From positions 124,001 to 188,000 of the forward strand of contig JAFQRZ010000024.1 of assembly GCA_017409825.1 (NCBI GenBank): a DNA stretch of 64,000 nt, read 5' to 3'. Shown piece after piece: positions 1 to 64,000 of the stretch. The position numbers were made by a program, and so were the translations under genes. Every line of letters starts with the position of its first letter. The first letter of the stretch is position 1. The notes beneath the pieces were generated by a model that was not told the DNA's origin, ran no database searches, and saw only the letters and a list, made by a program, of their open reading frames with translations. The stretch is from Agathobacter sp. GTDB lineage: Bacteria > Bacillota > Clostridia > Lachnospirales > Lachnospiraceae.

Positions 1-254
1 TTACCGTTGGTATTCAGAATGATGGAACAGTAAATGGCTTCTCCATCGTAAATATTGGTGGCGAAACAATTCACAATGCATTCCAGCCAGCTTTTGCTGA
101 CCAGTTCAAAGGTGTAAAAGTTGACAAGTTTGAAAAAGATACAAACTTAAATTATGATTCAGTTGCAGGTGCTTCTATGACAGCAAACGCAGTTGTAAAT
201 GCATGTAATGCAGCTATCGAATATACCAATAGCTTGAAAGGAGGAGCTCAGTAA
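1..254 (+). CDS. rnfG: RnfG, electron transport complex subunit G (3' part only)
   Basis: The reading frame is open from base 3 to the TAA at 252-254 and is cut by the window start, leaving 83 residues. This is the C-terminal part of the FMN-binding domain. It contains the motif DSVAGASMTANAV, which matches the (S/T)GA(S/T) type site where ApbE attaches FMN covalently. RnfG is the periplasm-facing flavin subunit of the Rnf complex, which couples ferredoxin oxidation and NAD reduction to ion export. The stop overlaps the rnfE ATG by one base, and the G-E-A-B order that follows is the standard rnf order. The SD for rnfE (AAGGAGGAGC) lies inside this gene. Confidence 0.93.
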   Translation, partial: TVGIQNDGTVNGFSIVNIGGETIHNAFQPAFADQFKGVKVDKFEKDTNLNYDSVAGASMTANAVVNACNAAIEYTNSLKGGAQ

Positions 255-928
255 TGAATAAATATTTAGAACGTTTATTTAACGGTATCATTAAAGAGAA
301 CCCAACCTTCGTATTAATGCTTGGTATGTGTCCTACACTTGCTGTTACAACAAATGCAGTAAATGGTCTTGGTATGGGACTTTCTACAACAGTAGTATTA
401 GTATTTGCAAATATTATTATTTCTATTTTTAGAAAGAAAATTCCAGATGGTGTACGTATTCCAGCATTCATCGTTATTGTTGCTTCCTTAGTAACAATCG
501 TTGAATTCCTTATGAAGGCATATTTACAGGCGTTATCAGAAGCACTTGGTGTATATATTCCACTTATTGTAGTAAACTGTCTTATCTTAGGACGTGCAGA
601 AAGCTTTGCTTCTAAAAATGGTCCAGTAGATTCAATGTTTGACGGTATTGGTATGGGACTCGGTTTTACAGCTGGTCTTACTATTATCGGTGCAGTTCGT
701 GAATTACTTGGTGCAGCGTCAATCTTTGGTGTTTCTCTTGGATATACACCAATTTCAGTATTTAAAGCTGCTCCTGGTGCGTTCATCGTACTTGGTGTAT
801 TAGTAGCTATTATGAATATCATTCGTAAGAAAATGGATGAAAAAGGCAAACCACTTGCAAAACCATCTGGCTGTCTTACTGGTGATTGTGCAAACTGTAC
901 ATCAAAATGTGCAGACGAAAAGAAATAG
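254..928 (+). CDS. rnfE: RnfE, electron transport complex subunit E
   Basis: Membrane subunit of the Rnf ferredoxin:NAD+ oxidoreductase, 224 aa with about six hydrophobic helices. Cys26 (GMCPTLA) and Cys109 (VVNCLILG) are the residues that, with the matching pair in RnfA, hold the membrane-embedded iron-sulfur cluster in the RnfAE/NqrDE family. It starts one base inside the rnfG stop codon and is followed 14 bp later by rnfA. The odd part is a hydrophilic C-terminal tail with four cysteines (207, 212, 215, 219; C-x4-C-x2-C-x3-C), which looks like a small metal site added to the core fold. Confidence 0.95.
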   Translation: MNKYLERLFNGIIKENPTFVLMLGMCPTLAVTTNAVNGLGMGLSTTVVLVFANIIISIFRKKIPDGVRIPAFIVIVASLVTIVEFLMKAYLQALSEALGVYIPLIVVNCLILGRAESFASKNGPVDSMFDGIGMGLGFTAGLTIIGAVRELLGAASIFGVSLGYTPISVFKAAPGAFIVLGVLVAIMNIIRKKMDEKGKPLAKPSGCLTGDCANCTSKCADEKK

Positions 929-942
929 GAAGGAGATAGGTT

Positions 943-1551
943 ATGGAAACATTAGCATCATTATTTAGCATTGCTGTAACATACGCAATCATTAATAACG
1001 TAGTATTAAGCCAGTTCCTTGGAATCTGTCCTTTCCTTGGCGTTTCAAAGAAAACAGAAACTGCTGCTGGTATGGGCGGTGCTGTTATTTTCGTTATTGG
1101 TATTGCATCACTTGTTACAGGTTTAATTAACAAATTTATCTTAGCAAATGAAGCTATTTTACAGATGGGTATCGATCTTAGATATCTCAAAACTATCGTA
1201 TTTATTTTAGTAATTGCTTCTTTAGTACAGTTCGTAGAAATGTTCTTAAAGAAATCTATGCCAGCACTGTATCAGTCACTTGGTGTATTCTTACCACTGA
1301 TCACAACAAACTGTGCGGTACTTGGTGTAGCACTTAATGCAGTAACATATGAGTATGATATTTTACAGACAGTAGTTTACGGACTTGCAACAGGTGTTGG
1401 TTTCTTCATTGCAATCGTACTTTTAGCAGGTGTTCGTGAAAAAATTGAATACAATGATATTCCAAAGCCTTTCCAGGGAACAGCAACTGTACTTATGGCA
1501 TCCGCTTTAATGGCAATTGCATTCATGGGATTCGCTGGTATGAAAATTTAA
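943..1551 (+). CDS. rnfA: RnfA, electron transport complex subunit A
   Basis: Polytopic membrane subunit of the Rnf complex, 202 aa, the usual family length. It is the paralogue of RnfE in inverted topology and has the matching cysteines Cys29 (GICPFLG) and Cys124 (TTNCAVLG) expected to share an iron-sulfur cluster with RnfE. An AAGGAGATAGG ribosome site lies just upstream of the ATG. It sits in the operon between rnfE and rnfB. Confidence 0.95.
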   Translation: METLASLFSIAVTYAIINNVVLSQFLGICPFLGVSKKTETAAGMGGAVIFVIGIASLVTGLINKFILANEAILQMGIDLRYLKTIVFILVIASLVQFVEMFLKKSMPALYQSLGVFLPLITTNCAVLGVALNAVTYEYDILQTVVYGLATGVGFFIAIVLLAGVREKIEYNDIPKPFQGTATVLMASALMAIAFMGFAGMKI

Positions 1552-1567
1552 TTAGGAGGAAAATGAA

Positions 1568-2365
1568 ATGACAGAGATTTTAATTGCTGCTGTAGCGGCT
1601 GCTGCGGTATGTGGTATTGTAGCTCTTCTCCTTGGACTTTTCCTCGGCTTCGCTGGTGAAGCGTTCAAAGTAGAAGTAGATCCTAAGGAAGAAGCAATCA
1701 ATGGTTGTCTTCCAGGAAATAACTGTGGTGGTTGTGGTTATGCAGGCTGTGCTGGTCTTGCTGCAGCTATTGCAAAAGGTGAGGCTCCTGTAAATCAGTG
1801 TCCTGTTGGTGGTGAAGCAGTTGCAAACCAGATTGCTGAAATCATGGGAGTAGAAGCGGGTGCTGGTGTGAAGAAAGTTGCTTTCGTAAAATGTGCTGGA
1901 ACCTGTGAAAAAGCAAAATCAGATTATGAATATACAGGTGTTGAAGACTGTGCTGCTATGGCATTTGTTCCAGGTGGTGGTCCAAAAACTTGTAGCTATG
2001 GATGTCTTGGATATGGCTCTTGTGTAAAAGCTTGTCCATTCGATGCTATCCATGTAGTAGATGGTGTGGCTGTAGTTGACAAAGATAAGTGTAAAGCTTG
2101 TAGCAAATGTATCGCTGCTTGTCCTAAGGGCCTTATTGAACTTGTTCCTTATGATGCAGCACACATCGTACAGTGTAGCTCAAAAGACAAAGGTAAAGCA
2201 GTAATGGATGCATGTTCAGTAGGTTGTATCGGTTGTGGACTTTGTGCAAAGAATTGTCCATCTGATGCAATTACTGTAGAAAACAACATTGCTCACATCG
2301 ATCAGGATAAGTGTACAGGTTGCGGTATCTGTGCTCAGAAATGTCCTAAGAAATGTATTTTATAA
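1568..2365 (+). CDS. rnfB: RnfB, polyferredoxin subunit of the Rnf complex
   Basis: 265 aa. It has an N-terminal membrane helix (about residues 3-27), then the RnfB-type four-cysteine cluster motif ([11 protein letters not shown] followed by a later Cys), then ferredoxin-like domains with several CxxCxxCxxxCP motifs, such as [12 protein letters not shown] near the C-terminus. It accepts electrons from reduced ferredoxin and passes them into the complex. It is the last gene of the operon in the normal clostridial order, and the constant-loop hairpin at 2390-2468 follows 24 bp after its stop. The SD is TTAGGAGGAAA. Confidence 0.95.
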
Positions 2366-2385
2366 TAATTTAGTTTATCTATAAA

Positions 2386-2480
2386 CTACGAAAATCGGGG
2401 TTATAGATATTCATTTATCGCTGTACTTGCGTAAGGCTTCTAAATGAATATCTATAACCCCGATTTTCTTACTTTATGAA
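2386..2480. repeat. Constant-loop, variable-stem hairpin element, copy A
   Basis: A perfect 28-bp inverted repeat (2390-2417 with 2441-2468) encloses a 23-nt loop (2418-2440) that reads TCGCTGTACTTGCG then TAAGGCTTC. A second element at 21650-21722 has the same loop at 21 of 23 positions, the same loop length, the same outer TACGAA and inner TTTA stem ends and the same 3' flank TTCTTACTTTATG. The middle of its stem is a different sequence. Copy A follows rnfB and lies between convergent genes, so it may act as a terminator, although no clean U-run follows it. Confidence 0.85.
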
Positions 2481-2567
2481 AATATAATATATAATAAAAA
2501 ACATTGTTTTTTTATGAAAGAGGTAAGTTTGTGTTATTTTGAAAAACTAATTTATAGCATAAAATCG

Positions 2568-3635
2568 TTATTCAACAATATATTCTTCAAAATTCTCAGA
2601 GTACATAATTGTACCATCTTTTAATACCCACATGGCTTCGGCATTTTCAATGCTATTTATAAGTGCAAGACCATCTTCGTGTGACATATTAAAGAGGGCA
2701 GTAGATAGTGCATCTGCAAGTCCTGAATGGTCACAGATAATGGATACTGCACTAAAATATGATGGTGGCATCAGTGTGTCAGGGTCAATGATATGACAGT
2801 ATTCTACGCCGTCTACAGTGTAATAACGCTGATAATCTCCACTTGTGACTAAACACTTGTCTGCGAATAAAACACGCTTTATAACGGGGTCAGATGCCTC
2901 TAAATCAGGGTTCTGAATCGCGATGCGCCAGTTGTCCCCGTTTGCATGCGTACCAACGGTAATTGCATTTCCACCGACATTGATAATCATGTTGTTATAC
3001 CCAAGTTCTTTGGCATATTCTGCAACCATCTGTACGGCATAACCTTTTCCAATACTTCCTACATCTAATGACATTTCTGGATCTGCCAGATAAACAGTAG
3101 ATGCTTCTTCGTCAATGATGATATTGTTGATATCGGTATGTTTTGCTGCTTCCTGCAATTTGTCCAAAGGAGGAAGTTCTGCAGAGGATGGATCGGCAAT
3201 TCCTGCAGTACGGTAATCGTGCCAAATAGAAAGGACACTGCCTAATGCAATATTAACTTCTCCATCCGTTTTATGATATAAATCAATGCTGAATTTCAAT
3301 AAATCAATGATTTTTTTGTCTACCTTAACAGGCTCGATACCAGCATTTATATTTATGATTTTTAGGTTATTAACACCTTCATAAACGGAATAGATATTAT
3401 ATAGCTGATGATAGGTTTCAAGCTCAGCCTTTAAGATATCAGCCTTTTCTTTAAATGCTTCCGCTGATTTATCGTATCCAATGATTTGTGATGCTGTATC
3501 AAACACATCTATATAAGTTAAGGTATATTTTTCAGGTTCTGGTTTTATAGTATTCTTTAGAATTGGAACCAAAACTCCAAGGATTACAAATAATACAGCG
3601 ACAATAGCTGGAATATGTTTTTTGATTTTAGACAT
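2568..3635 (-). CDS. apbE: FAD:protein FMN transferase (ApbE/Ftp)
   Basis: Attaches FMN covalently to Thr/Ser of extracytoplasmic flavoproteins such as RnfG. 355 aa with an N-terminal membrane anchor (about residues 8-26) and an outward-facing catalytic domain. ApbE hallmarks: DVGSIGKGYAV at 191-201, NVGGN at 219-223, HIIDP near 281-285, and the metal-binding DALST at 308-312. It is convergent to rnfB and downstream of a lipoprotein gene that is itself a candidate substrate. It has its own promoter (3665-3693), and a terminator separates it from the upstream gene. Confidence 0.93.
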   Translation of the reverse strand: MSKIKKHIPAIVAVLFVILGVLVPILKNTIKPEPEKYTLTYIDVFDTASQIIGYDKSAEAFKEKADILKAELETYHQLYNIYSVYEGVNNLKIININAGIEPVKVDKKIIDLLKFSIDLYHKTDGEVNIALGSVLSIWHDYRTAGIADPSSAELPPLDKLQEAAKHTDINNIIIDEEASTVYLADPEMSLDVGSIGKGYAVQMVAEYAKELGYNNMIINVGGNAITVGTHANGDNWRIAIQNPDLEASDPVIKRVLFADKCLVTSGDYQRYYTVDGVEYCHIIDPDTLMPPSYFSAVSIICDHSGLADALSTALFNMSHEDGLALINSIENAEAMWVLKDGTIMYSENFEEYIVE

Positions 3636-3664
3636 GTTGTTGCCTCCATAAATATTATGGGATT

Positions 3665-3693
3665 ATTTTATAATAGGATAGAAGTGATGTAAA
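3665..3693 (-). promoter_or_regulatory. Sigma-A-type promoter for apbE
   Basis: On the minus strand, TTTACA (3688-3693) and TAAAAT (3665-3670) are 17 bp apart. They lie 30-58 bp upstream of the apbE start and just after the terminator of the upstream lipoprotein gene. Confidence 0.6.
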
Positions 3694-3695
3694 GC

Positions 3696-3726
3696 ATAAA
3701 AATAGGGGTGCGCATTTACGCACCCC
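3696..3726 (-). terminator. Intrinsic terminator of the PplA-like lipoprotein gene
   Basis: An 8-bp GC-rich stem (GGGGTGCG, 3705-3712, with 3719-3726) is followed on the minus strand by TATTTTTATG. It lies 30 bp past the stop of the lipoprotein gene and before the apbE promoter. Confidence 0.85.
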
Positions 3727-3756
3727 TTAAATACTATGATAAAAATCTAGTACAAA

Positions 3757-4815
3757 TTATCTGCCAAGAGCATTGTCGATTGCAGCAATGTAAGCTGAAA
3801 TCTTCATTGTACATCCAGCCTTCATATCATCAGCTGTTGGATATCCACCATCATCAATTGCGATTGCATTGATTTCTGCAAGTGTTTTGCCTTTTGCAAG
3901 ATTCATGAAGTGATCAGCCTGTTCGTACCATTCAGCACCACCTTCGATAACACCTTTACCAGCTGAAGCATTCTTCATGTTGTAACCTTCTTTAAGGTCA
4001 TATTTTGTTGTTGTATCAACTGTTTTGTCAGATGTAATCTTACCTGTTGTATCCCAAGCAAATTTAGCCTGAACTGAGTCAAGGATACATGTTGTGATTT
4101 TGCCATCTTTATCTGTTGTTACAGCTACGAAGTTAGCGTATGCAGTAGCAGCGCCTTCTTTTTCAGCAGTAGCAGAAGCAGGACTGCTTACTTCAGCAAC
4201 GAGACCAACACTAAGTTTGTCAGAAGCGTTTGCTGTGTATGTTCCTGTCTTAGCTTCGTTGTAAGCTTTTTCAAGAGCTACTACGAATCCACTGATTGTC
4301 ATTGTACATCCAGCTAAAACTTCTTCGTTAGATGGTTTTCCGTCTTCAGCAACGAATGCTTTAACTTCTTCAAGAGTTTTGCCTACACACATTTTTTCAA
4401 GGTGTTCAGCCTGTTCAAACCATTCAGCACCACCTTCGATTTTACCGATAGAAGCAGATGTGCCTTTCATGGCATATTTGTCACCTAATTCTGTCTTTGT
4501 TGTGAATTCTGTTGGTGTATCAGCTGTGATTTCACCCTTTGTATCAAAGAATGTCTTAACCTGGATACATTCGAAGTCTACAGCAACGATTTTGCCATCT
4601 TCGCCAACTGAAACAGCAGCAACTGTTAAGTCAGCCTGAGCATTACCATTTTTTTCAGCAGTAGCATCAGCTGAAGAATGAGCCATGTCTGTGTTAAGAC
4701 CAAGACCAACATTAACTTTAGCATCTGCGTTTCCGCCCTGGTTTCCACCACAAGCTGTTGCAAGTGTACTTACAGCAAGTACAGCTGTGAGTAAGAGTGC
4801 AATTCTCTTTTTCAT
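3757..4815 (-). CDS. Tandem-domain lipoprotein, PplA-like flavoprotein candidate
   Basis: 352 aa. A signal peptide ends in the lipobox LATAC with Cys22 as the lipidated residue, so it is anchored on the cell surface. Two homologous domains follow (about 33-185 and 200-350). Each has the elements EGGAEW(F/Y)EQA near its middle and AGCTM(T/K)I at its end (Thr171 and Thr336). The AGCT motif resembles the (S/T)GA(T/S) site flavinylated by ApbE. With apbE next door, a doubly flavinylated surface electron carrier like Listeria PplA is the best guess, but flavin attachment is inferred. It has its own promoter, and its terminator isolates it from apbE. Confidence 0.75.
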   Translation of the reverse strand: MKKRIALLLTAVLAVSTLATACGGNQGGNADAKVNVGLGLNTDMAHSSADATAEKNGNAQADLTVAAVSVGEDGKIVAVDFECIQVKTFFDTKGEITADTPTEFTTKTELGDKYAMKGTSASIGKIEGGAEWFEQAEHLEKMCVGKTLEEVKAFVAEDGKPSNEEVLAGCTMTISGFVVALEKAYNEAKTGTYTANASDKLSVGLVAEVSSPASATAEKEGAATAYANFVAVTTDKDGKITTCILDSVQAKFAWDTTGKITSDKTVDTTTKYDLKEGYNMKNASAGKGVIEGGAEWYEQADHFMNLAKGKTLAEINAIAIDDGGYPTADDMKAGCTMKISAYIAAIDNALGR

Positions 4816-4909
4816 TTTGTTTTCCTCCTATTAAGAAATAATCTTTTTCCTTGGGCATTTGCCCTGTTTCTATGTGATTGTTAAAATTCTAACATTCACA
4901 CTCGCTAGC

Positions 4910-4938
4910 ATTCTACCACAATATATATGGGAAAGCAA
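4910..4938 (-). promoter_or_regulatory. Sigma-A-type promoter for the tandem-domain lipoprotein
   Basis: On the minus strand, TTGCTT (4933-4938) and TAGAAT (4910-4915) have a 17-bp spacer. A roughly 90-nt leader precedes the SD AGGAGGAAA and the ATG at 4815. The leader contains GGGCAAATGCCC, a small hairpin. Confidence 0.7.
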
Positions 4939-5128
4939 GCCATATTTCGCATTATTTCGTATTATTTTAGAAAAAATTGTGTGCAACTAATAAAAATAAG
5001 ATATTTTGAAAGATTTTATGGTTTTCTTTGTATTTTCTCTCAAGATGTGTTAGAGTATACTTTGTACTTAATTTAATATGGAAAACTATTATATTAAGGA
5101 AGAAACTCAGTTGTGTGGTGATGAAGTT

Positions 5129-5959
5129 ATGAAAGATTATAAGAGAGTTGTTATCAAAATAGGGTCGTCTTCGCTGACGCATGAGAAGACAGGCAGTATC
5201 AATTTTGCAAAAATGGAGCGTTTAGTACGTGCCTTGTGTGATATTCGGAATCAGGGAATTGATGTATGTTTGGTTAGTTCTGGTGCGATTGCGGTTGGAA
5301 AGGATACGATTTCTTTGAAAGAACGTCCAACGGATATTTCTGTGAAGCAGGCTTGTGCTGCAGTAGGCCAGGCGAGACTTATGATGACCTATCAGAAGCT
5401 GTTTGGAGAATATAATCAGGTAACAGGTCAGGTCTTGATGACAAAATATACAATGGTAAATCCGAAGTCACGTAGTAATGCGAAGAATACCTTTGAGCAA
5501 TTATTTGAACTTGGCGTGATTCCAGTCGTAAATGAAAATGATACGGTAAGTACGTATGAAATGCGTTTTGGTGATAATGATACATTGTCAGCATTGGTTG
5601 CTTCTTTGGTAGGAGCAGATTTACTTATTTTATTATCAGACATTGATGGATTGTATACGGATGATCCACACAAGAATCCAAATGCAGAGATTATTCCGGA
5701 TGTCTATGAAATTGATGAAGATATCTTAGGTATGGCAAAAGGCTCTACGGGAAGTAATGTAGGTACTGGAGGTATGGCTACCAAGCTTGCGGCAGCCAAG
5801 ATTGCAACCTATTCTGGAGCAGATATGATTATTGCCAATGGTGAAGATGTTTCGGTGATTGAAGATATCGTGGCTGGGAAAAAGATTGGAACGCAGTTCC
5901 ACGCGAATGTAAATCATACATTTAGCTTAGAAGAATATATTATGGAGAGTATGGATTGA
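5129..5959 (+). CDS. proB: Glutamate 5-kinase
   Basis: Phosphorylates glutamate to gamma-glutamyl phosphate, the first step of proline synthesis. 276 aa, amino acid kinase fold: the N-terminal VIKIGSSSLT loop, VSSGAIAVG, NENDTVS, and LLILLSDIDGLYTDDP. The PUA domain found at the C-terminus of enterobacterial ProB is absent, so this is the short form. The frame is open from 5078, but the ATG at 5129 (MKDYKRVVIKIG) fits the family N-terminus. Its SD is weak (GGTGATG). It is followed by a UPF0291 gene and proA, so this is a proline operon. Confidence 0.95.
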   Translation: MKDYKRVVIKIGSSSLTHEKTGSINFAKMERLVRALCDIRNQGIDVCLVSSGAIAVGKDTISLKERPTDISVKQACAAVGQARLMMTYQKLFGEYNQVTGQVLMTKYTMVNPKSRSNAKNTFEQLFELGVIPVVNENDTVSTYEMRFGDNDTLSALVASLVGADLLILLSDIDGLYTDDPHKNPNAEIIPDVYEIDEDILGMAKGSTGSNVGTGGMATKLAAAKIATYSGADMIIANGEDVSVIEDIVAGKKIGTQFHANVNHTFSLEEYIMESMD

Positions 5960-6183
5960 TGAACGAAGAAAAGATTGCTAGAATTAACGAACTTTCGAGA
6001 AAGTCAAAAGCAGAAGGTTTAACAGAAGAAGAAAAACAGGAGCAGGCAATTCTCCGTCAGGAATTTATTGCTAGCTTTCGTAATAACTTAAAAGCACAGT
6101 TAGATAATATTGATGTGGTAAATGCAGATGGCAGTGTAGAGAATTTAGGCGAAAAATATGCTGCTAGTAAGAAATTATCATAG
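5959..6183 (+). CDS. UPF0291/DUF896 family small protein (YnzC-like)
   Basis: 74 aa, helical and charged. It begins [20 protein letters not shown] and then has [17 protein letters not shown], the typical DUF896 pattern of two helices followed by a short disordered tail. The exact function is unknown. The ATG shares one base with the proB stop, suggesting translational coupling. An in-frame TTG at 5956 is less likely. Its position between proB and proA is unexpected for the family. Confidence 0.85.
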
Positions 6184-6224
6184 TATATAATATAGATGAA
6201 AAGACCATAGAAAGGCGGTCGCGT

Positions 6225-7481
6225 ATGGAATTGTTGAAATTATGTCAAAAGGCTTATGATTCAAAAGGTGAGATAGGTATATTATCTACAGAAGAAAAAA
6301 ATGCAGTGCTTTTATCGGCTGCAGATTTACTTATTAATAAGGAAGAGACTATTTTATCAGCGAATAAACTCGATATTGAATATGCAGAAAAGAAGGGCAT
6401 GGCAAAGGGGATGATTGACCGTTTGGCTTTGACCTCTGCTCGCATTGCAGATATGGCAGATGGACTTCGTCAGGTGGTTGCACTCAATGACCCAATTGGG
6501 GATGAACTTTCTCGTGTAGAACGCCCAAATGGTATGGTTGTAACCAAACGTAGAGTTCCTATGGGCGTAGTCGGCATAATATATGAATCACGTCCAAATG
6601 TAACTGCAGATGCATTTGGTTTATGCTTTAAGACTGGAAATGTATGTATCTTAAAAGGTGGTTCCGATGCGATTCATTCGAATATTGCGATTGTTTCGGT
6701 ATTGAAGGAAGCATTGAAAATGCATGGACTTCCAGAAGCAGCTTGTAGTTTGATTGAGGATACGAATCGTGAAACTACGACGGCATTCATGAAGATGAAG
6801 GACTATGTCGATGTGCTGATTCCAAGAGGTGGAAGTGGTCTGATTCAAAATGTCGTAAACAATGCGACGATTCCTGTGATTGAAACAGGAGTGGGAAATT
6901 GTCATATCTACGTAGATGAATTTGCTGATTTAGATATGGCAGTGAATGTGGTTTATAATGCGAAAACACAGCGTATCAGTGTATGTAATGCTTGTGAATC
7001 ATTATTAGTGCATGAACGTATTGCGGAGAAATTCCTCCCAATGCTACAGGATAAATTAGTAGAGAAGAATGTGGAGCTTCGTGCAGACAAGACTTGCTTT
7101 GGATGTTTAGATAAAGCCAAAGGTGTTGTAAAAAAAGCAACCGAAGAAGACTGGGGAGCAGAATATTTGGACTATATTCTGTCTATCAAAGCGGTTTCCG
7201 ATGTAGACGAAGCGATTGCACATATCAACAAATATAACACGGCTCATTCTGAGTCAATTATTACAAGAGATGAAGCAGTTGCAGAGAAATTCTTAAATGA
7301 AATTGATTCTGCCTGTGTATATTGGAATGTTTCGACTCGTTTTTCGGATGGAAATGAGTTTGGTTTTGGTGCAGAAATCGGTATCAGTACTCAGAAGCTG
7401 CACGCAAGAGGTCCTATGGGACTTGAGGCACTTACTAGCTATAAGTATGTCATATATGGCGATGGACAGGTGCGAGGATAA
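6225..7481 (+). CDS. proA: Gamma-glutamyl phosphate reductase
   Basis: NADPH-dependent reduction of gamma-glutamyl phosphate to glutamate semialdehyde, the second step of proline synthesis. 418 aa, the standard length. Aldehyde-dehydrogenase fold features: [30 protein letters not shown] and the catalytic cysteine region [12 protein letters not shown]. The C-terminus [20 protein letters not shown] is characteristic. AAAGGCGG precedes the ATG. It probably shares the proB transcript. Confidence 0.97.
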
Positions 7482-7505
7482 TTTGGTCATTTAGAAAGAG
7501 GAAAT

Positions 7506-8942
7506 ATGAGAGATTTGGAAAACACAACGCTTACAAGTAAAGAGGAAGCTGCTCGCCAGTATGAGTTTATAGAAAAAGCAAAAGGATTGGTGGCAGAAAA
7601 GGAAGTAAAGCTTGGAAGAAAGCTTACCTTCTGCGTACAGACCTTTGGCTGTCAGATGAATGCCCGCGACTCTGAAAAGTTAGTAGGTATTTTGGAGCAG
7701 GTTGGATATGTAGAAACAGAAGATGAACATGCAGATTTTGTCATCTATAATACATGTACCGTTCGTGAAAATGCGAACAATAAGGTATATGGTCGTCTGG
7801 GGTATGTTTCCAATTATAAAAAGAAAAATCCTCACATGATGATTGCACTTTGTGGATGCATGATGCAGGAACCTACGGTAGTGGAAACGATTCGTAAAAA
7901 ATATAAATTTGTAAATCTGGTATTTGGTACCCATAACATTTATAAATTTGCAGAACTTTTATGTAATACGTTGGAGTCTAATTCTCAGATTATCGATATT
8001 TGGGAAGATACGGACAAAATCGTAGAAGATTTACCAATTAAGAGAAAATTCTCATTCAAATCAGGCGTAAATATCATGTTTGGCTGCAACAATTTCTGCA
8101 GCTATTGTATCGTACCTTATGTACGAGGTCGTGAACGTAGCCGTCAGCCACAGGATATTATCCGTGAAATCAAGGATTTGGTTGCAGATGGCGTATGCGA
8201 AGTTATGCTTTTGGGCCAGAATGTAAATTCTTATGGTAAGAATTTAGAAAATCCAATGACTTTTGCAGAGCTATTACGAGAGATTAACAAGATAGAAGGT
8301 TTGAAACGTATTCGTTTTATGACCTCTCATCCAAAGGATTTGTCAGATGAATTGATTTATGCAATGCGTGATTGTGAAAAGGTGTGCAGACACATGCATT
8401 TGCCATTGCAGTCTGGCAGCTCACGTATTTTAAACATTATGAATCGCCATTATGATAAGGAGCAGTATTTGGCGATTGTAGACAAGCTTCGTAAGGAGAT
8501 TCCGGATATCGCACTTACGACTGATATTATCGTTGGTTTCCCAGGAGAAACAGAAGAAGATTTCCTGGAAACATTAGATGTTGTACAACGAGTAGAATAT
8601 GATAGTGCGTTTACGTTCATCTATTCGAAACGTACCGGAACGCCTGCTGCGGCTATGGAAAATCAGGTGCCAGAGGCAGAAGTGAAATGTCACTTTGATC
8701 GACTTCTTCGTGAGGTTCAGGAGATTTCTACTAAGAAAGCGATGGCATTGGAAGGAAAAGTGATGCCAGTTCTGGTAGAGGAAATGAATGAGCATGATGC
8801 GAGCCTTGTAACTGGTCGTTTGGATAATAATTCTGTGGTACATTTCGCAGGAACTGCAGATATGATTGGAAATATCTATCAGGTGAATTTAAAGGAATGT
8901 AAGGGTTTCTATTATATTGGAGAGGTTGTAGACCATGAATAG
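7506..8942 (+). CDS. miaB: tRNA-2-methylthio-N6-dimethylallyladenosine synthase
   Basis: Radical SAM methylthiotransferase that adds the methylthio group to i6A37 of tRNAs. 478 aa. It has an N-terminal UPF0004 domain with cluster cysteines in TFGCQMNARDSE, YNTCTVRENA and ALCGCMMQEP, then the radical SAM motif CNNFCSYCIVPYVRGRERSR, then a TRAM domain at the C-terminus. The paralogue rimO is at 37653. Its last codons overlap the start of the next gene. Confidence 0.96.
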   Translation: MRDLENTTLTSKEEAARQYEFIEKAKGLVAEKEVKLGRKLTFCVQTFGCQMNARDSEKLVGILEQVGYVETEDEHADFVIYNTCTVRENANNKVYGRLGYVSNYKKKNPHMMIALCGCMMQEPTVVETIRKKYKFVNLVFGTHNIYKFAELLCNTLESNSQIIDIWEDTDKIVEDLPIKRKFSFKSGVNIMFGCNNFCSYCIVPYVRGRERSRQPQDIIREIKDLVADGVCEVMLLGQNVNSYGKNLENPMTFAELLREINKIEGLKRIRFMTSHPKDLSDELIYAMRDCEKVCRHMHLPLQSGSSRILNIMNRHYDKEQYLAIVDKLRKEIPDIALTTDIIVGFPGETEEDFLETLDVVQRVEYDSAFTFIYSKRTGTPAAAMENQVPEAEVKCHFDRLLREVQEISTKKAMALEGKVMPVLVEEMNEHDASLVTGRLDNNSVVHFAGTADMIGNIYQVNLKECKGFYYIGEVVDHE

Positions 8943-9312
8943 ACGTTTTGGAAAAAACGATGTGATTTTTATTGGTTTTCTGGCTCTGTTTTGTATTGCT
9001 GTTTGCGTATGGGTGTACAAAGGCGGCGCAGTAGAAGGCAGTAATATCGTAATTACAGTAGATGGCAAAGAATATGGAACATATTCTCTTTTAGAGGAAC
9101 AGACGATTACGATTGGCGAAGGAGAAACGATAAATATTATTGAGATAAAAGGCGGAAAGGCTTATATGAAAGAAGCTAGCTGTCCAGATCAGCTTTGTGT
9201 AGACCAGAATGAGATTTCGTTTGATAAAGAAGCCATTATTTGTCTCCCAAACAAGGTAGTAATCACAGTAATCAGTGATGTTGAAAATGATGTGGACGCG
9301 ATTATCCGATAA
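8935..9312 (+). CDS. NusG domain II-containing protein
   Basis: 125 aa with one N-terminal membrane helix (about 10-28) and an exposed domain of the NusG domain II family. The motif EASCPDQLCV, with two cysteines, is typical. The function is not established. In Firmicutes this family often sits beside a Gx transporter gene, as here, and near FMN-binding/ApbE genes. The ATG lies 8 bases inside miaB, with the SD GGAGAGG in the miaB coding region. Confidence 0.85.
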   Translation: MNRRFGKNDVIFIGFLALFCIAVCVWVYKGGAVEGSNIVITVDGKEYGTYSLLEEQTITIGEGETINIIEIKGGKAYMKEASCPDQLCVDQNEISFDKEAIICLPNKVVITVISDVENDVDAIIR

Positions 9313-9334
9313 TTTTTAGAATAGGGATGAAGAT

Positions 9335-9832
9335 ATGAAGAAAAAGACAGCCTATTTAGGTGTTATGCTGGCATTAGCACTGATTTGCAGCTACGTGGAA
9401 GTGCTGATTCCATTTTCGGTTGGAATACCTGGTATCAAACTGGGGCTTGCAAATATCGTAATTGTATTTGCACTCTATAGCCTTGGGACAAAGGAAGCCT
9501 ATATTCTTTCTATTGCAAGAGTTTTGATTTCTGGATTCATGTTTGGAAATGTGATGGCGATTGCGTATTCTTTTGCTGGTGGTATGCTTAGCTTAACCGT
9601 GATGTATTTATTGAAAAAGACGAAGCTGCTTTCCGTGATTTCGGTTAGTATTGCAGGAGGTATTGCTCATAATATTGGTCAGATTATCATTGCGACGCTT
9701 ATTGTGTCGAACTATTCGGTGATGTATTATATTCCAGTGCTTATGGTGGCCGGTTTTATCACGGGAACCTTGATTGGAATCGTGGCACAGGAAGTATTCC
9801 TTCGAGTAGGACATTTGTTAAGAGTAAGATAA
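9335..9832 (+). CDS. Gx transporter family protein (HepS-I-like membrane protein)
   Basis: 165 aa, about five membrane helices with glycine-rich helix packing (GGMLSLTVMYLLKK, AGGIAHNIGQI). It matches the Gx transporter family, which was earlier labelled heptaprenyl diphosphate synthase component I and resembles ECF-type S components. The substrate is unknown. It follows the NusG-II gene at 22 bp, the usual pairing. Confidence 0.85.
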   Translation: MKKKTAYLGVMLALALICSYVEVLIPFSVGIPGIKLGLANIVIVFALYSLGTKEAYILSIARVLISGFMFGNVMAIAYSFAGGMLSLTVMYLLKKTKLLSVISVSIAGGIAHNIGQIIIATLIVSNYSVMYYIPVLMVAGFITGTLIGIVAQEVFLRVGHLLRVR

Positions 9833-9871
9833 TAGCAAAACGGCAGGAATTCCTGTTGTAAAGGAGGACGT

Positions 9872-10483
9872 ATGTACTCATATATTAGAGGTCCGTTAGC
9901 TGAAGTGGAATTGGACCATATCGTAATTGATGTAAATGGAATCGGATACAATCTTTATATTCCGACGAATTGTTTTGAATATTTACCAGGTTTAGGCGAA
10001 GAATGCAAGATTTATACCTATCTTTATGTGCGTGAGGATGCGATGATGCTCTATGGATTCTTGACAAAAGATGATTTGGAGTTGTTCAAGCAGTTGATTT
10101 CCGTGAGCGGAATCGGACCAAAGGGTGCTCTAGGGATTTTATCGGCATTATCAGCAGATGATTTGCGTTTCGCCATTTTGGCGGGAGATTCCAAGGCGAT
10201 TTCCAAAGCACCTGGTATTGGTGCGAAAACGGCTCAGCGTGTTATTTTAGAATTGAAGGATAAAATGTCCTTAGAGGATGCATTTGAAAAGAAATTAGAG
10301 CATGAACATGCGCCAGTTGCTTCTTCGAACAATCAAGTGAAAAACGACGCAGTATTAGCACTTACAGCACTTGGTTATTCCTCTACCGAAAGTTTAAAAG
10401 CAGTATCTAAGGTAGAAATTACAGAAGATATGGATGTGGAAGCAGTGCTTAAGGCTGCATTGAAGCACATGGCATTCTTCTAG
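9872..10483 (+). CDS. ruvA: Holliday junction branch migration protein RuvA
   Basis: 203 aa. It has an OB-fold N-terminus beginning MYSYIRGPL, a central pair of helix-hairpin-helix motifs (SGIGPKGALGIL and APGIGAKTAQRVILELKDK), a variable linker and the small C-terminal domain that contacts RuvB (ALTALGYSSTESLKAV). It binds the four-way junction and loads RuvB. The SD AAGGAGG precedes the ATG. ruvB follows 54 bp downstream. Confidence 0.97.
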   Translation: MYSYIRGPLAEVELDHIVIDVNGIGYNLYIPTNCFEYLPGLGEECKIYTYLYVREDAMMLYGFLTKDDLELFKQLISVSGIGPKGALGILSALSADDLRFAILAGDSKAISKAPGIGAKTAQRVILELKDKMSLEDAFEKKLEHEHAPVASSNNQVKNDAVLALTALGYSSTESLKAVSKVEITEDMDVEAVLKAALKHMAFF

Positions 10484-10537
10484 TGTGACTTCATTGTAGA
10501 GAAAAGAAGAACATCTTGAATAATAGGAGAGATACTT

Positions 10538-11530
10538 ATGGAAAGACGAGTGATTTCCACCAAAATGCAGGAAGAAGATATCAAAATAGAATCCAGTTTA
10601 CGTCCGCAGACATTAGCGGATTATATTGGCCAGGAAAAAATCAAAGATAATCTGCATGTATATATTGAAGCAGCAAGAGGACGAGGAGAGGCTTTGGATC
10701 ATGTGCTTTTCTTTGGACCTCCAGGGCTTGGAAAAACCACGTTGGCAGGCATTATTGCCAATGAAATGGGAACACATCTTAAGATTACTTCGGGACCAGC
10801 GATTGCAAAGCCTGGGGAAATGGCTGCAATTTTAAATGGTTTGTCAGAGGGGGATATTCTCTTTATTGATGAAATTCATCGTTTGAATCGTCAGGTAGAA
10901 GAGGTGCTTTATTCAGCGATGGAAGACTATGCGATTGATGTCATGATTGGAAAGGGCGAGTCTGCTCGTTCGATTCGTATCAATTTGCCAAAGTTTACTT
11001 TGGTTGGTGCGACAACGAGAGCTGGCATGCTTTCATTGCCTTTGCGTGACCGTTTTGGTGTAATCAGCCACATGGAATACTACACCGTGGATGAGTTGAA
11101 AACGATTATTGTGCAGTCTGCGAAGAAATTAGGTGTAAAAATTGATGAAAAAGGAGCCTTTGAATTGGCACGTAGAAGTCGTGGTACACCACGTCTTGCG
11201 AATCGTTTATTAAAACGTGTACGTGATTTTGCAGAAGTGAAATACGATGGTAATATTACGTATGAGGTGGCTTCTTTTGCTCTGGATTTGTTGGAAGTAG
11301 ATAAGTTTGGTCTGGACCAGAATGATAGAAATATTCTGTTGACGATTATTGAGAAGTTTGCGGGCGGCCCCGTTGGTTTGGAAACTTTGGCAGCATCCAT
11401 TGGTGAGGATTCTGGAACCATTGAGGATGTATATGAGCCATATTTGGTAAAGAATAACTTTATTCATCGTACACCAAAGGGACGAGTTGTGACTGATTTG
11501 GCGTATGAGCACTTTGGCTTAAGTAAATAA
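10538..11530 (+). CDS. ruvB: Holliday junction branch migration helicase RuvB
   Basis: AAA+ motor that drives branch migration with RuvA. 330 aa. Walker [11 protein letters not shown], Walker [11 protein letters not shown], sensor 1 GATTRAG, the arginine-finger region PLRDRFG, and a winged-helix C-terminal domain ending [17 protein letters not shown]. Length and all motifs are normal. The SD GGAGAG precedes the ATG. Confidence 0.98.
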
Positions 11531-11533
11531 AGG

Positions 11534-11562
11534 TTGCCTTATTTTACGAACAAAGGTATAAT
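11534..11562 (+). promoter_or_regulatory. Sigma-A-type promoter upstream of zapA
   Basis: TTGCCT (11534-11539) and a consensus TATAAT (11557-11562) are separated by 17 bp, a few bases after the ruvB stop and about 40 bp before the zapA start. It gives zapA its own transcription start. Confidence 0.8.
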
Positions 11563-11602
11563 ATATTAGATAAATGTTTTTATAGAAAACGGAGGATACG
11601 AG

Positions 11603-12031
11603 ATGTCTGCGAAAACCAATGCAGAGGTTGTAATCGATGGAAAAGTATATACATTATGCGGCTATGAAGAGCCAGAATATCTTCAGAAAGTAGCAGCATA
11701 CATAAATAGCAAGATTGGTGAAATTGATGCGTTAGAAGGTTCCAAAACCCTTCCTGCCAATATGAAGAGTGTTATGATTCAGTTGAATATTGCAGATGAT
11801 TATTTCAAAGCAAAATCTCAGGTGGAGAAATTAGAGCGTGATATGGAGCTTAAGGATAGAGAGCTCTATGATTTGAAACACGACTTGATTTCGAATCAGA
11901 TTAAGACTGAGGGAACAGATGAAAGAATCAAAGAATTAGAAGCAGAAAATAGAGAATTGCTTTTAAACAAAGCTCGTTTAGAAGCGACTTTAGAGGATGC
12001 ACTGCTTGCAGGTATTGGTTCGAAGAAATAA
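11603..12031 (+). CDS. zapA: Cell division protein ZapA
   Basis: 142 aa. The N-terminal ZapA domain (VVIDGKVYTLCGYEEPEYLQ, then a helix containing AAYINSKI) is followed by a long coiled coil (about 70-140, rich in E, K and L). It cross-links FtsZ filaments at mid-cell. The SD GGAGG precedes the ATG. It has its own promoter and terminator and precedes other envelope genes. Confidence 0.9.
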   Translation: MSAKTNAEVVIDGKVYTLCGYEEPEYLQKVAAYINSKIGEIDALEGSKTLPANMKSVMIQLNIADDYFKAKSQVEKLERDMELKDRELYDLKHDLISNQIKTEGTDERIKELEAENRELLLNKARLEATLEDALLAGIGSKK

Positions 12032-12042
12032 GGATGATTGCT

Positions 12043-12077
12043 AAGGACAGAAGGATGACTTTCTGTCCTTATTTTAA
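12043..12077 (+). terminator. Intrinsic terminator of zapA
   Basis: A 10-bp stem, AAGGACAGAA (12043-12052) with TTCTGTCCTT (12061-12070), is followed by ATTTTAAAT. Confidence 0.85.
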
Positions 12078-12112
12078 ATAAATCTTAAGAAATGTCTTAA
12101 GGAGAATATGAT

Positions 12113-14284
12113 ATGATGAAACAGGAATTTGAATTACTAGCGCCAGCGGGCTCCTTTGAAATATTAAAGGCGGTAATTGCGGCAGGAGCAGATGCAGTAT
12201 ATGTAGGTGGCAGCCAGTTTGGGGCGAGAGCTTATGCCAATAATTTCACAGAAGAAGAACTTTTAGAGGCGATTGATTATGTGCATTTAAGAGGAAAAAA
12301 GCTGTTTTTAACAGTAAATACCTTATTTAAGAATCATGAAATCAATGATGCTTTGTATGATTATTTGCTGCCATATTATAATCGAGGATTGGATGCAGTA
12401 ATCGTTCAGGATTTTGGTGTAATTGATTATATCATGAAGCATTTTCCGGATTTGCCGATTCACACGAGTACGCAGATGACGATTACAGGTGTGGAAGGTG
12501 CAAAATTACTGAAGGATTTAGGCGTAGAACGCGTGGTGTTGGCTCGTGAGCTTTCGATTGCTGAGATGAAAAAGATTCGTAAAGAGGCGGATGTTGAGTT
12601 AGAAGCATTTATTCATGGTGCTTTATGTTATTCTTTTTCCGGACAGTGCTTGTTTAGCAGTATGTTAGGAGGAAGAAGTGGCAATCGTGGTCGTTGTGCA
12701 CAGCCTTGCCGTTTGCCTTATGCAGTGCTAGATGAGCAGAAAAAGGAGTACAAGAAGGAATCTTATGTACTTAGTTTAAAAGATTTGTGTGGAATCGAGT
12801 ATTTACAACAGCTTCGCGAGGCTGGTGTATATTCCTTAAAGATTGAAGGCCGTATGAAGCAGGCTTCTTATGCGGCAGGTGTGGTATCCTATTATCGGAA
12901 ATATATTGATTTGGAAAAACAGGTCAGCAAAGAGGATATGCTGCATTTGTATGAGCTTGGAAATCGTTGTGGGTTTACTTCTGAATATTTTGTGAAACAC
13001 AATGATAAAAGTATGATTACTTTTGAAAAGCCTTCGTATGAAAAGTCGAATGAAGCTCTTCATCAGGAGATTGAGCGAAAATTTGTCGGACAGAAGAGTC
13101 AGATTCCTGTGACGGGAACGTTGATGATCTATAAAGGACAAGCGTTGGAGTTTTATGTGAATAGCCAGGAACATCATGCGTATGTTTCGCTTGGCGAGGT
13201 GCAGGAAGCAAAGAACAAGCCGCTGACAGAAGAAGATGTTCGTGAACGTATGAATAAAACTGGGGAGACTTCCTTTTATTTTGAAAATCTGGAAATTCAG
13301 ATGGATGGTGATGTCTTTGTGCCAAATGGTGTGTTAAATCAGTTGCGTAGAGAGGCATTGGCACAGTTGGAAGAGCAGATGCTGGCGAGCTTTGTGCGTG
13401 AAGAAGTGTATAATGAGTCAGAAGAAATGAAAGATGCATCATGTCAGACGCAGAATAAGGTTTCTGAAGATGCAATACAAGAACGTATCATTTGCTCTTG
13501 TGAAACGAGAGAACAGTTGGAAACAATTTTAGACAAAGGCGACTTTGTGACTACAATTTATGTGGATTCTCATATCTATGATAGAGATGCAATGGTAGAA
13601 GAGCTAGAGGCAGATATTACAAAGGCACATAATGCGGGAAAAGAAATCTATTTAAAGCTTCCAGCGATTTTTCGCATGCAAACATCTGTATTTTATAATA
13701 AAATTAAATCAAGAATTAACAATATGCGCTTTGACGGTGTTGTGGTGCGTAATTATGAAGAGCTTCATTTTGCAAAAGAAGTATTTCCACAGAAAAAGGT
13801 GGTAATTGATCACAGTCTTTATACTTATAATGATTATGCGAAACATGCCTTTGCACAGTATGAGATTCATAGAGATACGATTCCGTTAGAGTTGAATCAA
13901 AAAGAGATACGTCGCCGCGATAATCGAAATAGCGAGATGGTAATCTACGGTCATTATCCATTGATGACGACGGCAGGTTGTGTACACAAAAATACAGCTT
14001 CTTGTGATAAGAAATCTGGCATTACATATTTAAAAGATAGATATAATGTGTTGTTCCCGGTGAAGAATTATTGTAAGGACTGTTATAATATCGTGTACAA
14101 TTCTGTTCCAGTACTTTTATTTGGAGAAATCAATCGTTTGAAGGAATATGGAATTCGAAATTTCCGATTGGATTTTACCATTGAGTCTGGGAAAGAAGTA
14201 GATAATATCCTGAATCTTTATAGTGGAGGAAAGGGCTGTTCCATTGAATATACCAATGGACATTATAAAAGAGGAGTAGAGTAA
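12113..14284 (+). CDS. U32 family peptidase
   Basis: 723 aa (a second ATG at 12116 is equally possible; SD AAGGAGA). The N-terminal U32 domain starts ELLAPAGSFE and holds the family signature EAFIHGALCYSFSGQC plus the cysteine motif GNRGRCAQPCRLPY. A long C-terminal extension ends with a cluster of cysteines (AGCVHKN, ASCDKK, NYCKDCYN), which in related RNA-modifying U32 proteins (RlhA, TrhP) suggests an iron-sulfur site. So a role in RNA hydroxylation is as likely as proteolysis. It is one base upstream of the SEDS-PBP gene. Confidence 0.9.
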   Translation: MMKQEFELLAPAGSFEILKAVIAAGADAVYVGGSQFGARAYANNFTEEELLEAIDYVHLRGKKLFLTVNTLFKNHEINDALYDYLLPYYNRGLDAVIVQDFGVIDYIMKHFPDLPIHTSTQMTITGVEGAKLLKDLGVERVVLARELSIAEMKKIRKEADVELEAFIHGALCYSFSGQCLFSSMLGGRSGNRGRCAQPCRLPYAVLDEQKKEYKKESYVLSLKDLCGIEYLQQLREAGVYSLKIEGRMKQASYAAGVVSYYRKYIDLEKQVSKEDMLHLYELGNRCGFTSEYFVKHNDKSMITFEKPSYEKSNEALHQEIERKFVGQKSQIPVTGTLMIYKGQALEFYVNSQEHHAYVSLGEVQEAKNKPLTEEDVRERMNKTGETSFYFENLEIQMDGDVFVPNGVLNQLRREALAQLEEQMLASFVREEVYNESEEMKDASCQTQNKVSEDAIQERIICSCETREQLETILDKGDFVTTIYVDSHIYDRDAMVEELEADITKAHNAGKEIYLKLPAIFRMQTSVFYNKIKSRINNMRFDGVVVRNYEELHFAKEVFPQKKVVIDHSLYTYNDYAKHAFAQYEIHRDTIPLELNQKEIRRRDNRNSEMVIYGHYPLMTTAGCVHKNTASCDKKSGITYLKDRYNVLFPVKNYCKDCYNIVYNSVPVLLFGEINRLKEYGIRNFRLDFTIESGKEVDNILNLYSGGKGCSIEYTNGHYKRGVE

Positions 14285-14285
14285 T

Positions 14286-17042
14286 ATGGCTTCTATTATA
14301 ATTCAGGTTTCGAAATATATAATCCTGTTTTTGTTTTTGGGATATATATTTGGTGCCTTTTATGTTTTTCGATATGGAAAGCAACCAGAAAAACAAAAAA
14401 TAATATATAACATACAAAAAGTGTTCTTGTTTGCGATTCATGGTTTGGGATACTTGTGTTTGTATTTGCAGGATAATAATACAGAGCTGGTTGGATTTTA
14501 TCTCATGCAGGTGGTTCTGCTGTGTATCATTTTTATGTTCTACCATTTTATGTATAAGCGGTGCTCTGTATTATTACTCAACAATATGTGTATGTTGCTC
14601 GTGATTGGGATGATTATGCAGACGAGATTATCGTTTGATAAAGCTTTTCGACAGTTTGTTTTTATTGCTATTGGTTCTGTCATCATGCTGATTATTCCGC
14701 TGTTTCTGCAAAAAGGATCTTTGTTCCGTAAGTTTACTGCGCTGTATTTTGGTGTAGGTGTGACATTGCTTGCGGTTGTGGTGGCGATTGGTTCTACCAG
14801 TTATGGTGCCAAATTAACGATTTCGATTGGTGGTTTTTCATTCCAGCCATCTGAATTTGTCAAAATTCTATTTGTGTTCTTTGTGGCTGCTATGCTATAT
14901 AAGGGTGCAGATTTTAAAAGGGTATTATTGACGAGCTGTTTATCCGCGGTATATGTACTTTTATTGGTAGCCTCTAAGGATTTAGGTGGAGCATTGCTGT
15001 ATTTCATGGCATATTTGATTATGATATACGTTGCTTCTAAAAAGGTGGTTTATTTAGGTGCAGGGTTTGCAGGAATAGCAGTGGCTTGTGTTGCAGGATA
15101 TCATTTGTTTTCTCACGTACAGACGCGCTTTTTTGTATGGATGAATCCGACTGCAGATATTGACAACAAAGGTTATCAGATTTGCCAGTCGTTGTTTGGA
15201 ATTGGTACTGGTGGCTGGTTTGGTCTTGGAATTGGGGAAGGAATTCCGAAGAAAATTCCGATTGTAGATAAAGACTTTGTTTTTTCTGCAATTTCAGAGG
15301 AGTTTGGCGCGATATTTGCGATTGGTTTGATTTTGTTATGTGTTAGTTGTTTCGTCATGATTATCCATGTGTCGATGCAGATGAAGGATAAGTTTTACAA
15401 GCTGGTTGCAGTTGGTCTGGCAGTTTTATATGCGACACAGGTGATTTTGACCATTGGAGGAGCGATTAAATTTATTCCATCTACAGGTGTGACTTTGCCA
15501 TTGGTAAGCTACGGCGGTAGTAGCATGCTATCTACTTTAATCGTGTTTGGTATTGTGCAGGGTCTTTATATGCGTAAAGCAGCGGCACAGGCAAATGAAG
15601 GGAAGCGCAAGAAAGAAGAGAAAAAAGCAAATAAGAAAACGACCAAAAAGGAAAGCGACCGAGAATATCATGTGGTTACCTATCTTTTCTTAACAATTTT
15701 CTTGGCGATGATTGCATATTTTGTGTACTTCTTAGCAGTAGAAAGTGAAGAATTTATCAATAATGAATACAACGGTTTGCAGACCTTGTTCGAAAAAGAT
15801 GTGATAAAAGGAGAAATTGTTACTTCGGATGGATATGTGATTGCGGAGACGGTAACGGACGAGGAAGGAAATACTTCTCGAAATTATCCGTATGGATCTA
15901 TGTTTGCACATGCGACAGGATATTCATCCAACGTTCGAACGGGTTTAGAAAAACAGTTGAATTTCACATTGCTTCGTTCACACACATATTTTGTAGAACA
16001 GCTCATGTGTGATTTGACGAATGAAAAGAAGATTGGAGACCGTGTCATTTCTACGCTTCGTTATGATTTGCAGGAGGCTGCATATCAAGCATTAGGGAAT
16101 TATGATGGTGCAGTCATTGTGATGGAGCCATCGACTGGAAAAATCCTTGCTATGGTTTCTAAACCGACCTACAATCCGAATACGATAGAGGAAGATTGGG
16201 AAAGTTTACAGGAAGGCTCAGCACTTTATAATCGCGCGACACAGGGACAATATACTCCGGGTTCGATATTTAAGATGATGACTTTACTGGCGTATATGGA
16301 AAGTAATCCAAATGCGTATTCTGATTATAGTTATGAATGTACAGGGGAAATTACGATAAATAATAAAACGATTCATTGTGCTTCGAATAAGGCACATGGA
16401 ATCGTAGATTTGAAGACATCATTTGCGAAGTCTTGTAACACATCATTTGTGAATATGATGCAGAATGTTGATGAAGAAGTAATGCAGAAGCTTTGTGATT
16501 CCTTGCTTTTTAATCAGAATTTGCCGATTGCCTTTGAATCATCTAAGAGCAATTTTGCTCTTTCAGAGTTGGATGATTATGCCTTGAAAATGGATACTGC
16601 CATTGGACAGGGGAAAACAGTTGTTTCGCCGCTTCACATGGCGATGTTTGCAAGTGCAGTATGTAATGATGGCATTGCAATGCGTCCAACAATGGTAGAA
16701 AAAGTAGAGAATTACAAAGGTATTCTTGTAGAAGAAACCAAGGAAAAAGAATATAAGGCTTTATTTAGTGAAACACAGGTAAGTATTCTGTCTGACTATA
16801 TGCGAGAAACAGTGGAAGCTGGTACTGCATCAAGGCTGTTCAAGGATGCATATACGGCGTATGGTAAAACCGGTACGGCTCAGACAACCAATGATTTAGA
16901 CGAAACCAATGCTTGGTTTATAGGATATGCAGAAAAAGACGGAAAAGAAATTGCAATTGCAGTTGTCGTGGAAGATTCTGGAACAGGAAGTGCTTATGCA
17001 GTTCCAATTGCAGAAAAAATCTTCGATTTATATTTCAAATAG
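14286..17042 (+). CDS. SEDS glycosyltransferase fused to class B penicillin-binding protein
   Basis: 918 aa, one uninterrupted frame. Residues about 1-430 are a multi-helix FtsW/RodA/SpoVE domain with the conserved aspartate in SKDLGGALL (Asp232) and the C-terminal signature LPLVSYGGSSML. A lysine-rich linker (about 440-465) and a further membrane helix (about 472-492) lead to a class B PBP. Its transpeptidase motifs are Ser660 (TPGSIFK), SCN at 716-718 and KTG at 861-863. It polymerises and cross-links peptidoglycan in one chain, a job usually shared by two partner proteins. Whether it serves division or elongation cannot be told from sequence. Confidence 0.93.
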   Translation: MASIIIQVSKYIILFLFLGYIFGAFYVFRYGKQPEKQKIIYNIQKVFLFAIHGLGYLCLYLQDNNTELVGFYLMQVVLLCIIFMFYHFMYKRCSVLLLNNMCMLLVIGMIMQTRLSFDKAFRQFVFIAIGSVIMLIIPLFLQKGSLFRKFTALYFGVGVTLLAVVVAIGSTSYGAKLTISIGGFSFQPSEFVKILFVFFVAAMLYKGADFKRVLLTSCLSAVYVLLLVASKDLGGALLYFMAYLIMIYVASKKVVYLGAGFAGIAVACVAGYHLFSHVQTRFFVWMNPTADIDNKGYQICQSLFGIGTGGWFGLGIGEGIPKKIPIVDKDFVFSAISEEFGAIFAIGLILLCVSCFVMIIHVSMQMKDKFYKLVAVGLAVLYATQVILTIGGAIKFIPSTGVTLPLVSYGGSSMLSTLIVFGIVQGLYMRKAAAQANEGKRKKEEKKANKKTTKKESDREYHVVTYLFLTIFLAMIAYFVYFLAVESEEFINNEYNGLQTLFEKDVIKGEIVTSDGYVIAETVTDEEGNTSRNYPYGSMFAHATGYSSNVRTGLEKQLNFTLLRSHTYFVEQLMCDLTNEKKIGDRVISTLRYDLQEAAYQALGNYDGAVIVMEPSTGKILAMVSKPTYNPNTIEEDWESLQEGSALYNRATQGQYTPGSIFKMMTLLAYMESNPNAYSDYSYECTGEITINNKTIHCASNKAHGIVDLKTSFAKSCNTSFVNMMQNVDEEVMQKLCDSLLFNQNLPIAFESSKSNFALSELDDYALKMDTAIGQGKTVVSPLHMAMFASAVCNDGIAMRPTMVEKVENYKGILVEETKEKEYKALFSETQVSILSDYMRETVEAGTASRLFKDAYTAYGKTGTAQTTNDLDETNAWFIGYAEKDGKEIAIAVVVEDSGTGSAYAVPIAEKIFDLYFK

Positions 17043-17124
17043 TTTTTGATTTTGTTGCATATATGAGAAAAAAGGGGTATACTGTGTATAGTTTTTGAGA
17101 CACCAACACGTAGGAGGTATTGCA

Positions 17125-17577
17125 ATGATCGAGGCAACGAGTTGTGGCGGTGTAGTAATTTATCGTGGTAAGATTTTGCTCTTATATAAGAATTATAAGA
17201 ACAAATACGAAGGTTGGGTTCTTCCGAAGGGCACTGTAGAGCCAGGGGAGGAATACAAGGATACGGCACTCCGTGAGGTGAAAGAGGAAACGGGTGCTGA
17301 TGCAACAATTATCCGATACATAGGTAAAAGCCAGTATACCTTTACTGTACCAGAAGATACCGTCGAAAAAGAGGTTCATTGGTATTTGATGATGGGCGAC
17401 AGCTATTATAGCAAACCACAGAAGGAAGAGTATTTTGTAGATTCTGGGTTCTATAAGTATCATGAGGCATATCATTTGCTGAAATTTACCAATGAGAAAC
17501 AGATTTTAGAGAAAGCGTATAACGAATATCTGGATCTGAAGAAGAGTAACCTTTGGGGGACTCATAAATATTATTAA
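17125..17577 (+). CDS. Nudix hydrolase
   Basis: 150 aa. A complete Nudix box G-x5-E-x7-REVKEETGAD lies at about residues 37-59 (from GTVEPGEE). It is a pyrophosphohydrolase of the broad MutT/diadenosine-polyphosphate type; the substrate is not predictable. The frame is open further upstream, but TAGGAGG at 17111-17117 sets the ATG at 17125 as the start. A terminator follows. Confidence 0.9.
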   Translation: MIEATSCGGVVIYRGKILLLYKNYKNKYEGWVLPKGTVEPGEEYKDTALREVKEETGADATIIRYIGKSQYTFTVPEDTVEKEVHWYLMMGDSYYSKPQKEEYFVDSGFYKYHEAYHLLKFTNEKQILEKAYNEYLDLKKSNLWGTHKYY

Positions 17578-17597
17578 TGTGTAAATTGTGAGAAAAG

Positions 17598-17626
17598 TGC
17601 CACCATAGTTAGGTGGCATATTTCTT
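17598..17626 (+). terminator. Intrinsic terminator after the Nudix gene
   Basis: A 7-bp stem, TGCCACC (17598-17604) with GGTGGCA (17612-17618), is followed by TATTTCTT. Confidence 0.75.
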
Positions 17627-17649
17627 ACATATAAAGAGGTTGGACTTAA

Positions 17650-17982
17650 ATGCAGTTTATGGGAAGTCTTTATGTAGGAGAGTCACTTTCTTCTACAGAA
17701 TACAAAATTGTAGAAAAAGTTCATAGAGGACAAGTCGTTCAGAATTTGTATTTGATTGTATTTTCCACAAATCCAGATAATATGCTGGATTTAATTCCCG
17801 AATGGGAAGTGATGCAGAAACACTATCCGAAAGAAATGCTTAAAATAGTCGGTATTGCAAATGGTAAAAAAGAAGCGATTCGATTAGTACAAAGCATAAT
17901 AAAGGAGTCCTTACAGGAAACGGGCAGTGCAGATGTAAGAGAATATCTCAAACAGAAATGGGAGGGACAAGCATGCAGATAG
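17650..17982 (+). CDS. Conserved hypothetical protein, 110 aa
   Basis: No family recognised. A soluble alpha/beta-looking protein (LYLIVFSTNPDNMLDLIPEW, then a helix ending in KEAIRLVQSIIKES). AAAGAGG lies upstream of the ATG. It overlaps the start of the DUF2953 gene by 10 bases, and that gene leads into gerW. This makes a small cell-envelope/sporulation operon a reasonable guess for its context, nothing more. Confidence 0.7.
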   Translation: MQFMGSLYVGESLSSTEYKIVEKVHRGQVVQNLYLIVFSTNPDNMLDLIPEWEVMQKHYPKEMLKIVGIANGKKEAIRLVQSIIKESLQETGSADVREYLKQKWEGQACR

Positions 17983-18761
17983 TTCTTTCTATTTTACAGT
18001 TTTTGGGCTGGTTATTACTGGCTGCACTCATTGTGGTGGTTTTCGTATTGTTGATTCTTCTGTTTTGTCCGGTGCGATATCTGGTGGATATTCATTGGCT
18101 AGAGGAGCAATGGGCGAAGTTTCGTGTGCATTGGCTGTTCCATTTGATTCGGGCAAAGGTTTCGTATGGCGATGACCTGATTTATGGTGAAATACATCTG
18201 TTTTGGAAAAAGATTTCCTTTTCTTTTGATTTGACAGAAAAGAAGGAAAAAGAGGATGTTGTAAAAGAAGAGAAGTCAAAGGAAGCGAAAGAAACGACAG
18301 ATGAGAGTATCATTTCTAAAATAAAGGGAATGATAGAACGTATAAAAGAAGCATATCCGAAGTTGAAGAAAATTCTTACAGATGAGAAAAATAAAGAAGC
18401 AGTAGGACATTTGAAGGATGAAATTATTTATCTTCTCAAGGTTCTGCTTCCAAAGAAATCCAAGGTGGATGCTGTGTTTTCGACAGGTTCACCGGATACG
18501 ACAGGGCAGGCATTTGGTGTGCTGGCGTGTTTTCCGGCGATGTATCACAAGGATTGGAAGCTGATTCCGGATTTTGAATCGGATGAGATGTATTTCAAAG
18601 GAACCTTTTGGGGAAAAGGTCGAATCTATGGATGTGAAATTGTTGGTATAATTTTGCGAATACTATTTGATAAGAATTGCAGAAGATTGTATACTATTAT
18701 CAATAGATTTATAAAATGGTTGAAAAAGAGCGAAAAAGCGGAGGGCAATATAAATGGATAA
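17973..18761 (+). CDS. DUF2953 domain-containing membrane protein
   Basis: 262 aa. One N-terminal helix (about 5-30), a charged K/E-rich middle (about 90-120) and a C-terminal DUF2953 region (VDAVFSTGSPDTTGQAFG, then FKGTFWGKGRIYG). DUF2953 genes are typically found next to gerW/ytfJ in Firmicutes, as here. The function is unknown. GGAGGG at 17961 sets the ATG at 17973. The end overlaps gerW by 8 bases. Confidence 0.85.
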   Translation: MQIVLSILQFLGWLLLAALIVVVFVLLILLFCPVRYLVDIHWLEEQWAKFRVHWLFHLIRAKVSYGDDLIYGEIHLFWKKISFSFDLTEKKEKEDVVKEEKSKEAKETTDESIISKIKGMIERIKEAYPKLKKILTDEKNKEAVGHLKDEIIYLLKVLLPKKSKVDAVFSTGSPDTTGQAFGVLACFPAMYHKDWKLIPDFESDEMYFKGTFWGKGRIYGCEIVGIILRILFDKNCRRLYTIINRFIKWLKKSEKAEGNING

Positions 18762-19125
18762 ATTAAATACAACAGTAGAATCATTATTTAAAGGAATGGA
18801 AAGTTTCGTTAGCACGAAAACCGTTGTGGGAGAACCAACACAGATTGGCGATACCATCATCGTTCCATTGGCAGATGTTTCTTTCGGTGTAGCGGCAGGT
18901 GCCGTATCCGAAGCAAATAAAAACAACGGCATGGGCGGCATGGGTGGAAAAGTGACTCCTAGTGCAGTTTTAGTTATCAAAAACGATTCTACAAGACTTA
19001 TCAATATCAAGAATCAGGATGCTATCACCAAAATTCTCGATATGGTTCCAGATTTACTTGACCGCTTTGTGCCTGCAAAGAACGATGCTGATGTTACAGT
19101 TGTAGTAGAAGAGGACGAAATCTAA
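18754..19125 (+). CDS. gerW: GerW family sporulation protein (YtfJ-like)
   Basis: 123 aa. It begins with the helix TTVESLFKGMESFV, then TVVGEPTQIGDTIIVPL and a glycine-rich segment before VTPSAVLVI, the pattern of B. subtilis YtfJ/GerW, which is needed for normal spore germination. It is coupled by overlap to the DUF2953 gene. This suggests a spore-forming lineage, though GerW homologues also occur in lineages that have lost sporulation. Confidence 0.9.
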   Translation: MDKLNTTVESLFKGMESFVSTKTVVGEPTQIGDTIIVPLADVSFGVAAGAVSEANKNNGMGGMGGKVTPSAVLVIKNDSTRLINIKNQDAITKILDMVPDLLDRFVPAKNDADVTVVVEEDEI

Positions 19126-19152
19126 TATTATTGAAAAAAATTAATTTTGTGC

Positions 19153-19181
19153 TTGCAATATGTATTGCTTTCTGTTAGAAT
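19153..19181 (+). promoter_or_regulatory. Sigma-A-type promoter of rpmB
   Basis: TTGCAA (19153-19158) and TAGAAT (19176-19181) have a 17-bp spacer, about 60 bp upstream of the L28 start. Confidence 0.75.
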
Positions 19182-19244
19182 ATCTATGTTGTGAGCTCGA
19201 AACACTATTTGGGCTTAGTGAATTTGCAAGGAGGTGCAATTAAA

Positions 19245-19430
19245 ATGGCAAAATGTGCAGTATGTGAAAAAGGCGTTCATTTCGGAATCGCAGTTAGTCA
19301 CTCTCATAGAAGATCTAATAAAATCTGGAAATCTAACATTAAACGTGTTAATTGTAAAGTAAACGGAGTACCAAAGAAATTATATGTTTGTGCTTCTTGC
19401 TTAAGATCTGGCCGTGTTGAACGTGCTTAA
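19245..19430 (+). CDS. rpmB: 50S ribosomal protein L28
   Basis: 61 aa with the family sequence MAKCAVCEKGVHFG, SHSHRRSNKIWKSNI and the C-terminal CASCLRSGRV. The cysteine pairs C-x2-C (AKCAVC) and C-x2-C (VCASC) indicate the zinc-binding form. AAGGAGG sets the ATG at 19245. The frame upstream of this is only leader. It is a single gene with its own promoter and terminator. Confidence 0.97.
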   Translation: MAKCAVCEKGVHFGIAVSHSHRRSNKIWKSNIKRVNCKVNGVPKKLYVCASCLRSGRVERA

Positions 19431-19446
19431 TTAATGTTGAACTTTG

Positions 19447-19476
19447 AAGAACTGTCGTATGACAGTTCTTTTTTGT
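19447..19476 (+). terminator. Intrinsic terminator of rpmB
   Basis: A 10-bp stem, AAGAACTGTC (19447-19456) with GACAGTTCTT (19461-19470), has a 4-nt loop and is followed by TTTTGTTG. Confidence 0.92.
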
Positions 19477-19518
19477 TGTAGTTTTCTGGAAAAGTTTGTA
19501 TAAAATCAAATACAGTGT

Positions 19519-19546
19519 TTGCTTTTTCGGGAGAATAAGGTATAAT
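19519..19546 (+). promoter_or_regulatory. Sigma-A-type promoter of the asp23-fakA operon
   Basis: TTGCTT (19519-19524) and a consensus TATAAT (19541-19546), 16 bp apart and about 40 bp upstream of the asp23 start. Confidence 0.75.
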
Positions 19547-19587
19547 AATACATATCTATGTCATAATTATTTATGGAGGTTACAATT

Positions 19588-19947
19588 ATGAAAGGCCAAA
19601 TGGAAAACCAATATGGTACAGTTTTGATTGATGAAAATGTAATTGCAACTTATGCAGGTTCAGTTGCTGTAGAATGCTTCGGTATTGTAGGTATGGCTGC
19701 AGTAAATGTTAAGGATGGACTTGTTAAATTATTAAAGAAAGAACACATTACACACGGTATCGAAGTGACTGTAGGTGCACATAACGAAATCACAATTGAT
19801 TTCCATGTTATTATTGCTTATGGTGTAGGTATCACAACAGTTTGTGACAACTTAATCGAAACCGTTAGATACAAAGTAGAACAGTTCACTGGTATGAAGG
19901 TCGGCAAGATCAATATCCATGTTGAAGGCGTGCGCGTAATTGACTAA
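19588..19947 (+). CDS. Asp23/Gls24 family envelope stress protein
   Basis: 119 aa, the YloU-type Asp23 family (YGTVLIDENVIATYAG, AVECFGIVGMAA, TIDFHVIIAYG). Members are linked to envelope homeostasis and, next to fakA, to fatty-acid kinase function. GGAGG at 19575 sets the ATG at 19588. The gene ends 13 bp before the likely fakA start. Confidence 0.9.
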   Translation: MKGQMENQYGTVLIDENVIATYAGSVAVECFGIVGMAAVNVKDGLVKLLKKEHITHGIEVTVGAHNEITIDFHVIIAYGVGITTVCDNLIETVRYKVEQFTGMKVGKINIHVEGVRVID

Positions 19948-19960
19948 GGAGGATGTCGAA

Positions 19961-21625
19961 GTGAAGATTACTAGTATTAATTCAAGTAAATTAGCGAAAA
20001 TGTTCCTTGCTGGTGCAGCGAACCTTGATGCAAAAAAAGAATGGATTAACGAATTAAACGTATTCCCTGTTCCAGACGGTGATACAGGTACAAATATGAC
20101 TATGACAATTATGTCAGCAGCGAGAGAAGTTAGTGGTCTTGGCGAAAATCCAGAGATGAAAGTGCTTGCAAAAGCGATTTCTTCTGGCTCTCTTCGTGGT
20201 GCAAGAGGTAACTCTGGTGTTATCCTTTCTCAGTTGTTTAGAGGCTTCTGCAAGGTTGTAGGCGAATATGATGAAGTAGACGTATGTGTACTTTGCGACG
20301 CAATGCAGAAAGCAGTAGAAACCGCTTACAAAGCAGTTATGAAACCAAAGGAAGGTACCATTCTTACTGTTGCAAAAGGTGCTGCAGATAAAGCATTAGA
20401 ATTAGTAGATGAAACAGATGACTTGGTATATTTCTGTGACGAAGTAATCAAACATGCAGACTATGTGCTTAGCCAGACTCCAGAAATGCTTCCTGTTTTG
20501 AAACAGGCTGGCGTTGTTGACTCAGGCGGACAGGGTCTTATGCAGGTATTAAAGGGAGCATACGATGCTTTGCTTGGTAAAGAAGTAGATTATTCTATCG
20601 ATGTACCTGCGGCTGGTAGCAGCTTCGTTAAAATTTCTGCTGAAACAGAAGCAGAAATCAAATTTGGATACTGTACAGAGTTTATTATCGTTTTGAATAA
20701 ACCTATGACAGATAAAGAAGAATTAGACTTCAAGGCATTCTTGGAATCCATCGGTGATTCCATCGTAGTGGTAGCGGACGATGAGGTTACAAAGACTCAC
20801 GTACATACCAATGATCCAGGTCTTGCCATCCAGAGAGCTCTTACTTATGGTTCTCTTAGCAAGATTAAGATTGACAATATGCGTGAAGAACATGAAGAAA
20901 AACTCATCAAAGAAGCTGAACAGCAGGCACTCGCTGCTGCAGAAGCTAAGGCTTCCGAACCACGTAAAGGAATGGGCTTCGTAGCAGTTTCTATTGGTGA
21001 AGGTATGAACGAAATCTTCCGTGGACTTGGGGTTGACTACATCATCGAAGGTGGTCAGACCATGAACCCAAGTACAGAAGATATGCTCAATGCAATCGAA
21101 AATGTAAATGCTGATACAGTATTTATTTTACCAAACAATAGCAATATTATCATGGCTGCAAACCAGGCTGCATCTATTGTAGATGATAAAGAAATCATCG
21201 TTATCCCTACAAAGACAGTTCCACAGGGAATTACAGCAGTTATCAATTTCTTGCCAGATGTTTCTGCAGAAGAAAATCAGGAAGCTATGGTAGAAGCTAT
21301 CTCTACTGTTAAGACAGGACAGGTAACATACGCTGTTCGTGATACAGAAATTGATGGTTTTGAAATTAAAGAAAATGACTACATGGGTATCGGCGACAAA
21401 TCTATCCTTGCTGTTGGTACAGATATGAACACTGTAACACTTCAGATGCTTGATAGAATGATTGATGAAGATACAGAAATGGTAAGCATTTACTTTGGTA
21501 GCGAATCTTCTGAAGATGATGCTGCAGTTATCGCAGAAGCAATCGAAGAAAAATATCCAGATGTTGATGTAGAAATCAACGATGGTGGACAGCCAATTTA
21601 CTATTATGTTATTTCGGTTGAATAA
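19961..21625 (+). CDS. fakA: DAK2-domain fatty acid kinase subunit FakA (YloV-like)
   Basis: 554 aa. N-terminal DhaL-like kinase domain: NELNVFPVPDGDTGTNM gives the Mg-ATP aspartates, then RGARGNSGVILSQ. A middle domain and a C-terminal EDD/DegV-related domain (MNPSTEDMLNAI, FILPNNSNIIMAANQA) follow. It phosphorylates fatty acids bound to FakB (DegV) proteins for phospholipid synthesis. AAGGAGG at 19946 points to GTG 19961 as start; an in-frame TTG at 19940 is less likely. In B. subtilis yloV lies close to recG; here a 7.7-kb island lies between them. Confidence 0.92.
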   Translation: MKITSINSSKLAKMFLAGAANLDAKKEWINELNVFPVPDGDTGTNMTMTIMSAAREVSGLGENPEMKVLAKAISSGSLRGARGNSGVILSQLFRGFCKVVGEYDEVDVCVLCDAMQKAVETAYKAVMKPKEGTILTVAKGAADKALELVDETDDLVYFCDEVIKHADYVLSQTPEMLPVLKQAGVVDSGGQGLMQVLKGAYDALLGKEVDYSIDVPAAGSSFVKISAETEAEIKFGYCTEFIIVLNKPMTDKEELDFKAFLESIGDSIVVVADDEVTKTHVHTNDPGLAIQRALTYGSLSKIKIDNMREEHEEKLIKEAEQQALAAAEAKASEPRKGMGFVAVSIGEGMNEIFRGLGVDYIIEGGQTMNPSTEDMLNAIENVNADTVFILPNNSNIIMAANQAASIVDDKEIIVIPTKTVPQGITAVINFLPDVSAEENQEAMVEAISTVKTGQVTYAVRDTEIDGFEIKENDYMGIGDKSILAVGTDMNTVTLQMLDRMIDEDTEMVSIYFGSESSEDDAAVIAEAIEEKYPDVDVEINDGGQPIYYYVISVE

Positions 21626-21645
21626 TTTATAGGTTTTACTAAATA

Positions 21646-21734
21646 ATACGAACTCCCACAATAAATACAATTTATCGCTGTATTGGCGTAAGGCTTCTAA
21701 ATTGTATTTATTGTGGGAGTTCTTACTTTATGGT
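21646..21734. repeat. Constant-loop, variable-stem hairpin element, copy B
   Basis: A perfect 25-bp inverted repeat (21650-21674 with 21698-21722) with a 23-nt loop (21675-21697) reading TCGCTGTATTGGCG then TAAGGCTTC. The loop differs from copy A (2418-2440) at two positions only. The ATACGAA entry and TTCTTACTTTATG exit are shared, but the stem core is unrelated. It follows the fakA stop by 24 bp, the same distance as copy A from rnfB, and marks the left end of the accessory island. Confidence 0.85.
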
Positions 21735-21744
21735 AAAATATAAA

Positions 21745-21838
21745 TTATTCAAGAAATGACATAATGGTAGAGTGTGATTTATTTAAGAAATGACGCGCGG
21801 AGAGGCTTTTATAGACTTTTGAGATGTTGACCGCGCGT
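21745..21838. repeat. Direct repeat pair plus long-range inverted repeat in the island leader
   Basis: A 16-nt direct repeat, TTATTCAAGAAATGAC (21745-21760) and TTATTTAAGAAATGAC (21779-21794), differs at one base and has a 34-bp period. The second copy runs into ACGCGCGG (21793-21800), whose complement CCGCGCGT is at 21831-21838. The GC-rich arms stand out in AT-rich surroundings. This could be a structured leader or an operator array for the next gene. Confidence 0.5.
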
Positions 21839-21879
21839 GATATTTGAGTCGTGGGTATATATAGAAAAGGATGGTTAAA

Positions 21880-22620
21880 ATGGAAGTCAAATGTGTATGG
21901 GAGCATAATGGAGAAGATAGTTTGCTCTATGTAGAAAATTATACAGGTGCGTATACTCGTGGAGAATCTCTCGAAGTAGCCAAAGATAAAATGTCAGCTG
22001 AAATACAGTCGTATTTGAATTGGTTAGGAGAATCTGTTTCAGAAGATATTGATATAGTAATAACACAGGAAAAAGTATCTGACCTAGAAATCAAGGATGC
22101 AGATAGTGATGTACTATTTGATACAGAGCAAAATGCTTTGACTTTGGCGGAATACACAAGATTAAAAGAATTAGCTTTAAAATCAGCAGAGGATTTTCAT
22201 AAATTATATCAATCCATTCCGAATAAGAACAAAAGTGACTTGCCAGTTAGAAAGACATTTTATGGTCAAGTGCCTCGAACCGCAGAAGAAATGTATCAGC
22301 ATACAAAGAATGTAAACAGCTATTATTTTGCAGAGATTGGTGTTGAGGCGGATAATGAAGGAACGATTTTGGAATGTCGCAAGCGAGGATTTGAGTTATT
22401 AGAACAGAAGGAAAACTTCTTGGAGAATCCAGTGATAGAAGGAAGTTATGGTGAGTTATGGTCGATTCGTAAAATGCTGCGTCGATTCATTTGGCATGAT
22501 AGAATTCATGCGAAAGCGATGTGGAGGATGGCAAAGCGGACATTTTCGGAATGTGAGATAGCGGACATATTTTTCTTGGAAGAAGATAAGAAATGTATAA
22601 ATACGAATATGAAACAGTAA
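21880..22620 (+). CDS. DinB-like protein with HicB-like N-terminal region
   Basis: 246 aa. The C-terminal half has a DinB-type helical bundle with a histidine motif (FIWHDRIHAKAMWR) placed as the last metal ligands of that fold. The N-terminal 90 residues (TGAYTRGESLEVAKDKMSAE, then IQSYLNWLG) resemble the HicB-like fold: short strands, GESLEEA and a helix. The activity is unknown. The SD AAAAGG favours ATG 21880 over ATG 21871. It is the first gene of the island; the next ATG is inside it (28-base overlap). Confidence 0.6.
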   Translation: MEVKCVWEHNGEDSLLYVENYTGAYTRGESLEVAKDKMSAEIQSYLNWLGESVSEDIDIVITQEKVSDLEIKDADSDVLFDTEQNALTLAEYTRLKELALKSAEDFHKLYQSIPNKNKSDLPVRKTFYGQVPRTAEEMYQHTKNVNSYYFAEIGVEADNEGTILECRKRGFELLEQKENFLENPVIEGSYGELWSIRKMLRRFIWHDRIHAKAMWRMAKRTFSECEIADIFFLEEDKKCINTNMKQ

Positions 22621-22799
22621 GTTGTACTTTGGGAGGGTGGGGCCCTCTTTCAGGAAATGATTATCTAATTGGGGATTATCGTTCCATAATTGATAAAAGA
22701 GCTAGAAATGGATGGCGATATGTGGGCTATGTTCCAACAACACAACGTGGAACTGGACATATACAGGAAATGGATTTGATTTTTGAAAAGGAAATTTAA
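22593..22799 (+). CDS. DUF4177 domain-containing small protein
   Basis: 68 aa. It begins MYKYEYETV and has IIDKRARNGWRYVGYVPT and a C-terminal DLIFEKE, the pattern of DUF4177, a small beta-sheet family of unknown function. It overlaps the previous gene by 28 bases. The next gene starts one base after its stop. Confidence 0.85.
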   Translation: MYKYEYETVSCTLGGWGPLSGNDYLIGDYRSIIDKRARNGWRYVGYVPTTQRGTGHIQEMDLIFEKEI

Positions 22800-22800
22800 T

Positions 22801-23235
22801 ATGCAATATAGAATCATGCAGGAATCCGACATTAAAAAAGTGATTCCGTTATACATAGATTATTACAACAATCATGAAGATGGCGAATGGACGGAAGAAT
22901 CAACCTACAAAAGAATTCATCAGGTATGGAGCCGAGAGGACTCGCTTTGTTTGATTGCTGAAAAAGAAAATATAATTGTAGGTTTTGCTATAGGATATTT
23001 CGAACAGTATGATGATATCCAAGCGTATGACCTAGTAGAAATTGTAATTGAGAGTGAATGGCAGAATAAAGGGCTAGGCACAGAGTTTATGCAGGAACTT
23101 GAGTTACAAGTAAAGCAAAAAGGTGGAGCAATGATTCAGTTGCAGGCAGTGAATGATGAGATGCATGAGCGATTTTATGGGAAGTTGGAGTACAAGGATT
23201 GTACGAATTTGAAGATTAAAGCGAAGTGGTTGTAA
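22801..23235 (+). CDS. GNAT family N-acetyltransferase (island copy 1)
   Basis: 144 aa. The acetyl-CoA binding motif is EWQNKGLGTEFMQELE, with the preceding strand AYDLVEIVIES and the C-terminal HERFYGKLEYKD typical of GCN5-related acetyltransferases. The substrate is unknown. AAAGGAAA before the ATG at 22801 supports this start; the frame opens 18 bases earlier. Confidence 0.88.
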   Translation: MQYRIMQESDIKKVIPLYIDYYNNHEDGEWTEESTYKRIHQVWSREDSLCLIAEKENIIVGFAIGYFEQYDDIQAYDLVEIVIESEWQNKGLGTEFMQELELQVKQKGGAMIQLQAVNDEMHERFYGKLEYKDCTNLKIKAKWL

Positions 23236-23248
23236 GGAATATAGATAA

Positions 23249-24451
23249 ATGTTTGAATTAGTAACAGAGAAAAACGTAGATATTGCGGCGGAAATCCATT
23301 CCCTTTCATGGAAAGAATCACATCGAAGTTTTTGTTCGGAAGAATTTGTACAAGGACACACAATAGAGCGACAGAAGCAGTATATACAAAATGAAATAGA
23401 AAATGGAAAAACATTTTATATGCTAATAGAAGATGGAGCGAAGGGAATTGTTTCTGTAAAAGATAATTTGATTGAAAATTTATATGTTTCACCATCTGAA
23501 CAGCATAAAGGACATGGAACACGGTTGATAAAATATGCAGAGCTGATGTGTAAAGGGATTACGATATTGTGGATTTTAAGTAATAATGAAGTAGCAAGCA
23601 ATTTTTATAAGAAGAATGGTTATAATTTTACGGGAAATAGGAAATTTTTGAATAATAATCTATTTGAATTAGAAATGCAACATGAAATGGATAATTGGTT
23701 CACGGTGGAAATGCTAGATGAGACAACTTACGTCATTAGTGAATACAAGCATAGTGAAGAAACACATTGTTATTTGTTATTAGGTAAAGAGAAGGCACTT
23801 TTAATTGATACGGGATTAGGTGTTGCGAATATAAAAGAAGTAGTAGACAAGATTACGTCGTTGCCTATTATGGTAGTGACAACGCATGGGCATTGGGATC
23901 ATATTGGAGGACATAGATTTTTTGAGGAGTTCGCTGTTCATGAAGAGGAAAAAGAATGGATCATGGACAAGTTTCCGTTGCCATTATCTGTTGTAAAACA
24001 GAATCTTTTAGATGGAAATTGTGATTTCCCCAAATCGTTTGATATTGAAGATTATAATATTTTCAGTGGTATTCCACAGCAGATATTACAAGATGGAGAT
24101 GAAATTGATTTAGGGAATCGTAAGGTTGAAGTACTACATACACCAGGGCATTCGCCGGGACATTGTTGCTTTTATGAAGCAGAAAAAGGCTACTTATATT
24201 CTGGCGATTTAATTTATAAAGGTTGTTTGGATATGTTTTATCCTACGACAAATCCCGAGTTGTTTGCGCAATCTATTGAGCGCGTAAGCAAATTTGAAGT
24301 CAAAAGAATTTTGCCAGGTCACCACAGTTTAGATGTTCCAGTAGAAATTATTTTAAATATCAAGAATGCTTTTTTAAGTTTAAAGAAGGATGGGGATTTA
24401 GAACAAGGAAAGGGGATATTTGAATTTGGAGAATTTCAGATTCATTTGTAA
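23249..24451 (+). CDS. GNAT acetyltransferase fused to metallo-beta-lactamase hydrolase
   Basis: 400 aa in one frame. Residues 1-145 form a GNAT domain (NLYVSPSEQHKGHGTRLIKY). Residues 146-400 are a metallo-beta-lactamase fold hydrolase with THGHWDHIGGH (H-x-H-x-D-H), TPGHSPGHCC, SGDLIY and PGHHS as the zinc ligands in order. An internal Met (MDNWFTVEML) sits exactly at the junction, so a separate MBL product from internal initiation is possible. No substrate can be inferred. Confidence 0.88.
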   Translation: MFELVTEKNVDIAAEIHSLSWKESHRSFCSEEFVQGHTIERQKQYIQNEIENGKTFYMLIEDGAKGIVSVKDNLIENLYVSPSEQHKGHGTRLIKYAELMCKGITILWILSNNEVASNFYKKNGYNFTGNRKFLNNNLFELEMQHEMDNWFTVEMLDETTYVISEYKHSEETHCYLLLGKEKALLIDTGLGVANIKEVVDKITSLPIMVVTTHGHWDHIGGHRFFEEFAVHEEEKEWIMDKFPLPLSVVKQNLLDGNCDFPKSFDIEDYNIFSGIPQQILQDGDEIDLGNRKVEVLHTPGHSPGHCCFYEAEKGYLYSGDLIYKGCLDMFYPTTNPELFAQSIERVSKFEVKRILPGHHSLDVPVEIILNIKNAFLSLKKDGDLEQGKGIFEFGEFQIHL

Positions 24452-24457
24452 GAGAGG

Positions 24458-24910
24458 ATGATGAATATAGTTATACCTAAATTAGAGGAGGTCCAAGCCT
24501 GTGCAAAGGTATATGTAAATGCCTACCAAACCGAGCCTTGGAATGAAGAATACGAGATATCAGAAGTCGAAAAATATATTTCAAGCTATCTTAATTCAGA
24601 TACCAAGGTTTGCTTTGCATTGCAAGATGGAGATGTCATAAAGGGTGTTGCTCTCGGTTTTATCGTTCCAAGCATTTCAGATCCATACCTTAGATTAGAG
24701 GACATTTGCATAGATTCTACAGAGCAAAGAAAAGGATATGGGAGTGCTTTTATGGAATTATTATCTATAGAAGCCACAAAATTAGGTTGTGATTCGATAA
24801 TTTTAGGAACACAAAAGGATTTTCCATCGCATAATTTTTATTTAAAGAATGGGTTTCGAGAGGTGGAGTCGGTATTGTTGTATAAGGACGATATTATAAA
24901 TGAAAGATGA
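24458..24910 (+). CDS. GNAT family N-acetyltransferase (island copy 3)
   Basis: 150 aa. It has LEDICIDSTEQRKGYGSAFM as the beta4-alpha3 acetyl-CoA loop and SHNFYLKNGFREVESVLLYKD at the C-terminus. Two adjacent ATGs (24458, 24461) follow AGAGAGG, and either could be used. It starts 7 bp after the GNAT-MBL gene. Confidence 0.87.
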   Translation: MMNIVIPKLEEVQACAKVYVNAYQTEPWNEEYEISEVEKYISSYLNSDTKVCFALQDGDVIKGVALGFIVPSISDPYLRLEDICIDSTEQRKGYGSAFMELLSIEATKLGCDSIILGTQKDFPSHNFYLKNGFREVESVLLYKDDIINER

Positions 24911-24919
24911 GGTATAGTT

Positions 24920-25273
24920 ATGGCAGAAAAAATAAGATGCAGTAATTGTGGAAACGAAATAGAGAAGAACGAAGAATTCTGCTATTTTTGCGGTGAAGAA
25001 TTAGAGGGAATAGAAGTTTTAGAGGAAAATTTTGTCGATAGTATTTCATGTCCATTTTGTGGTAGCAATAATTTAAAAAAAGGTGTTGTTGAGACGAAAG
25101 ATATTGGGAGTCTTACACAGTTTTCCACACTGGCGACTTGGTATCCAGAAGATGAAAAAGGTAAAATTTTTAAGACTGGAATGGTTGAGTTATATTTAAA
25201 AGCAGATGGATATTATTGTAAAAATTGTAATAAAGTAATAGCTATATTTGATGAAAAGTTAAATAATTGGTAG
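24920..25273 (+). CDS. Double zinc-ribbon protein
   Basis: 117 aa. The N-terminal zinc ribbon has CSNCGNEIEKNEEFCYFCGEE; a second CxxC pair, CPFCGSNN, at about residue 48 pairs with CKNCNKV near residue 100. The function is unknown; it could bind nucleic acid or protein. It is tightly packed between GNAT genes (9 bp and 15 bp gaps). Confidence 0.8.
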   Translation: MAEKIRCSNCGNEIEKNEEFCYFCGEELEGIEVLEENFVDSISCPFCGSNNLKKGVVETKDIGSLTQFSTLATWYPEDEKGKIFKTGMVELYLKADGYYCKNCNKVIAIFDEKLNNW

Positions 25274-25288
25274 TGATGGAGAAAACAA

Positions 25289-25837
25289 ATGATTTTACAC
25301 ACAGAACGTCTAACTCTTCGTCCATGGACAGAGGAAGATGCAGAAGACTTATTTAAATATGCAAAAGATTCAGATGTGGGACCAATTGCAGGCTGGCCTC
25401 CACACAAGGATGTAGAGGAAAGTCGAAATGTTATTCAAAATGTATTAGCAGTTGAAGAATGCTATGCAATTTGTGAAAAGGGAAGTAATCGAGCGATTGG
25501 TTCGATTGCATTGAAACTGAACGGTCATACCGATATGACGGAACGTGATGATGAATGTGAGCTTGGATATTGGCTTGGCAAGCCTTATTGGGGAAGAGGT
25601 TACATGCCAGAGGCTGCGAAAGAAATCCTTCGTCGTGCCTTTGAAGATTTGGGGATGACTACGATTTGGTGTGGTTATTATGATGGTAATAGTAAATCTA
25701 GGAGAGTACAAGAAAAGGTTGGATTCGTATTTCATCATACTTGTAATGATGTGCCAGTGCCTCTTATGAACGAGATAAGAGTGGGGCATACCAATTTTAT
25801 GACGAAAGAGCATTGGGAGAAAGTATACAATTCATAG
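25289..25837 (+). CDS. GNAT family N-acetyltransferase, RimJ/RimL-like (island copy 4)
   Basis: 182 aa. It starts MILHTERLTLRPWTEEDAE, the RimJ/RimL signature, and has ELGYWLGKPYWGRGYMPEAA for acetyl-CoA binding and NSKSRRVQEKVGF. Probably modifies a small amine or a protein N-terminus. GGAGAAAAC precedes the ATG. Confidence 0.9.
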   Translation: MILHTERLTLRPWTEEDAEDLFKYAKDSDVGPIAGWPPHKDVEESRNVIQNVLAVEECYAICEKGSNRAIGSIALKLNGHTDMTERDDECELGYWLGKPYWGRGYMPEAAKEILRRAFEDLGMTTIWCGYYDGNSKSRRVQEKVGFVFHHTCNDVPVPLMNEIRVGHTNFMTKEHWEKVYNS

Positions 25838-25923
25838 TTGAATTATTGCAATGAATATGTTAATCTTTAATCATAGAACAGGTGTTCGAAAAAGTTGTGG
25901 CTAAAGTCTCAAGGAGAAGTTTT

Positions 25924-26775
25924 ATGAAAAAAGAAAACATTGTAACAGAAATGAATGTAAATAACAATAAAGTTAGTATTATGCGAGTGAATAATATTGA
26001 CTATATATCAATTACTGATTTAGCAAAGTATGCAAATGCAGAGGATCCATCAGGGGTAATAAGAAATTGGATGTCAAATCAAAATTCCTTTGCATTTTAT
26101 TCTTTATGGGAAGAAATTAATAATCCAAATTTTAATTCCGTGGAATCACACGGAATTAAAACAAATGAGGTGCCATATAATCGATTTACAATGACTCCAA
26201 ATCGTTGGAAGAAGGAGTTTAATGCAATTGGGATTGTTCCGAGTAGCGGAAGATATAGTAAGGGTACTTATGCACATCCTGACATTGCTTTTGAGTTTGC
26301 TAGTTGGTTATCTCCAGAATTCAAATTGTACTTAATAACAGAGTTTCAAAGGCTTAAAGCAAATGAAGCATATCAAAATAAAATTGAATGGCATGCTAAT
26401 AGAACTTTGGCCAAAGCTAATTATTTAATACATACAGATGCAATTAAGAATTATATTGTTCCAGAACTTTCAGAACAGCAAAAGAAGTTTGTCTATGCAG
26501 AAGAGGCAGATGTTCTAAATGTAGCTTTATTTGGAATGACTGCAAAAGAGTGGAGAGTGAAAAATCCTAAATTGGCGAAAGAGGGTAATATTAGGGATTT
26601 TACAGATATATTGCATTTAATTATATTAAACAATCTAGAAAATATTAATGCAGAATTAATAGAAATGGGAATAAGTCAACAAGATAGACTTGTGCAATTA
26701 AATCGCTCGGTAAAAAAACAAATTGAGTTACTTCAGTATAATGAAAATATAAAGCAATTGGAAGAGACTGTATAA
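25924..26775 (+). CDS. KilA-N domain protein
   Basis: 283 aa. The N-terminal KilA-N DNA-binding domain covers about residues 18-130 (YISITDLAKYANAEDPSGVI, WMSNQNSFAFYSLWE, then GTYAHPDIAFEFASWLSPEF). A helical C-terminal region follows (ADVLNVALFGMTAKEWRVKN). KilA-N genes are typical of phages and mobile elements, which supports foreign origin of this part of the island. AAGGAG at 25912 sets the ATG at 25924. Confidence 0.88.
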   Translation: MKKENIVTEMNVNNNKVSIMRVNNIDYISITDLAKYANAEDPSGVIRNWMSNQNSFAFYSLWEEINNPNFNSVESHGIKTNEVPYNRFTMTPNRWKKEFNAIGIVPSSGRYSKGTYAHPDIAFEFASWLSPEFKLYLITEFQRLKANEAYQNKIEWHANRTLAKANYLIHTDAIKNYIVPELSEQQKKFVYAEEADVLNVALFGMTAKEWRVKNPKLAKEGNIRDFTDILHLIILNNLENINAELIEMGISQQDRLVQLNRSVKKQIELLQYNENIKQLEETV

Positions 26776-26873
26776 GTAAACCAACGGTTTATCCGTTTAA
26801 ACTAAAGGTCGGTTGAGTAGCGGATGCACACGGATTATGATGCAATTATCAAAAGACAAAGGAGCGACGAGCG

Positions 26874-27266
26874 ATGAAGAAAACATTAGGCATGATGATT
26901 GCGGAACTTAGAAAAGAAAAAGGTATGACACAGCTTGAATTAGCAGAGAAGATGGGAGTAACGGATAAGGCGGTTTCGAAATGGGAACGCGATTTGTCTT
27001 GTCCGGATATCAATTCTTTGCCAAATCTTGCAGAAATTCTTGGCGTGACTGTAGACGAATTGATGCAGATTAAGCGTGAAGCAGAAAATCCAAAGCAGTC
27101 TCCAAAGGAAATTGTACAGACTGTATTAAAGGCTGTGCCACTTGCAATGGGTGTTGCGGTGGTGGTATTGTCCGTTTTGGATGAACTACCAATTCAAAGT
27201 GGGTTTATTATGCTGGGGATTGGGATGTTTTGTGCAGGGCTGGCACTGATGAATGAGAAGAAATAA
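26874..27266 (+). CDS. XRE-type regulator with membrane tail
   Basis: 130 aa. The HTH covers residues about 5-60 (IAELRKEKGMTQLELAEKMG, then TDKAVSKWERDLSCPD). Two predicted membrane helices follow at about 80-98 and 105-125. This HTH-plus-membrane layout is common in Clostridia and suggests a membrane-tethered transcription regulator. AAGGAGCG precedes the ATG. The target is unknown. Confidence 0.85.
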   Translation: MKKTLGMMIAELRKEKGMTQLELAEKMGVTDKAVSKWERDLSCPDINSLPNLAEILGVTVDELMQIKREAENPKQSPKEIVQTVLKAVPLAMGVAVVVLSVLDELPIQSGFIMLGIGMFCAGLALMNEKK

Positions 27267-27336
27267 ACTGGCTATAGAACGAAGTATGAGCCTTGTGAAC
27301 AACTTAATGATTTAGGAAATACAATAGGTAACTAAT

Positions 27337-27915
27337 ATGGCATTATTTTATTTAATCCGACATGGCGAACCAGATTATGATGCGGTTGCAAAGCTTGGTT
27401 TTTATGGTTTTGGAAGAAGTTTTGCACCTTTAACGGAACAGGGGATAAAACAAATTGAAGAAACTGCAAAAGATATACGATTGCAAGAGGCGGAATTGAT
27501 TATTTGTTCTCCATATACTAGGGCGTTACAAAGTGCGGCGATAATTGCAAAAGAGATTGGAAAAGAAATTGTTGTAGAACCAGAGCTACATGAATGGATG
27601 ATTGATAAGACGAATTCTATTAGAGACTCTGAAGATGTTGCTAGACTAGGAAAAGAGTTCCAAGATTACAAAGGGGAATATCCAGAAGGAAAAGAAATGA
27701 AATGGGAAACACTAGAGTCTATGCGAACTCGAATGAAACGTGTTGCAGATAAATATGCAGACTATAATAAGGTGATTATTGTAGGGCATGGAATGGCTTT
27801 CCGTACTTTAAAGTATTTTGAAAATATTAGACCAGGTGAAGTCGTGGAATGTGTCTATGAAAGAGGACAGGCAGATTGCGAATACGCATTTAGTAAAGGG
27901 ATAAAATTTAAGTAA
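27337..27915 (+). CDS. Histidine phosphatase family protein
   Basis: 192 aa. It has the catalytic RHG at residues 8-10 (LIRHGEPDYD), the second arginine in CSPYTRALQSA and the second histidine in VIIVGHGMAFRTL. A phosphoglycerate-mutase-like phosphatase with unknown substrate. It is probably an acquired single-gene unit in the island. Confidence 0.9.
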   Translation: MALFYLIRHGEPDYDAVAKLGFYGFGRSFAPLTEQGIKQIEETAKDIRLQEAELIICSPYTRALQSAAIIAKEIGKEIVVEPELHEWMIDKTNSIRDSEDVARLGKEFQDYKGEYPEGKEMKWETLESMRTRMKRVADKYADYNKVIIVGHGMAFRTLKYFENIRPGEVVECVYERGQADCEYAFSKGIKFK

Positions 27916-27928
27916 TAGTAGGTAAAAT

Positions 27929-28399
27929 ATGAAAATTAGATTTATAGAAACCGCAGAAGAAAAAGAAACCATTTCTCGTACAATATTAACCCAACTTCCA
28001 GAATGGTTTGGGCTTCCAGAGAGCACGAACGAATACATTCATAACAGTAAAACTATGCCATTTTGGACGTGTTTTGATGAGAATAAGCCAATTGGATTTG
28101 TGGCGTTAAAGGAGACAAGCGAAGTTACCGCAGAAATATATGTGATGGGTGTTTTAAAGGAATATCATAGAATGGGGATTGGACGACTTTTGTATGAAGC
28201 TTTTGAGCAGTACGCAAAAGAACAAGGATATGAGTTTGTTCAGGTGAAGACTGTGAAAAAGGGACATTACAAAGAGTATGATATTACAAATGCCTTTTAT
28301 GAGAAATTGGGATTTAAGGAATTGGAATGTTTTCCTACACTATGGGATGAATGGAATCCATGTCAGATATATGTGAAGTATATAGGAGATAATGTTTAG
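27929..28399 (+). CDS. GNAT family N-acetyltransferase (island copy 5)
   Basis: 156 aa. It has AEIYVMGVLKEYHRMGIGRL with the acetyl-CoA loop and NAFYEKLGFKELE near the C-terminus. The stop codon TAG lies directly before the ATG of the broken HD gene. The substrate is unknown. Confidence 0.9.
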   Translation: MKIRFIETAEEKETISRTILTQLPEWFGLPESTNEYIHNSKTMPFWTCFDENKPIGFVALKETSEVTAEIYVMGVLKEYHRMGIGRLLYEAFEQYAKEQGYEFVQVKTVKKGHYKEYDITNAFYEKLGFKELECFPTLWDEWNPCQIYVKYIGDNV

Positions 28400-28846
28400 A
28401 TGAATAAAGAAACATTTGCTATGATTGAAAATTATATGATTTCCTGCATGAATGATAGTGCACATGATAAAGAACATATTTATCGTGTGTTATATAATGC
28501 TTTAAGAATTGCAAAGACAGAAGAAAATATTAACTATGATATATTAATTTCAGCATGTTTGTTACATGATATATCGAAAATCAAATCCACCTCAAAGTAT
28601 AGAAGCAAAGATTTTGTTTGATGCGGACAAATTAGATGCGGCAGGTGCAATGGGAATTGCAAGGACATTGATTTATATAAGTATAAATTAGAAAAAATTT
28701 ATACGAATTTTTATACAGAAGAAGGAATGAAGATGGCATTAGAACGGCAAAAATCTGCGATTGATTTTTACGATAGTTTATTTGGTGAAGTAAGAACAAC
28801 TTATGAAGCAGGACAAGAGGAATTAGAGGAATTGTTAAAAATATGA
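28400..28846 (+). pseudogene. Broken HD-domain phosphohydrolase
   Basis: The first frame (28400-28621) gives an HD-domain start, DKEHIYRVLYNALRIAK and the metal motif [10 protein letters not shown], then runs off family sequence. From about 28590 another frame continues [20 protein letters not shown] and [11 protein letters not shown], and from about 28680 a third frame gives [16 protein letters not shown] to a TGA at 28844-28846. All three pieces belong to one HD hydrolase of the YpgQ/YedJ type. The middle of the domain, with the usual second half of the HD core, is missing. So there was an internal deletion and at least one more frame change. Confidence 0.85.
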
Positions 28847-29394
28847 TAGATATAAATATAGAAACGCAAAGGCTTCTAATTAGAAATTTCAAACGAGATG
28901 ACGCAAAAGCTTTATATGAAATATTAGGCGATGATGTTGTCATGAAATATTCTGAAAAAGCTTATAGTTTTGAAAAGACAGTAGAATTTTTGAATGACTT
29001 TTGTATCAAGAAAAATGGCGCATTGGCTGTAATACACAAAGAAAGTTTAAAAGTGATTGGATATGTTTTATTCCATGAAACAGATGAGAAAGTATACGAA
29101 ATTGGTTGGTTTTTCAATAAAAATTGTTGGGGAAAAGGGTATGCGTTTGAATCTTGTAAAGCACTGGTGGATTATGCGTTTGAGAGTTTAAATGTACACA
29201 AGATTTTTGCAGAAACAATTGATGCTGTAAAATCAATTAATCTGATGAAAAAACTTGGAATGAAATTAGAAGGTGTTCAAAGAAGTCAAACGAGAGATAA
29301 TTCAGGTAATTGGGTCGATTTGTATTTATATGGCATTTTAAAAGAAGATTTTGGAGAATACAAACTAGTAAGTAGCAGAAAGAGGAAATTATGA
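28843..29394 (+). CDS. GNAT family N-acetyltransferase, RimJ/RimL-like (island copy 6)
   Basis: 183 aa. It begins MIDINIETQRLLIRNFKRDD and has YEIGWFFNKNCWGKGYAFE and SINLMKKLGMKLEGVQRS. The ATG overlaps the last stop of the HD remnant (ATGA), and its own TGA overlaps the recG ATG, so recG is now translationally coupled to an island gene. Confidence 0.9.
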   Translation: MIDINIETQRLLIRNFKRDDAKALYEILGDDVVMKYSEKAYSFEKTVEFLNDFCIKKNGALAVIHKESLKVIGYVLFHETDEKVYEIGWFFNKNCWGKGYAFESCKALVDYAFESLNVHKIFAETIDAVKSINLMKKLGMKLEGVQRSQTRDNSGNWVDLYLYGILKEDFGEYKLVSSRKRKL

Positions 29395-31454
29395 ACCTTG
29401 CATCATCCATCAAAAATATAAAAGGTGTCGGCGATAAAACTGCCCAGACCTTTGAAAAATTGAATATTTTTACAGTCGAAGATGTACTGTTTCATTTTCC
29501 TAGAAACTATTTTCGATATCCAGAAGCGATTACGGTTGAAGAAATAACGACCTTGCAGGAGACCAGCATGGCGATTCGTGCAGTGGTAAAGAAAGGCCCT
29601 GCGAGCCGCAATGGTCGTAATATGAACATTACGACACTTACGATTGGAGAAGTGCCAAAGAAGCTGGAATTGGTGTGGTTTCGTTCGCCTTATATCAAGA
29701 ATCAGATTCAGCCAGGAAAAGAGTATGTTTTCTTTGGGAAAATGGTTGTAAAAAATAAGCGTTGGGTGATGGAGCAGCCTACAATTTATGTTCCAGAGAA
29801 GTATGCAGATATTGCTGGAATGCTTCAGCCTGTCTATGCGTTGACGGCTGGAGTAACCAATAACTTACTGATTAAAACGGTAAAAACAGTACTTAGTGAG
29901 TTTGATTTAATTGCGGATTATTTGCCGATAGAAGTTCGTAAACGATATGGTTTATGTGAATATAATTATGCCTTAAAGCAAATTCATTTTCCAGATACGA
30001 TGGAAAGCTTGATTGAGGCGAGACGGTGCCTGGTTTTTCATGAATTTTTTATCTTTATTATGGGAATCCAGTATCAGAAGGAAAAGAAAACGAAAGATCC
30101 AAATGGTTTTTCTTTTGTAAAGGATTCCTTTGTGGAGGACTGCATTAAGCAGTTGCCGTATCCTTTGACCAATGCACAGAAAAAGGCGTTGGGAGAGATT
30201 CAAAATGACATGGATAGTCCATTTGTAATGCAGCGACTGGTGCAGGGGGATGTCGGTTCTGGTAAGACAATTGTTGCATTCCTTGCGATGGCTCGATGTG
30301 CACACAGTGGCTATCAGTCTGCGATTATGGCACCGACGGAGGTGCTTGCAAGACAGCATTATGAGACGTATACAAAGCTTTGTCAGGATTTTGGACTGGA
30401 TTTCCCTGTGGTGCTTTTGACAGGTGCTATGAAAGCGAAAGAGAAGCGAGAGGCTTATACAAAGCTGGAAGCTTGTCCGAATGCTTTGGTGGTCGGAACA
30501 CATGCTTTAATTCAGGAAAAGGCGGTATATTCGAATTTGGCTTTGGTTATCACTGACGAACAGCATCGTTTTGGGGTAAAACAACGTGACGTATTTATGG
30601 AAAAAGGAAAGATGCCGCATGTTTTAGTTATGAGTGCGACTCCGATTCCACGTACACTTGCAATTATTATCTATGGAGATATGGATATTTCCGTTATCGA
30701 TGAGGTGCCAGCGAAGCGCTTGCCTATCAAAAACTGTGTGGTGGATATCGGTTATAGACCGAAAGCGTATGATTTTATCATAAATCAGGTGAATGAAGGG
30801 CATCAAGCGTATGTCATTTGTCCATTGGTTGAAGATACCGAAAATATGGAAGGAAAAAATGCAACGGATTATTCCAAGAAATTAGCAGAAATTTTACCGC
30901 CTTATATACAGGTTGGGCTTTTGCATGGTAAAATGAAAAATGATAAGAAAAACGAAGTCATGGAAGCCTTTGCAAGAAATGAAATTCAGGTGCTCGTTTC
31001 AACCACGGTTGTTGAAGTAGGGGTAAATGTGCCAAATGCGACAGTTATGATGATTGAAAACGCAGATAGATTTGGACTAGCACAGTTGCACCAGCTACGT
31101 GGCCGTGTTGGACGTGGTGATGCACAGTCGTATTGTATAATGATTAATACGTCGAATTCGAAAAATGCCAAAAAAAGATTGGAAATATTGAATAAATCGA
31201 ATGATGGTTTCTTTATTGCAAGCGAAGATTTAAAGCTGCGCGGACCAGGGGATTTCTTTGGCATTCGTCAGAGCGGCGATTTGGCATTTGATATTGGTGA
31301 TATTTATCAGGATGCTACAGAATTACAGGATGCAGCGGAGAGCGTGAAAGCGATTTTGGAGGCAGATCCTGAGCTTGAAAAAGAAGAACATGGTGCATTA
31401 GGACGTGAAATGCAGCGATTTGTGGATGAACAAATGCGAAATATGACGTTATAA
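29391..31454 (+). CDS. recG: ATP-dependent DNA helicase RecG
   Basis: 687 aa, normal length. It has an N-terminal helix-hairpin-helix/wedge region (IKGVGDKTAQTFEKLNIFT), Walker A QGDVGSGKTIVAFLA, motif II VITDEQHRFG, motif III MSATPIPRTL, and motif VI LHQLRGRVGRG. It remodels stalled forks and Holliday junctions. Its start overlaps the upstream GNAT gene by four bases (ATGA). Confidence 0.97.
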   Translation: MNLASSIKNIKGVGDKTAQTFEKLNIFTVEDVLFHFPRNYFRYPEAITVEEITTLQETSMAIRAVVKKGPASRNGRNMNITTLTIGEVPKKLELVWFRSPYIKNQIQPGKEYVFFGKMVVKNKRWVMEQPTIYVPEKYADIAGMLQPVYALTAGVTNNLLIKTVKTVLSEFDLIADYLPIEVRKRYGLCEYNYALKQIHFPDTMESLIEARRCLVFHEFFIFIMGIQYQKEKKTKDPNGFSFVKDSFVEDCIKQLPYPLTNAQKKALGEIQNDMDSPFVMQRLVQGDVGSGKTIVAFLAMARCAHSGYQSAIMAPTEVLARQHYETYTKLCQDFGLDFPVVLLTGAMKAKEKREAYTKLEACPNALVVGTHALIQEKAVYSNLALVITDEQHRFGVKQRDVFMEKGKMPHVLVMSATPIPRTLAIIIYGDMDISVIDEVPAKRLPIKNCVVDIGYRPKAYDFIINQVNEGHQAYVICPLVEDTENMEGKNATDYSKKLAEILPPYIQVGLLHGKMKNDKKNEVMEAFARNEIQVLVSTTVVEVGVNVPNATVMMIENADRFGLAQLHQLRGRVGRGDAQSYCIMINTSNSKNAKKRLEILNKSNDGFFIASEDLKLRGPGDFFGIRQSGDLAFDIGDIYQDATELQDAAESVKAILEADPELEKEEHGALGREMQRFVDEQMRNMTL

Positions 31455-31468
31455 GAGAGGGAATGAAG

Positions 31469-32938
31469 ATGTTGAAAAAAGGAATGGTAAAGAAACTTAC
31501 ATGGTTTTTGTGCATGGTGTTGTTGGTATCTTTGTTGGCTTCTTGTGGTACAAAAGAAAATCCAAAAGAAGAGAATAAGAATCCGATAACGAGTGAAAAG
31601 GAAAATATTGGTATCGTTGATACTGAAACAGAGAATGAAAATTCACAAGGAGAAGCTTCAGAGATAGAATCTGAGAAACCAAGTGAATCGCAGAAACCAA
31701 GCGAGTCGCAAAAACCAAGTGAATCTGAGAAACCAAGTGAATCGCAAAAACCAAGTGAATCTGAGAAACCAAGTGAATCGCAGAAACCAAGTGAATCGCA
31801 GAAACCAAGTGAATCGCAGAAACCTAGCGAGTCGCAGAACCCAAGTGAATCGCAAAAGCCAAGTGATACAGAGGCGGACGTTCCTTCTACTCCAACGAAG
31901 CCGGAAGCAACGATTCCTTCGACTGCACCAGGCTGGAGTGCAGTTCCTAGTTTTAAAGGCTCCACATTGACAGAAGAGCAGATGGCAGCAAAAATAGTAG
32001 AATGTATTATTAGTTCTTCCATGAATGATTTTCAAAAGGCATTGGAAATTCATGACTGGTTAATTTTTAACGTGGATTATGACCAGACATATTCGAATTA
32101 CCATGCTAAGAATGCATTTGTAGATAGAAGCTGCGTATGTCAGGGCTATGCAGAAGCATTTGAACTTATGGCAGAGGCTGCAGGCCTGAAAGCAACCTTC
32201 GTTTCTGGTGTCGCAACGAATAGCGAAGGACGAACAGAAAGTCATGCATGGAATCAGGTGAAAGTGAGTGGAAAATGGTACAATGTTGATGTAACCTGGG
32301 ATGACCCTACGCATGCAGGAAAGAATCCAAGTGATCACACTGGAAATCGATATGATTATTTCTTGGTATCGAAGGCACAGCTGGAAAAAGACCATAGACC
32401 AGATAGCTATAATGAAGGTGAAAAATCTTGTTCTACAAATTATGACAGAGTAAGTGTTTTAAAAGCGGCTGCGAGTACTGGTAGATATGGAGATGTTGCA
32501 GTTGTAACAAATGTAAGCGAAGCGAATGCTGGAATAAAGAAATACATGGATCAGAATAAAAACACGATGCATTTGTGGGTTTATGATGCTTCTTTAACGA
32601 TTGCAAACTCTTCGGCATACGTGCAAAATTTAGTAGCACAGGTACAGTATCCAATAAGTTTAAGTACATTTTATCCATCCGATAATGGTATTATCAAGTG
32701 CCCGATTGGAATTACACCTTCATCGGAATGGGATGCGATTCCAGTGGCTCATAATGCAGAAGAATTTTTGACGGAACTAAATAAAAAAGGGGATGCTGGA
32801 ATAAAGAGTTTTACATTAAGATATGAATCTACCAATGGTCAGCCTGTTTTACCTCAACCAGATAAGTATGGATATAGTGTGTCGTATTCTATGTATAACA
32901 ATGGTAATTCATGGTTAATTAATGTAACGATACAATAA
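31469..32938 (+). CDS. Transglutaminase-like surface lipoprotein with PSESQK repeats
   Basis: 489 aa from ATG 31469 (ATG 31463 also possible). A signal peptide ends in the lipobox LLASC. A short linker leads to 11 tandem hexapeptides of the type KPSESQ, a wall-spanning low-complexity stalk. Then comes a transglutaminase-like domain with the catalytic Cys in RSCVCQGYAEAFELMAEAAG, His in ESHAWNQVKV and Asp in NVDVTWDDP. A C-terminal region of unknown fold follows. Possibly a surface protease or cross-linking enzyme. Confidence 0.88.
   Translation: MLKKGMVKKLTWFLCMVLLVSLLASCGTKENPKEENKNPITSEKENIGIVDTETENENSQGEASEIESEKPSESQKPSESQKPSESEKPSESQKPSESEKPSESQKPSESQKPSESQKPSESQNPSESQKPSDTEADVPSTPTKPEATIPSTAPGWSAVPSFKGSTLTEEQMAAKIVECIISSSMNDFQKALEIHDWLIFNVDYDQTYSNYHAKNAFVDRSCVCQGYAEAFELMAEAAGLKATFVSGVATNSEGRTESHAWNQVKVSGKWYNVDVTWDDPTHAGKNPSDHTGNRYDYFLVSKAQLEKDHRPDSYNEGEKSCSTNYDRVSVLKAAASTGRYGDVAVVTNVSEANAGIKKYMDQNKNTMHLWVYDASLTIANSSAYVQNLVAQVQYPISLSTFYPSDNGIIKCPIGITPSSEWDAIPVAHNAEEFLTELNKKGDAGIKSFTLRYESTNGQPVLPQPDKYGYSVSYSMYNNGNSWLINVTIQ
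31676..31873 (+). repeat. 18-bp tandem repeat, 11 units, coding for KPSESQ
   Basis: Eleven in-frame 18-bp units of the type AAACCAAGTGAATCGCAG, with small changes (Q to E in two units, K to N in one, and the last unit degenerate as KPSDTE). Being a multiple of three, unit gain or loss would change stalk length without a frameshift. Confidence 0.92.
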
Positions 32939-32954
32939 TTAAAACAAGATTTAA

Positions 32955-32992
32955 AAAGGAGATAAATGTTTTGCATTTATCTCCTTTGGTGT
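32955..32992. terminator. Bidirectional terminator between convergent genes
   Basis: A 14-bp perfect stem (32955-32968 with 32974-32987) has a 5-nt loop. The plus side is followed by GGTGTTTTAT. On the minus strand the stem is followed by TTAAATC. It separates the transglutaminase-like gene from the minus-strand membrane gene. Confidence 0.8.
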
Positions 32993-32993
32993 T

Positions 32994-33863
32994 TTATAAT
33001 TTTATTTTATTTATTTTAAAATGCAAGGATGTGTTTTTGATTACTTGGGCAATTCCTTGGTAGCTAGAAAGTAGAGTCATTAATAAAACAGAACCTAAAT
33101 CAAGCCAATAATCACCAGTCATATCACTCATGATCCAACAAATGTGATTTGAAAGTGCAACAAGTAAAAACATCAAAACGATACAACTGATTGCACCACG
33201 TAGGTCGAATGTTTTTCCAAATTTCTCATAGCCTTTCATACATAATTTGCCAATAAGGAAACCAACAGCTCCTTTAATTATTCCCTGTTCATACATCACA
33301 AAGTAAAAGAGACAGCCAATAATTCCTCCGCCTAAGGCACCTAACATACCTTTCCAGTAGTTGCTTTTTTCACTAAGTACTTCGGCTTTTCTTTTATCTA
33401 CAGCGGCTAAGTAGTCAGGAACACATTCATCACAAAGGATAAAATCTCTAGCATCTAGTTCAAGGCAAGTCATATTTCCGTCGTATTTCTTCCCACAATA
33501 ACGACAGCAGCCATAATAATTAGCTGTTATTAAAGCGTCAATAAAAGTATCAATAGTACGATTGATGGTTTCTGTTTTTTGGTTTGCCCATAAAGGAGGT
33601 TTGATTGTAATAGAAACACTATAAGGAGTTGTTGTTACTAACAAAATATCTGAGTTTTTAAGTCGTTCTTGCTGTAAATGTTGAGTCAAAGCCTGATTAT
33701 CTTCATCATAATCAGAAGTAGTATTAAATGTAATCGTAAATTCATCTTCGTTATTATCATGTGCAATAATAATTGGAAAACCTCGATATATCCCGATTGC
33801 ATTTTCTTTTGAGGCCTTTAAATTTCCATCTAATAGTGTTTTTCTAAGAGTTGGTATTACCAT
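32994..33863 (-). CDS. Membrane protein with zinc-ribbon and multi-helix C-terminus
   Basis: 289 aa, family not recognised. The N-terminal 120 residues look soluble. A four-cysteine zinc site follows (CRYCGKKY, then FILCDEC, about 135-160). The C-terminal half has about four membrane helices (MLGALGGGIIGCLFYFVMY and others). It sits in its own transcription unit facing the transglutaminase-like gene, upstream of nothing obviously related. No function is inferred. Confidence 0.75.
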   Translation of the reverse strand: MVIPTLRKTLLDGNLKASKENAIGIYRGFPIIIAHDNNEDEFTITFNTTSDYDEDNQALTQHLQQERLKNSDILLVTTTPYSVSITIKPPLWANQKTETINRTIDTFIDALITANYYGCCRYCGKKYDGNMTCLELDARDFILCDECVPDYLAAVDKRKAEVLSEKSNYWKGMLGALGGGIIGCLFYFVMYEQGIIKGAVGFLIGKLCMKGYEKFGKTFDLRGAISCIVLMFLLVALSNHICWIMSDMTGDYWLDLGSVLLMTLLSSYQGIAQVIKNTSLHFKINKIKL

Positions 33864-33913
33864 GTGTTTTATCCCCCGTATATTATAAATTTAATGCCTT
33901 TAAAATTATAGCA

Positions 33914-35659
33914 TTATTCATTTAACAATTCAATTTCCGTAATATCTGGTTCAATCACTAGTGAATAATTGGTATAATACACGACAAATCCAGGTGCAGC
34001 ACCAGAAGGTTTTTTCAAATTCTTTTTCTGTAAATAATCAATTTCGATTTTTTCGTTGTCACGGCCTTTGGAGTAGTAGCCTGCTAATCGTCCAGCTTCT
34101 TCAAAGACTTTATCTGGTAATTCTTCATTATTCGCTTTTACGATAACATGAGAACCAGGCATACCCTTGGCGTGGAACCACCAATCATTTCCGGTTGCAA
34201 CCTTAAAGGAAAGCTCATCATTCTGATAATTATTTTTCCCTACAAAGATATCATATCCCTCAGAAGAACGATAGTGGAATGGTTTGCTCTTGGATTTTTC
34301 TTTCTTTGCAGAACGATTTTTCTTGATAAAACCGTATTCCATTAATTCTTCTTTGATTTGAATTAAATCATCTGCAGAAACCGCGATATCTAATGCATTC
34401 TGTATAGATTCTAGATGTACAATTTGAGCATGTGTTTCTTCAATTAATCCTTCCAATGCTTCACTGGTACGTTTCAATTTACCATATTTCTCGAAATACT
34501 TCTTAGAATTATCCAAAGCAGAAAGGTCGGCATCCAATGGGATTTTAATCATAGCATTATTATCATAATAATTTTCTACTTCTGCAAATTTTGCACCAGG
34601 TGCAATCCCATAGCCATACGCCTGCAACAATTCACCGTAGAGTTTATATTTTTCTTTCTTTTCTGCATCTTTTTGCTGTTTTAACTGTAAATCGTATTTT
34701 TTTACATTTCGTTCCAAAGCAGTTGCAACGATTTTTCGTAAGTCTACCGATTTTTGACGGATGCGAGAGTAAACATTCTTCTCTGCATAGTAATTTTCCA
34801 AAACTTCCGAAATCGTATTAAATGGAGTCGATTCATAATGTGTATACATCGTCAGTGGAACAGAAGCATAATCAATCGGTTCTTTTCCGTTACGTACGAT
34901 ATTTGGAGAATATTTATGTTCCTGGATATCTTCCATGAACCAGATAAAATGATTTGCCAAATGCAAAAGCTGTGCTTCATATAAGGCAGAAACTGGCATA
35001 TCTCCATCTAAACCTGCACGATAAGTAATTTCATTGGCAATCAAAGGGCTGATACCGGTAAAGGTGGTATAAATCGCCTTTGAAATAGGCATTGGCTTAT
35101 CGACAATATTAGAAACAAAATTTTCTTTAGAAGTTAAAAGAGGATTTAATTTATCGCTTTGCGTGGCAGGGATAAAATATTCTCTGCCAGGTAAAACTTC
35201 ACGAACAGAACTGGTTGCACTGGAGATTCGTTTGATACTGTCGATGATTGTGCCGTCTTCGTTGCAGAAAATGATATTAGAATGCTTTCCCATAAGTTCT
35301 ACAACCAAGGTCTTTTTGCAATAATCGCCCATTTCGTTCAAATGTTCAATTTCGAAATGGATGATTCGCTCTAATCCTGGTTGATATACACGTAGAATCT
35401 TACTATTTGCGATATGTTTGCGAAGAACCATACAAAAGGTAGGCGCCTGTAGGGGACTTGGTTTATTTTCCTGTGTCAAATACACAAATGGAAGAGAGGC
35501 ACTAGCAGAAATTGCAAGACGATGGTTGCAGTTTGGTCCTTTGCAGGTAAAAAGCAGCTCGTCAGTTTCTGGTTGCGCAATCTTAGAAATGCGTGCATTC
35601 ATCAGTATGTTATTTAATTCATATACAAGGTTTGAAATTACAATTCCGTCTAAAGCCAT
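33914..35659 (-). CDS. rqcH: Rqc2 homologue RqcH (NFACT ribosome quality-control factor)
   Basis: 581 aa. The N-terminal NFACT-N domain starts MALDGIVISNLVYEL, a coiled-coil middle follows (about 290-430), then the NFACT-R/DUF814 domain with WWFHAKGMPGSHVIVK. RqcH binds stalled 50S-peptidyl-tRNA and adds alanine tails. Older annotations call it fibronectin-binding protein. The frame extends 48 codons upstream, but AGGAGGCTT directly before position 35659 fixes the start. Divergent to yicC. Confidence 0.95.
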   Translation of the reverse strand: MALDGIVISNLVYELNNILMNARISKIAQPETDELLFTCKGPNCNHRLAISASASLPFVYLTQENKPSPLQAPTFCMVLRKHIANSKILRVYQPGLERIIHFEIEHLNEMGDYCKKTLVVELMGKHSNIIFCNEDGTIIDSIKRISSATSSVREVLPGREYFIPATQSDKLNPLLTSKENFVSNIVDKPMPISKAIYTTFTGISPLIANEITYRAGLDGDMPVSALYEAQLLHLANHFIWFMEDIQEHKYSPNIVRNGKEPIDYASVPLTMYTHYESTPFNTISEVLENYYAEKNVYSRIRQKSVDLRKIVATALERNVKKYDLQLKQQKDAEKKEKYKLYGELLQAYGYGIAPGAKFAEVENYYDNNAMIKIPLDADLSALDNSKKYFEKYGKLKRTSEALEGLIEETHAQIVHLESIQNALDIAVSADDLIQIKEELMEYGFIKKNRSAKKEKSKSKPFHYRSSEGYDIFVGKNNYQNDELSFKVATGNDWWFHAKGMPGSHVIVKANNEELPDKVFEEAGRLAGYYSKGRDNEKIEIDYLQKKNLKKPSGAAPGFVVYYTNYSLVIEPDITEIELLNE

Positions 35660-35687
35660 GATAAGCCTCCTAAAAAATATCATAAAT

Positions 35688-35717
35688 ATTATATACGAAA
35701 TGCATAAAAATCCGCAA
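35688..35717 (-). promoter_or_regulatory. Sigma-A-type promoter of rqcH
   Basis: On the minus strand, TTGCGG (35712-35717) and TATAAT (35688-35693) are 18 bp apart, about 30 bp upstream of the rqcH start codon. Confidence 0.65.
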
Positions 35718-35723
35718 GAACAT

Positions 35724-35752
35724 TTGACGAAACTGCTTTTATTTATTATAAT
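35724..35752 (+). promoter_or_regulatory. Sigma-A-type promoter of the yicC-gmk-rpoZ operon
   Basis: TTGACG (35724-35729) and a consensus TATAAT (35747-35752) are 17 bp apart. The -35 box lies only 6 bp from the -35 of the divergent rqcH promoter, so the two polymerases would compete for overlapping sites. Confidence 0.85.
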
Positions 35753-35826
35753 ATCAATATCTATGCATACAGAGTTTATGTACGAGATATGCATGGTATT
35801 CATTATAACTGAAAAGAGGAAATATC

Positions 35827-36705
35827 ATGATTAAAAGTATGACTGGTTTCGGTCGTTGTGAAATTGCGAATGAAAAACGCAAATTTACCATCGAGATGAA
35901 ATCTGTAAACCACAGATATTTTGATGTAAATATCAAAATGCCTAAGAAACTGAACTTTTTTGAAAGTTCGATTCGTAATCTTTTGAAGGAGTATATCGAA
36001 CGTGGTAAAGTAGATGTGTATATCACCTACGAAGATTACAGCGAAGACAATTTCGCACTGAAATACAATGCCACTTTGGCTGGTGAGTATTTGAAACACC
36101 TAAGAGATATGGCGGAACAGTTTGGATTAGATGATGACATTCGCGTAAGTACATTGTCACGTTATCCAGAAGTGCTTACCATGGAAGAACAGGGTATCGA
36201 TGAAAAAGAGCTTTGGGCAGACTTAGAAGCTGCACTTCGCGGCGCTTGTGCTCAGTTTGTAGAAAGCCGTATCCGTGAAGGAGAGAACCTTAAGAATGAC
36301 CTTTGCGATAAACTCGACAATATGCTGGGCTATGTAGACTTTATCGAAGCGAAATATCCAGTGATTATGAGTGACTATCGTACTCGTTTAGAGGATAAGG
36401 TAAAAGAGCTTCTTGGTGACAGACAGATTGATGAAGGGCGTATTGCGACAGAAATCGTTATTTATTCTGATAAGATTTGTGTGGATGAAGAAACTGTTAG
36501 ACTTCGCAGCCACATTCAGTCGGTAAAAGATACCTTAAATCAGGGTGGAAGCTGCGGACGTAAGCTTGACTTTATCGCTCAGGAAATGAATCGTGAAGCA
36601 AATACGATTTTATCAAAGGCGAACAATCTGGAAATCTCAGATACTGGTATCAATTTGAAAACAGATATTGAGAAGGTTAGAGAACAGATTCAGAACATTG
36701 AATAG
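35827..36705 (+). CDS. yicC: YicC/YloC family endoribonuclease
   Basis: 292 aa. It has the N-terminal MIKSMTGFGR and the C-terminal GGSCGRKLDFIAQEMNREAN and TILSKAN that define the family. YicC/YloC proteins are metal-dependent endoribonucleases acting on structured RNA. The SD AGAGGAAA precedes the ATG. It is first in a conserved order with gmk and rpoZ. Confidence 0.94.
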   Translation: MIKSMTGFGRCEIANEKRKFTIEMKSVNHRYFDVNIKMPKKLNFFESSIRNLLKEYIERGKVDVYITYEDYSEDNFALKYNATLAGEYLKHLRDMAEQFGLDDDIRVSTLSRYPEVLTMEEQGIDEKELWADLEAALRGACAQFVESRIREGENLKNDLCDKLDNMLGYVDFIEAKYPVIMSDYRTRLEDKVKELLGDRQIDEGRIATEIVIYSDKICVDEETVRLRSHIQSVKDTLNQGGSCGRKLDFIAQEMNREANTILSKANNLEISDTGINLKTDIEKVREQIQNIE

Positions 36706-36715
36706 GAAAATGACT

Positions 36716-37375
36716 ATGGAAAAAGGGATATTAGTAGTAGCCTCAGGTTTTTCCGGTGCTGGAAAAGGCACGATTATGAAAAAACTGATGAGTGAAAAGG
36801 GCGAAAATTACGCATTATCAATTTCTGCTACCACAAGAGCTCCAAGAGAAGGCGAAGAGCATGGAAGAGAATACTTCTTTTTAACGACAGAAGAGTTTGA
36901 AAACATGATTGCCCGTGATGAACTTGTGGAATATGCGAAATATGTAAATAATTATTACGGAACACCAAGAGCCTACGTAGAAGAACAGCTGAATGCTGGG
37001 AAGAATGTAATTCTTGAGATTGAAATCCAGGGGGCATTGAAAATCAAAGAAAAATTCCCAGATACCGTACTTATGTTTATTACAGCACCTAGTGCAGAAG
37101 AACTTAAGAGCCGTTTGGTAGGCAGAGGAACCGAAACACAAGAGGTTATTGACGCACGTATGAGCCGTGCTTATGAGGAATCTCTTGGTGTGGAAAACTA
37201 TGATTATTTAGTGATTAACGATGATTTGGATGCATGTGTGGAACTTGTAAATGATATCATTCAAAAGGAACGCATGAATGAAACTGAGATGCATGCCAAC
37301 AATCGTGTATCTGCTAATATAGATTTTATCAATAATATGAGAAAAGAGCTTTTAAGCTTTTCGAAAGGAGTATAA
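36716..37375 (+). CDS. gmk: Guanylate kinase
   Basis: Converts GMP to GDP with ATP. 219 aa. P-loop SGFSGAGKGT (Phe replaces the more common Pro), then ISATTRAPREGEEHGREYFF, which binds GMP, and the lid region. AGGA at 36704 favours ATG 36716 over ATG 36710. It ends one base before the rpoZ start. Confidence 0.95.
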   Translation: MEKGILVVASGFSGAGKGTIMKKLMSEKGENYALSISATTRAPREGEEHGREYFFLTTEEFENMIARDELVEYAKYVNNYYGTPRAYVEEQLNAGKNVILEIEIQGALKIKEKFPDTVLMFITAPSAEELKSRLVGRGTETQEVIDARMSRAYEESLGVENYDYLVINDDLDACVELVNDIIQKERMNETEMHANNRVSANIDFINNMRKELLSFSKGV

Positions 37376-37376
37376 T

Positions 37377-37616
37377 ATGATTCATCCATCTTATGTAGAA
37401 CTTATGTCAGTAGTAAACGAGGACGTTGTAATTGGTGAAGAACCAGTAGTAAATAGCCGTTATTCTATCGTTTTAGCTGCTGCAAAACGTGCTCGCGAAA
37501 TTATCGACGGAGCTGATACTATGGTTGAGCATCCAAAATGCAACAAACCATTATCTATCGCTGTGGAAGAAATTATGAACGGCGATGTTAAAATCGTTCC
37601 AGACGAAAACAACTAA
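37377..37616 (+). CDS. rpoZ: RNA polymerase omega subunit
   Basis: 79 aa with the family core NSRYSIVLAAAKRAREIIDG and a C-terminal AVEEIMNGDVKI. Omega supports RNA polymerase assembly. An AAAGGAG ribosome site lies in the end of gmk. A small GC hairpin (GGGCTGC with GCGGCCC) lies between its stop and rimO. Confidence 0.94.
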   Translation: MIHPSYVELMSVVNEDVVIGEEPVVNSRYSIVLAAAKRAREIIDGADTMVEHPKCNKPLSIAVEEIMNGDVKIVPDENN

Positions 37617-37652
37617 GAAAGTGGGGCTGCTTTGCGGCCCTAAAGTATTATT

Positions 37653-38987
37653 ATGAAAAACAAGAAATTATTATTTATATCCCTAGGATGCGACAAAAAT
37701 CTTGTGGATTCTGAGTTTATGATAGGGATGCTTACGGCGGAAGGTGTCGTACTTTGCGATGACGAGACAGAAGCAGATATTATCATTATCAATAGCTGCT
37801 GTTTTATCAATGATGCAAAAGAAGAAAGTATCAACACTATTTTGGAAATGGCAGAATACAAGAAAAATGGTAAGTGCAAGGCACTTATCGTAACAGGCTG
37901 TCTTTCCCAACGCTATCAGGATGAAATCAAAACAGAGATTCCTGAGGTAGATGCTATCCTTGGTACAAATTCGTATGATGCCATTTGTGATGCAGTAAGA
38001 GAATCCTTAGATCAGCATTTCTACAAGAATGTAGCAACGCTTGAGGGATTACCGAAACTTACAAATAAGAGAACCGTTACTACAGGTGGACACTTTGCTT
38101 ATCTTAAAATTGCAGAGGGATGCAATAAGAATTGTACCTACTGCATCATTCCATCGATTCGTGGTAGATACCGCAGTGTTCCGATGGAAGATTTGATTGC
38201 ACAGGCAAAAGAACTTGCAGAAAATGGTGTAAAAGAACTCATTCTGGTAGCACAGGAAACGACACTTTATGGCGTAGATATCTATGGTGAAAAGTCGCTT
38301 CACAAGCTGCTGGATGAATTGAATAAAATTCCAGGACTTTTCTGGATTCGTATCATGTATTGTTATCCAGAAGAAATCTATGAGGAATTGATTGATGCCA
38401 TGATTCGAAACAAGAAGGTTTGTCATTATCTGGATATGCCAATCCAGCATTGCAATGACGAAATCCTTCGTAAAATGGCAAGACGCACCAATCGTAAAGA
38501 ACTGGAAGAACGTATTGCTTATTTAAGAGAGCGTATTCCAGATATCACACTTCGAACCACGTTAATTTGTGGGTTCCCTGGAGAAACAGAGGAAATGCAT
38601 GAGGAATTGATGCAGTTTATTAATGATATGGAGTTTGATAGACTGGGAGCGTTTGCATATTCACCAGAAGAAGGTACAGTGGCTGCTGAATTACCAGATC
38701 AAGTAGATGATGAATTGAAATTGGACTGGCAGGCAGATGTCATGGAACTTCAAGAAGAAGTGATTTTTGATAAAAATGAGACTCTAATCGGTCAAACTTA
38801 CTTTGCATTTATTGAAGGTAAGGTGGCTGATGAGAACGCCTATATCGGCAGAACATATCGTGATGCTCCAAATGTAGACGGATATATATTCATCAATACA
38901 GATGAGGAACTTATGACCGGTGACATTGTAAAAGTACAGGTAACTGGTGCATATGAATATGACTTGATAGGAGAAATAGTAAAATGA
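37653..38987 (+). CDS. rimO: Ribosomal protein S12 methylthiotransferase RimO
   Basis: 444 aa. N-terminal UPF0004 domain (FISLGCDKNLVDSE), radical SAM motif CNKNCTYCIIPSIRGRYRS, and a TRAM domain at the C-terminus. It methylthiolates the conserved Asp of S12. The paralogue miaB is at 7506. There is no clear SD: AAAG lies 8 bases upstream, behind a small hairpin. The stop overlaps the pgsA start (ATGA). Confidence 0.96.
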   Translation: MKNKKLLFISLGCDKNLVDSEFMIGMLTAEGVVLCDDETEADIIIINSCCFINDAKEESINTILEMAEYKKNGKCKALIVTGCLSQRYQDEIKTEIPEVDAILGTNSYDAICDAVRESLDQHFYKNVATLEGLPKLTNKRTVTTGGHFAYLKIAEGCNKNCTYCIIPSIRGRYRSVPMEDLIAQAKELAENGVKELILVAQETTLYGVDIYGEKSLHKLLDELNKIPGLFWIRIMYCYPEEIYEELIDAMIRNKKVCHYLDMPIQHCNDEILRKMARRTNRKELEERIAYLRERIPDITLRTTLICGFPGETEEMHEELMQFINDMEFDRLGAFAYSPEEGTVAAELPDQVDDELKLDWQADVMELQEEVIFDKNETLIGQTYFAFIEGKVADENAYIGRTYRDAPNVDGYIFINTDEELMTGDIVKVQVTGAYEYDLIGEIVK

Positions 38988-39529
38988 CAATGAATTTACC
39001 AAACAAACTGACAATCTTTAGAGTAATTTTGATTCCATTTTTTGTAGCATGTATGTTAATTCCAGCAATTCCATTTAACAATATCATTGCATGTGTAATT
39101 TTCTGTGTAGCTAGTTTTACAGATTTCCTGGATGGATATTTAGCTAGACGTGATGGATTAGTAACCAACTTCGGTAAGTTTATGGATCCACTTGCTGACA
39201 AGCTTTTAGTAGGTGCAGCACTTATCTGTTTAGTAGAAACTGGTCAGCTTCCTGCATGGGCAGTAGTTATCATTATTTCACGTGAATTTATCATCAGCGG
39301 CTTCCGTCTTATTGCGTCTGACAATGGTGTAGTTATCGCAGCAAGCTACTGGGGAAAATTCAAAACAGTAACTCAGATGGTAATGGTTATTGTTTTAATT
39401 CTTAACATTCCTGGAGCAATTTTTGCTGTAATCGGCAAGCTTCTTATGTGGGCTGCTGTAATCCTTACAGTTGTTTCATTAGTTGACTATGTTGTTAAGA
39501 ACAAAGAAGTATTAAACGATACAAAATAG
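38984..39529 (+). CDS. pgsA: CDP-diacylglycerol-glycerol-3-phosphate 3-phosphatidyltransferase
   Basis: 181 aa, multi-pass membrane enzyme of phosphatidylglycerol synthesis. The CDP-alcohol phosphatidyltransferase motif D-x2-DG-x2-AR-x8-G-x3-D-x3-D is complete, from DFLDGYLARRDG to GKFMDPLADK. It is coupled to rimO by a four-base overlap. The SD is GGAG inside rimO. Confidence 0.95.
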   Translation: MTMNLPNKLTIFRVILIPFFVACMLIPAIPFNNIIACVIFCVASFTDFLDGYLARRDGLVTNFGKFMDPLADKLLVGAALICLVETGQLPAWAVVIIISREFIISGFRLIASDNGVVIAASYWGKFKTVTQMVMVIVLILNIPGAIFAVIGKLLMWAAVILTVVSLVDYVVKNKEVLNDTK

Positions 39530-39539
39530 GATAAAAATC

Positions 39540-40037
39540 ATGACAGAAAACAGACTACTGGAATTATTATCGAAACATAATCTAAAAATCGCTACTGCAG
39601 AAAGCTGCACAGGCGGTTTGGTTGCAGGTGTATTATGCGATATTTCTGGCATTTCCGCTCATTTTGAGGAAGGATATATTACCTATTCCGAAGAAGCAAA
39701 ATGCAAGAATTTAGGTGTATTGCCAGAAACCATCGCTCACTTCGGTGTGGTAAGCTGTGAGGTAGCAGAAGAAATGGCGATGGGTGCAGCGGAAAGAGCG
39801 AATGCTGATTGTGCAGTTGCTACGACAGGCGTAGCTGGACCAACTGGCGGCACAGAGGAAAATCCAGTAGGAACTGTTTGTTTTGCGTGTGTAGTTCGAA
39901 ATCAAGTATTGACAGAACGTATGATATTTGAAGGAAATCGCATGGAAATCCGTATGCAGGCGGCGGTTTACGCAATTGAAATGCTATGTGATTACATTGA
40001 GTCATGCTATGATGATGGCGATGATGAAGAATTATAA
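39540..40037 (+). CDS. pncC: Nicotinamide-nucleotide amidohydrolase (CinA C-terminal domain protein)
   Basis: 165 aa, a stand-alone CinA-C domain: ATAESCTGGLVAGVL, YITYSEEAKCKNLGV and TTGVAGPTGGTEENPVGTV. It deamidates NMN in pyridine nucleotide recycling. The N-terminal molybdopterin-like CinA domain is absent. The C-terminus ends in an acidic run. Confidence 0.92.
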   Translation: MTENRLLELLSKHNLKIATAESCTGGLVAGVLCDISGISAHFEEGYITYSEEAKCKNLGVLPETIAHFGVVSCEVAEEMAMGAAERANADCAVATTGVAGPTGGTEENPVGTVCFACVVRNQVLTERMIFEGNRMEIRMQAAVYAIEMLCDYIESCYDDGDDEEL

Positions 40038-40052
40038 TCGGAGGAATGAACG

Positions 40053-40604
40053 ATGCGTATTATCGCAGGAACTGCAAGAAGTCTTCCTTTAAGAACTCCT
40101 GAGGGACTGGACACCAGACCTACCTCGGACCAGATTAAAGAGACATTATTTAATATGTTACAATATGATATTCCAGGGTGTTATTTTCTAGATTTGTTTG
40201 CTGGAAGTGGACAAATTGGTTTGGAAAGTTTAAGCCGTGGTGGCGAATATTCCGTATTCGTTGAGAATAATCGTAAAGCAGCAAAATGCATTGAGGAAAA
40301 TATTAAGTTTACCAAATTCGATAAAAATGCCAGACTATTGGTGTCGGATGTCGTATCTGCATTGTATACCTTAGAAGGCAAATACAAATTTGATATTGTA
40401 TTTATGGACCCACCATATAACAAGGAATTGGAAAAAGAGGTGCTGAAATATCTTGCAGATTCTTCACTTTTGAAAGAAGACAGCAAGATTATCGTAGAGG
40501 CATCATTAGAAACAGACTTTGATTATGTGGAAGAGTTAGGGTTTGAAATCACAAAATACAAAAAATACAAGACAAATGTACATGTATTTTTGAGAAGGAA
40601 ATAG
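40053..40604 (+). CDS. rsmD: 16S rRNA (guanine966-N2)-methyltransferase RsmD
   Basis: 183 aa. It has the N-terminal MRIIAGTARSLPLRTPEG, the SAM-binding FLDLFAGSGQIGLESLSRG and the catalytic DPPYN (VFMDPPYNKE). A GGAGGAATGAACG ribosome site precedes the ATG. coaD follows, the usual pair. Confidence 0.95.
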   Translation: MRIIAGTARSLPLRTPEGLDTRPTSDQIKETLFNMLQYDIPGCYFLDLFAGSGQIGLESLSRGGEYSVFVENNRKAAKCIEENIKFTKFDKNARLLVSDVVSALYTLEGKYKFDIVFMDPPYNKELEKEVLKYLADSSLLKEDSKIIVEASLETDFDYVEELGFEITKYKKYKTNVHVFLRRK

Positions 40605-40625
40605 TTCAGCAATGGGGGTGTTTTT

Positions 40626-41129
40626 ATGAAGAGAGCTGTCTATCCTGGAAGTTTTGATCCAATTACATTTGGGCATCTAGATATTATCGAACGTTCGGCG
40701 AAAATGGTAGACGAATTAGTTATCGGTGTTTTATGCAATAGTGCCAAAAATTCGTTGTTTTCTTTGGAAGAACGTGTTAATATGATAAAAGAGATTACAA
40801 AGGATATTCCAAATGTAAGAGTGGAATCCTTTGAAGGTCTTTTGGTCGATTATATGAGACAAATTGATGCAAACATCATTATTCGAGGCTTAAGGGCAGT
40901 GACAGACTTTGAGTACGAATTACAGATTGCACAAATGAATCATGTGTTGAAAGATGATGCGGAGACCATCTTCTTAATTACAAACTTGAAGTATTCTTAT
41001 TTGAGTTCTACCGTTGTAAAAGAAATCGCTTCTTATGGCGGAGATATTTCTAAGTTTGTACCAGAAGAGATTATTGACCGCATTTATGAAAAATATAATG
41101 TAAATAGGGAGAATACGTATGAGCAGTAA
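40626..41129 (+). CDS. coaD: Pantetheine-phosphate adenylyltransferase
   Basis: 167 aa. It has the nucleotidyltransferase motif [14 protein letters not shown], the [12 protein letters not shown] pantetheine site and [14 protein letters not shown]. Penultimate step of CoA synthesis. The end overlaps the next gene by 11 bases. Confidence 0.96.
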
Positions 41130-41775
41130 AATCGAACAAGTAATTGATGAAATTGAAGAATACCTCGATGGTTGTAAATTTGTACCATTTTCTTCAACAA
41201 ATATTTCGGTAGACAAAGAAGAAATCGAAGAATTGATTGCTGAATTACGTTCTAAAACACCAGAAGAAATTCGTAGATATCAGAAGATTATTAGCAATAA
41301 AGAAGCTATCCTTGCAGATGCACAGCAGAAAGCAGACCAGATTATCGCTCAGGCTCAGATTCAGACCAATGAATTAGTCAGCGAACATCAGATTATGCAG
41401 CAAGCGTATGCACAGGCAAATGAAGTAGTTATGATTGCTACAAAGCAGGCACAGGAAATCTTAGACAATGCTACAAACGAAGCAAATAACATTCGTTTAT
41501 ATGCAATGTCTTATACAGATGATAAATTAAAAGGCTTAGAAGATATCTTAATCAACTCTATTGATACTACAAAAGCTCGTAACGACAATTTGATTAGTTC
41601 TCTTCAGGGCTATTTGGATATCGTATCTGCAAATCGTGCAGAGCTTTTCCCAGCAGAGCCAGAACCAGCTCCAGTGCATAAGCCAGTAGAAAAGAAACCT
41701 GTTGAAAAAGCAAAAGATCCAGATGGCTTGGAACCAATTGATTTATCTGTGGTTAATATCAAAGCGAACGAATAA
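41119..41775 (+). CDS. Coiled-coil protein, V-ATPase H/DivIVA-like
   Basis: 218 aa, no enzyme domain. A short N-terminal domain ([20 protein letters not shown]) is followed by long Ala/Gln/Glu-rich helices (about 40-150, with [13 protein letters not shown] repeats like ATP synthase subunit b) and a Pro/Lys-rich tail ([20 protein letters not shown]). The N-terminal part suggests a scaffold. It is coupled to coaD. Its last 17 bases overlap the convergent YlbJ-like gene. Confidence 0.75.
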
Positions 41776-42703
41776 AAAATACATATATTACACTAAGTAA
41801 TGTTAATAATAGGGAAAGTGCTACTTTCCCTATTATGTATTTATGAATAGATACTCCTGAATTTGATAGGATGGAGGCGGTTTGGGCAATTCCAGAAGCT
41901 CCACCGAATGACAAGGCCTGTATTGTCAAAATATATCTTAGGTTTTCTAATATATTACCGTTAGACAAAAGGTTGATACCGTTTGTGATTTCTAGATTAC
42001 CAAGCAGAATGGTGACAAGTATAGGCGGATTCACTATTAGAGAAGTTATCATTGCTGTTGTGATTTGGGTTATGATAGAAAATAGTACAATGTAACCACA
42101 TATTTTGATGAGAGATTCAAAACCACTAATGATTCCAGCATCTATAACTTGCATATCTAAATGAAAAGAAGAGGATGCATTCTCATGATAAATCTTTTTC
42201 ATACATACATTTGTATGAGGGGGTTCCAGCCTATAGTTCCATATAAGATAAACAGCAACAATTACAAGCGGCATCAAATATAGAAGCACATAGGTGGAGA
42301 TATTATATTGTGTGGAGGAAAAAAGTAGAGGCATTGCAAATCCACACACATACATGGGACTGAAGTTATTGGTAGCGATCGCAAGGACAGTGGCCTGTCT
42401 TTTCGAAAGGAGGTTTTGTTTGTAGAAATCCGACGAAAGCTTGGCTCCTATAGGAAAACCGAAGATAAAACCACAGGTCATGGTTAAAATGATTGCAATT
42501 AAATTTGCATTCCCTTTGAAACTTTTTAAAAAATCACTTTTTACTAATACAGAAGAAAGTATAGTAAATGGCAAAAGGGCCGGAAGTATCTGCTGAAACC
42601 AGATTTGGATGCCATTTCTTGCTGCATTTACAGTGATTTCAGGGAAGAAAAAAGAATAGATAATTAGTATTAAAATAACACAAGTAAATAATATTTTTTT
42701 CAT
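41759..42703 (-). CDS. ylbJ: YlbJ-like sporulation integral membrane protein (nucleoside-recognition/Gate family)
   Basis: 314 aa, about eight membrane helices. Gate-type motifs include FQQILPALLPFTILS, GFIFGFPIGAKLSSDFY and QALSFGGASGIAQTASIL. B. subtilis YlbJ is a sporulation membrane protein, and ylbJ lies next to coaD there as it does here. No SD is visible before the start codon, and only 30 bp separate it from the divergent pepD gene. Its last codons contain a perfect hairpin shared with the facing operon. Confidence 0.85.
   Translation of the reverse strand: MKKILFTCVILILIIYSFFFPEITVNAARNGIQIWFQQILPALLPFTILSSVLVKSDFLKSFKGNANLIAIILTMTCGFIFGFPIGAKLSSDFYKQNLLSKRQATVLAIATNNFSPMYVCGFAMPLLFSSTQYNISTYVLLYLMPLVIVAVYLIWNYRLEPPHTNVCMKKIYHENASSSFHLDMQVIDAGIISGFESLIKICGYIVLFSIITQITTAMITSLIVNPPILVTILLGNLEITNGINLLSNGNILENLRYILTIQALSFGGASGIAQTASILSNSGVSIHKYIIGKVALSLLLTLLSVIYVFFIRSL
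41807..41835. terminator. Hairpin in the 3' end of ylbJ facing the coaD operon
   Basis: A perfect 13-bp stem, TAATAGGGAAAGT (41807-41819) with ACTTTCCCTATTA (41823-41835), has a 3-nt loop. It lies 30 bp past the stop of the plus-strand coiled-coil gene but inside the ylbJ coding region, where it encodes a membrane helix segment. No long U-run follows, so termination strength is uncertain. Confidence 0.6.
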
Positions 42704-42733
42704 AATATTATGTATGAAAATAAGGAGGCTTTT

Positions 42734-44182
42734 ATGAGAGTTTTAGAAAATTTACAACCAGAAAGAGTATTTTACCATTTTGAGGAAATCGCAAAGATTC
42801 CACATGGTTCTGGAAATACAAAACAGATTAGCGATTATTTAGTTGCTTTTGCGAAAGAGCATCATTTAGAACATTATCAGGATGAAATCAACAATGTAAT
42901 CATCATCAAAGAAGCGACAGAAGGCTATGAAAATGCTGACGCAGTGATTATTCAGGGACACATGGATATGGTTTGTGAAAAAGAAAGCGACTGCAACATC
43001 GACTTCGAAAAAGATGGTTTAGATTTATATGTAGAAGATGGTTTTGTAAAAGCAAGAGGTACAACACTTGGTGGTGATGATGGTATTGCTGTGGCTTATG
43101 GTTTAGCTTTATTAGAAGCAACAGACATTGCACATCCACGTTTAGAAGTTGTGATTACTGTAGATGAAGAAACAGGCATGGATGGTGCTTATGGTATTGA
43201 TTTGTCTATGTTAAAAGGCAAGAAAATGCTTAATATTGACAGTGATGAAGAAGGCATTTTCCTTACAAGCTGTGCAGGTGGAACTAGTGTAGAAGCAACC
43301 ATTCCAGTAAAACGTATTACACAGACGGGCATAGTACTTAATGTAAAGGTTGATGGTCTTTTTGGTGGACATTCTGGGGCAGAAATTCATAAGGAACGTG
43401 GTAATGCATCCATTCTTATGGGCAGAGTATTAAATAACATAGCAAACGAAGTGCCATTTGGTATCATTTCACTTGCTGGTGGACTTAAAAACAATGCAAT
43501 ACCAAGAGAATGCAACGCATCTATTTTAGTGCCTGAAGAAGCAGTTGGTTTAGTAGAAACAATCATTGTAGAACAGTCCGAAATCTTTAAGAAAGAGCTG
43601 TTTGCATCAGATGCAGATGTACAGGTAACATCGGTAAATGCAGGTGTTCAGGAAGCATCTATTTTGGATTTTGCTTCTATCAATCAAGTATTATGCTATT
43701 TGCGTCTCGTTCCAAATGGAGTACAGCATATGAGCCAGGCGATTCCAGGACTTGTAGAAACATCACTTAATCTTGGTATCATGGAACTCAAGGAAGATGT
43801 ATTCGTAACAGATACCTCTATTCGTAGCTCTGTAGGATCACGCAAGGAAGATTTAAGAGATAAATTAGTAAATATCATTGAACTTGTAGGCGGTGAAGCG
43901 GAAGTAGTAGGTGATTATCCAGCTTGGGAATACAAAGCAGAATCGAAACTTCGTGAAGAAATTGCGACAGCTTACCAAGCAGTTTATGGTAAGGAACCAG
44001 AATTTACAGCAATTCACGCAGGTCTTGAATGTGGTATTCTTTCTGAAAAGATTGAAGGCTTAGACTGCGTATCCTTCGGTCCAGCCAACTACGACATTCA
44101 CACACCACAGGAAAGACTGAATATTGAGTCTACCGAACGCGTTTGGAACTTCTTAGTGGAATATTTGAAACAAGCGAGATAA
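42734..44182 (+). CDS. pepD: Aminoacyl-histidine dipeptidase (PepD, M20 family)
   Basis: 482 aa. Zinc peptidase motifs: IQGHMDMVCEK with the first ligand, TLGGDDGIAVAYGLA, VDEETGMDGAYG, and the C-terminal IHAGLECGIL and FGPANYDIHTP. A cytosolic dipeptidase acting on X-His and other dipeptides. AAGGAGG at 42722 sets the ATG at 42734. Confidence 0.94.
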   Translation: MRVLENLQPERVFYHFEEIAKIPHGSGNTKQISDYLVAFAKEHHLEHYQDEINNVIIIKEATEGYENADAVIIQGHMDMVCEKESDCNIDFEKDGLDLYVEDGFVKARGTTLGGDDGIAVAYGLALLEATDIAHPRLEVVITVDEETGMDGAYGIDLSMLKGKKMLNIDSDEEGIFLTSCAGGTSVEATIPVKRITQTGIVLNVKVDGLFGGHSGAEIHKERGNASILMGRVLNNIANEVPFGIISLAGGLKNNAIPRECNASILVPEEAVGLVETIIVEQSEIFKKELFASDADVQVTSVNAGVQEASILDFASINQVLCYLRLVPNGVQHMSQAIPGLVETSLNLGIMELKEDVFVTDTSIRSSVGSRKEDLRDKLVNIIELVGGEAEVVGDYPAWEYKAESKLREEIATAYQAVYGKEPEFTAIHAGLECGILSEKIEGLDCVSFGPANYDIHTPQERLNIESTERVWNFLVEYLKQAR

Positions 44183-44266
44183 ATTTTAATTCTATGTAGT
44201 GAATCAGTTATAAATCCGGTGTATTAAAGTGAAGGGCCTTAGTACATAGGAAAGGAGCATGAGGAT

Positions 44267-44827
44267 ATGGATGATAGCAAAATAATAGCGCTTTATTTCG
44301 ACCGGTCGGAACAAGCCATATCAGAAACTGCAAAGAAGTACGGAAGATACTGTCACTACATAGCATTTCAAATACTGCATAACACAGAAGATTCTGAGGA
44401 ATGTGTCAACGATACTTATTTTCGGGCATGGAGTGTCATACCACCTAAGCATCCAGAACACTTACGGACTTTTCTAGGGAAAATCACTCGTAATTTATCT
44501 CTAAATAAGTGGGAAAAACAAATTGCCCAAAAGAGAGGGAACGGTCAATGTGAACAAGTTCTTGAGGAATTAATTGAGTGTATTCCATCCGAAAATAATG
44601 TAGAAAAAATAGTTGAAGATAGGTTTATCCTAGAAATATTAAATGATTTTCTGTATAAGCTTCCAGCGGATAAGCGTAAGATTTTTGTTTGTAGATACTG
44701 GTATTTTAGTTCTATCAAAGAAATTGCAAAAGCGTATGGAATATCTGAAAGTAAGGTGACAGTAACCCTTTTTCGTACTAGGCAGATGTTAAAAGAAGTA
44801 TTGGAGAAAGAAGGTGTTCTGTTATGA
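44267..44827 (+). CDS. ECF-type RNA polymerase sigma factor
   Basis: 186 aa. Region 2 spans roughly residues 10-85 (YIAFQILHNTEDSEECVNDTYFRAW) and region 4 about 120-180 (RKIFVCRYWYFSSIKEIAKAYGISESKV). AAAGGAG precedes the ATG. Its TGA overlaps the ATG of the next gene, a membrane protein that is probably its partner. The signal sensed is unknown. Confidence 0.9.
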   Translation: MDDSKIIALYFDRSEQAISETAKKYGRYCHYIAFQILHNTEDSEECVNDTYFRAWSVIPPKHPEHLRTFLGKITRNLSLNKWEKQIAQKRGNGQCEQVLEELIECIPSENNVEKIVEDRFILEILNDFLYKLPADKRKIFVCRYWYFSSIKEIAKAYGISESKVTVTLFRTRQMLKEVLEKEGVLL

Positions 44828-45726
44828 AAAATAATCATTTGTTGAATCTGATTGGAGAAATTGACGATAGGTATATTGAGGAAGTAATTCCAGTAAGCCA
44901 GAAAAAGAAAGTACCGTTATTGGCAAAAGTTCTTGTTGCCGCATGTGTTTGTATTGTTGTAGGTTTGGGATATAGTTATTTTAATCCGTCTAGTATTGAA
45001 TCAATTATTGATAACGGAAGTTTTACAAATAATTCTGCGGAATATATAACTCCTATTATGGTAGATGGTTATAAGGCTACCTATGAAAAAATGCGTGTCG
45101 ATGGGAAACGCCTAAAATCATTTGTTGGAGATGAGTATATTTCGAGTGATTCTCTCAAATGGTTTTATGTAGAAGGATATGATAATATAAAATATCTTGT
45201 CTTGGAGGATGCGAACGGAAAACTTACATTATGGCGTTTTTCTCATTTTAATGTAACAGCTAGTGAAACGTATACCTATGGAGATGTGCTTCGACTAATC
45301 TATAATGTGGATTGCGCTGAGGATATCGTAAGCATTACCACTAGCCCATTTAATGCAGATAATTCAGATGCTGGAAAAGCAATGCAGGCTGAGGTTGGAA
45401 CGCATACTTATACGGACAGAGATGACATATTAGCCTTTTATGAAGTTGTGAAAGATGTCATTTGTTATGGTCCAGATACGGACAATCCTGCTGATGACAC
45501 GAGATTTACCTATAGTTTTTCTGCTCAAGATGGACATTATCTTGTTGCGAAAGATGGCATTTATGGAACTCGTTGTATTTCTATTAAATTTACAGACGGA
45601 ACGACACATGATACATGGAAATATTCAGCACTTAGTGGTAGTTTTTTTGAATATGGCAGTATTTTTACGGAACCAATGGATGAAAGTGATGTATATATAT
45701 TAAATGATATCTTTGGAATTAAATAA
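44824..45726 (+). CDS. Membrane protein paired with the ECF sigma factor
   Basis: 300 aa. A short cytoplasmic N-terminus (NHLLNLIGEIDDRYIEEVIPV), one membrane helix at about 38-57 (LLAKVLVAACVCIVVGLGY) and a large extracellular domain without recognised motifs. The layout and the four-base overlap with the sigma gene suggest an anti-sigma or sensor role, but the N-terminus is too short to contain a classical zinc anti-sigma domain. Confidence 0.75.
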   Translation: MKNNHLLNLIGEIDDRYIEEVIPVSQKKKVPLLAKVLVAACVCIVVGLGYSYFNPSSIESIIDNGSFTNNSAEYITPIMVDGYKATYEKMRVDGKRLKSFVGDEYISSDSLKWFYVEGYDNIKYLVLEDANGKLTLWRFSHFNVTASETYTYGDVLRLIYNVDCAEDIVSITTSPFNADNSDAGKAMQAEVGTHTYTDRDDILAFYEVVKDVICYGPDTDNPADDTRFTYSFSAQDGHYLVAKDGIYGTRCISIKFTDGTTHDTWKYSALSGSFFEYGSIFTEPMDESDVYILNDIFGIK

Positions 45727-45740
45727 GATAGGTGAATAAA

Positions 45741-46466
45741 ATGCTACGAATAGACAAGTACCTTACTGACTGTGGTATCGGTACAAGAAGCGAAGTGAAA
45801 AAGTATATAAAGGCGAAGCAAATCACAGTGAATGGCGAAATTGTCGCGAAACCAGAACAGAAAATTGATGAAAATGTCGATGAAGTATGTTTCAAAGGTC
45901 AGCCAATTACCTATGAAAAGTATGTTTATTATCTATTCCATAAACCTGCGGGATGTGTCACAGCGAAACAAGACAATGTGCATAAGACCGTTATGGAGTA
46001 TTTTCCAGATGATATTCGTGCAAAAGATATTGCTCCGGTTGGGAGATTGGATTTAGATACAGAAGGTTTATTATTATTTACTAATGATGGTCCGTTGACG
46101 CATCATTTACTAAGTCCGACACATCATATCCCAAAAACTTACTATGCCATTTTGGATAAAGAAGTGCCGGAAACTGCAGTGGAATTATTCAAAAGTGGTG
46201 TGGACATAGGAGATGATAAGCTGACTTTGCCAGCAGAATTAATAATTTTACCTATGTCAGTGAATGATGCAGGAGATAAGATGTATTCCGCTGAACTCAC
46301 GATTCATGAAGGTCGCTTTCATCAGGTAAAGCGTATGTTTGAAGCGGTTGGCTGTACTGTGACATATTTAAAGAGGATTTCGATGGGGACGCTTACCCTT
46401 GGAGAATTGCAGAAAGGGGAGTATCGAAAACTCACGGAAGAAGAAGTGAATACACTTCAAAAATAG
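45741..46466 (+). CDS. rsuA: 16S rRNA pseudouridine synthase, RsuA family
   Basis: 241 aa. An N-terminal S4 RNA-binding domain (MLRIDKYLTDCGIGTRSEVK) precedes the catalytic domain with GRLDLDTEGLLLFTNDG, containing the nucleophilic Asp. ATAGGTG precedes the ATG at 45741; a GTG at 45732 is in frame but lacks a site. Probably modifies 16S rRNA; the exact position is not certain from sequence. Confidence 0.9.
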   Translation: MLRIDKYLTDCGIGTRSEVKKYIKAKQITVNGEIVAKPEQKIDENVDEVCFKGQPITYEKYVYYLFHKPAGCVTAKQDNVHKTVMEYFPDDIRAKDIAPVGRLDLDTEGLLLFTNDGPLTHHLLSPTHHIPKTYYAILDKEVPETAVELFKSGVDIGDDKLTLPAELIILPMSVNDAGDKMYSAELTIHEGRFHQVKRMFEAVGCTVTYLKRISMGTLTLGELQKGEYRKLTEEEVNTLQK

Positions 46467-46481
46467 TTTTTAGGAGATTTT

Positions 46482-48440
46482 ATGCGATACGAAGGTTATT
46501 TACCAATTTCAAAAGAGGATATGATAGAACGCGGGATAGAGCAGTTTGACTTTGTCTATGTCATTGGGGATGCTTATGTGGATCATCCTTCGTTTGGTCC
46601 TGCGATTATTTCACGTATTTTGGAGTCAAGAGGTTTTTCTGTGGGAATTATTTCACAGCCAGATTGGAAGGACGATGATTCGATTTCGATTATGGGCGAA
46701 CCAAGACTTGGCTTCCTTGTTTCTGGTGGAAATATGGATTCGATGGTAAATCATTACTCTGTATCGAAAAAGAGACGCGAAAGTGATTCCTTTACACCAG
46801 GCGGCATCATGGGGAAAAGACCGGACTATGCTACTGTTGTATATTGTAATTTAATTCGTAGAACATATAAAAAGACACCGATTATTATCGGAGGTATTGA
46901 AGCAAGTTTGAGACGACTTGCGCATTATGACTATTGGTCAAATAAAGTAAAACGTTCTATTTTACTGGATTCTGGAGCAGATTTGATTTCCTACGGTATG
47001 GGCGAAAGAAGTATCGTAGAAATTGCAGAGGCTTTGGAGTCTGGAATAGATGTAAAGGATATTACTTTTATTGATGGAACGGTTTATAAGACAAAAGATA
47101 AAGAGAGCATTTATGATGCAATTTGGCTTCCGGAATGGGATGAAATCAAAGAAAACAAGCGTGCTTTTGCAGAGAGTTTCTATACACAATACTGCAATAC
47201 AGACCCATTCTCAGGAAAGCGTCTAGTAGAAAACTATGGTACGAATTATGTTGTGCAGAATCCACCGCAGAAGCCACTCTCAGAGTCAGAAATGGACGCC
47301 GTTTATGCACTTCCATACATGAGAAATTATCATCCAAGTTACGAGGAAGCGGGCGGTGTGCCAGCGATTCGTGAGATTAAGTTTTCATTGGTAAGTAACC
47401 GTGGGTGTTTCGGTGGTTGTAGCTTCTGTGCACTTACGTTTCATCAGGGGCGTATTATTCAGACGAGAAGTCATGAATCCATTATAGAAGAAGCAAAGAT
47501 TATTACACAGGATCCTGAGTTTAAGGGGTATATTCATGATGTGGGCGGTCCAACTGCAAATTTCCGTGCACCAGCCTGTCAGAAACAACTGACAAAAGGT
47601 GCGTGCCCAAACAAACAGTGTTTGTTCCCAACACCATGTAAAAACCTAGAAGTCGACCATAAGGATTATATTGAATTGCTTCGAAAATTACGTGAACTTC
47701 CTAAGGTGAAGAAGGTGTTTATCCGTTCAGGCATTCGATTTGATTACCTGATGGCAGATAAAGATAAGACATTTTTGCGAGAACTTTGTGAGCACCATGT
47801 CAGTGGACAGCTTAAAGTAGCACCAGAGCATATTTCTAATGCAGTACTCAAACGCCTTGGAAAGCCATCGGTTGAGGTGTACAACAAGTTTGTACAGGCA
47901 TATAAGGATATGAATAAAAAGATAGGAAAGGAACAATATCTGGTCCCATATCTCATGTCTTCACATCCAGGCTCTACGTTAAAAGAAGCGATTGAATTGG
48001 CGGAATATCTTCGTGATTTGGGCTATATGCCAGAGCAGGTACAGGACTTTTATCCAACACCTTCTACGATTTCGACTTGTATGTATTATACCGGTTTGGA
48101 CCCAAGAACGATGGAAGAGGTTTATGTATCGACCAATCCACACGAAAAGGCGATGCAGCGTGCTTTGATTCAGTATCGAAATCCAAAGAATTATGACCTT
48201 GTCTATGAAGCATTGACAAAGGCCGGCAGACAGGATTTGATTGGCTTTGAGAAGCATTGCTTGATTAAGCCAAGAAAATTCGGCGGAGAGAAGGCTGGGG
48301 TATGGAGTAAAAATAGTTCTGGTAAAACTGGAAAAGCTAATGCAGGAAAAGGTAACCTTGGGGGTAACAAATCTCAATCCACCGAGAAAAAAGGAAAGAA
48401 AAAGACGATTCGAAACGTCCATAATAAAAAGAAAAAATAA
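46482..48440 (+). CDS. ygiQ: YgiQ family radical SAM protein
   Basis: 652 aa. It has an N-terminal YgiQ domain (RMITRYEG-like start [14 protein letters not shown]), a radical SAM motif [16 protein letters not shown], and a lysine/glycine-rich C-terminal tail of about 50 residues. The reaction is unknown. The cysteine-containing [21 protein letters not shown] region is typical of the family. Confidence 0.93.
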
Positions 48441-48443
48441 ACT

Positions 48444-49397
48444 ATGAAAGAATTTATCATTCAAAAAAACGAGGAAAATCAAAGATTTGACAAGTATCTT
48501 AAGAAATTGCTTCCGAATGCGTCTACCAGCTTTTTGTATAAGATGATGCGTAAGAAAAATATCGTCATCAACAAGAAGAAAGTCGAAGGAAATGAGAAGC
48601 TAAAAGCAGGAGATGTAGTTAGTATTTTCTTAAGTGATGAAACCTTTGAGAAATTCCATGTAAATTTAGAAGAATTAAAAAAGGAATATGATAGCTTAAA
48701 ATCCCTAAATCTAAAAGGACTTAAAGTCGTTTATGAAGATGAGGATATGATTATAGCAGACAAGCCTTACAATATGCTTTCTCAGAAGGCTAGCGGCAAG
48801 GATTTATCTGCGAATGAATATCTTCTAGGTTATATGATAAACAAAGATGAGTTATCCTTTGAAGAATTTCAGACCTTTAAACCATCGGTTGTAAATCGTT
48901 TGGACAGAAATACGACAGGGTTGCTCTTGTTTGGAAAGACCTTACATGCTTTGCAAGAGCTTGGGGAAGGTATTCGCGAGCGCACAATCGAAAAATATTA
49001 TCGTGCAGTTGTGGCTGGTGAACTGAAAGAAGAACTGGAACTGAAGGGATATCTGCTTAAGGATGAGAAGGCAAATAAGGTTTCCTATCACAAGGAACAA
49101 GTAGAAGGATCTGATTACATTGAAACGGGTGTGAAACCAATTCTAAGTAAAAACGGTTTGACCTTAGTGGAAATCCATCTTGTAACAGGAAAAACACATC
49201 AGATTCGACTACATTTATCTACGATTGGACATCCAATTCTTGGGGATATGAAGTATGGTGATGAGAAAATAAATAAGAAATATTATGAAAGTCATAAGGT
49301 AAATCATCAGTTGCTTCATGCCTATCGTTTGGAATTCCCAGATGGTAAGGTGGTTGTAGCTGAGCCAGCGAATGTATTTGAAAGAGTATTAGGATAA
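48444..49397 (+). CDS. RluA family pseudouridine synthase
   Basis: 317 aa. An N-terminal S4 domain (KNEENQRFDKYLKKLLPNAS) and a catalytic domain with NRLDRNTTGLLLFG, where the Asp after RL is the nucleophile, then VTGKTHQIRLHLSTIGHPIL. Most like RluC/RluD for large-subunit rRNA; the target site is unassigned. Its stop overlaps the next ATG by one base. Confidence 0.9.
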   Translation: MKEFIIQKNEENQRFDKYLKKLLPNASTSFLYKMMRKKNIVINKKKVEGNEKLKAGDVVSIFLSDETFEKFHVNLEELKKEYDSLKSLNLKGLKVVYEDEDMIIADKPYNMLSQKASGKDLSANEYLLGYMINKDELSFEEFQTFKPSVVNRLDRNTTGLLLFGKTLHALQELGEGIRERTIEKYYRAVVAGELKEELELKGYLLKDEKANKVSYHKEQVEGSDYIETGVKPILSKNGLTLVEIHLVTGKTHQIRLHLSTIGHPILGDMKYGDEKINKKYYESHKVNHQLLHAYRLEFPDGKVVVAEPANVFERVLG

Positions 49398-50455
49398 TGA
49401 TAAAAGAAACAGTAGATGACTTAGTAGAATTACAGGGATGGAGAAAACCAGGGGAAGAATTACAATATTTACAGGGTGCTTTGTTGGACAATTTAAATGA
49501 TAGCAAACGCGGAAATGTATTTTTAGATATTGTGTATTTGGTATCTATTCCATTATGTGCAACAGGAATATTGACCATTCTAAGTTTTATAATACAAGAA
49601 TTTCGCAAAATGGTGTTTTTTGATTTTCTATTGTTTGGTATCGCATTTGCAGCTCTAGTTGCATGGGAGATTTTTAGTATAAAGGGATTTGTTCATTCTT
49701 TAAATCCAACAGAAGGAAAATTCATCAAGCTTGTGAAAGCCGGTGATTTTACAGTTTGTGATGCGACGATAAAAGAGGTTCATTACTTACATCGCACGGA
49801 TGCAATAGATATTATGATGGCAAATATTGCAGATAAACAAGGCGTGTATTGCAATAATTCCATTCGGTGTGACTGGACAAGATGGTTGCAGGTTGGCTCA
49901 CATGTATATTTGACCTGTTATGAAGTGGAAACAGGAAAGTATTTTTATAAAATATATCCAAGCATTAAAAATGGTGAAAATGCAGAGGCTGGTGCTTATG
50001 GTATGAAGTTATATCATAAGTATATGGTAAAGAAAAAGAGTCTATTTCGTACAGCCACAAAACAAATTTTACTGATACTTCTTATTGCATTTCTTTCGTT
50101 ATCTTTGGTTGGTGGATGTTTGGATGTTGCAAATTACTTATCTGGAAGATATGCACAGATAGATGCTACGATTATTTATGTTCATAACTATACTTCAGAT
50201 GGAACAGAGCATGCCAATGGATATATTGCCTGGGAACATAATGGACACCGTTTTTCCAATGAAGAAGATGACCACTATATGGATTTAAGAGATGATGCGA
50301 AACTTGGTGATAAAAAGACCATTTGGATTGATATTGAAACAGGAGAGTTTCAGTCTGAAGATGGAATAATTTCTAGTTTTACTGTGTTATTAGTGGATGT
50401 ATTGATTATAATATTTGCATCTAGAAAATTATATTTAATGATTACGGAGAAATAA
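49397..50455 (+). CDS. Hypothetical membrane protein, 352 aa
   Basis: No family recognised. Two N-terminal helices (about 44-66 and 74-95), a soluble middle with WTRWLQVGSHVYLTCYEVETG, a helix at about 222-242, an extracellular domain (YAQIDATIIYVHNYTSDGTE) and a final helix at about 328-346. The repeated small beta domain around each helix pair resembles DUF3592-type proteins, but this is a weak impression. It sits between a pseudouridine synthase and recU. Confidence 0.7.
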   Translation: MIKETVDDLVELQGWRKPGEELQYLQGALLDNLNDSKRGNVFLDIVYLVSIPLCATGILTILSFIIQEFRKMVFFDFLLFGIAFAALVAWEIFSIKGFVHSLNPTEGKFIKLVKAGDFTVCDATIKEVHYLHRTDAIDIMMANIADKQGVYCNNSIRCDWTRWLQVGSHVYLTCYEVETGKYFYKIYPSIKNGENAEAGAYGMKLYHKYMVKKKSLFRTATKQILLILLIAFLSLSLVGGCLDVANYLSGRYAQIDATIIYVHNYTSDGTEHANGYIAWEHNGHRFSNEEDDHYMDLRDDAKLGDKKTIWIDIETGEFQSEDGIISSFTVLLVDVLIIIFASRKLYLMITEK

Positions 50456-50456
50456 T

Positions 50457-50987
50457 ATGCCGACCTGGAATTCAAGAGGATTACGCGGTTCTACACTAGA
50501 AGACCTGGTAAACCGTACGAATGAAAAGTATTTACAAAATAATCTGGCACTTATCCAGAAGGTTCCTACACCGATTACGCCGATTAATATCGATAAAGAT
50601 ACGAGACACATCACCCTCGCGTATTTTGACCAAAAAAGTACGGTTGACTACATAGGAGTAGTACAAGGTGTACCAGTTTGTTTTGATGCGAAAGAATGTC
50701 ACACAGATACATTTCCATTGGCAAATATTCATGAACATCAGGTGGAATTTATGCGAAATTTCGAAAAGCAGGATGGGGTAGCCTTTATTTTGATTTCTTT
50801 TACGCATAAGAATGAGTTTTATTATATGCGATTTGAAGAATTGCTTTCGTTCTGGAATCGTAAGCTAGAAGGTGGAAGGAAAAGCTTCCGATACGAAGAG
50901 TTGGATGAACGTTTTTTTCTAAAGGAAACACCTGGTGTATTTATTCCATATTTGGAGGCATTACAAAAAGATTTAGAACTTAGATGA
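50457..50987 (+). CDS. recU: Holliday junction resolvase RecU
   Basis: 176 aa. It has the N-terminal NSRGLRGSTLEDLVNRTNEKY, the nuclease core DYIGVVQGVPVCFDAKEC (D...E-x-K type, read as the AKEC segment) and HEHQVEFMRNFEKQDGVAF. It cuts Holliday junctions in Firmicutes in place of RuvC, consistent with ruvAB earlier in the window lacking ruvC. A terminator follows. Confidence 0.92.
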   Translation: MPTWNSRGLRGSTLEDLVNRTNEKYLQNNLALIQKVPTPITPINIDKDTRHITLAYFDQKSTVDYIGVVQGVPVCFDAKECHTDTFPLANIHEHQVEFMRNFEKQDGVAFILISFTHKNEFYYMRFEELLSFWNRKLEGGRKSFRYEELDERFFLKETPGVFIPYLEALQKDLELR

Positions 50988-51039
50988 ATTTGACCTTAGA
51001 TATTGAGAAAATGGAATAATATGTATAACAAATATGCAT

Positions 51040-51076
51040 GGGTACTCACGTTGACAGGAGTACCCTGTTATTTTAT
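51040..51076 (+). terminator. Intrinsic terminator after recU
   Basis: An 8-bp stem, GGGTACTC (51040-51047) with GAGTACCC (51058-51065), is followed by TGTTATTTTAT. Confidence 0.85.
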
Positions 51077-51082
51077 AATAAT

Positions 51083-51111
51083 TTGTAATTATAATAATGT
51101 GCCACTATACT
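51083..51111 (+). promoter_or_regulatory. Sigma-A-type promoter of the his operon
   Basis: TTGTAA (51083-51088) and TATACT (51106-51111) with a 17-bp spacer, followed by a GTGAGGG ribosome site. The distance to the ATG at 51128 allows only about a 10-nt leader, so there is no room for an attenuator here. Confidence 0.65.
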
Positions 51112-51127
51112 AAAGTGAGGGTTATAT

Positions 51128-52762
51128 ATGAAAAATAAATTATTGCATACACCAGATGGTGTTCGCGACCTTTATAATGATGCATATAAGAAAAAATTAG
51201 ATATACAGAATAAGTTACATCAAGTATTTGCAGAATATGGCTGCTTGGATATTCAGACACCAACATTTGAATATTTCGATGTGTTTAGTAATCAGATTGG
51301 AACCACACCATCCAAAGACTTATTTAAGTTTTTTGATACGGAAGGAAATACGGTGGTTTTAAGACCTGACTTTACACCATCTATCGCTAGATGCGTAGCG
51401 AAGTATTTCGAACCGGAAGAAGAGCCAGTAAAGCTTTGCTATATGGGCAATACCTTTATTAATTCTTCGAATTATCAGGGACGGTTGAAAGAAACAACCC
51501 AGTGCGGAGTGGAATTTATCGGTGATGGTTCTGCAGTGGCAGATGCACAGATGCTTGCCATGGTTGTGGATTGTATCAAAGCCATCGGCATTGATGATTT
51601 CCAGATATCGGTTGGGCATGCAGGATTTTTCGATGCATTGCTTGATGCAGCCAATATGCGTAGAAAACAGGCCAATACATTACGAGGATTTTTGGATAAC
51701 AAAAATTTCCTTGGAGTAGAAGCTTTCGTAGAAGCATTAGAAATAGAGGAAGCATTGAAAAATCTGTTTCTTTTGCTTGCAGATTTTGATATTACAGATG
51801 AAGATTTAGCGAATGCTAAAATATGGGCAGATACATATCCGAAGGTAGCGAAAGCGATTGCTTCTTTAGAAGAGCTAAATGCGAATTTAAAGGCAAAAGG
51901 AATTGAGAAATATGTTTCTTTTGAACTTGGCATGATTAGTAATTATGAATATTATACAGGTATCATTTTTGCCGGATATACCTATGGGTTAGGCGAACCT
52001 ATCGTAAAGGGTGGTCGTTATGATACTTTACTTAGTAACTTTGATAAGGATGCACCAGCGATTGGATTTGCATTTGTAATTGATCAGCTTCTGACAGCTA
52101 CCTCAGCCAAGAAACAGGTAATAGAGGATAGATATTTGACCTTCGCATTAGGAAAAGGTCGTTTGGCGAAGAAAACCTTGCAGTTGTTCGAGAAGATTGG
52201 AATTACCTGTGAAGAGATTTTTGATCCAAATACTAGAAAGCTTATTTTCGTCAACGAAGAGCTGAAGCTTCGATTCTTCTTATCCAAAGGACCTGACGTG
52301 CCAACCTATGTAGAACATGGTGCGGCAGATATCGGTATCGTTGGAAAAGATACGATTTTGGAAGAAGGTCGAAACATTTACGAAGTTTTGGATTTAGGCT
52401 TTGGAAACTGCAGGATGTGTATTTGTGGACCTGAATCAGCAAAAGAGCTTTTGAAGCATCAGGAGCAGATACGTGTTGCGACGAAATACCCTGAGATTGC
52501 CAAGGATTATTTCTACAATGAAAAACATCAGACCGTAGAAATTATCAAGTTAAATGGTTCCATTGAACTTGCACCTATTGTAGGACTTTCCGATGTTATT
52601 TGTGATATTGTGGAAACAGGTGCAACTCTTCGTGAAAATGGATTAGATGTTTTAGAAGAGGTTTGTCCATTGTCGGCTCGAATGGTTGTAAATGAAGTGA
52701 GCATGAAGATGGAAAATGAACGAATCACGAAATTGATTCGTGATTTAAAGGAAGTTCTATAA
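51128..52762 (+). CDS. hisZG: HisZ-HisG fusion, ATP phosphoribosyltransferase
   Basis: 544 aa. Residues 1 to about 325 are HisZ, the class II tRNA-synthetase-like regulatory subunit (TPDGVRDLY, NEWQ-type motif 2 FRPDF region read as VLRPDFTPSIARC, YYTGIIFAGY). From about residue 335 (RYLTFALGKGRLAKK) it is a complete short-form HisG ending in ITKLIRDLKEVL. These are normally separate proteins forming a hetero-octamer. Here the HisG start Met is gone and the frame is continuous. It catalyses the first histidine-pathway step, and HisZ confers feedback control. Confidence 0.93.
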   Translation: MKNKLLHTPDGVRDLYNDAYKKKLDIQNKLHQVFAEYGCLDIQTPTFEYFDVFSNQIGTTPSKDLFKFFDTEGNTVVLRPDFTPSIARCVAKYFEPEEEPVKLCYMGNTFINSSNYQGRLKETTQCGVEFIGDGSAVADAQMLAMVVDCIKAIGIDDFQISVGHAGFFDALLDAANMRRKQANTLRGFLDNKNFLGVEAFVEALEIEEALKNLFLLLADFDITDEDLANAKIWADTYPKVAKAIASLEELNANLKAKGIEKYVSFELGMISNYEYYTGIIFAGYTYGLGEPIVKGGRYDTLLSNFDKDAPAIGFAFVIDQLLTATSAKKQVIEDRYLTFALGKGRLAKKTLQLFEKIGITCEEIFDPNTRKLIFVNEELKLRFFLSKGPDVPTYVEHGAADIGIVGKDTILEEGRNIYEVLDLGFGNCRMCICGPESAKELLKHQEQIRVATKYPEIAKDYFYNEKHQTVEIIKLNGSIELAPIVGLSDVICDIVETGATLRENGLDVLEEVCPLSARMVVNEVSMKMENERITKLIRDLKEVL

Positions 52763-52790
52763 CAGTTAGAACTTGTTGGAGGAATGAGAC

Positions 52791-54080
52791 ATGAGAATTT
52801 TAGACTTAAATAAAGATACGAAAAACGATTTATTAGAAAGCTTATTGAAACGTAGTCCTAACCACTACGGTGAATTTGAAGGCAGAGTAAATGAAATCGT
52901 AAATAACGTAAGAGAACGCAAGGACGCAGCACTTTTTGAGTACACGGAGAAGTTTGATGGTGCAAAAATTGATGCGGACTCCATTTTAGTTACAGAAGAA
53001 GAAATTGCAGAGGCGTATGCGCAGGTAGATGCGAAGCTTTTGGAAATCATTCGTAAATCGAAAGTAAATATCGAAAAATATCATGCAAAACAACTCCAGA
53101 ATTCTTGGTTTACGACGGAGGAAGGTATCATTTTAGGACAGAAGGTGACACCACTGGATGTCGCAGGTGTTTATGTACCAGGTGGAAAAGCAGTGTATCC
53201 ATCTTCTGTACTTATGAATGTAATGCCAGCAAAGGTAGCTGGAGTTCGTAAGATTATTATGACAACACCACCTGGAAAAGATGGTAAGGTTTATGCGACA
53301 ACACTTGTTGCAGCGAAAGAAGCTGGCGTAGACGAAATCTACAAGGTTGGTGGTGCTCAGGCGGTAGCAGCTATGGCGTTTGGAACAGAAAGTATACCTA
53401 AGGTAGATAAAATCGTTGGACCAGGTAATATTTATGTTGCCTTGGCGAAAAAAGCAGTATTTGGCTATGTAAGTATTGATTCGATTGCAGGACCAAGCGA
53501 AATTCTGGTATTAGCCGATGAAACTGCAAATCCAAAGTTTGTTGCGGCAGATTTGCTTTCACAGGCAGAACATGATGAGTTGGCATCTGCAATTCTCATT
53601 ACGACAAGCAAAGAATTAGCAGAACAGGTTTCCTTGGAAGTAGATAAATTTGTAGCTGTATTATCTCGTAAAGAGATTATTCAGAAATCCTTAGATAATT
53701 ATGGATATATCCTTGTTGCAGAAAATATGGAAGATGCCATTGATGCGACCAATGAAATCGCTTCTGAGCACTTGGAAGTTGTAACGAAGAATCCATTTGA
53801 GGTTATGACAAAGATTCGTAATGCAGGTGCAATTTTCCTTGGCGAATATTCATCGGAACCACTTGGCGACTATTTTGCTGGTCCAAACCATGTTTTACCA
53901 ACAAATGGAACGGCGAAATTCTTCTCACCACTGAGTGTAGATGATTTTATCAAGAAATCCAGCATTATAAATTATTCCAAAGAAGCTTTACAGGCTGTTT
54001 ATAAGGATATCGTTGATTTTGCAGAAGCTGAACAGTTGACCGCACATGCGAACTCGATTCGTGTGCGTTTTGAGGATTAG
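52791..54080 (+). CDS. hisD: Histidinol dehydrogenase
   Basis: Oxidises histidinol to histidine in two NAD-dependent steps. 429 aa. DVAGVYVPGGKAVYPSSVLM, KVGGAQAVAAMAFG, GPSEILVLADETANP, and the zinc/catalytic LSQAEHDELASAIL and ASEHLEV are all present. GGAGGAATG precedes the ATG. Follows the hisZG fusion at 28 bp. Confidence 0.97.
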   Translation: MRILDLNKDTKNDLLESLLKRSPNHYGEFEGRVNEIVNNVRERKDAALFEYTEKFDGAKIDADSILVTEEEIAEAYAQVDAKLLEIIRKSKVNIEKYHAKQLQNSWFTTEEGIILGQKVTPLDVAGVYVPGGKAVYPSSVLMNVMPAKVAGVRKIIMTTPPGKDGKVYATTLVAAKEAGVDEIYKVGGAQAVAAMAFGTESIPKVDKIVGPGNIYVALAKKAVFGYVSIDSIAGPSEILVLADETANPKFVAADLLSQAEHDELASAILITTSKELAEQVSLEVDKFVAVLSRKEIIQKSLDNYGYILVAENMEDAIDATNEIASEHLEVVTKNPFEVMTKIRNAGAIFLGEYSSEPLGDYFAGPNHVLPTNGTAKFFSPLSVDDFIKKSSIINYSKEALQAVYKDIVDFAEAEQLTAHANSIRVRFED

Positions 54081-54096
54081 TTTATAGAAATGTAAT

Positions 54097-54125
54097 TTGT
54101 CTTTTCAGGCAAAAGGGATTATAAT
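54097..54125 (+). promoter_or_regulatory. Internal his promoter upstream of hisB
   Basis: TTGTCT (54097-54102) and a consensus TATAAT (54120-54125) with a 17-bp spacer sit in the gap between hisD and hisB. It could give hisB-hisIE extra transcription. Confidence 0.65.
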
Positions 54126-54147
54126 GGACAAATGGAGGAATACTCGG

Positions 54148-54738
54148 ATGTCAAACAGAAGTGCAAAGGTAGAAAGAAAAACAAGAGAAACAGATATTGA
54201 GCTGACTTTTGATGTAGATGGTTCAGGTAAATCAGATATTGAAACAGGTATCGGTTTCTTTGACCATATGTTAGAAGGATTTGCAAAACATGGTTTCTTT
54301 GATTTAAAACTGAAATGTGATGGCGATTTGGAAGTAGATACCCATCATACGGTAGAAGATTGTGGTATCGTTTTAGGTCAGGCAATCAAGGAAGCGATTG
54401 GAGACAAAAAAGGGATTAAGCGATATGGTAACTTTGTCTTGCCTATGGACGAAAGCCTTGTGCTCTGTGCAGTAGATTTGTGTGGCAGACCATATTTTTC
54501 ATGGGATGCAAGCTTTACTGTGCCACAAATCGGTGATTTAGAAACAGAGATGATCAAAGAGTTTTTCTACGCAATTTCGTATGCCGCAGGCATGAATTTG
54601 CATATTAAAGTATTGACACCTGGTAACAATCATCACATGGCTGAAGCGATGTTTAAGGCTTTTGCGAAAGCATTGGATGAGGCAACCACAGTAGATCCTC
54701 GAATTACGGACATTTTGTCAACGAAAGGAAGTTTGTAA
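54148..54738 (+). CDS. hisB: Imidazoleglycerol-phosphate dehydratase
   Basis: 196 aa, the monofunctional type without the phosphatase domain. The signature runs of metal-binding residues are [27 protein letters not shown] and [22 protein letters not shown] at 54134 sets the ATG at 54148; the frame opens 51 bases upstream. Its stop overlaps the next start by one base. Confidence 0.96.
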
Positions 54739-56018
54739 TGGAAACAAAAAACATAGTTGCCACTTTGTATTTAAAGGATGGCAAGGCTGTGAAATCAACG
54801 ACTGATTTTACAGAAATTGAAGATGTATATGAATTGTGTCAGATGTACAATGACAGCGGTGTCGATAAAATTGTGATTTTAGATTTGTCTACCAGCGATG
54901 ATGAACACGAAAAGAACATTAACACAATTAAAAATATCAATCGAAATATCGAAATCAAGGTATGTGCAGGCGGAAACATTAACCGTATTGAAGATATCAA
55001 AAAGCTATTATATGCAGGCTGTATGCAGGTAATGCTCAATGCTGCAAAGAAAAGCAGTATTGGTCTGGCAGAAGAGGCAAGCCAGCGTTTTGGAAAGGAT
55101 AGAATCGTTCTTTCCGTACATAATGTAGACTTTATTTACAAACATAAATCAGATATTGAAGAAACATTCCATGAATTATATATTTTAGATACTAAGATTT
55201 TGGATGCGATTGATAATTTATCTGTAATTCCTTATGTGGTAAAAACAGATTCTTTGGAATATAGTGATATTTTGTTCTTATTAAGCAGAAAAAACATTCG
55301 TGGTATTACAGGTCCGTTATTGAATGATCCTAAGACGGATATTATGAAATTGAAATCAGAGCTTTCTGCTGATGGCATCATTATGGACAACTTTAGTACC
55401 GATTTGGAATGGGAAAATTTCAAAACGAATGAACAGGGATTGATTCCAGTCATTGTTCAGGATTATCGTACGGATGAAGTTCTTATGCTTGCTTACATGA
55501 ATGAAGAGGCATTTTATAATACGATTAATATTGGCAAGATGACATATTATAGCCGTAGTCGTCAAGCTCTTTGGGTGAAGGGAGAAACCTCTGGACATTA
55601 CCAGTATGTAAAATCCCTTACAGCGGACTGTGATTTTGATACGATTTTGGCAAAAGTATCTCAGGTAGGAGTTGCTTGTCATACCGGCAATCCGACCTGC
55701 TTCTTCAATAATATTGTTAAGAAAGAATATATCGAAAAGAATCCACTTAAGGTATTCGAAGAAGTGTATGGTGTGATTAAAGATCGAAAAGAACATCCAA
55801 AGGAAGGTTCTTACACCAATTATCTCTTTGATAAGGGTGTTGACAAGATCCTTAAGAAACTTGGAGAAGAAAGTACTGAAATTGTAATTGCAGCAAAGAA
55901 TCCAGACCCAGAAGAAATCAAATACGAGATTTCTGATTTCCTGTATCATTGTATGGTACTTATGGTAGAAAAGGGAGTCACTTGGGAAGATATTACACAG
56001 GAGCTTTCGCAGAGATAA
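54738..56018 (+). CDS. hisIE: HisF-like (inactive) - HisI - HisE fusion
   Basis: 426 aa. Residues about 220-325 are HisI (phosphoribosyl-AMP cyclohydrolase, with [18 protein letters not shown] and the zinc-site [10 protein letters not shown]...ACHTG), and about 335-426 are HisE (phosphoribosyl-ATP pyrophosphatase, [14 protein letters not shown]). The first 215 residues are a HisF/HisA-type barrel ([20 protein letters not shown]). It starts in register with HisF, but Tyr11 replaces the catalytic Asp11 and His128 sits where HisF has Asp130. So cyclase activity is probably lost, leaving a structural role or a scaffold. Confidence 0.9.
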
Positions 56019-56049
56019 ACGAACTCTACTGACAATCGGTTGCGAATTT

Positions 56050-56115
56050 AACCTCTATGAAATAGAATGAGCATATAAGAAGTGCTTCTAAAATCTATTT
56101 CATGGAGGTTTTATT
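56050..56115 (+). promoter_or_regulatory. Hairpin terminator/SD-sequestering structure before the XRE membrane regulator
   Basis: A 17-bp stem with one G-U pair (56050-56066 with 56094-56110) holds the GGAGG ribosome site (56104-56108) of the gene starting at 56116 inside its 3' arm. The loop contains AGAAGTGCTTCT, a small inner hairpin. The stem is followed by TTATTATG, so it may also act as the his operon terminator. Confidence 0.7.
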
Positions 56116-57297
56116 ATGTTTGAAATTGATAGAGTAAAGTTCGGTGCTTTCGTATCTGAACTTCGTAAGGAAAAAGGAATTACGCAGAAAGAATTAGCAG
56201 AAAAGCTATGTATATCGGATAAAGCGATTAGTAAATGGGAGACTGGGAATAGCATTCCTGATGTGTCGCTTTTTGTGCCACTCGCTGAAATTTTAGGGGT
56301 GAGTACAACAGAGCTTTTAGAATGTCGCAGAATAGAACAGCCGGAAGCTATGAATAAAGAACAAACAGATAATTTGGTGAAAAAAGTCATTGAAATATCA
56401 GAGGATCGATATACTTATAAGTCAAAAAAGAATATTGTCATTTATCTTATATGTGCTTTTCTATCAGTAGTGGGTATGTTTTGTTTATACCTCTTGCAAA
56501 AAGATGTAGCATTATTACAAACCATTGATATTACACCTGTCTATATGGTTGCAGCTTTTGCAATCGGTTTTGGTGCTTATTTCTGGATTTTTATCAAAGA
56601 AAAGCTTCCTGCATATTACGATGAAAATGAAATCAGTGTGTATGTAGATGGAATTTTACATTTGAACATGCCAGGGGTCGTGTTTAACAATAATAACTGG
56701 CCGCATATCGTAGAGGTACTTCGTTGCTGGTCAATATTTGGAATGATATTTTTTCCATTTGTTTACTTACCGCTTATGGCTGAATTGAAAGAATATGGTA
56801 TTATTGCACAGCTCACTTTGGTGTTAGGTGCTGTTCTAGGCGGACTATTTATTCCGGTATATGTTATTGCAAGAAAATATCAATATGGAGATAAGAAACC
56901 TATGAAAACAATTAAGAAAAAATCAAATTGGATATGTATCGTTATCATTTTGGTAATTGTTTTAAGTTCGCTTGGTTTTACTGGCAATCTAGGAACGATT
57001 AGTTCGGCTACCAAAATTATGTATTTTTCTAATGCGGGAAGAGACCATTGGAGTGCAGAATACCAGTATTTGGATGGATATATGCAGCGAAATCTTTGGA
57101 TGGAAGAGGATGATGTATTAAAGATATCGATTGAAACAATAGAAGGGGAAATTGACCTAACCATCAAAGATAGCGAAGGAAATGTAATTTTTTCGGAAAA
57201 ATCACTTGAAACAAAAGAGTTTCAAGTAGTGGTATCAGGGAAGATTACGATACGAATTGATGGAGATAAGCATGAGGGAAGTTTTTCTCTTGAATAA
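56116..57297 (+). CDS. XRE-type regulator with multi-helix membrane domain
   Basis: 393 aa. The HTH covers residues about 10-65 (ELRKEKGITQKELAEKLC, ISDKAISKWETGNSIPDVSL). About five membrane helices lie between 110 and 315, and there is a C-terminal extracellular beta-rich domain (SIETIEGEIDLTIKDSEGNV). Architecture resembles the short XRE protein at 26874 but with more membrane and an outside domain, so it is a possible one-protein sensor-regulator. Its SD lies in a strong hairpin. Confidence 0.85.
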   Translation: MFEIDRVKFGAFVSELRKEKGITQKELAEKLCISDKAISKWETGNSIPDVSLFVPLAEILGVSTTELLECRRIEQPEAMNKEQTDNLVKKVIEISEDRYTYKSKKNIVIYLICAFLSVVGMFCLYLLQKDVALLQTIDITPVYMVAAFAIGFGAYFWIFIKEKLPAYYDENEISVYVDGILHLNMPGVVFNNNNWPHIVEVLRCWSIFGMIFFPFVYLPLMAELKEYGIIAQLTLVLGAVLGGLFIPVYVIARKYQYGDKKPMKTIKKKSNWICIVIILVIVLSSLGFTGNLGTISSATKIMYFSNAGRDHWSAEYQYLDGYMQRNLWMEEDDVLKISIETIEGEIDLTIKDSEGNVIFSEKSLETKEFQVVVSGKITIRIDGDKHEGSFSLE

Positions 57298-57319
57298 TAT
57301 TGTACTTGAATGAAAAATA

Positions 57320-57352
57320 TTGACATTTGTATATGCATAATGTTAGTATAAT
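57320..57352 (+). promoter_or_regulatory. Promoter for the putative antisense RNA of the toxin locus
   Basis: A consensus TTGACA (57320-57325) is followed by an AT-rich segment with TAGTAT at an 18-bp spacing (57344-57349) and TATAAT at 21 bp (57347-57352). It points toward the toxin gene 3' end. Confidence 0.6.
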
Positions 57353-57357
57353 AATTG

Positions 57358-57450
57358 AAAAAGGTGCTACCAATGACGGTTCACCTGATAATATTGATTG
57401 GTTAAAAATAACCGCCCAAGTTTCCAGGCTACGGGCGGTTATTTTTGTGT
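57358..57450 (+). ncRNA. Putative antisense RNA (type I antitoxin)
   Basis: Predicted from a TTGACA promoter (57320) to the 14-bp terminator hairpin ending at 57446 with TTTTT. About 90 nt, without a plausible coding frame. It is convergent to the toxin gene and overlaps the toxin mRNA 3' end (57404-57450), including the toxin stop codon. This matches the txpA/RatA layout; the boundaries are estimates. Confidence 0.55.
57404..57446. terminator. Shared bidirectional terminator of toxin and antisense RNA
   Basis: A perfect 14-bp stem AAAAATAACCGCCC (57404-57417) with its complement (57433-57446) and a 15-nt loop. It gives a U-run in both directions and contains the toxin stop codon. Confidence 0.85.
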
Positions 57451-57540
57451 CTTGGAATCGTGTTGCCCATGCACGTAACCAAGATTGTAAAAAGTCGCAC
57501 ACAGCGCAAGCACTGCAATAAGGTTATCTAATGTTAGCAT
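57439..57540 (-). CDS. Putative holin-like type I toxin peptide
   Basis: 33 aa, sequence begins MLTLDNLIAVLALCATFYN and continues LGYVHGQHDSKTQK. It has one hydrophobic helix and a charged C-terminus, the pattern of the putative holin-like/TxpA-type toxins of Firmicutes. A strong SD (GGAAAGGAG) lies 8-14 bases before the ATG at 57540. The promoter at 57683-57711 gives a roughly 135-nt leader with hairpins. The terminator is shared with an opposing RNA. Too short for standard ORF calling. Confidence 0.8.
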   Translation of the reverse strand: MLTLDNLIAVLALCATFYNLGYVHGQHDSKTQK

Positions 57541-57682
57541 AAGCAAATTCTCCTTTCCATAAAATTTCCTCGTAAGGTTGAATCTATGTAATCAGAGCTA
57601 TAACTCTCCGCAAAAAGTGACCGCCAAACACACGTCAATGTGTGGTAACACCTTGCGTATACCAATGGTATATGCTTAATAA

Positions 57683-57711
57683 ATTGTAGCAAATATATAT
57701 TTGATGCGCAA
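57683..57711 (-). promoter_or_regulatory. Sigma-A-type promoter of the toxin gene
   Basis: On the minus strand, TTGCGC (57706-57711) and TACAAT (57683-57688) have a 17-bp spacer. The long 5' leader (57541-57676) contains the palindrome TATACCATTGGTATA and the hairpin CACACATTGACGTGTG, as expected for translation control of type I toxins. Confidence 0.65.
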
Positions 57712-57841
57712 TATCATAAATATATTATATATATTATTGATATATTCTTAGATGAAATGTGGTTATATAAGATTATATATAAACTAAAAATAAGTTATAA
57801 TAAGCATAATTTTTTGATATAAACAGAATCGCTCCAACACA

Positions 57842-57870
57842 TTGACAAAATCCTAACAAAATAATACAGT
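57842..57870 (+). promoter_or_regulatory. Sigma-A-type promoter of trpB
   Basis: TTGACA (57842-57847) and TACAGT (57865-57870), 17 bp apart, about 35 bp before the SD GGAGAGGAAG. No T-box or tryptophan leader is seen. The region 57712-57841 is AT-rich with no recognisable gene. Confidence 0.75.
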
Positions 57871-57907
57871 AATTATAATATTTTTGTTCGGAGAGGAAGT
57901 TGATTTT

Positions 57908-59125
57908 ATGAAATTTAACGGCGTAGATTTTGATACTTATTTTAAGAATTATCCAGATAAAAATGGTTACTTTGGGAAATATGGCGGCTCTTATGTGACA
58001 CCAGAATTGCAGAAGGCAATGGATGAGGTTACAGAGGCATATTTTACCATTTGTAAATCAAGAAAATTCATTGATGAATTAAGACGTATCCGTAAAGAGT
58101 TTCAGGGTAGACCTACTCCAATTTCTCATTTGGAGAGATTGTCAAACAAATTAGGAAATGTTCAGCTTTATGTAAAGCGTGAAGACTTAAATCACACAGG
58201 TGCTCATAAATTAAATCATTGTATGGGTGAAGCACTTTTGGCAAAATACATGGGCAAGAAGAAATTAATCGCCGAAACAGGTGCTGGTCAGCATGGTGTA
58301 GCGATTGCCACAGCAGCGGCTTATTTTGGCTTAGAGTGTGATGTATATATGGGTTCTGTAGATATCAAGAAACAGGCTCCAAACGTTGCTAGAATGAAGA
58401 TTTTAGGTGCAAATGTAGTAGAAGTTACACATGGCTTAGCTACTTTAAAAGAAGCCGTAGATGCAGCATTTGATGCTTATGCAAAAGACTATGAAAACAG
58501 TATCTACTGTATCGGTTCTGTAGTAGGACCACATCCATTCCCAATGCTCGTTCGTGATTTCCAGAAAGTAGTTGGGATTGAGGCAAGAGAACAGTTTGTA
58601 GAAATGACAGGTGAGCTTCCAGATGCAGTAGTTGCATGTGTAGGTGGAGGTTCTAACTCGGCTGGTTTCTTCTCTGGTTTTTTAAATGAACCAGTAGATA
58701 TTTATGGTATTGAACCATTAGGAAGAGGCACGAAGCTTGGTGACCACGCTGCAACATTACAGTATGGTTCGGAAGGTGTTATGCATGGATTTAATAGTAT
58801 TATGTTAAAGGATGAAAATGGCGAACCTGCTCCAGTTTATTCCGTAGCAAGTGGTTTGGATTATCCATCATCAGGTCCAGAGCATGCTTTCTTACATGAA
58901 CTTGGAAGAGTAAAATATGATGTAATTAATGACGAAGATACCATTGATGCATTCTTTGAATTATCAAGAATGGAAGGTATCATTCCAGCTATCGAAAGTG
59001 CACATGCAGTTGCATACGGCATTAAGTTAGCAAAAGAAATGGAAACAGGTTCCGTTCTTATCTGTCTTTCTGGTAGAGGCGATAAGGATATGGATTATAT
59101 CATTGAGAACTATGGAATTCGCTAA
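57908..59125 (+). CDS. trpB: Tryptophan synthase beta subunit
   Basis: 405 aa. The PLP lysine is Lys101 in [17 protein letters not shown], and the phosphate-binding GGGSNSAG lies in [24 protein letters not shown] and the C-terminal [11 protein letters not shown] are also present. It condenses indole with serine. There is no trpA or other trp gene nearby, so it may salvage indole or pair with a distant TrpA. The SD GGAGAGGAAG sets the ATG at 57908; the frame opens 24 bases earlier. Confidence 0.95.
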
Positions 59126-59154
59126 TTGACAATTTTGTCGATTCGTAGTATTCT
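59126..59154 (+). promoter_or_regulatory. Sigma-A-type promoter of the thiamine riboswitch operon
   Basis: A consensus TTGACA (59126-59131), 17-bp spacer, TATTCT (59149-59154), directly after the trpB stop and ending about 12 bp before the riboswitch. Confidence 0.8.
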
Positions 59155-59164
59155 AACATAGACA

Positions 59165-59262
59165 ACTGAAAAGGGGAGCTGGTAAATCGGCCGGCTGAGA
59201 TGAGGTAATGTAACCGAAAACCCAAGAACCTGATCTGGATAATGCCAGCGTAGGAAGAGTAC
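59165..59262 (+). promoter_or_regulatory. TPP riboswitch (THI element)
   Basis: Contains the conserved GGGGAGC (59173-59179), GGCTGAGA (59193-59200), ACCC and GAACCTGATCTGGATAATGC with CAGCGTAGGAA (59226-59256). These are the thiamine-pyrophosphate binding core. A terminator hairpin follows at 59290, so TPP would stop transcription of the downstream thiamine-precursor transporter genes. Confidence 0.96.
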
Positions 59263-59289
59263 ATTTTCGATGAAAATTTGAAATTTCAG

Positions 59290-59325
59290 CACCTGGGTAT
59301 CACAGATACTCGGGTGTTTTTGTTT
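59290..59325 (+). terminator. Riboswitch-controlled terminator
   Basis: A 12-bp stem, CACCTGGGTATC (59290-59301) with GATACTCGGGTG (59305-59316), has one G-U and one imperfect pair, followed by TTTTTGTTT. Confidence 0.9.
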
Positions 59326-59461
59326 ATGAAATTAAAATTTCATAAACAACGCTCCGCTGAGGATGCGCAGCTCGCGGAGTGGAAAATAGTTGCTTTGCAA
59401 CACCGCTCGCGCGCAAAGAGTTTGCAAGCAAACTCTTATCTCCGCGCCCAAAATGCACTCC
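59323..59461. repeat. GC-rich multi-hairpin insert between riboswitch and first gene
   Basis: Starts with an 11-bp palindrome, TTTATGAAATT (59323-59333) with its complement (59336-59346). Then come nested inverted repeats: CTCCGC/GCGGAG (59352, 59374), CGCGGAG/CTCCGCG (59373, 59440), GTTGC/GCAAC (59389), AGAGTTTGC/GCAAACTCT (59417, 59428) and GGAGTG/CACTCC (59376, 59456). The GC content is well above the flanks. It looks like a REP-like insertion, not coding sequence. Confidence 0.65.
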
Positions 59462-59510
59462 AACCACAATCAGGTAAATAATTTTATTTACATCTGAAAG
59501 GAGAAAATTT

Positions 59511-59807
59511 ATGAATGCAAGTGTAGCAATTCAGGTTTTGCCAAAGGCAGACAATGACGACGAATTAATTCGTATCGTAGATGAGGTAATTGATTATATC
59601 AAATCTACAGGACTTAGCTACTATGTAGGTCCATGCGAAACTTCGATTGAAGGAGATTATGACGAACTGATGGAAATCATCAAAGAATGTCAGAAAGTAG
59701 CTGTAAAAGCAGGAGCAGAATCCGTATCTGCTTATGTAAAAATCACTTACCGTCCAGAAGGAGAGGTATTAACCATTGAAAAGAAAGTCACAAAACATCA
59801 CAAATAA
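59511..59807 (+). CDS. Thiamine-binding protein, MTH1187/YkoF-like family
   Basis: 98 aa. It begins MNASVAIQVLPKADND and has GLSYYVGPCETSIEGDYDEL, the typical DUF77/MTH1187 pattern. Family members bind thiamine or HMP. It lies under TPP riboswitch control as first gene of a transporter operon. The SD GAAAGGAG precedes the ATG. The end overlaps the permease gene by 32 bases. Confidence 0.88.
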   Translation: MNASVAIQVLPKADNDDELIRIVDEVIDYIKSTGLSYYVGPCETSIEGDYDELMEIIKECQKVAVKAGAESVSAYVKITYRPEGEVLTIEKKVTKHHK

Positions 59808-60537
59808 AATATGGTCATGTTCAGCGATTGTAGTAATTTTAATTGTATGGCAGGCAGTATGCTCGCTTGGCTGGATTGATAGCTTTATGCTTCCATCGCC
59901 AATTCAGGTGGTGCAGGCATTTATCAAGGAATTTCCAACATTAATGGAACATTCTTTTGTGACCCTTGCAGAGGCTTTCTGGGGACTTGCACTAGGTATC
60001 GCATTAGGATTTGTTATGGCGGTACTTATGGACCAGTTTGAAGCAGTTTACAAAGCTTTTTATCCATTAATTGTTTTGACACAGACTGTACCAACGGTTG
60101 CGATTGCACCACTTTTGGTTTTATGGTTTGGATATGAGATGACACCAAAGGTAATTCTCATCGTAATTACTACATTTTTCCCTATCGCAGTAGGTTTGTT
60201 GAATGGATTCCGTTCTGCGGACAAAGACTCCATTCACTTGCTTCGTGCAATGGGTGCTGGCAGATGGCAGATTTTCCGCTACATAAAGCTTCCGGGTGCC
60301 ATGTCACAATTTTTTGCAGGACTTCGTATTTCTGCATCTTATGCAGTTGTCGGAGCAGTGATTTCCGAATGGCTCGGTGGTTTTAGCGGTCTAGGTGTTT
60401 ATATGACGCGTGTAAAACAGGCATTTGCTTTTGACAAAATGTTTGCGGTAATCTTTTTGATCTCTATCATCAGCTTGCTTTTGATGAAGGGCGTAGACTA
60501 TTTGCAAAAGGTATGTATGCCTTGGGACAAGGAGTAA
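59776..60537 (+). CDS. thiX: ABC transporter permease for a thiamine precursor
   Basis: 253 aa with about six membrane helices and the EAA-loop LLRAMGAGRWQIFRYIKLPGA that contacts the ATPase. Riboswitch control and the neighbouring NMT1/THI5-like binding protein point to HMP or formylaminopyrimidine uptake (ThiXYZ type). The start is an unusual TTG at 59776, supported by AAGGAGAGG about 9 bases upstream. It overlaps the previous gene. Confidence 0.85.
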   Translation: MKRKSQNITNKIWSCSAIVVILIVWQAVCSLGWIDSFMLPSPIQVVQAFIKEFPTLMEHSFVTLAEAFWGLALGIALGFVMAVLMDQFEAVYKAFYPLIVLTQTVPTVAIAPLLVLWFGYEMTPKVILIVITTFFPIAVGLLNGFRSADKDSIHLLRAMGAGRWQIFRYIKLPGAMSQFFAGLRISASYAVVGAVISEWLGGFSGLGVYMTRVKQAFAFDKMFAVIFLISIISLLLMKGVDYLQKVCMPWDKE

Positions 60538-60540
60538 AAT

Positions 60541-61551
60541 ATGAAAAAAAGAGTATTCACTTTAGTATTAGCAGCACTTATGCTGGTTTCAACCATTACA
60601 GGCTGTGGCAACACAGGCTCAAATGGTGATACAAATAAAAAAGACTTAGAAAAAATCACATTTGTATTGGATTGGACACCAAATACCAATCATACAGGTT
60701 TATATGTTGCACAAGAACTTGGATATTTCGAAGAAGCTGGTCTCGAAGTAGAAATCGTACAGCCACCAGAAGATGGAGCAGAAGTATTAGTAGCATCTGG
60801 AAAAGCACAGTTTGGTGTATCTTTCCAGGATTCTATGGCACCAGCCCTCGCTGGCGATAATGCACTTCCGATAACGGCTGTTGCATCTGTCATCCAGCAC
60901 AACACCTCTGGTATTATTTCACGTGCAGGTGAAGGCATGGATAAACCAAAAGGTATGGAAGGTCACAACTATGCTACATGGAATGGTTCCATCGAACTTG
61001 CAACCTTGAAAGAAGTTGTAGAAGCAGATGGCGGAGATTTCGATAAAATCGAATTGATTCCAAGTACGGTAACGGATGAAGTATCTGCACTAAAAACAAA
61101 ATCTGTAGATTCTATCTGGATTTTCTATGCTTGGGCAGGTGTAAAAACCGAGTTAGAAGGTTTAGATACCGATTATTTTGCATTTGCAGATATCGATCCA
61201 GTATTTGATTACTATACACCAGTTATTATTTCTGGTAACAAATTTTTACAAGAAAAACCTGATACAGCAAAAGCATTTATGTCAGCATTAAGCAAAGGAT
61301 ATCAGTATGCTATCGAAAATCCAGAAGCTGCTGCAGATATTTTATGTAAAGCAGCACCAGAATTGGATAAGGAATTGGTTCTTGCCAGCCAGAAATATTT
61401 GAAAGATCAGTATCAGGCAGATGCACAGTACTGGGGACAGATTGATGCAACTCGTTGGAATAATTTTTACAAATGGGTGAATGATAATGACTTAATCGAG
61501 GATGAAATTCCTCTTGATACAGGATTCTCGAACGAATACTTGCCAAAATAG
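60541..61551 (+). CDS. thiY: NMT1/THI5-like substrate-binding lipoprotein
   Basis: 336 aa. A signal peptide ends with the lipobox ITGC (Cys22). The domain begins LEKITFVLDWTPNTNHTGLY, the family signature for pyrimidine-precursor binding. It delivers HMP-type thiamine precursor to the ABC permease. It starts three bases after the permease stop. Confidence 0.9.
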   Translation: MKKRVFTLVLAALMLVSTITGCGNTGSNGDTNKKDLEKITFVLDWTPNTNHTGLYVAQELGYFEEAGLEVEIVQPPEDGAEVLVASGKAQFGVSFQDSMAPALAGDNALPITAVASVIQHNTSGIISRAGEGMDKPKGMEGHNYATWNGSIELATLKEVVEADGGDFDKIELIPSTVTDEVSALKTKSVDSIWIFYAWAGVKTELEGLDTDYFAFADIDPVFDYYTPVIISGNKFLQEKPDTAKAFMSALSKGYQYAIENPEAAADILCKAAPELDKELVLASQKYLKDQYQADAQYWGQIDATRWNNFYKWVNDNDLIEDEIPLDTGFSNEYLPK

Positions 61552-61560
61552 GAGGCTTTT

Positions 61561-62313
61561 ATGTCAGTTTTAAAGGTAAATGAGGTTTCAAAATCCTTTG
61601 AACATGAAGAAATTATAGAGAATATTTCACTTGAGCTACATGAAGGAGAGATTGTATCTCTCCTTGGTGTCAGTGGTGGCGGAAAAACCACACTTTTCAA
61701 CATTATCGCGGGTTTAAGCATGCCAGACAAGGGAGAGATCTATCTAGATGGAGAAATCATCACTGGAAAGCCAGGGTATATCAGCTATATGCTCCAAAAG
61801 GATTTGCTTTTACCATATCGCACTATCTTAGATAATGTGGCACTTCCGCTTATGATTCGAGGTGAAAAGAAGCAGGTAGCACGTGAAAAGGCATCCGAAC
61901 ATTTTGCAGAATTTGGGTTGGAAGGTACACAGAAAAAATACCCAGCCCAGTTATCTGGCGGAATGAAGCAGAGAGCAGCATTGTTACGCACCTATATGTT
62001 TTCAGAAAAAGTAGCTCTTTTGGACGAGCCATTTTCTGCGTTGGATATGCTGACGAAAGGCACTGTGCACGAATGGTATCTGGATGTTATGGAGAAGATT
62101 AAGCTTTCCACGCTTTTCGTTACCCACGACATCGATGAAGCGATTTTGTTGTCAGACCGCATTTATCTATTGACTGGAAAACCGGGTACGATTACAAGGG
62201 AGATTGTAATCAAAGAACCAAAACCAAGGGGAAAAGATTTCAATTTGACAGAAGAGTTTTTGGCGTATAAAAAGGAGATTATTTCTCATCTCGAAAATTC
62301 AGATAAACTATAA
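61561..62313 (+). CDS. thiZ: ABC transporter ATP-binding protein for a thiamine precursor
   Basis: 250 aa. Walker A GVSGGGKTTLFN, signature LSGGMKQRAALL, Walker B VALLDEPFSALD, and the switch histidine in VTHDIDEAI. It energises the permease of the same operon. Between the stop and the next hairpin (62314-62356) nothing else is seen. Confidence 0.92.
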   Translation: MSVLKVNEVSKSFEHEEIIENISLELHEGEIVSLLGVSGGGKTTLFNIIAGLSMPDKGEIYLDGEIITGKPGYISYMLQKDLLLPYRTILDNVALPLMIRGEKKQVAREKASEHFAEFGLEGTQKKYPAQLSGGMKQRAALLRTYMFSEKVALLDEPFSALDMLTKGTVHEWYLDVMEKIKLSTLFVTHDIDEAILLSDRIYLLTGKPGTITREIVIKEPKPRGKDFNLTEEFLAYKKEIISHLENSDKL

Positions 62314-62356
62314 GGATTATATGGATATTTGCCGATATAAGAATTAGCTATGGATT

Positions 62357-62401
62357 GCGTCTAATTTCAACGGAATGAAACGTTGGAATTGGGCGCTTTT
62401 T
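62357..62401 (+). terminator. Terminator hairpin, left copy of a related pair
   Basis: A 16-bp stem with G-U pairs (62357-62372 with 62381-62396), loop GAATGAAA, then TTTTTATG. Its 5' half shares CTATGGA..GC, then TCT.ATTTCAACGGAATGA with the hairpin at 63131. The promoter of the next gene begins inside its descending arm. Confidence 0.85.
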
Positions 62402-62411
62402 ATGATACAAT
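62383..62411 (+). promoter_or_regulatory. Promoter overlapping the hairpin, with operator-like palindrome
   Basis: TTGGAA (62383-62388) and TACAAT (62406-62411) with a 17-bp spacer. The -10 lies in the 15-bp palindrome ATACAATCATTGTAT (62405-62419), a likely regulator site. Confidence 0.6.
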
Positions 62412-62446
62412 CATTGTATGGAATTTTATAGATAGAGGAGTCATAT

Positions 62447-63106
62447 ATGAAAGAGGATATAAAGTCGAGTGCATCTGCCACAACAATTATCGGCAGCAAC
62501 GATGGACCAACATCTGTTTTTATAGCAGGCGAGAGTCATAAACCAAATCTAAAACAGCAGTTACAGAAAAAATGGTTTGAATTAAGCAAAAGATGGCATG
62601 CTTTATGGATAAAACCAGGTACGCACACGATGGAAGAGGTCGCTGAGTATATTCGTAAAAAATATGATTTCGTAGAAGTTTCTAGAGAATCGAAAAAGTA
62701 CCAGCACTTATATCAAGAACTTCGCAGTTCGTTTATCATGCAATACGAACCACAGTTATTAGGAGAATATGCCACTTTACCAGAACTGAAAAGCCAAAAC
62801 GAAGATGATGTGAAAGCATTTTTAGAGCAAATGCGGTTACGTCAGGAAAAAGCCAGCGAAGTATCGGAAGAATTATTTTCTTTGGACTATTACTACTTTG
62901 AAAAGCAGGATAAGGACTTACATATGGAGTTGCAGCTAGAATCTCAGTTTGAGTATATTGGCGGGTGTACAAGCGGAAAGAGGATTTCTAAATTTCATAA
63001 GATATACAAAGATGTATATAAATATTATGGTGTTTCGGAAGATGATATTAAGAATCATACGAAGCGATATGAGAATCTATTACGTCAATTAGCAATACGA
63101 CATTAG
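62447..63106 (+). CDS. Unknown protein with GGADGPT-like N-terminal motif
   Basis: 219 aa, no recognised domain. Near the N-terminus is TTIIGSNDGPTSVFIAG, which closely resembles the conserved GIIGGADGPT(S/A)IF segment of sodium-pumping decarboxylase beta subunits, here without their membrane helices. The rest is charged and helical, with a basic region (KKWFELSKRWHALW) and EYIRKKYDFVEVSRESKK. AGAGGAG precedes the ATG. The gene is flanked by two related terminator hairpins and has its own promoter. Confidence 0.8.
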   Translation: MKEDIKSSASATTIIGSNDGPTSVFIAGESHKPNLKQQLQKKWFELSKRWHALWIKPGTHTMEEVAEYIRKKYDFVEVSRESKKYQHLYQELRSSFIMQYEPQLLGEYATLPELKSQNEDDVKAFLEQMRLRQEKASEVSEELFSLDYYYFEKQDKDLHMELQLESQFEYIGGCTSGKRISKFHKIYKDVYKYYGVSEDDIKNHTKRYENLLRQLAIRH

Positions 63107-63130
63107 AAAAGTAAATAAATGCTATGGAAA

Positions 63131-63173
63131 GCATCTGATTTCAACGGAATGAGTTGAGATTAGATGCTTTTTT
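63131..63173 (+). terminator. Terminator hairpin, right copy of a related pair
   Basis: A 15-bp stem with G-U pairs (63131-63145 with 63153-63167), loop GGAATGA, then TTTTTT. Its ascending arm is a near copy of that at 62357 while the descending arm differs and stays complementary. It ends transcription of the unknown gene. Confidence 0.9.
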
Positions 63174-63289
63174 AATATTTATAGTCGTTTTATGCAATCG
63201 AATAGTCGAAGCATGCTTTGGCTATAATTCTTGCATTTTTCCTGTCGAAGAAAGAATATGAGAAAGTTTCTAAGAAAGGAGGCTGCTAT

Positions 63290-63646
63290 GTGAACATTAT
63301 TATTTATGATGACAGTGAAAAAGACAGAGCACGGCTTAAGAAACTAATTCGTCAGTATGAGCCAAAACCTGAGAAAAACATTGTTATTACAGAGTACTCA
63401 TCAGGAGAAAGAGGTGATTTGGATGATTTAATTGCAGATATTCATCAGAACAGGCAGGAACTGTTGTATCGATTTGTGGAAGGGGGGAAACGATTACGAA
63501 TTGAAGATATTATATATATAGAAACTTCTCGTCACAAAAATCTTTTCAAATGGAAAAGAGCTATCTGTTCCGAAAAGCAGATATCAAGAAGTAAAAAAAC
63601 AATATACAAACCACTTGGACCTTTCAGGAAAGTGGTGCAGTCCTGA
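63290..63646 (+). pseudogene. Decayed LytTR-type response regulator
   Basis: GTG start at 63290 after AAGGAGG. It gives the first 46 residues of a receiver domain (NIIIYDDSEKDRARLKKLI), then jumps within a few residues to the linker and start of a LytTR DNA-binding domain (LIADIHQNRQELLYRFVEGG, KRLRIEDIIYIETSRHKNLF). The phosphorylation Asp segment is absent. After RHKNLF the sequence no longer resembles LytTR and ends at 63646. An internal deletion plus loss of the 3' end make a functional product unlikely. A normal protein would be about 240 aa. Confidence 0.8.
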
Positions 63647-63662
63647 CTGACCGAGGGACTGC
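63611..63662 (+). promoter_or_regulatory. Two-hairpin leader before the last gene
   Basis: CCACTT (63611-63616) pairs with AAGTGG (63630-63635) around an inner CCT/AGG. It is directly followed by GCAGTCC (63637-63643) pairing with GGACTGC (63656-63662). The gene starting at 63676 follows with SD GGAAAGGG. No terminator U-run is present, so this may be an RNA-stability or translation control element. Confidence 0.5.
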
Positions 63663-63675
63663 GGAAAGGGAAACT

Positions 63676-64000
63676 ATGAATATTCAAGGATATGGCTCTG
63701 GTTCATTCGTAGACATCATGAACAGCAACCACAAACGAAATCAAATTCCATTTGTAAATCAGATTGTTTCATACAAGGATACGGAAGATGGTGAAATTTA
63801 TAGAGCTTATTTTACAGATGATAGGGTCACTACTCATAATGCAGTAGGACAAAAGGCATGGGAAACAGCAATTAAAGATGCCTCGCATGCACAGAAGATA
63901 AAAGAATCTCTAGGAGGAATTATCTTATATAGACAGGATAATTCTACTGGTAAAAAAGCTTTGACTTCGGTTGGTTTTCCAAATGGAGAAAGTATATCTG
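63676..64000 (+). CDS. Unknown protein, 5' part only
   Basis: Open from the ATG at 63676 to the window end, 108 codons so far. It begins MNIQGYGSGSFVDIMNSNHK and continues as a soluble alpha/beta sequence (FVNQIVSYKDTEDGEIYRAY). GGAAAGGG lies 7-14 bases upstream. No family recognised; the C-terminus is missing. Confidence 0.75.
   Translation, partial: MNIQGYGSGSFVDIMNSNHKRNQIPFVNQIVSYKDTEDGEIYRAYFTDDRVTTHNAVGQKAWETAIKDASHAQKIKESLGGIILYRQDNSTGKKALTSVGFPNGESIS

Follow-up and report, generated by a model that had tools for sequence, protein, structure and literature searches.

The window, a stretch of 64,000 nt from the 2.80-Mb genome of Agathobacter sp. (G000; Agathobacter is a genus of Lachnospiraceae), contains two long hairpins, each located just after a gene on the forward strand. 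The first follows a gene for a cysteine-rich protein of 265 aa, probably RnfB-like, and the second a gene for a protein of 561 aa. The features of the two loci are as follows.

1568..2365, forward strand: gene 5′ of hairpin 1, cysteine-rich, 265 aa
2378..2389, forward strand: base of hairpin 1, left part of the conserved internal loop, TCTATAAACTAC
2390..2417, forward strand: 28-nt left arm of hairpin 1; every base pairs with 2441-2468
2418..2440, forward strand: short tip of hairpin 1, 23-nt loop TCGCTGTACTTGCGTAAGGCTTC, conserved; the mini-stem TAY/RTA inside it covaries among copies
2441..2468, forward strand: right arm of hairpin 1, 28/28 pairs Watson-Crick
2469..2478, forward strand: base of hairpin 1, right part and T-rich tract, TTACTTTATG
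19940..21625, forward strand: gene 5′ of hairpin 2, 561 aa
21599..21639, forward strand: 3′-terminal part of the 561-aa gene together with the spacer, found again inverted 3′ of hairpin 2 (limits of a local alignment)
21650..21674, forward strand: 25-nt left arm of hairpin 2; every base pairs with 21698-21722
21675..21697, forward strand: conserved short tip of hairpin 2, TCGCTGTATTGGCGTAAGGCTTC
21698..21722, forward strand: right arm of hairpin 2, 25/25 pairs Watson-Crick
21733..21770, forward strand: decayed inverted copy of 21599-21639 in the downstream flank (approximate limits, by eye)

Re-examination of the two hairpins bore out their description in an earlier note on this DNA. Every base pair of both stems is Watson-Crick (28/28 and 25/25), the loops are identical at 21 of 23 positions, and the two copies have in common the inner (TTTA/TAAA) and outer (GAA/TTC) stem ends as well as the 3′ flank TTCTTACTTTATG. 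Each hairpin starts 24 nt past a stop codon, belonging to the ORFs at 1568-2365 and 19940-21625, respectively. They are the two longest of the seven inverted repeats in the window with arms of at least 20 nt lying no more than 200 nt apart. A separate, imperfect 22-nt inverted repeat, with arms 27 nt apart, is found at 56045-56115, directly 5′ of the start codon of an apparent helix-turn-helix gene (by eye). No Rfam family matches the element, which agrees with the suggestion that this might be a new RNA motif; when the window was compared with Rfam 15, nothing in it matched at gathering scores.

The search pattern suggested for finding further copies contained one N too many (N6) and missed both window copies. 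With N5 and up to three mismatches, 42 matches are found in the genome, as opposed to one for a reversed control pattern; 34 of the 42 have at most two mismatches, and eight have three. A stem filter dropped C7:23560 (one of these eight), a second half-copy at locus L016 and the duplicates of a block on contig C31. The final counts include L019 and three copies from the sister species Agathobacter sp. RGIG4703 (G007, 71% complete), all outside the first filter, and exclude C13:3148. This gives 37 distinct short-tip hairpins in G000 and 19 in G007; there are more copies both in this genome and in one close relative. The covariance model that had been proposed was built from the short form (R1), and only G000 and G007 match it among 60 genomes of the genus (E≤0.01, strict filters).

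Several copies are of interest in their own right. At L036 and L037 (C31:131559-138328 and C34:59091-65860 in G000), three short-tip hairpins each are found with identical spacing, all with a G-C loop variant and adjoining genes whose ends are similar by eye. These triplets, which are among the eight matches with three mismatches, look like one duplicated block. Loop positions 8 and 15 change jointly in the C31 and C34 copies, and the Y9-R14 loop pair covaries, which shows that the short loop is itself structured; the better fold is that of the reverse strand in 46 of 56 short-tip copies. At L016 (C15:112962-113023 in G000), the second loop half-copy comes directly after the first hairpin and is followed by the arm sequence of the sister species (L056). 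In L033, the loop is flipped against its flanks, as expected from spacer inversion (by eye). Finally, L006 and L055 are an orthologous copy placed after what looks like the end of an RNase P RNA gene, and the element may therefore also follow non-coding genes.

One hairpin base can carry at least two different tips, the short loop among them, a point that had escaped the first reading. The family is larger than first reported. The second tip is a structured stretch of ~95 nt. On the opposite strand to that of the first reading, it takes up a branched fold that combines a GNRA tetraloop with variable helices and, by eye, tandem G.A pairs. Its model (R2) gave 70 matches, which come down to 67 long tips, close relatives included and hence not independent, once three are set aside: L164, which is a palindromic match in reverse, L175, which repeats a locus, and L211, which is truncated. 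The tetraloop pattern is matched by 60 of the 67, all of them GNRA (GAAA, GAGA, GCAA or GGAA), and six of the remaining seven are GNRA by eye, some with altered closing pairs. Swapped strands of the tandem G.A pairs are seen in long tips (by eye). In minimum-energy folds, the median number of pairs in the helix around the long tip is 53, and the hit strand is the more stable one in 56/67 long tips versus 61/132 control windows.

Long tips are widespread in the family Lachnospiraceae. At E≤1, R2 gives 37 matches in G000, 22 in G007, seven in G055 (a further Agathobacter genome, 84% complete and 83% identical at one gene) and none in G011, some hairpins being counted on both strands. At E≤0.001, 103 of 397 sampled Lachnospiraceae genomes match, with at most nine candidates scored per genome, which makes copy numbers lower bounds, and with rough E-values. 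In a class-wide sample, 9/391 genomes match, all of them Lachnospiraceae. What appears to be an undescribed structured element is present in about a quarter of the sampled Lachnospiraceae genomes, and it is placed at gene ends.

The placement was determined for both forms. A plus-strand ORF ends before 42/52 short-tip copies, and a stop codon faces 64 of the 67 long tips, two being unresolved and one lying between two gene starts. The tract after the stem is T-rich but interrupted, with a median of 8 T in 16 nt (47 copies). The element resembles intrinsic (Rho-independent) terminators in following stop codons, in its T-rich tract and in having plain terminators at orthologous loci (by eye). 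In contrast to these, it has a long stem with outer arms, a large conserved tip, an imperfect T tract and no match in a consensus scan, which found nothing at either window hairpin under a definition that excludes loops of more than 8 nt, a result that slightly lowers our confidence in the reading favoured below. From its position, the element most likely ends or caps transcripts, often those of two convergent genes. Two further ideas were abandoned. In 42/52 short-tip copies, the strand that folds better is antisense to the gene beside it, but this rule was dropped because one-sided cases in the wider family split 9 versus 12. A promoter belonging to the better-folding strand found no support either, with two promoter-like sites in each of two stretches against shuffled means of 1.8 and 1.2.

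That pairing is retained while sequence varies is borne out across copies. The stems are mostly 24-30 bp long, in addition to the outer arms. Among the interior pairs of 52 copies, 1119/1134 are Watson-Crick, the others being 12 A.C and three G.U, with no other mismatch. All 15 are transitions, 12 of which become G.U on the reverse strand (p 0.018). Eleven terminator-like hairpins from the window, of which some are probably fortuitous folds within genes, served as a control; of their 163 pairs, 18 are G.U. The difference from the stems has a Fisher p of 2.5e-14 with three G.U and of 4.9e-9 if A.C is also counted as wobble of the other strand. In an alignment of 30 sequences (A1), two-sided changes that keep pairing occur at 26/32 pairs; one-sided changes keeping a standard pair are seen at two tip pairs only, once each, and several stem pairs are broken in single cells.

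These numbers bear on a reading in which selection is sufficient, an RNA or folded single strand having to be double-stranded and compensatory point mutations keeping both the arms and the gene-end pairing described below. Such selection would explain why the tips are conserved, with GNRA in 60/67 long ones and loop closing pairs that covary, why folding is strand-biased in short and long copies alike, and why the few mismatches are transitions that mostly become G.U on the reverse strand. It fits poorly with non-Watson-Crick pairs making up only ~1%, and with the changes seen between species, which are mostly two-sided and in which the lengths of both arms change together.

Comparison of orthologous loci provides the evidence for these changes. 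Fourteen of the 19 G007 short-tip copies are orthologous to G000 copies. In the inner stems of these 14 loci, 217 pairs are unchanged, 89 show two-sided Watson-Crick changes, five two-sided non-Watson-Crick changes and seven one-sided changes, in a gapless count from one genome per species in which shifted stretches inflate two-sided changes. The perfectly paired runs differ in length between the species (26/25, 26/29 and 26/28). At window hairpin 2, the G007 orthologue of the 19940-21625 gene is followed by the same hairpin, with a single two-sided base-pair change within the inner 24 pairs.

Other forms may stand at the same sites, and we compared 11 G000 loci with G007. At L003, L004, L011 and L026, G007 has an apparent plain terminator (by eye) instead of the hairpin element, and the sequences on the right become homologous again 575, 124, 37 and 150 nt beyond the G000 loop, respectively. 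At L009/L150, G007 keeps the stem base without the loop and inner stem, i.e., a loopless palindrome. At L002, L021 and L023, G007 has a long tip on the same hairpin base. Two of these (L023/L140 and L021/L136) are interior swap pairs. The interior exchanged at L023 is bordered left and right by sequence that is homologous as far as the hairpin base. At L021, the left-hand sequence is homologous up to the base, and on the right-hand side homology begins again 85 nt beyond the loop; at L002, close homology is confined to the left side. For L012, L020 and L032, G007 is without a comparable right side. In G055, the short tip is absent from the 15 orthologous sites examined, several of which are plain hairpins by eye. 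The site orthologous to window hairpin 1 (L145:1721-1768) is occupied by a perfect stem of 21 bp that is closed by a 6-nt loop and lacks the tip. This shows that perfect arms need no tip and that long perfect stems also occur outside the tip-bearing element.

The matching between the two sides extends beyond the hairpin. Many downstream flanks contain, in inverted and decayed form, a likeness of the end of the gene upstream; at L010 it extends to ~75 nt from the loop and at L002 to ~130 nt. In a test taking 35/36 G000 and 16/16 G007 copies, the match to the copy's own flank more than 45 nt from the loop exceeded the 99th percentile of matches to other copies' flanks in 17/35 and 6/16, respectively. 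Window hairpin 2 is among the good examples, its gene-end copy scoring 37, the best in its row (block score 50), while the match at window hairpin 1 is unconvincing, with a score of 23 and three higher ones in the row. A convincing gene-end copy is absent from about half of the copies tested in G000 and G007, and in the wider family such copies far from the tip are above control in only 3/32.

The resemblance follows the species. Flank and gene match better within than across species in 13/14 orthologous loci (p 0.001). In 15 confident blocks out of 28 examined, a count that still favours well-matching blocks, 31 of 38 diverged sites agree with the own gene, two with that of the other species and five with neither. 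The clearest case is L014/L074, where each downstream copy bears the base choices of its own species' gene end. A looser, mirrored per-site test gave 46/99 for own arms and 28/97 for exchanged arms, with a mean fraction of 0.42 for the arms of other loci; alignment bias makes it uninformative, and the stricter block count was used instead. The inverted copies include coding sequence with indels, which it is hard to see selection building unaided. Selection as the sole cause is the most credible of the alternatives to copying between arms, yet we consider it unlikely.

Contrary to what had been claimed, the stem cores are not wholly unrelated across the family. The arms mostly differ between copies, but a C-rich outer part is present in most copies and an inner end ATTCATTTA in many (by eye). 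The element base reads CGTA followed by various letters, with CGTAA in 4/7 G055 copies (by eye). The unlinked loci L004 and L024 have 18 nt in common, conserved base included, and arm sequence is also in common at the L140/L167 locus and L185 (by eye). Such sharing is what one would expect of an ordinary dispersed repeat or MITE whose arms, common by recent descent, later diverged, the gene-end match being due to chance or old duplication. This is very improbable given that arm differences mostly affect both strands together and that matches to own flanks exceed those to the flanks of other copies.

The earlier note had left the choice between strong selection and a mechanism copying one arm into the other. 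Copying fits better, on account of the ~99% Watson-Crick pairs, the mostly two-sided changes between orthologues, the joint change in arm length and the matching that runs into the upstream coding end. Selection on the tip is evident as well, and it is also implied by the strand-specific fold of the tip, which template switching leaves unexplained. On balance, we lean towards a family of dispersed, structured gene-end hairpins whose arms stay matched by arm-to-arm template switching. A conserved tip sits on a long, locus-specific stem just past the stop codon, at a position that in relatives may be taken by an ordinary terminator, and is presumably recognised or binds something. During DNA synthesis at the hairpin, template switching would cause the second arm to be re-synthesised from the first. 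The copied tract may at times overrun the hairpin, in which case the upstream gene end would be written inverted into the downstream flank, and the same process could flip the loop. Copying in the reverse direction would damage the gene and presumably be lost.

As for the suggestion of a new mobile hairpin, the element may be mobile: copies are dispersed and are present or absent at orthologous sites. The family has reached many loci, and the stem-plus-tip interior can be exchanged between the short-tip and long-tip forms, as seen on comparison of the species. These traits, interior swaps included, could also be the work of a dedicated enzyme copying the arm, either by self-primed reverse transcription of a terminated transcript or through a transposase acting on a folded strand, with insertion or homing rebuilding the arms from the target. 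The direction of copying, from gene end to downstream flank, is that expected of self-primed synthesis from the 3′ end of a terminated mRNA. No such partner was found, in a set where several genomes are incomplete: neither REP transposase nor reverse transcriptase tracks the family, and no element with an ORF of its own was noticed. RVT_1 is present in 7/15 high-copy versus 12/15 no-match genomes, which does not support reverse transcriptase as a universal partner; there are two in G000 and none in G007 and G055, both incomplete. The REP-transposase (RAYT) model NF047646 is unmatched in all three genomes and present in 7/15 high-copy versus 8/15 no-match genomes. An enzyme of this kind as the cause is thus quite unlikely. 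A bolder proposal, that the family is a novel type of mobile element made of structured RNA or ssDNA in which the tip alone is inherited and the arms are built and renewed by inverted copying of the target via a dedicated enzyme, strikes us as doubtful.

The gene-end hairpin family is apparently undescribed; a literature search, with most subscription papers and all preprints outside its reach, found no description of it. In Rfam, the element is unmatched in three long-tip loci (E≤5) and ten family loci (E≤1), the sole strong hit in the latter being Clostridiales-1 at L207, outside the element. The AbiF antitoxin RNA of C. difficile was considered and rejected: this motif lies before a toxin gene (PMC12373285), and its own Rfam entry, RF03085, did not match. 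One exact long-tip pattern had 0 matches in viral contigs, and one 90-nt tip had no match among plasmids and gave two partial, weak hits to phage records lacking annotation, which lends no support to a viral, plasmid or phage origin.

Among known systems, several are reminiscent of the element. REPs, as described in PMC8266576, are intergenic palindromes in many copies, with a strand-specific fold and some inverted neighbouring pairs, and REP/BIME with TnpA-REP (RAYT) are similar to the element in all these respects. However, the arms of the element are locus-specific and tens of bp long, its tip contains a GNRA loop and can be as long as ~95 nt, and rather than a short palindrome of common sequence with a GTAG tag, only pairing is kept among copies. 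Template switching has been shown to give rise to hairpins and to preserve them (PMC8794818), as well as to make arms uniform and invert spacers (PMC8604942); hairpins arising in this way (quasipalindrome correction) have in common with ours multi-base two-sided changes, perfect stems and loop inversion. Here, in contrast, there are dozens of dispersed loci in one genome, and the match enters the coding end of the neighbour and follows the species. MITEs and other miniature insertion elements are likewise dispersed, non-coding, equipped with inverted arms and present or absent between sister species, but the arms of the element are mostly not common to copies, varying on both sides. We know of no parent transposon for it. 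The targets of diversity-generating retroelements have an adjoining hairpin after the gene end, and the element is alike in its placement; the difference lies in the reverse transcriptase, missing in 8/15 high-copy genomes.

Compensatory point mutation and template switching are competing answers to the long-standing question of how long RNA stems stay perfectly paired while they change in sequence. With dozens of replicate stems, related species, few wobbles and coding sequence caught in copying, this family makes the question directly testable.

A minor observation concerns neighbouring elements. Long-tip elements are often found in inverted pairs ~200-300 bp apart, as at L160:1437-1816 and L162:1419-1889 and, in G000, at C4:14765/15027, C7:51133/51421 and C31:19660/19849. 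In L160 and L162, each paired element has its own stem, as if each neighbouring gene carried its own element.
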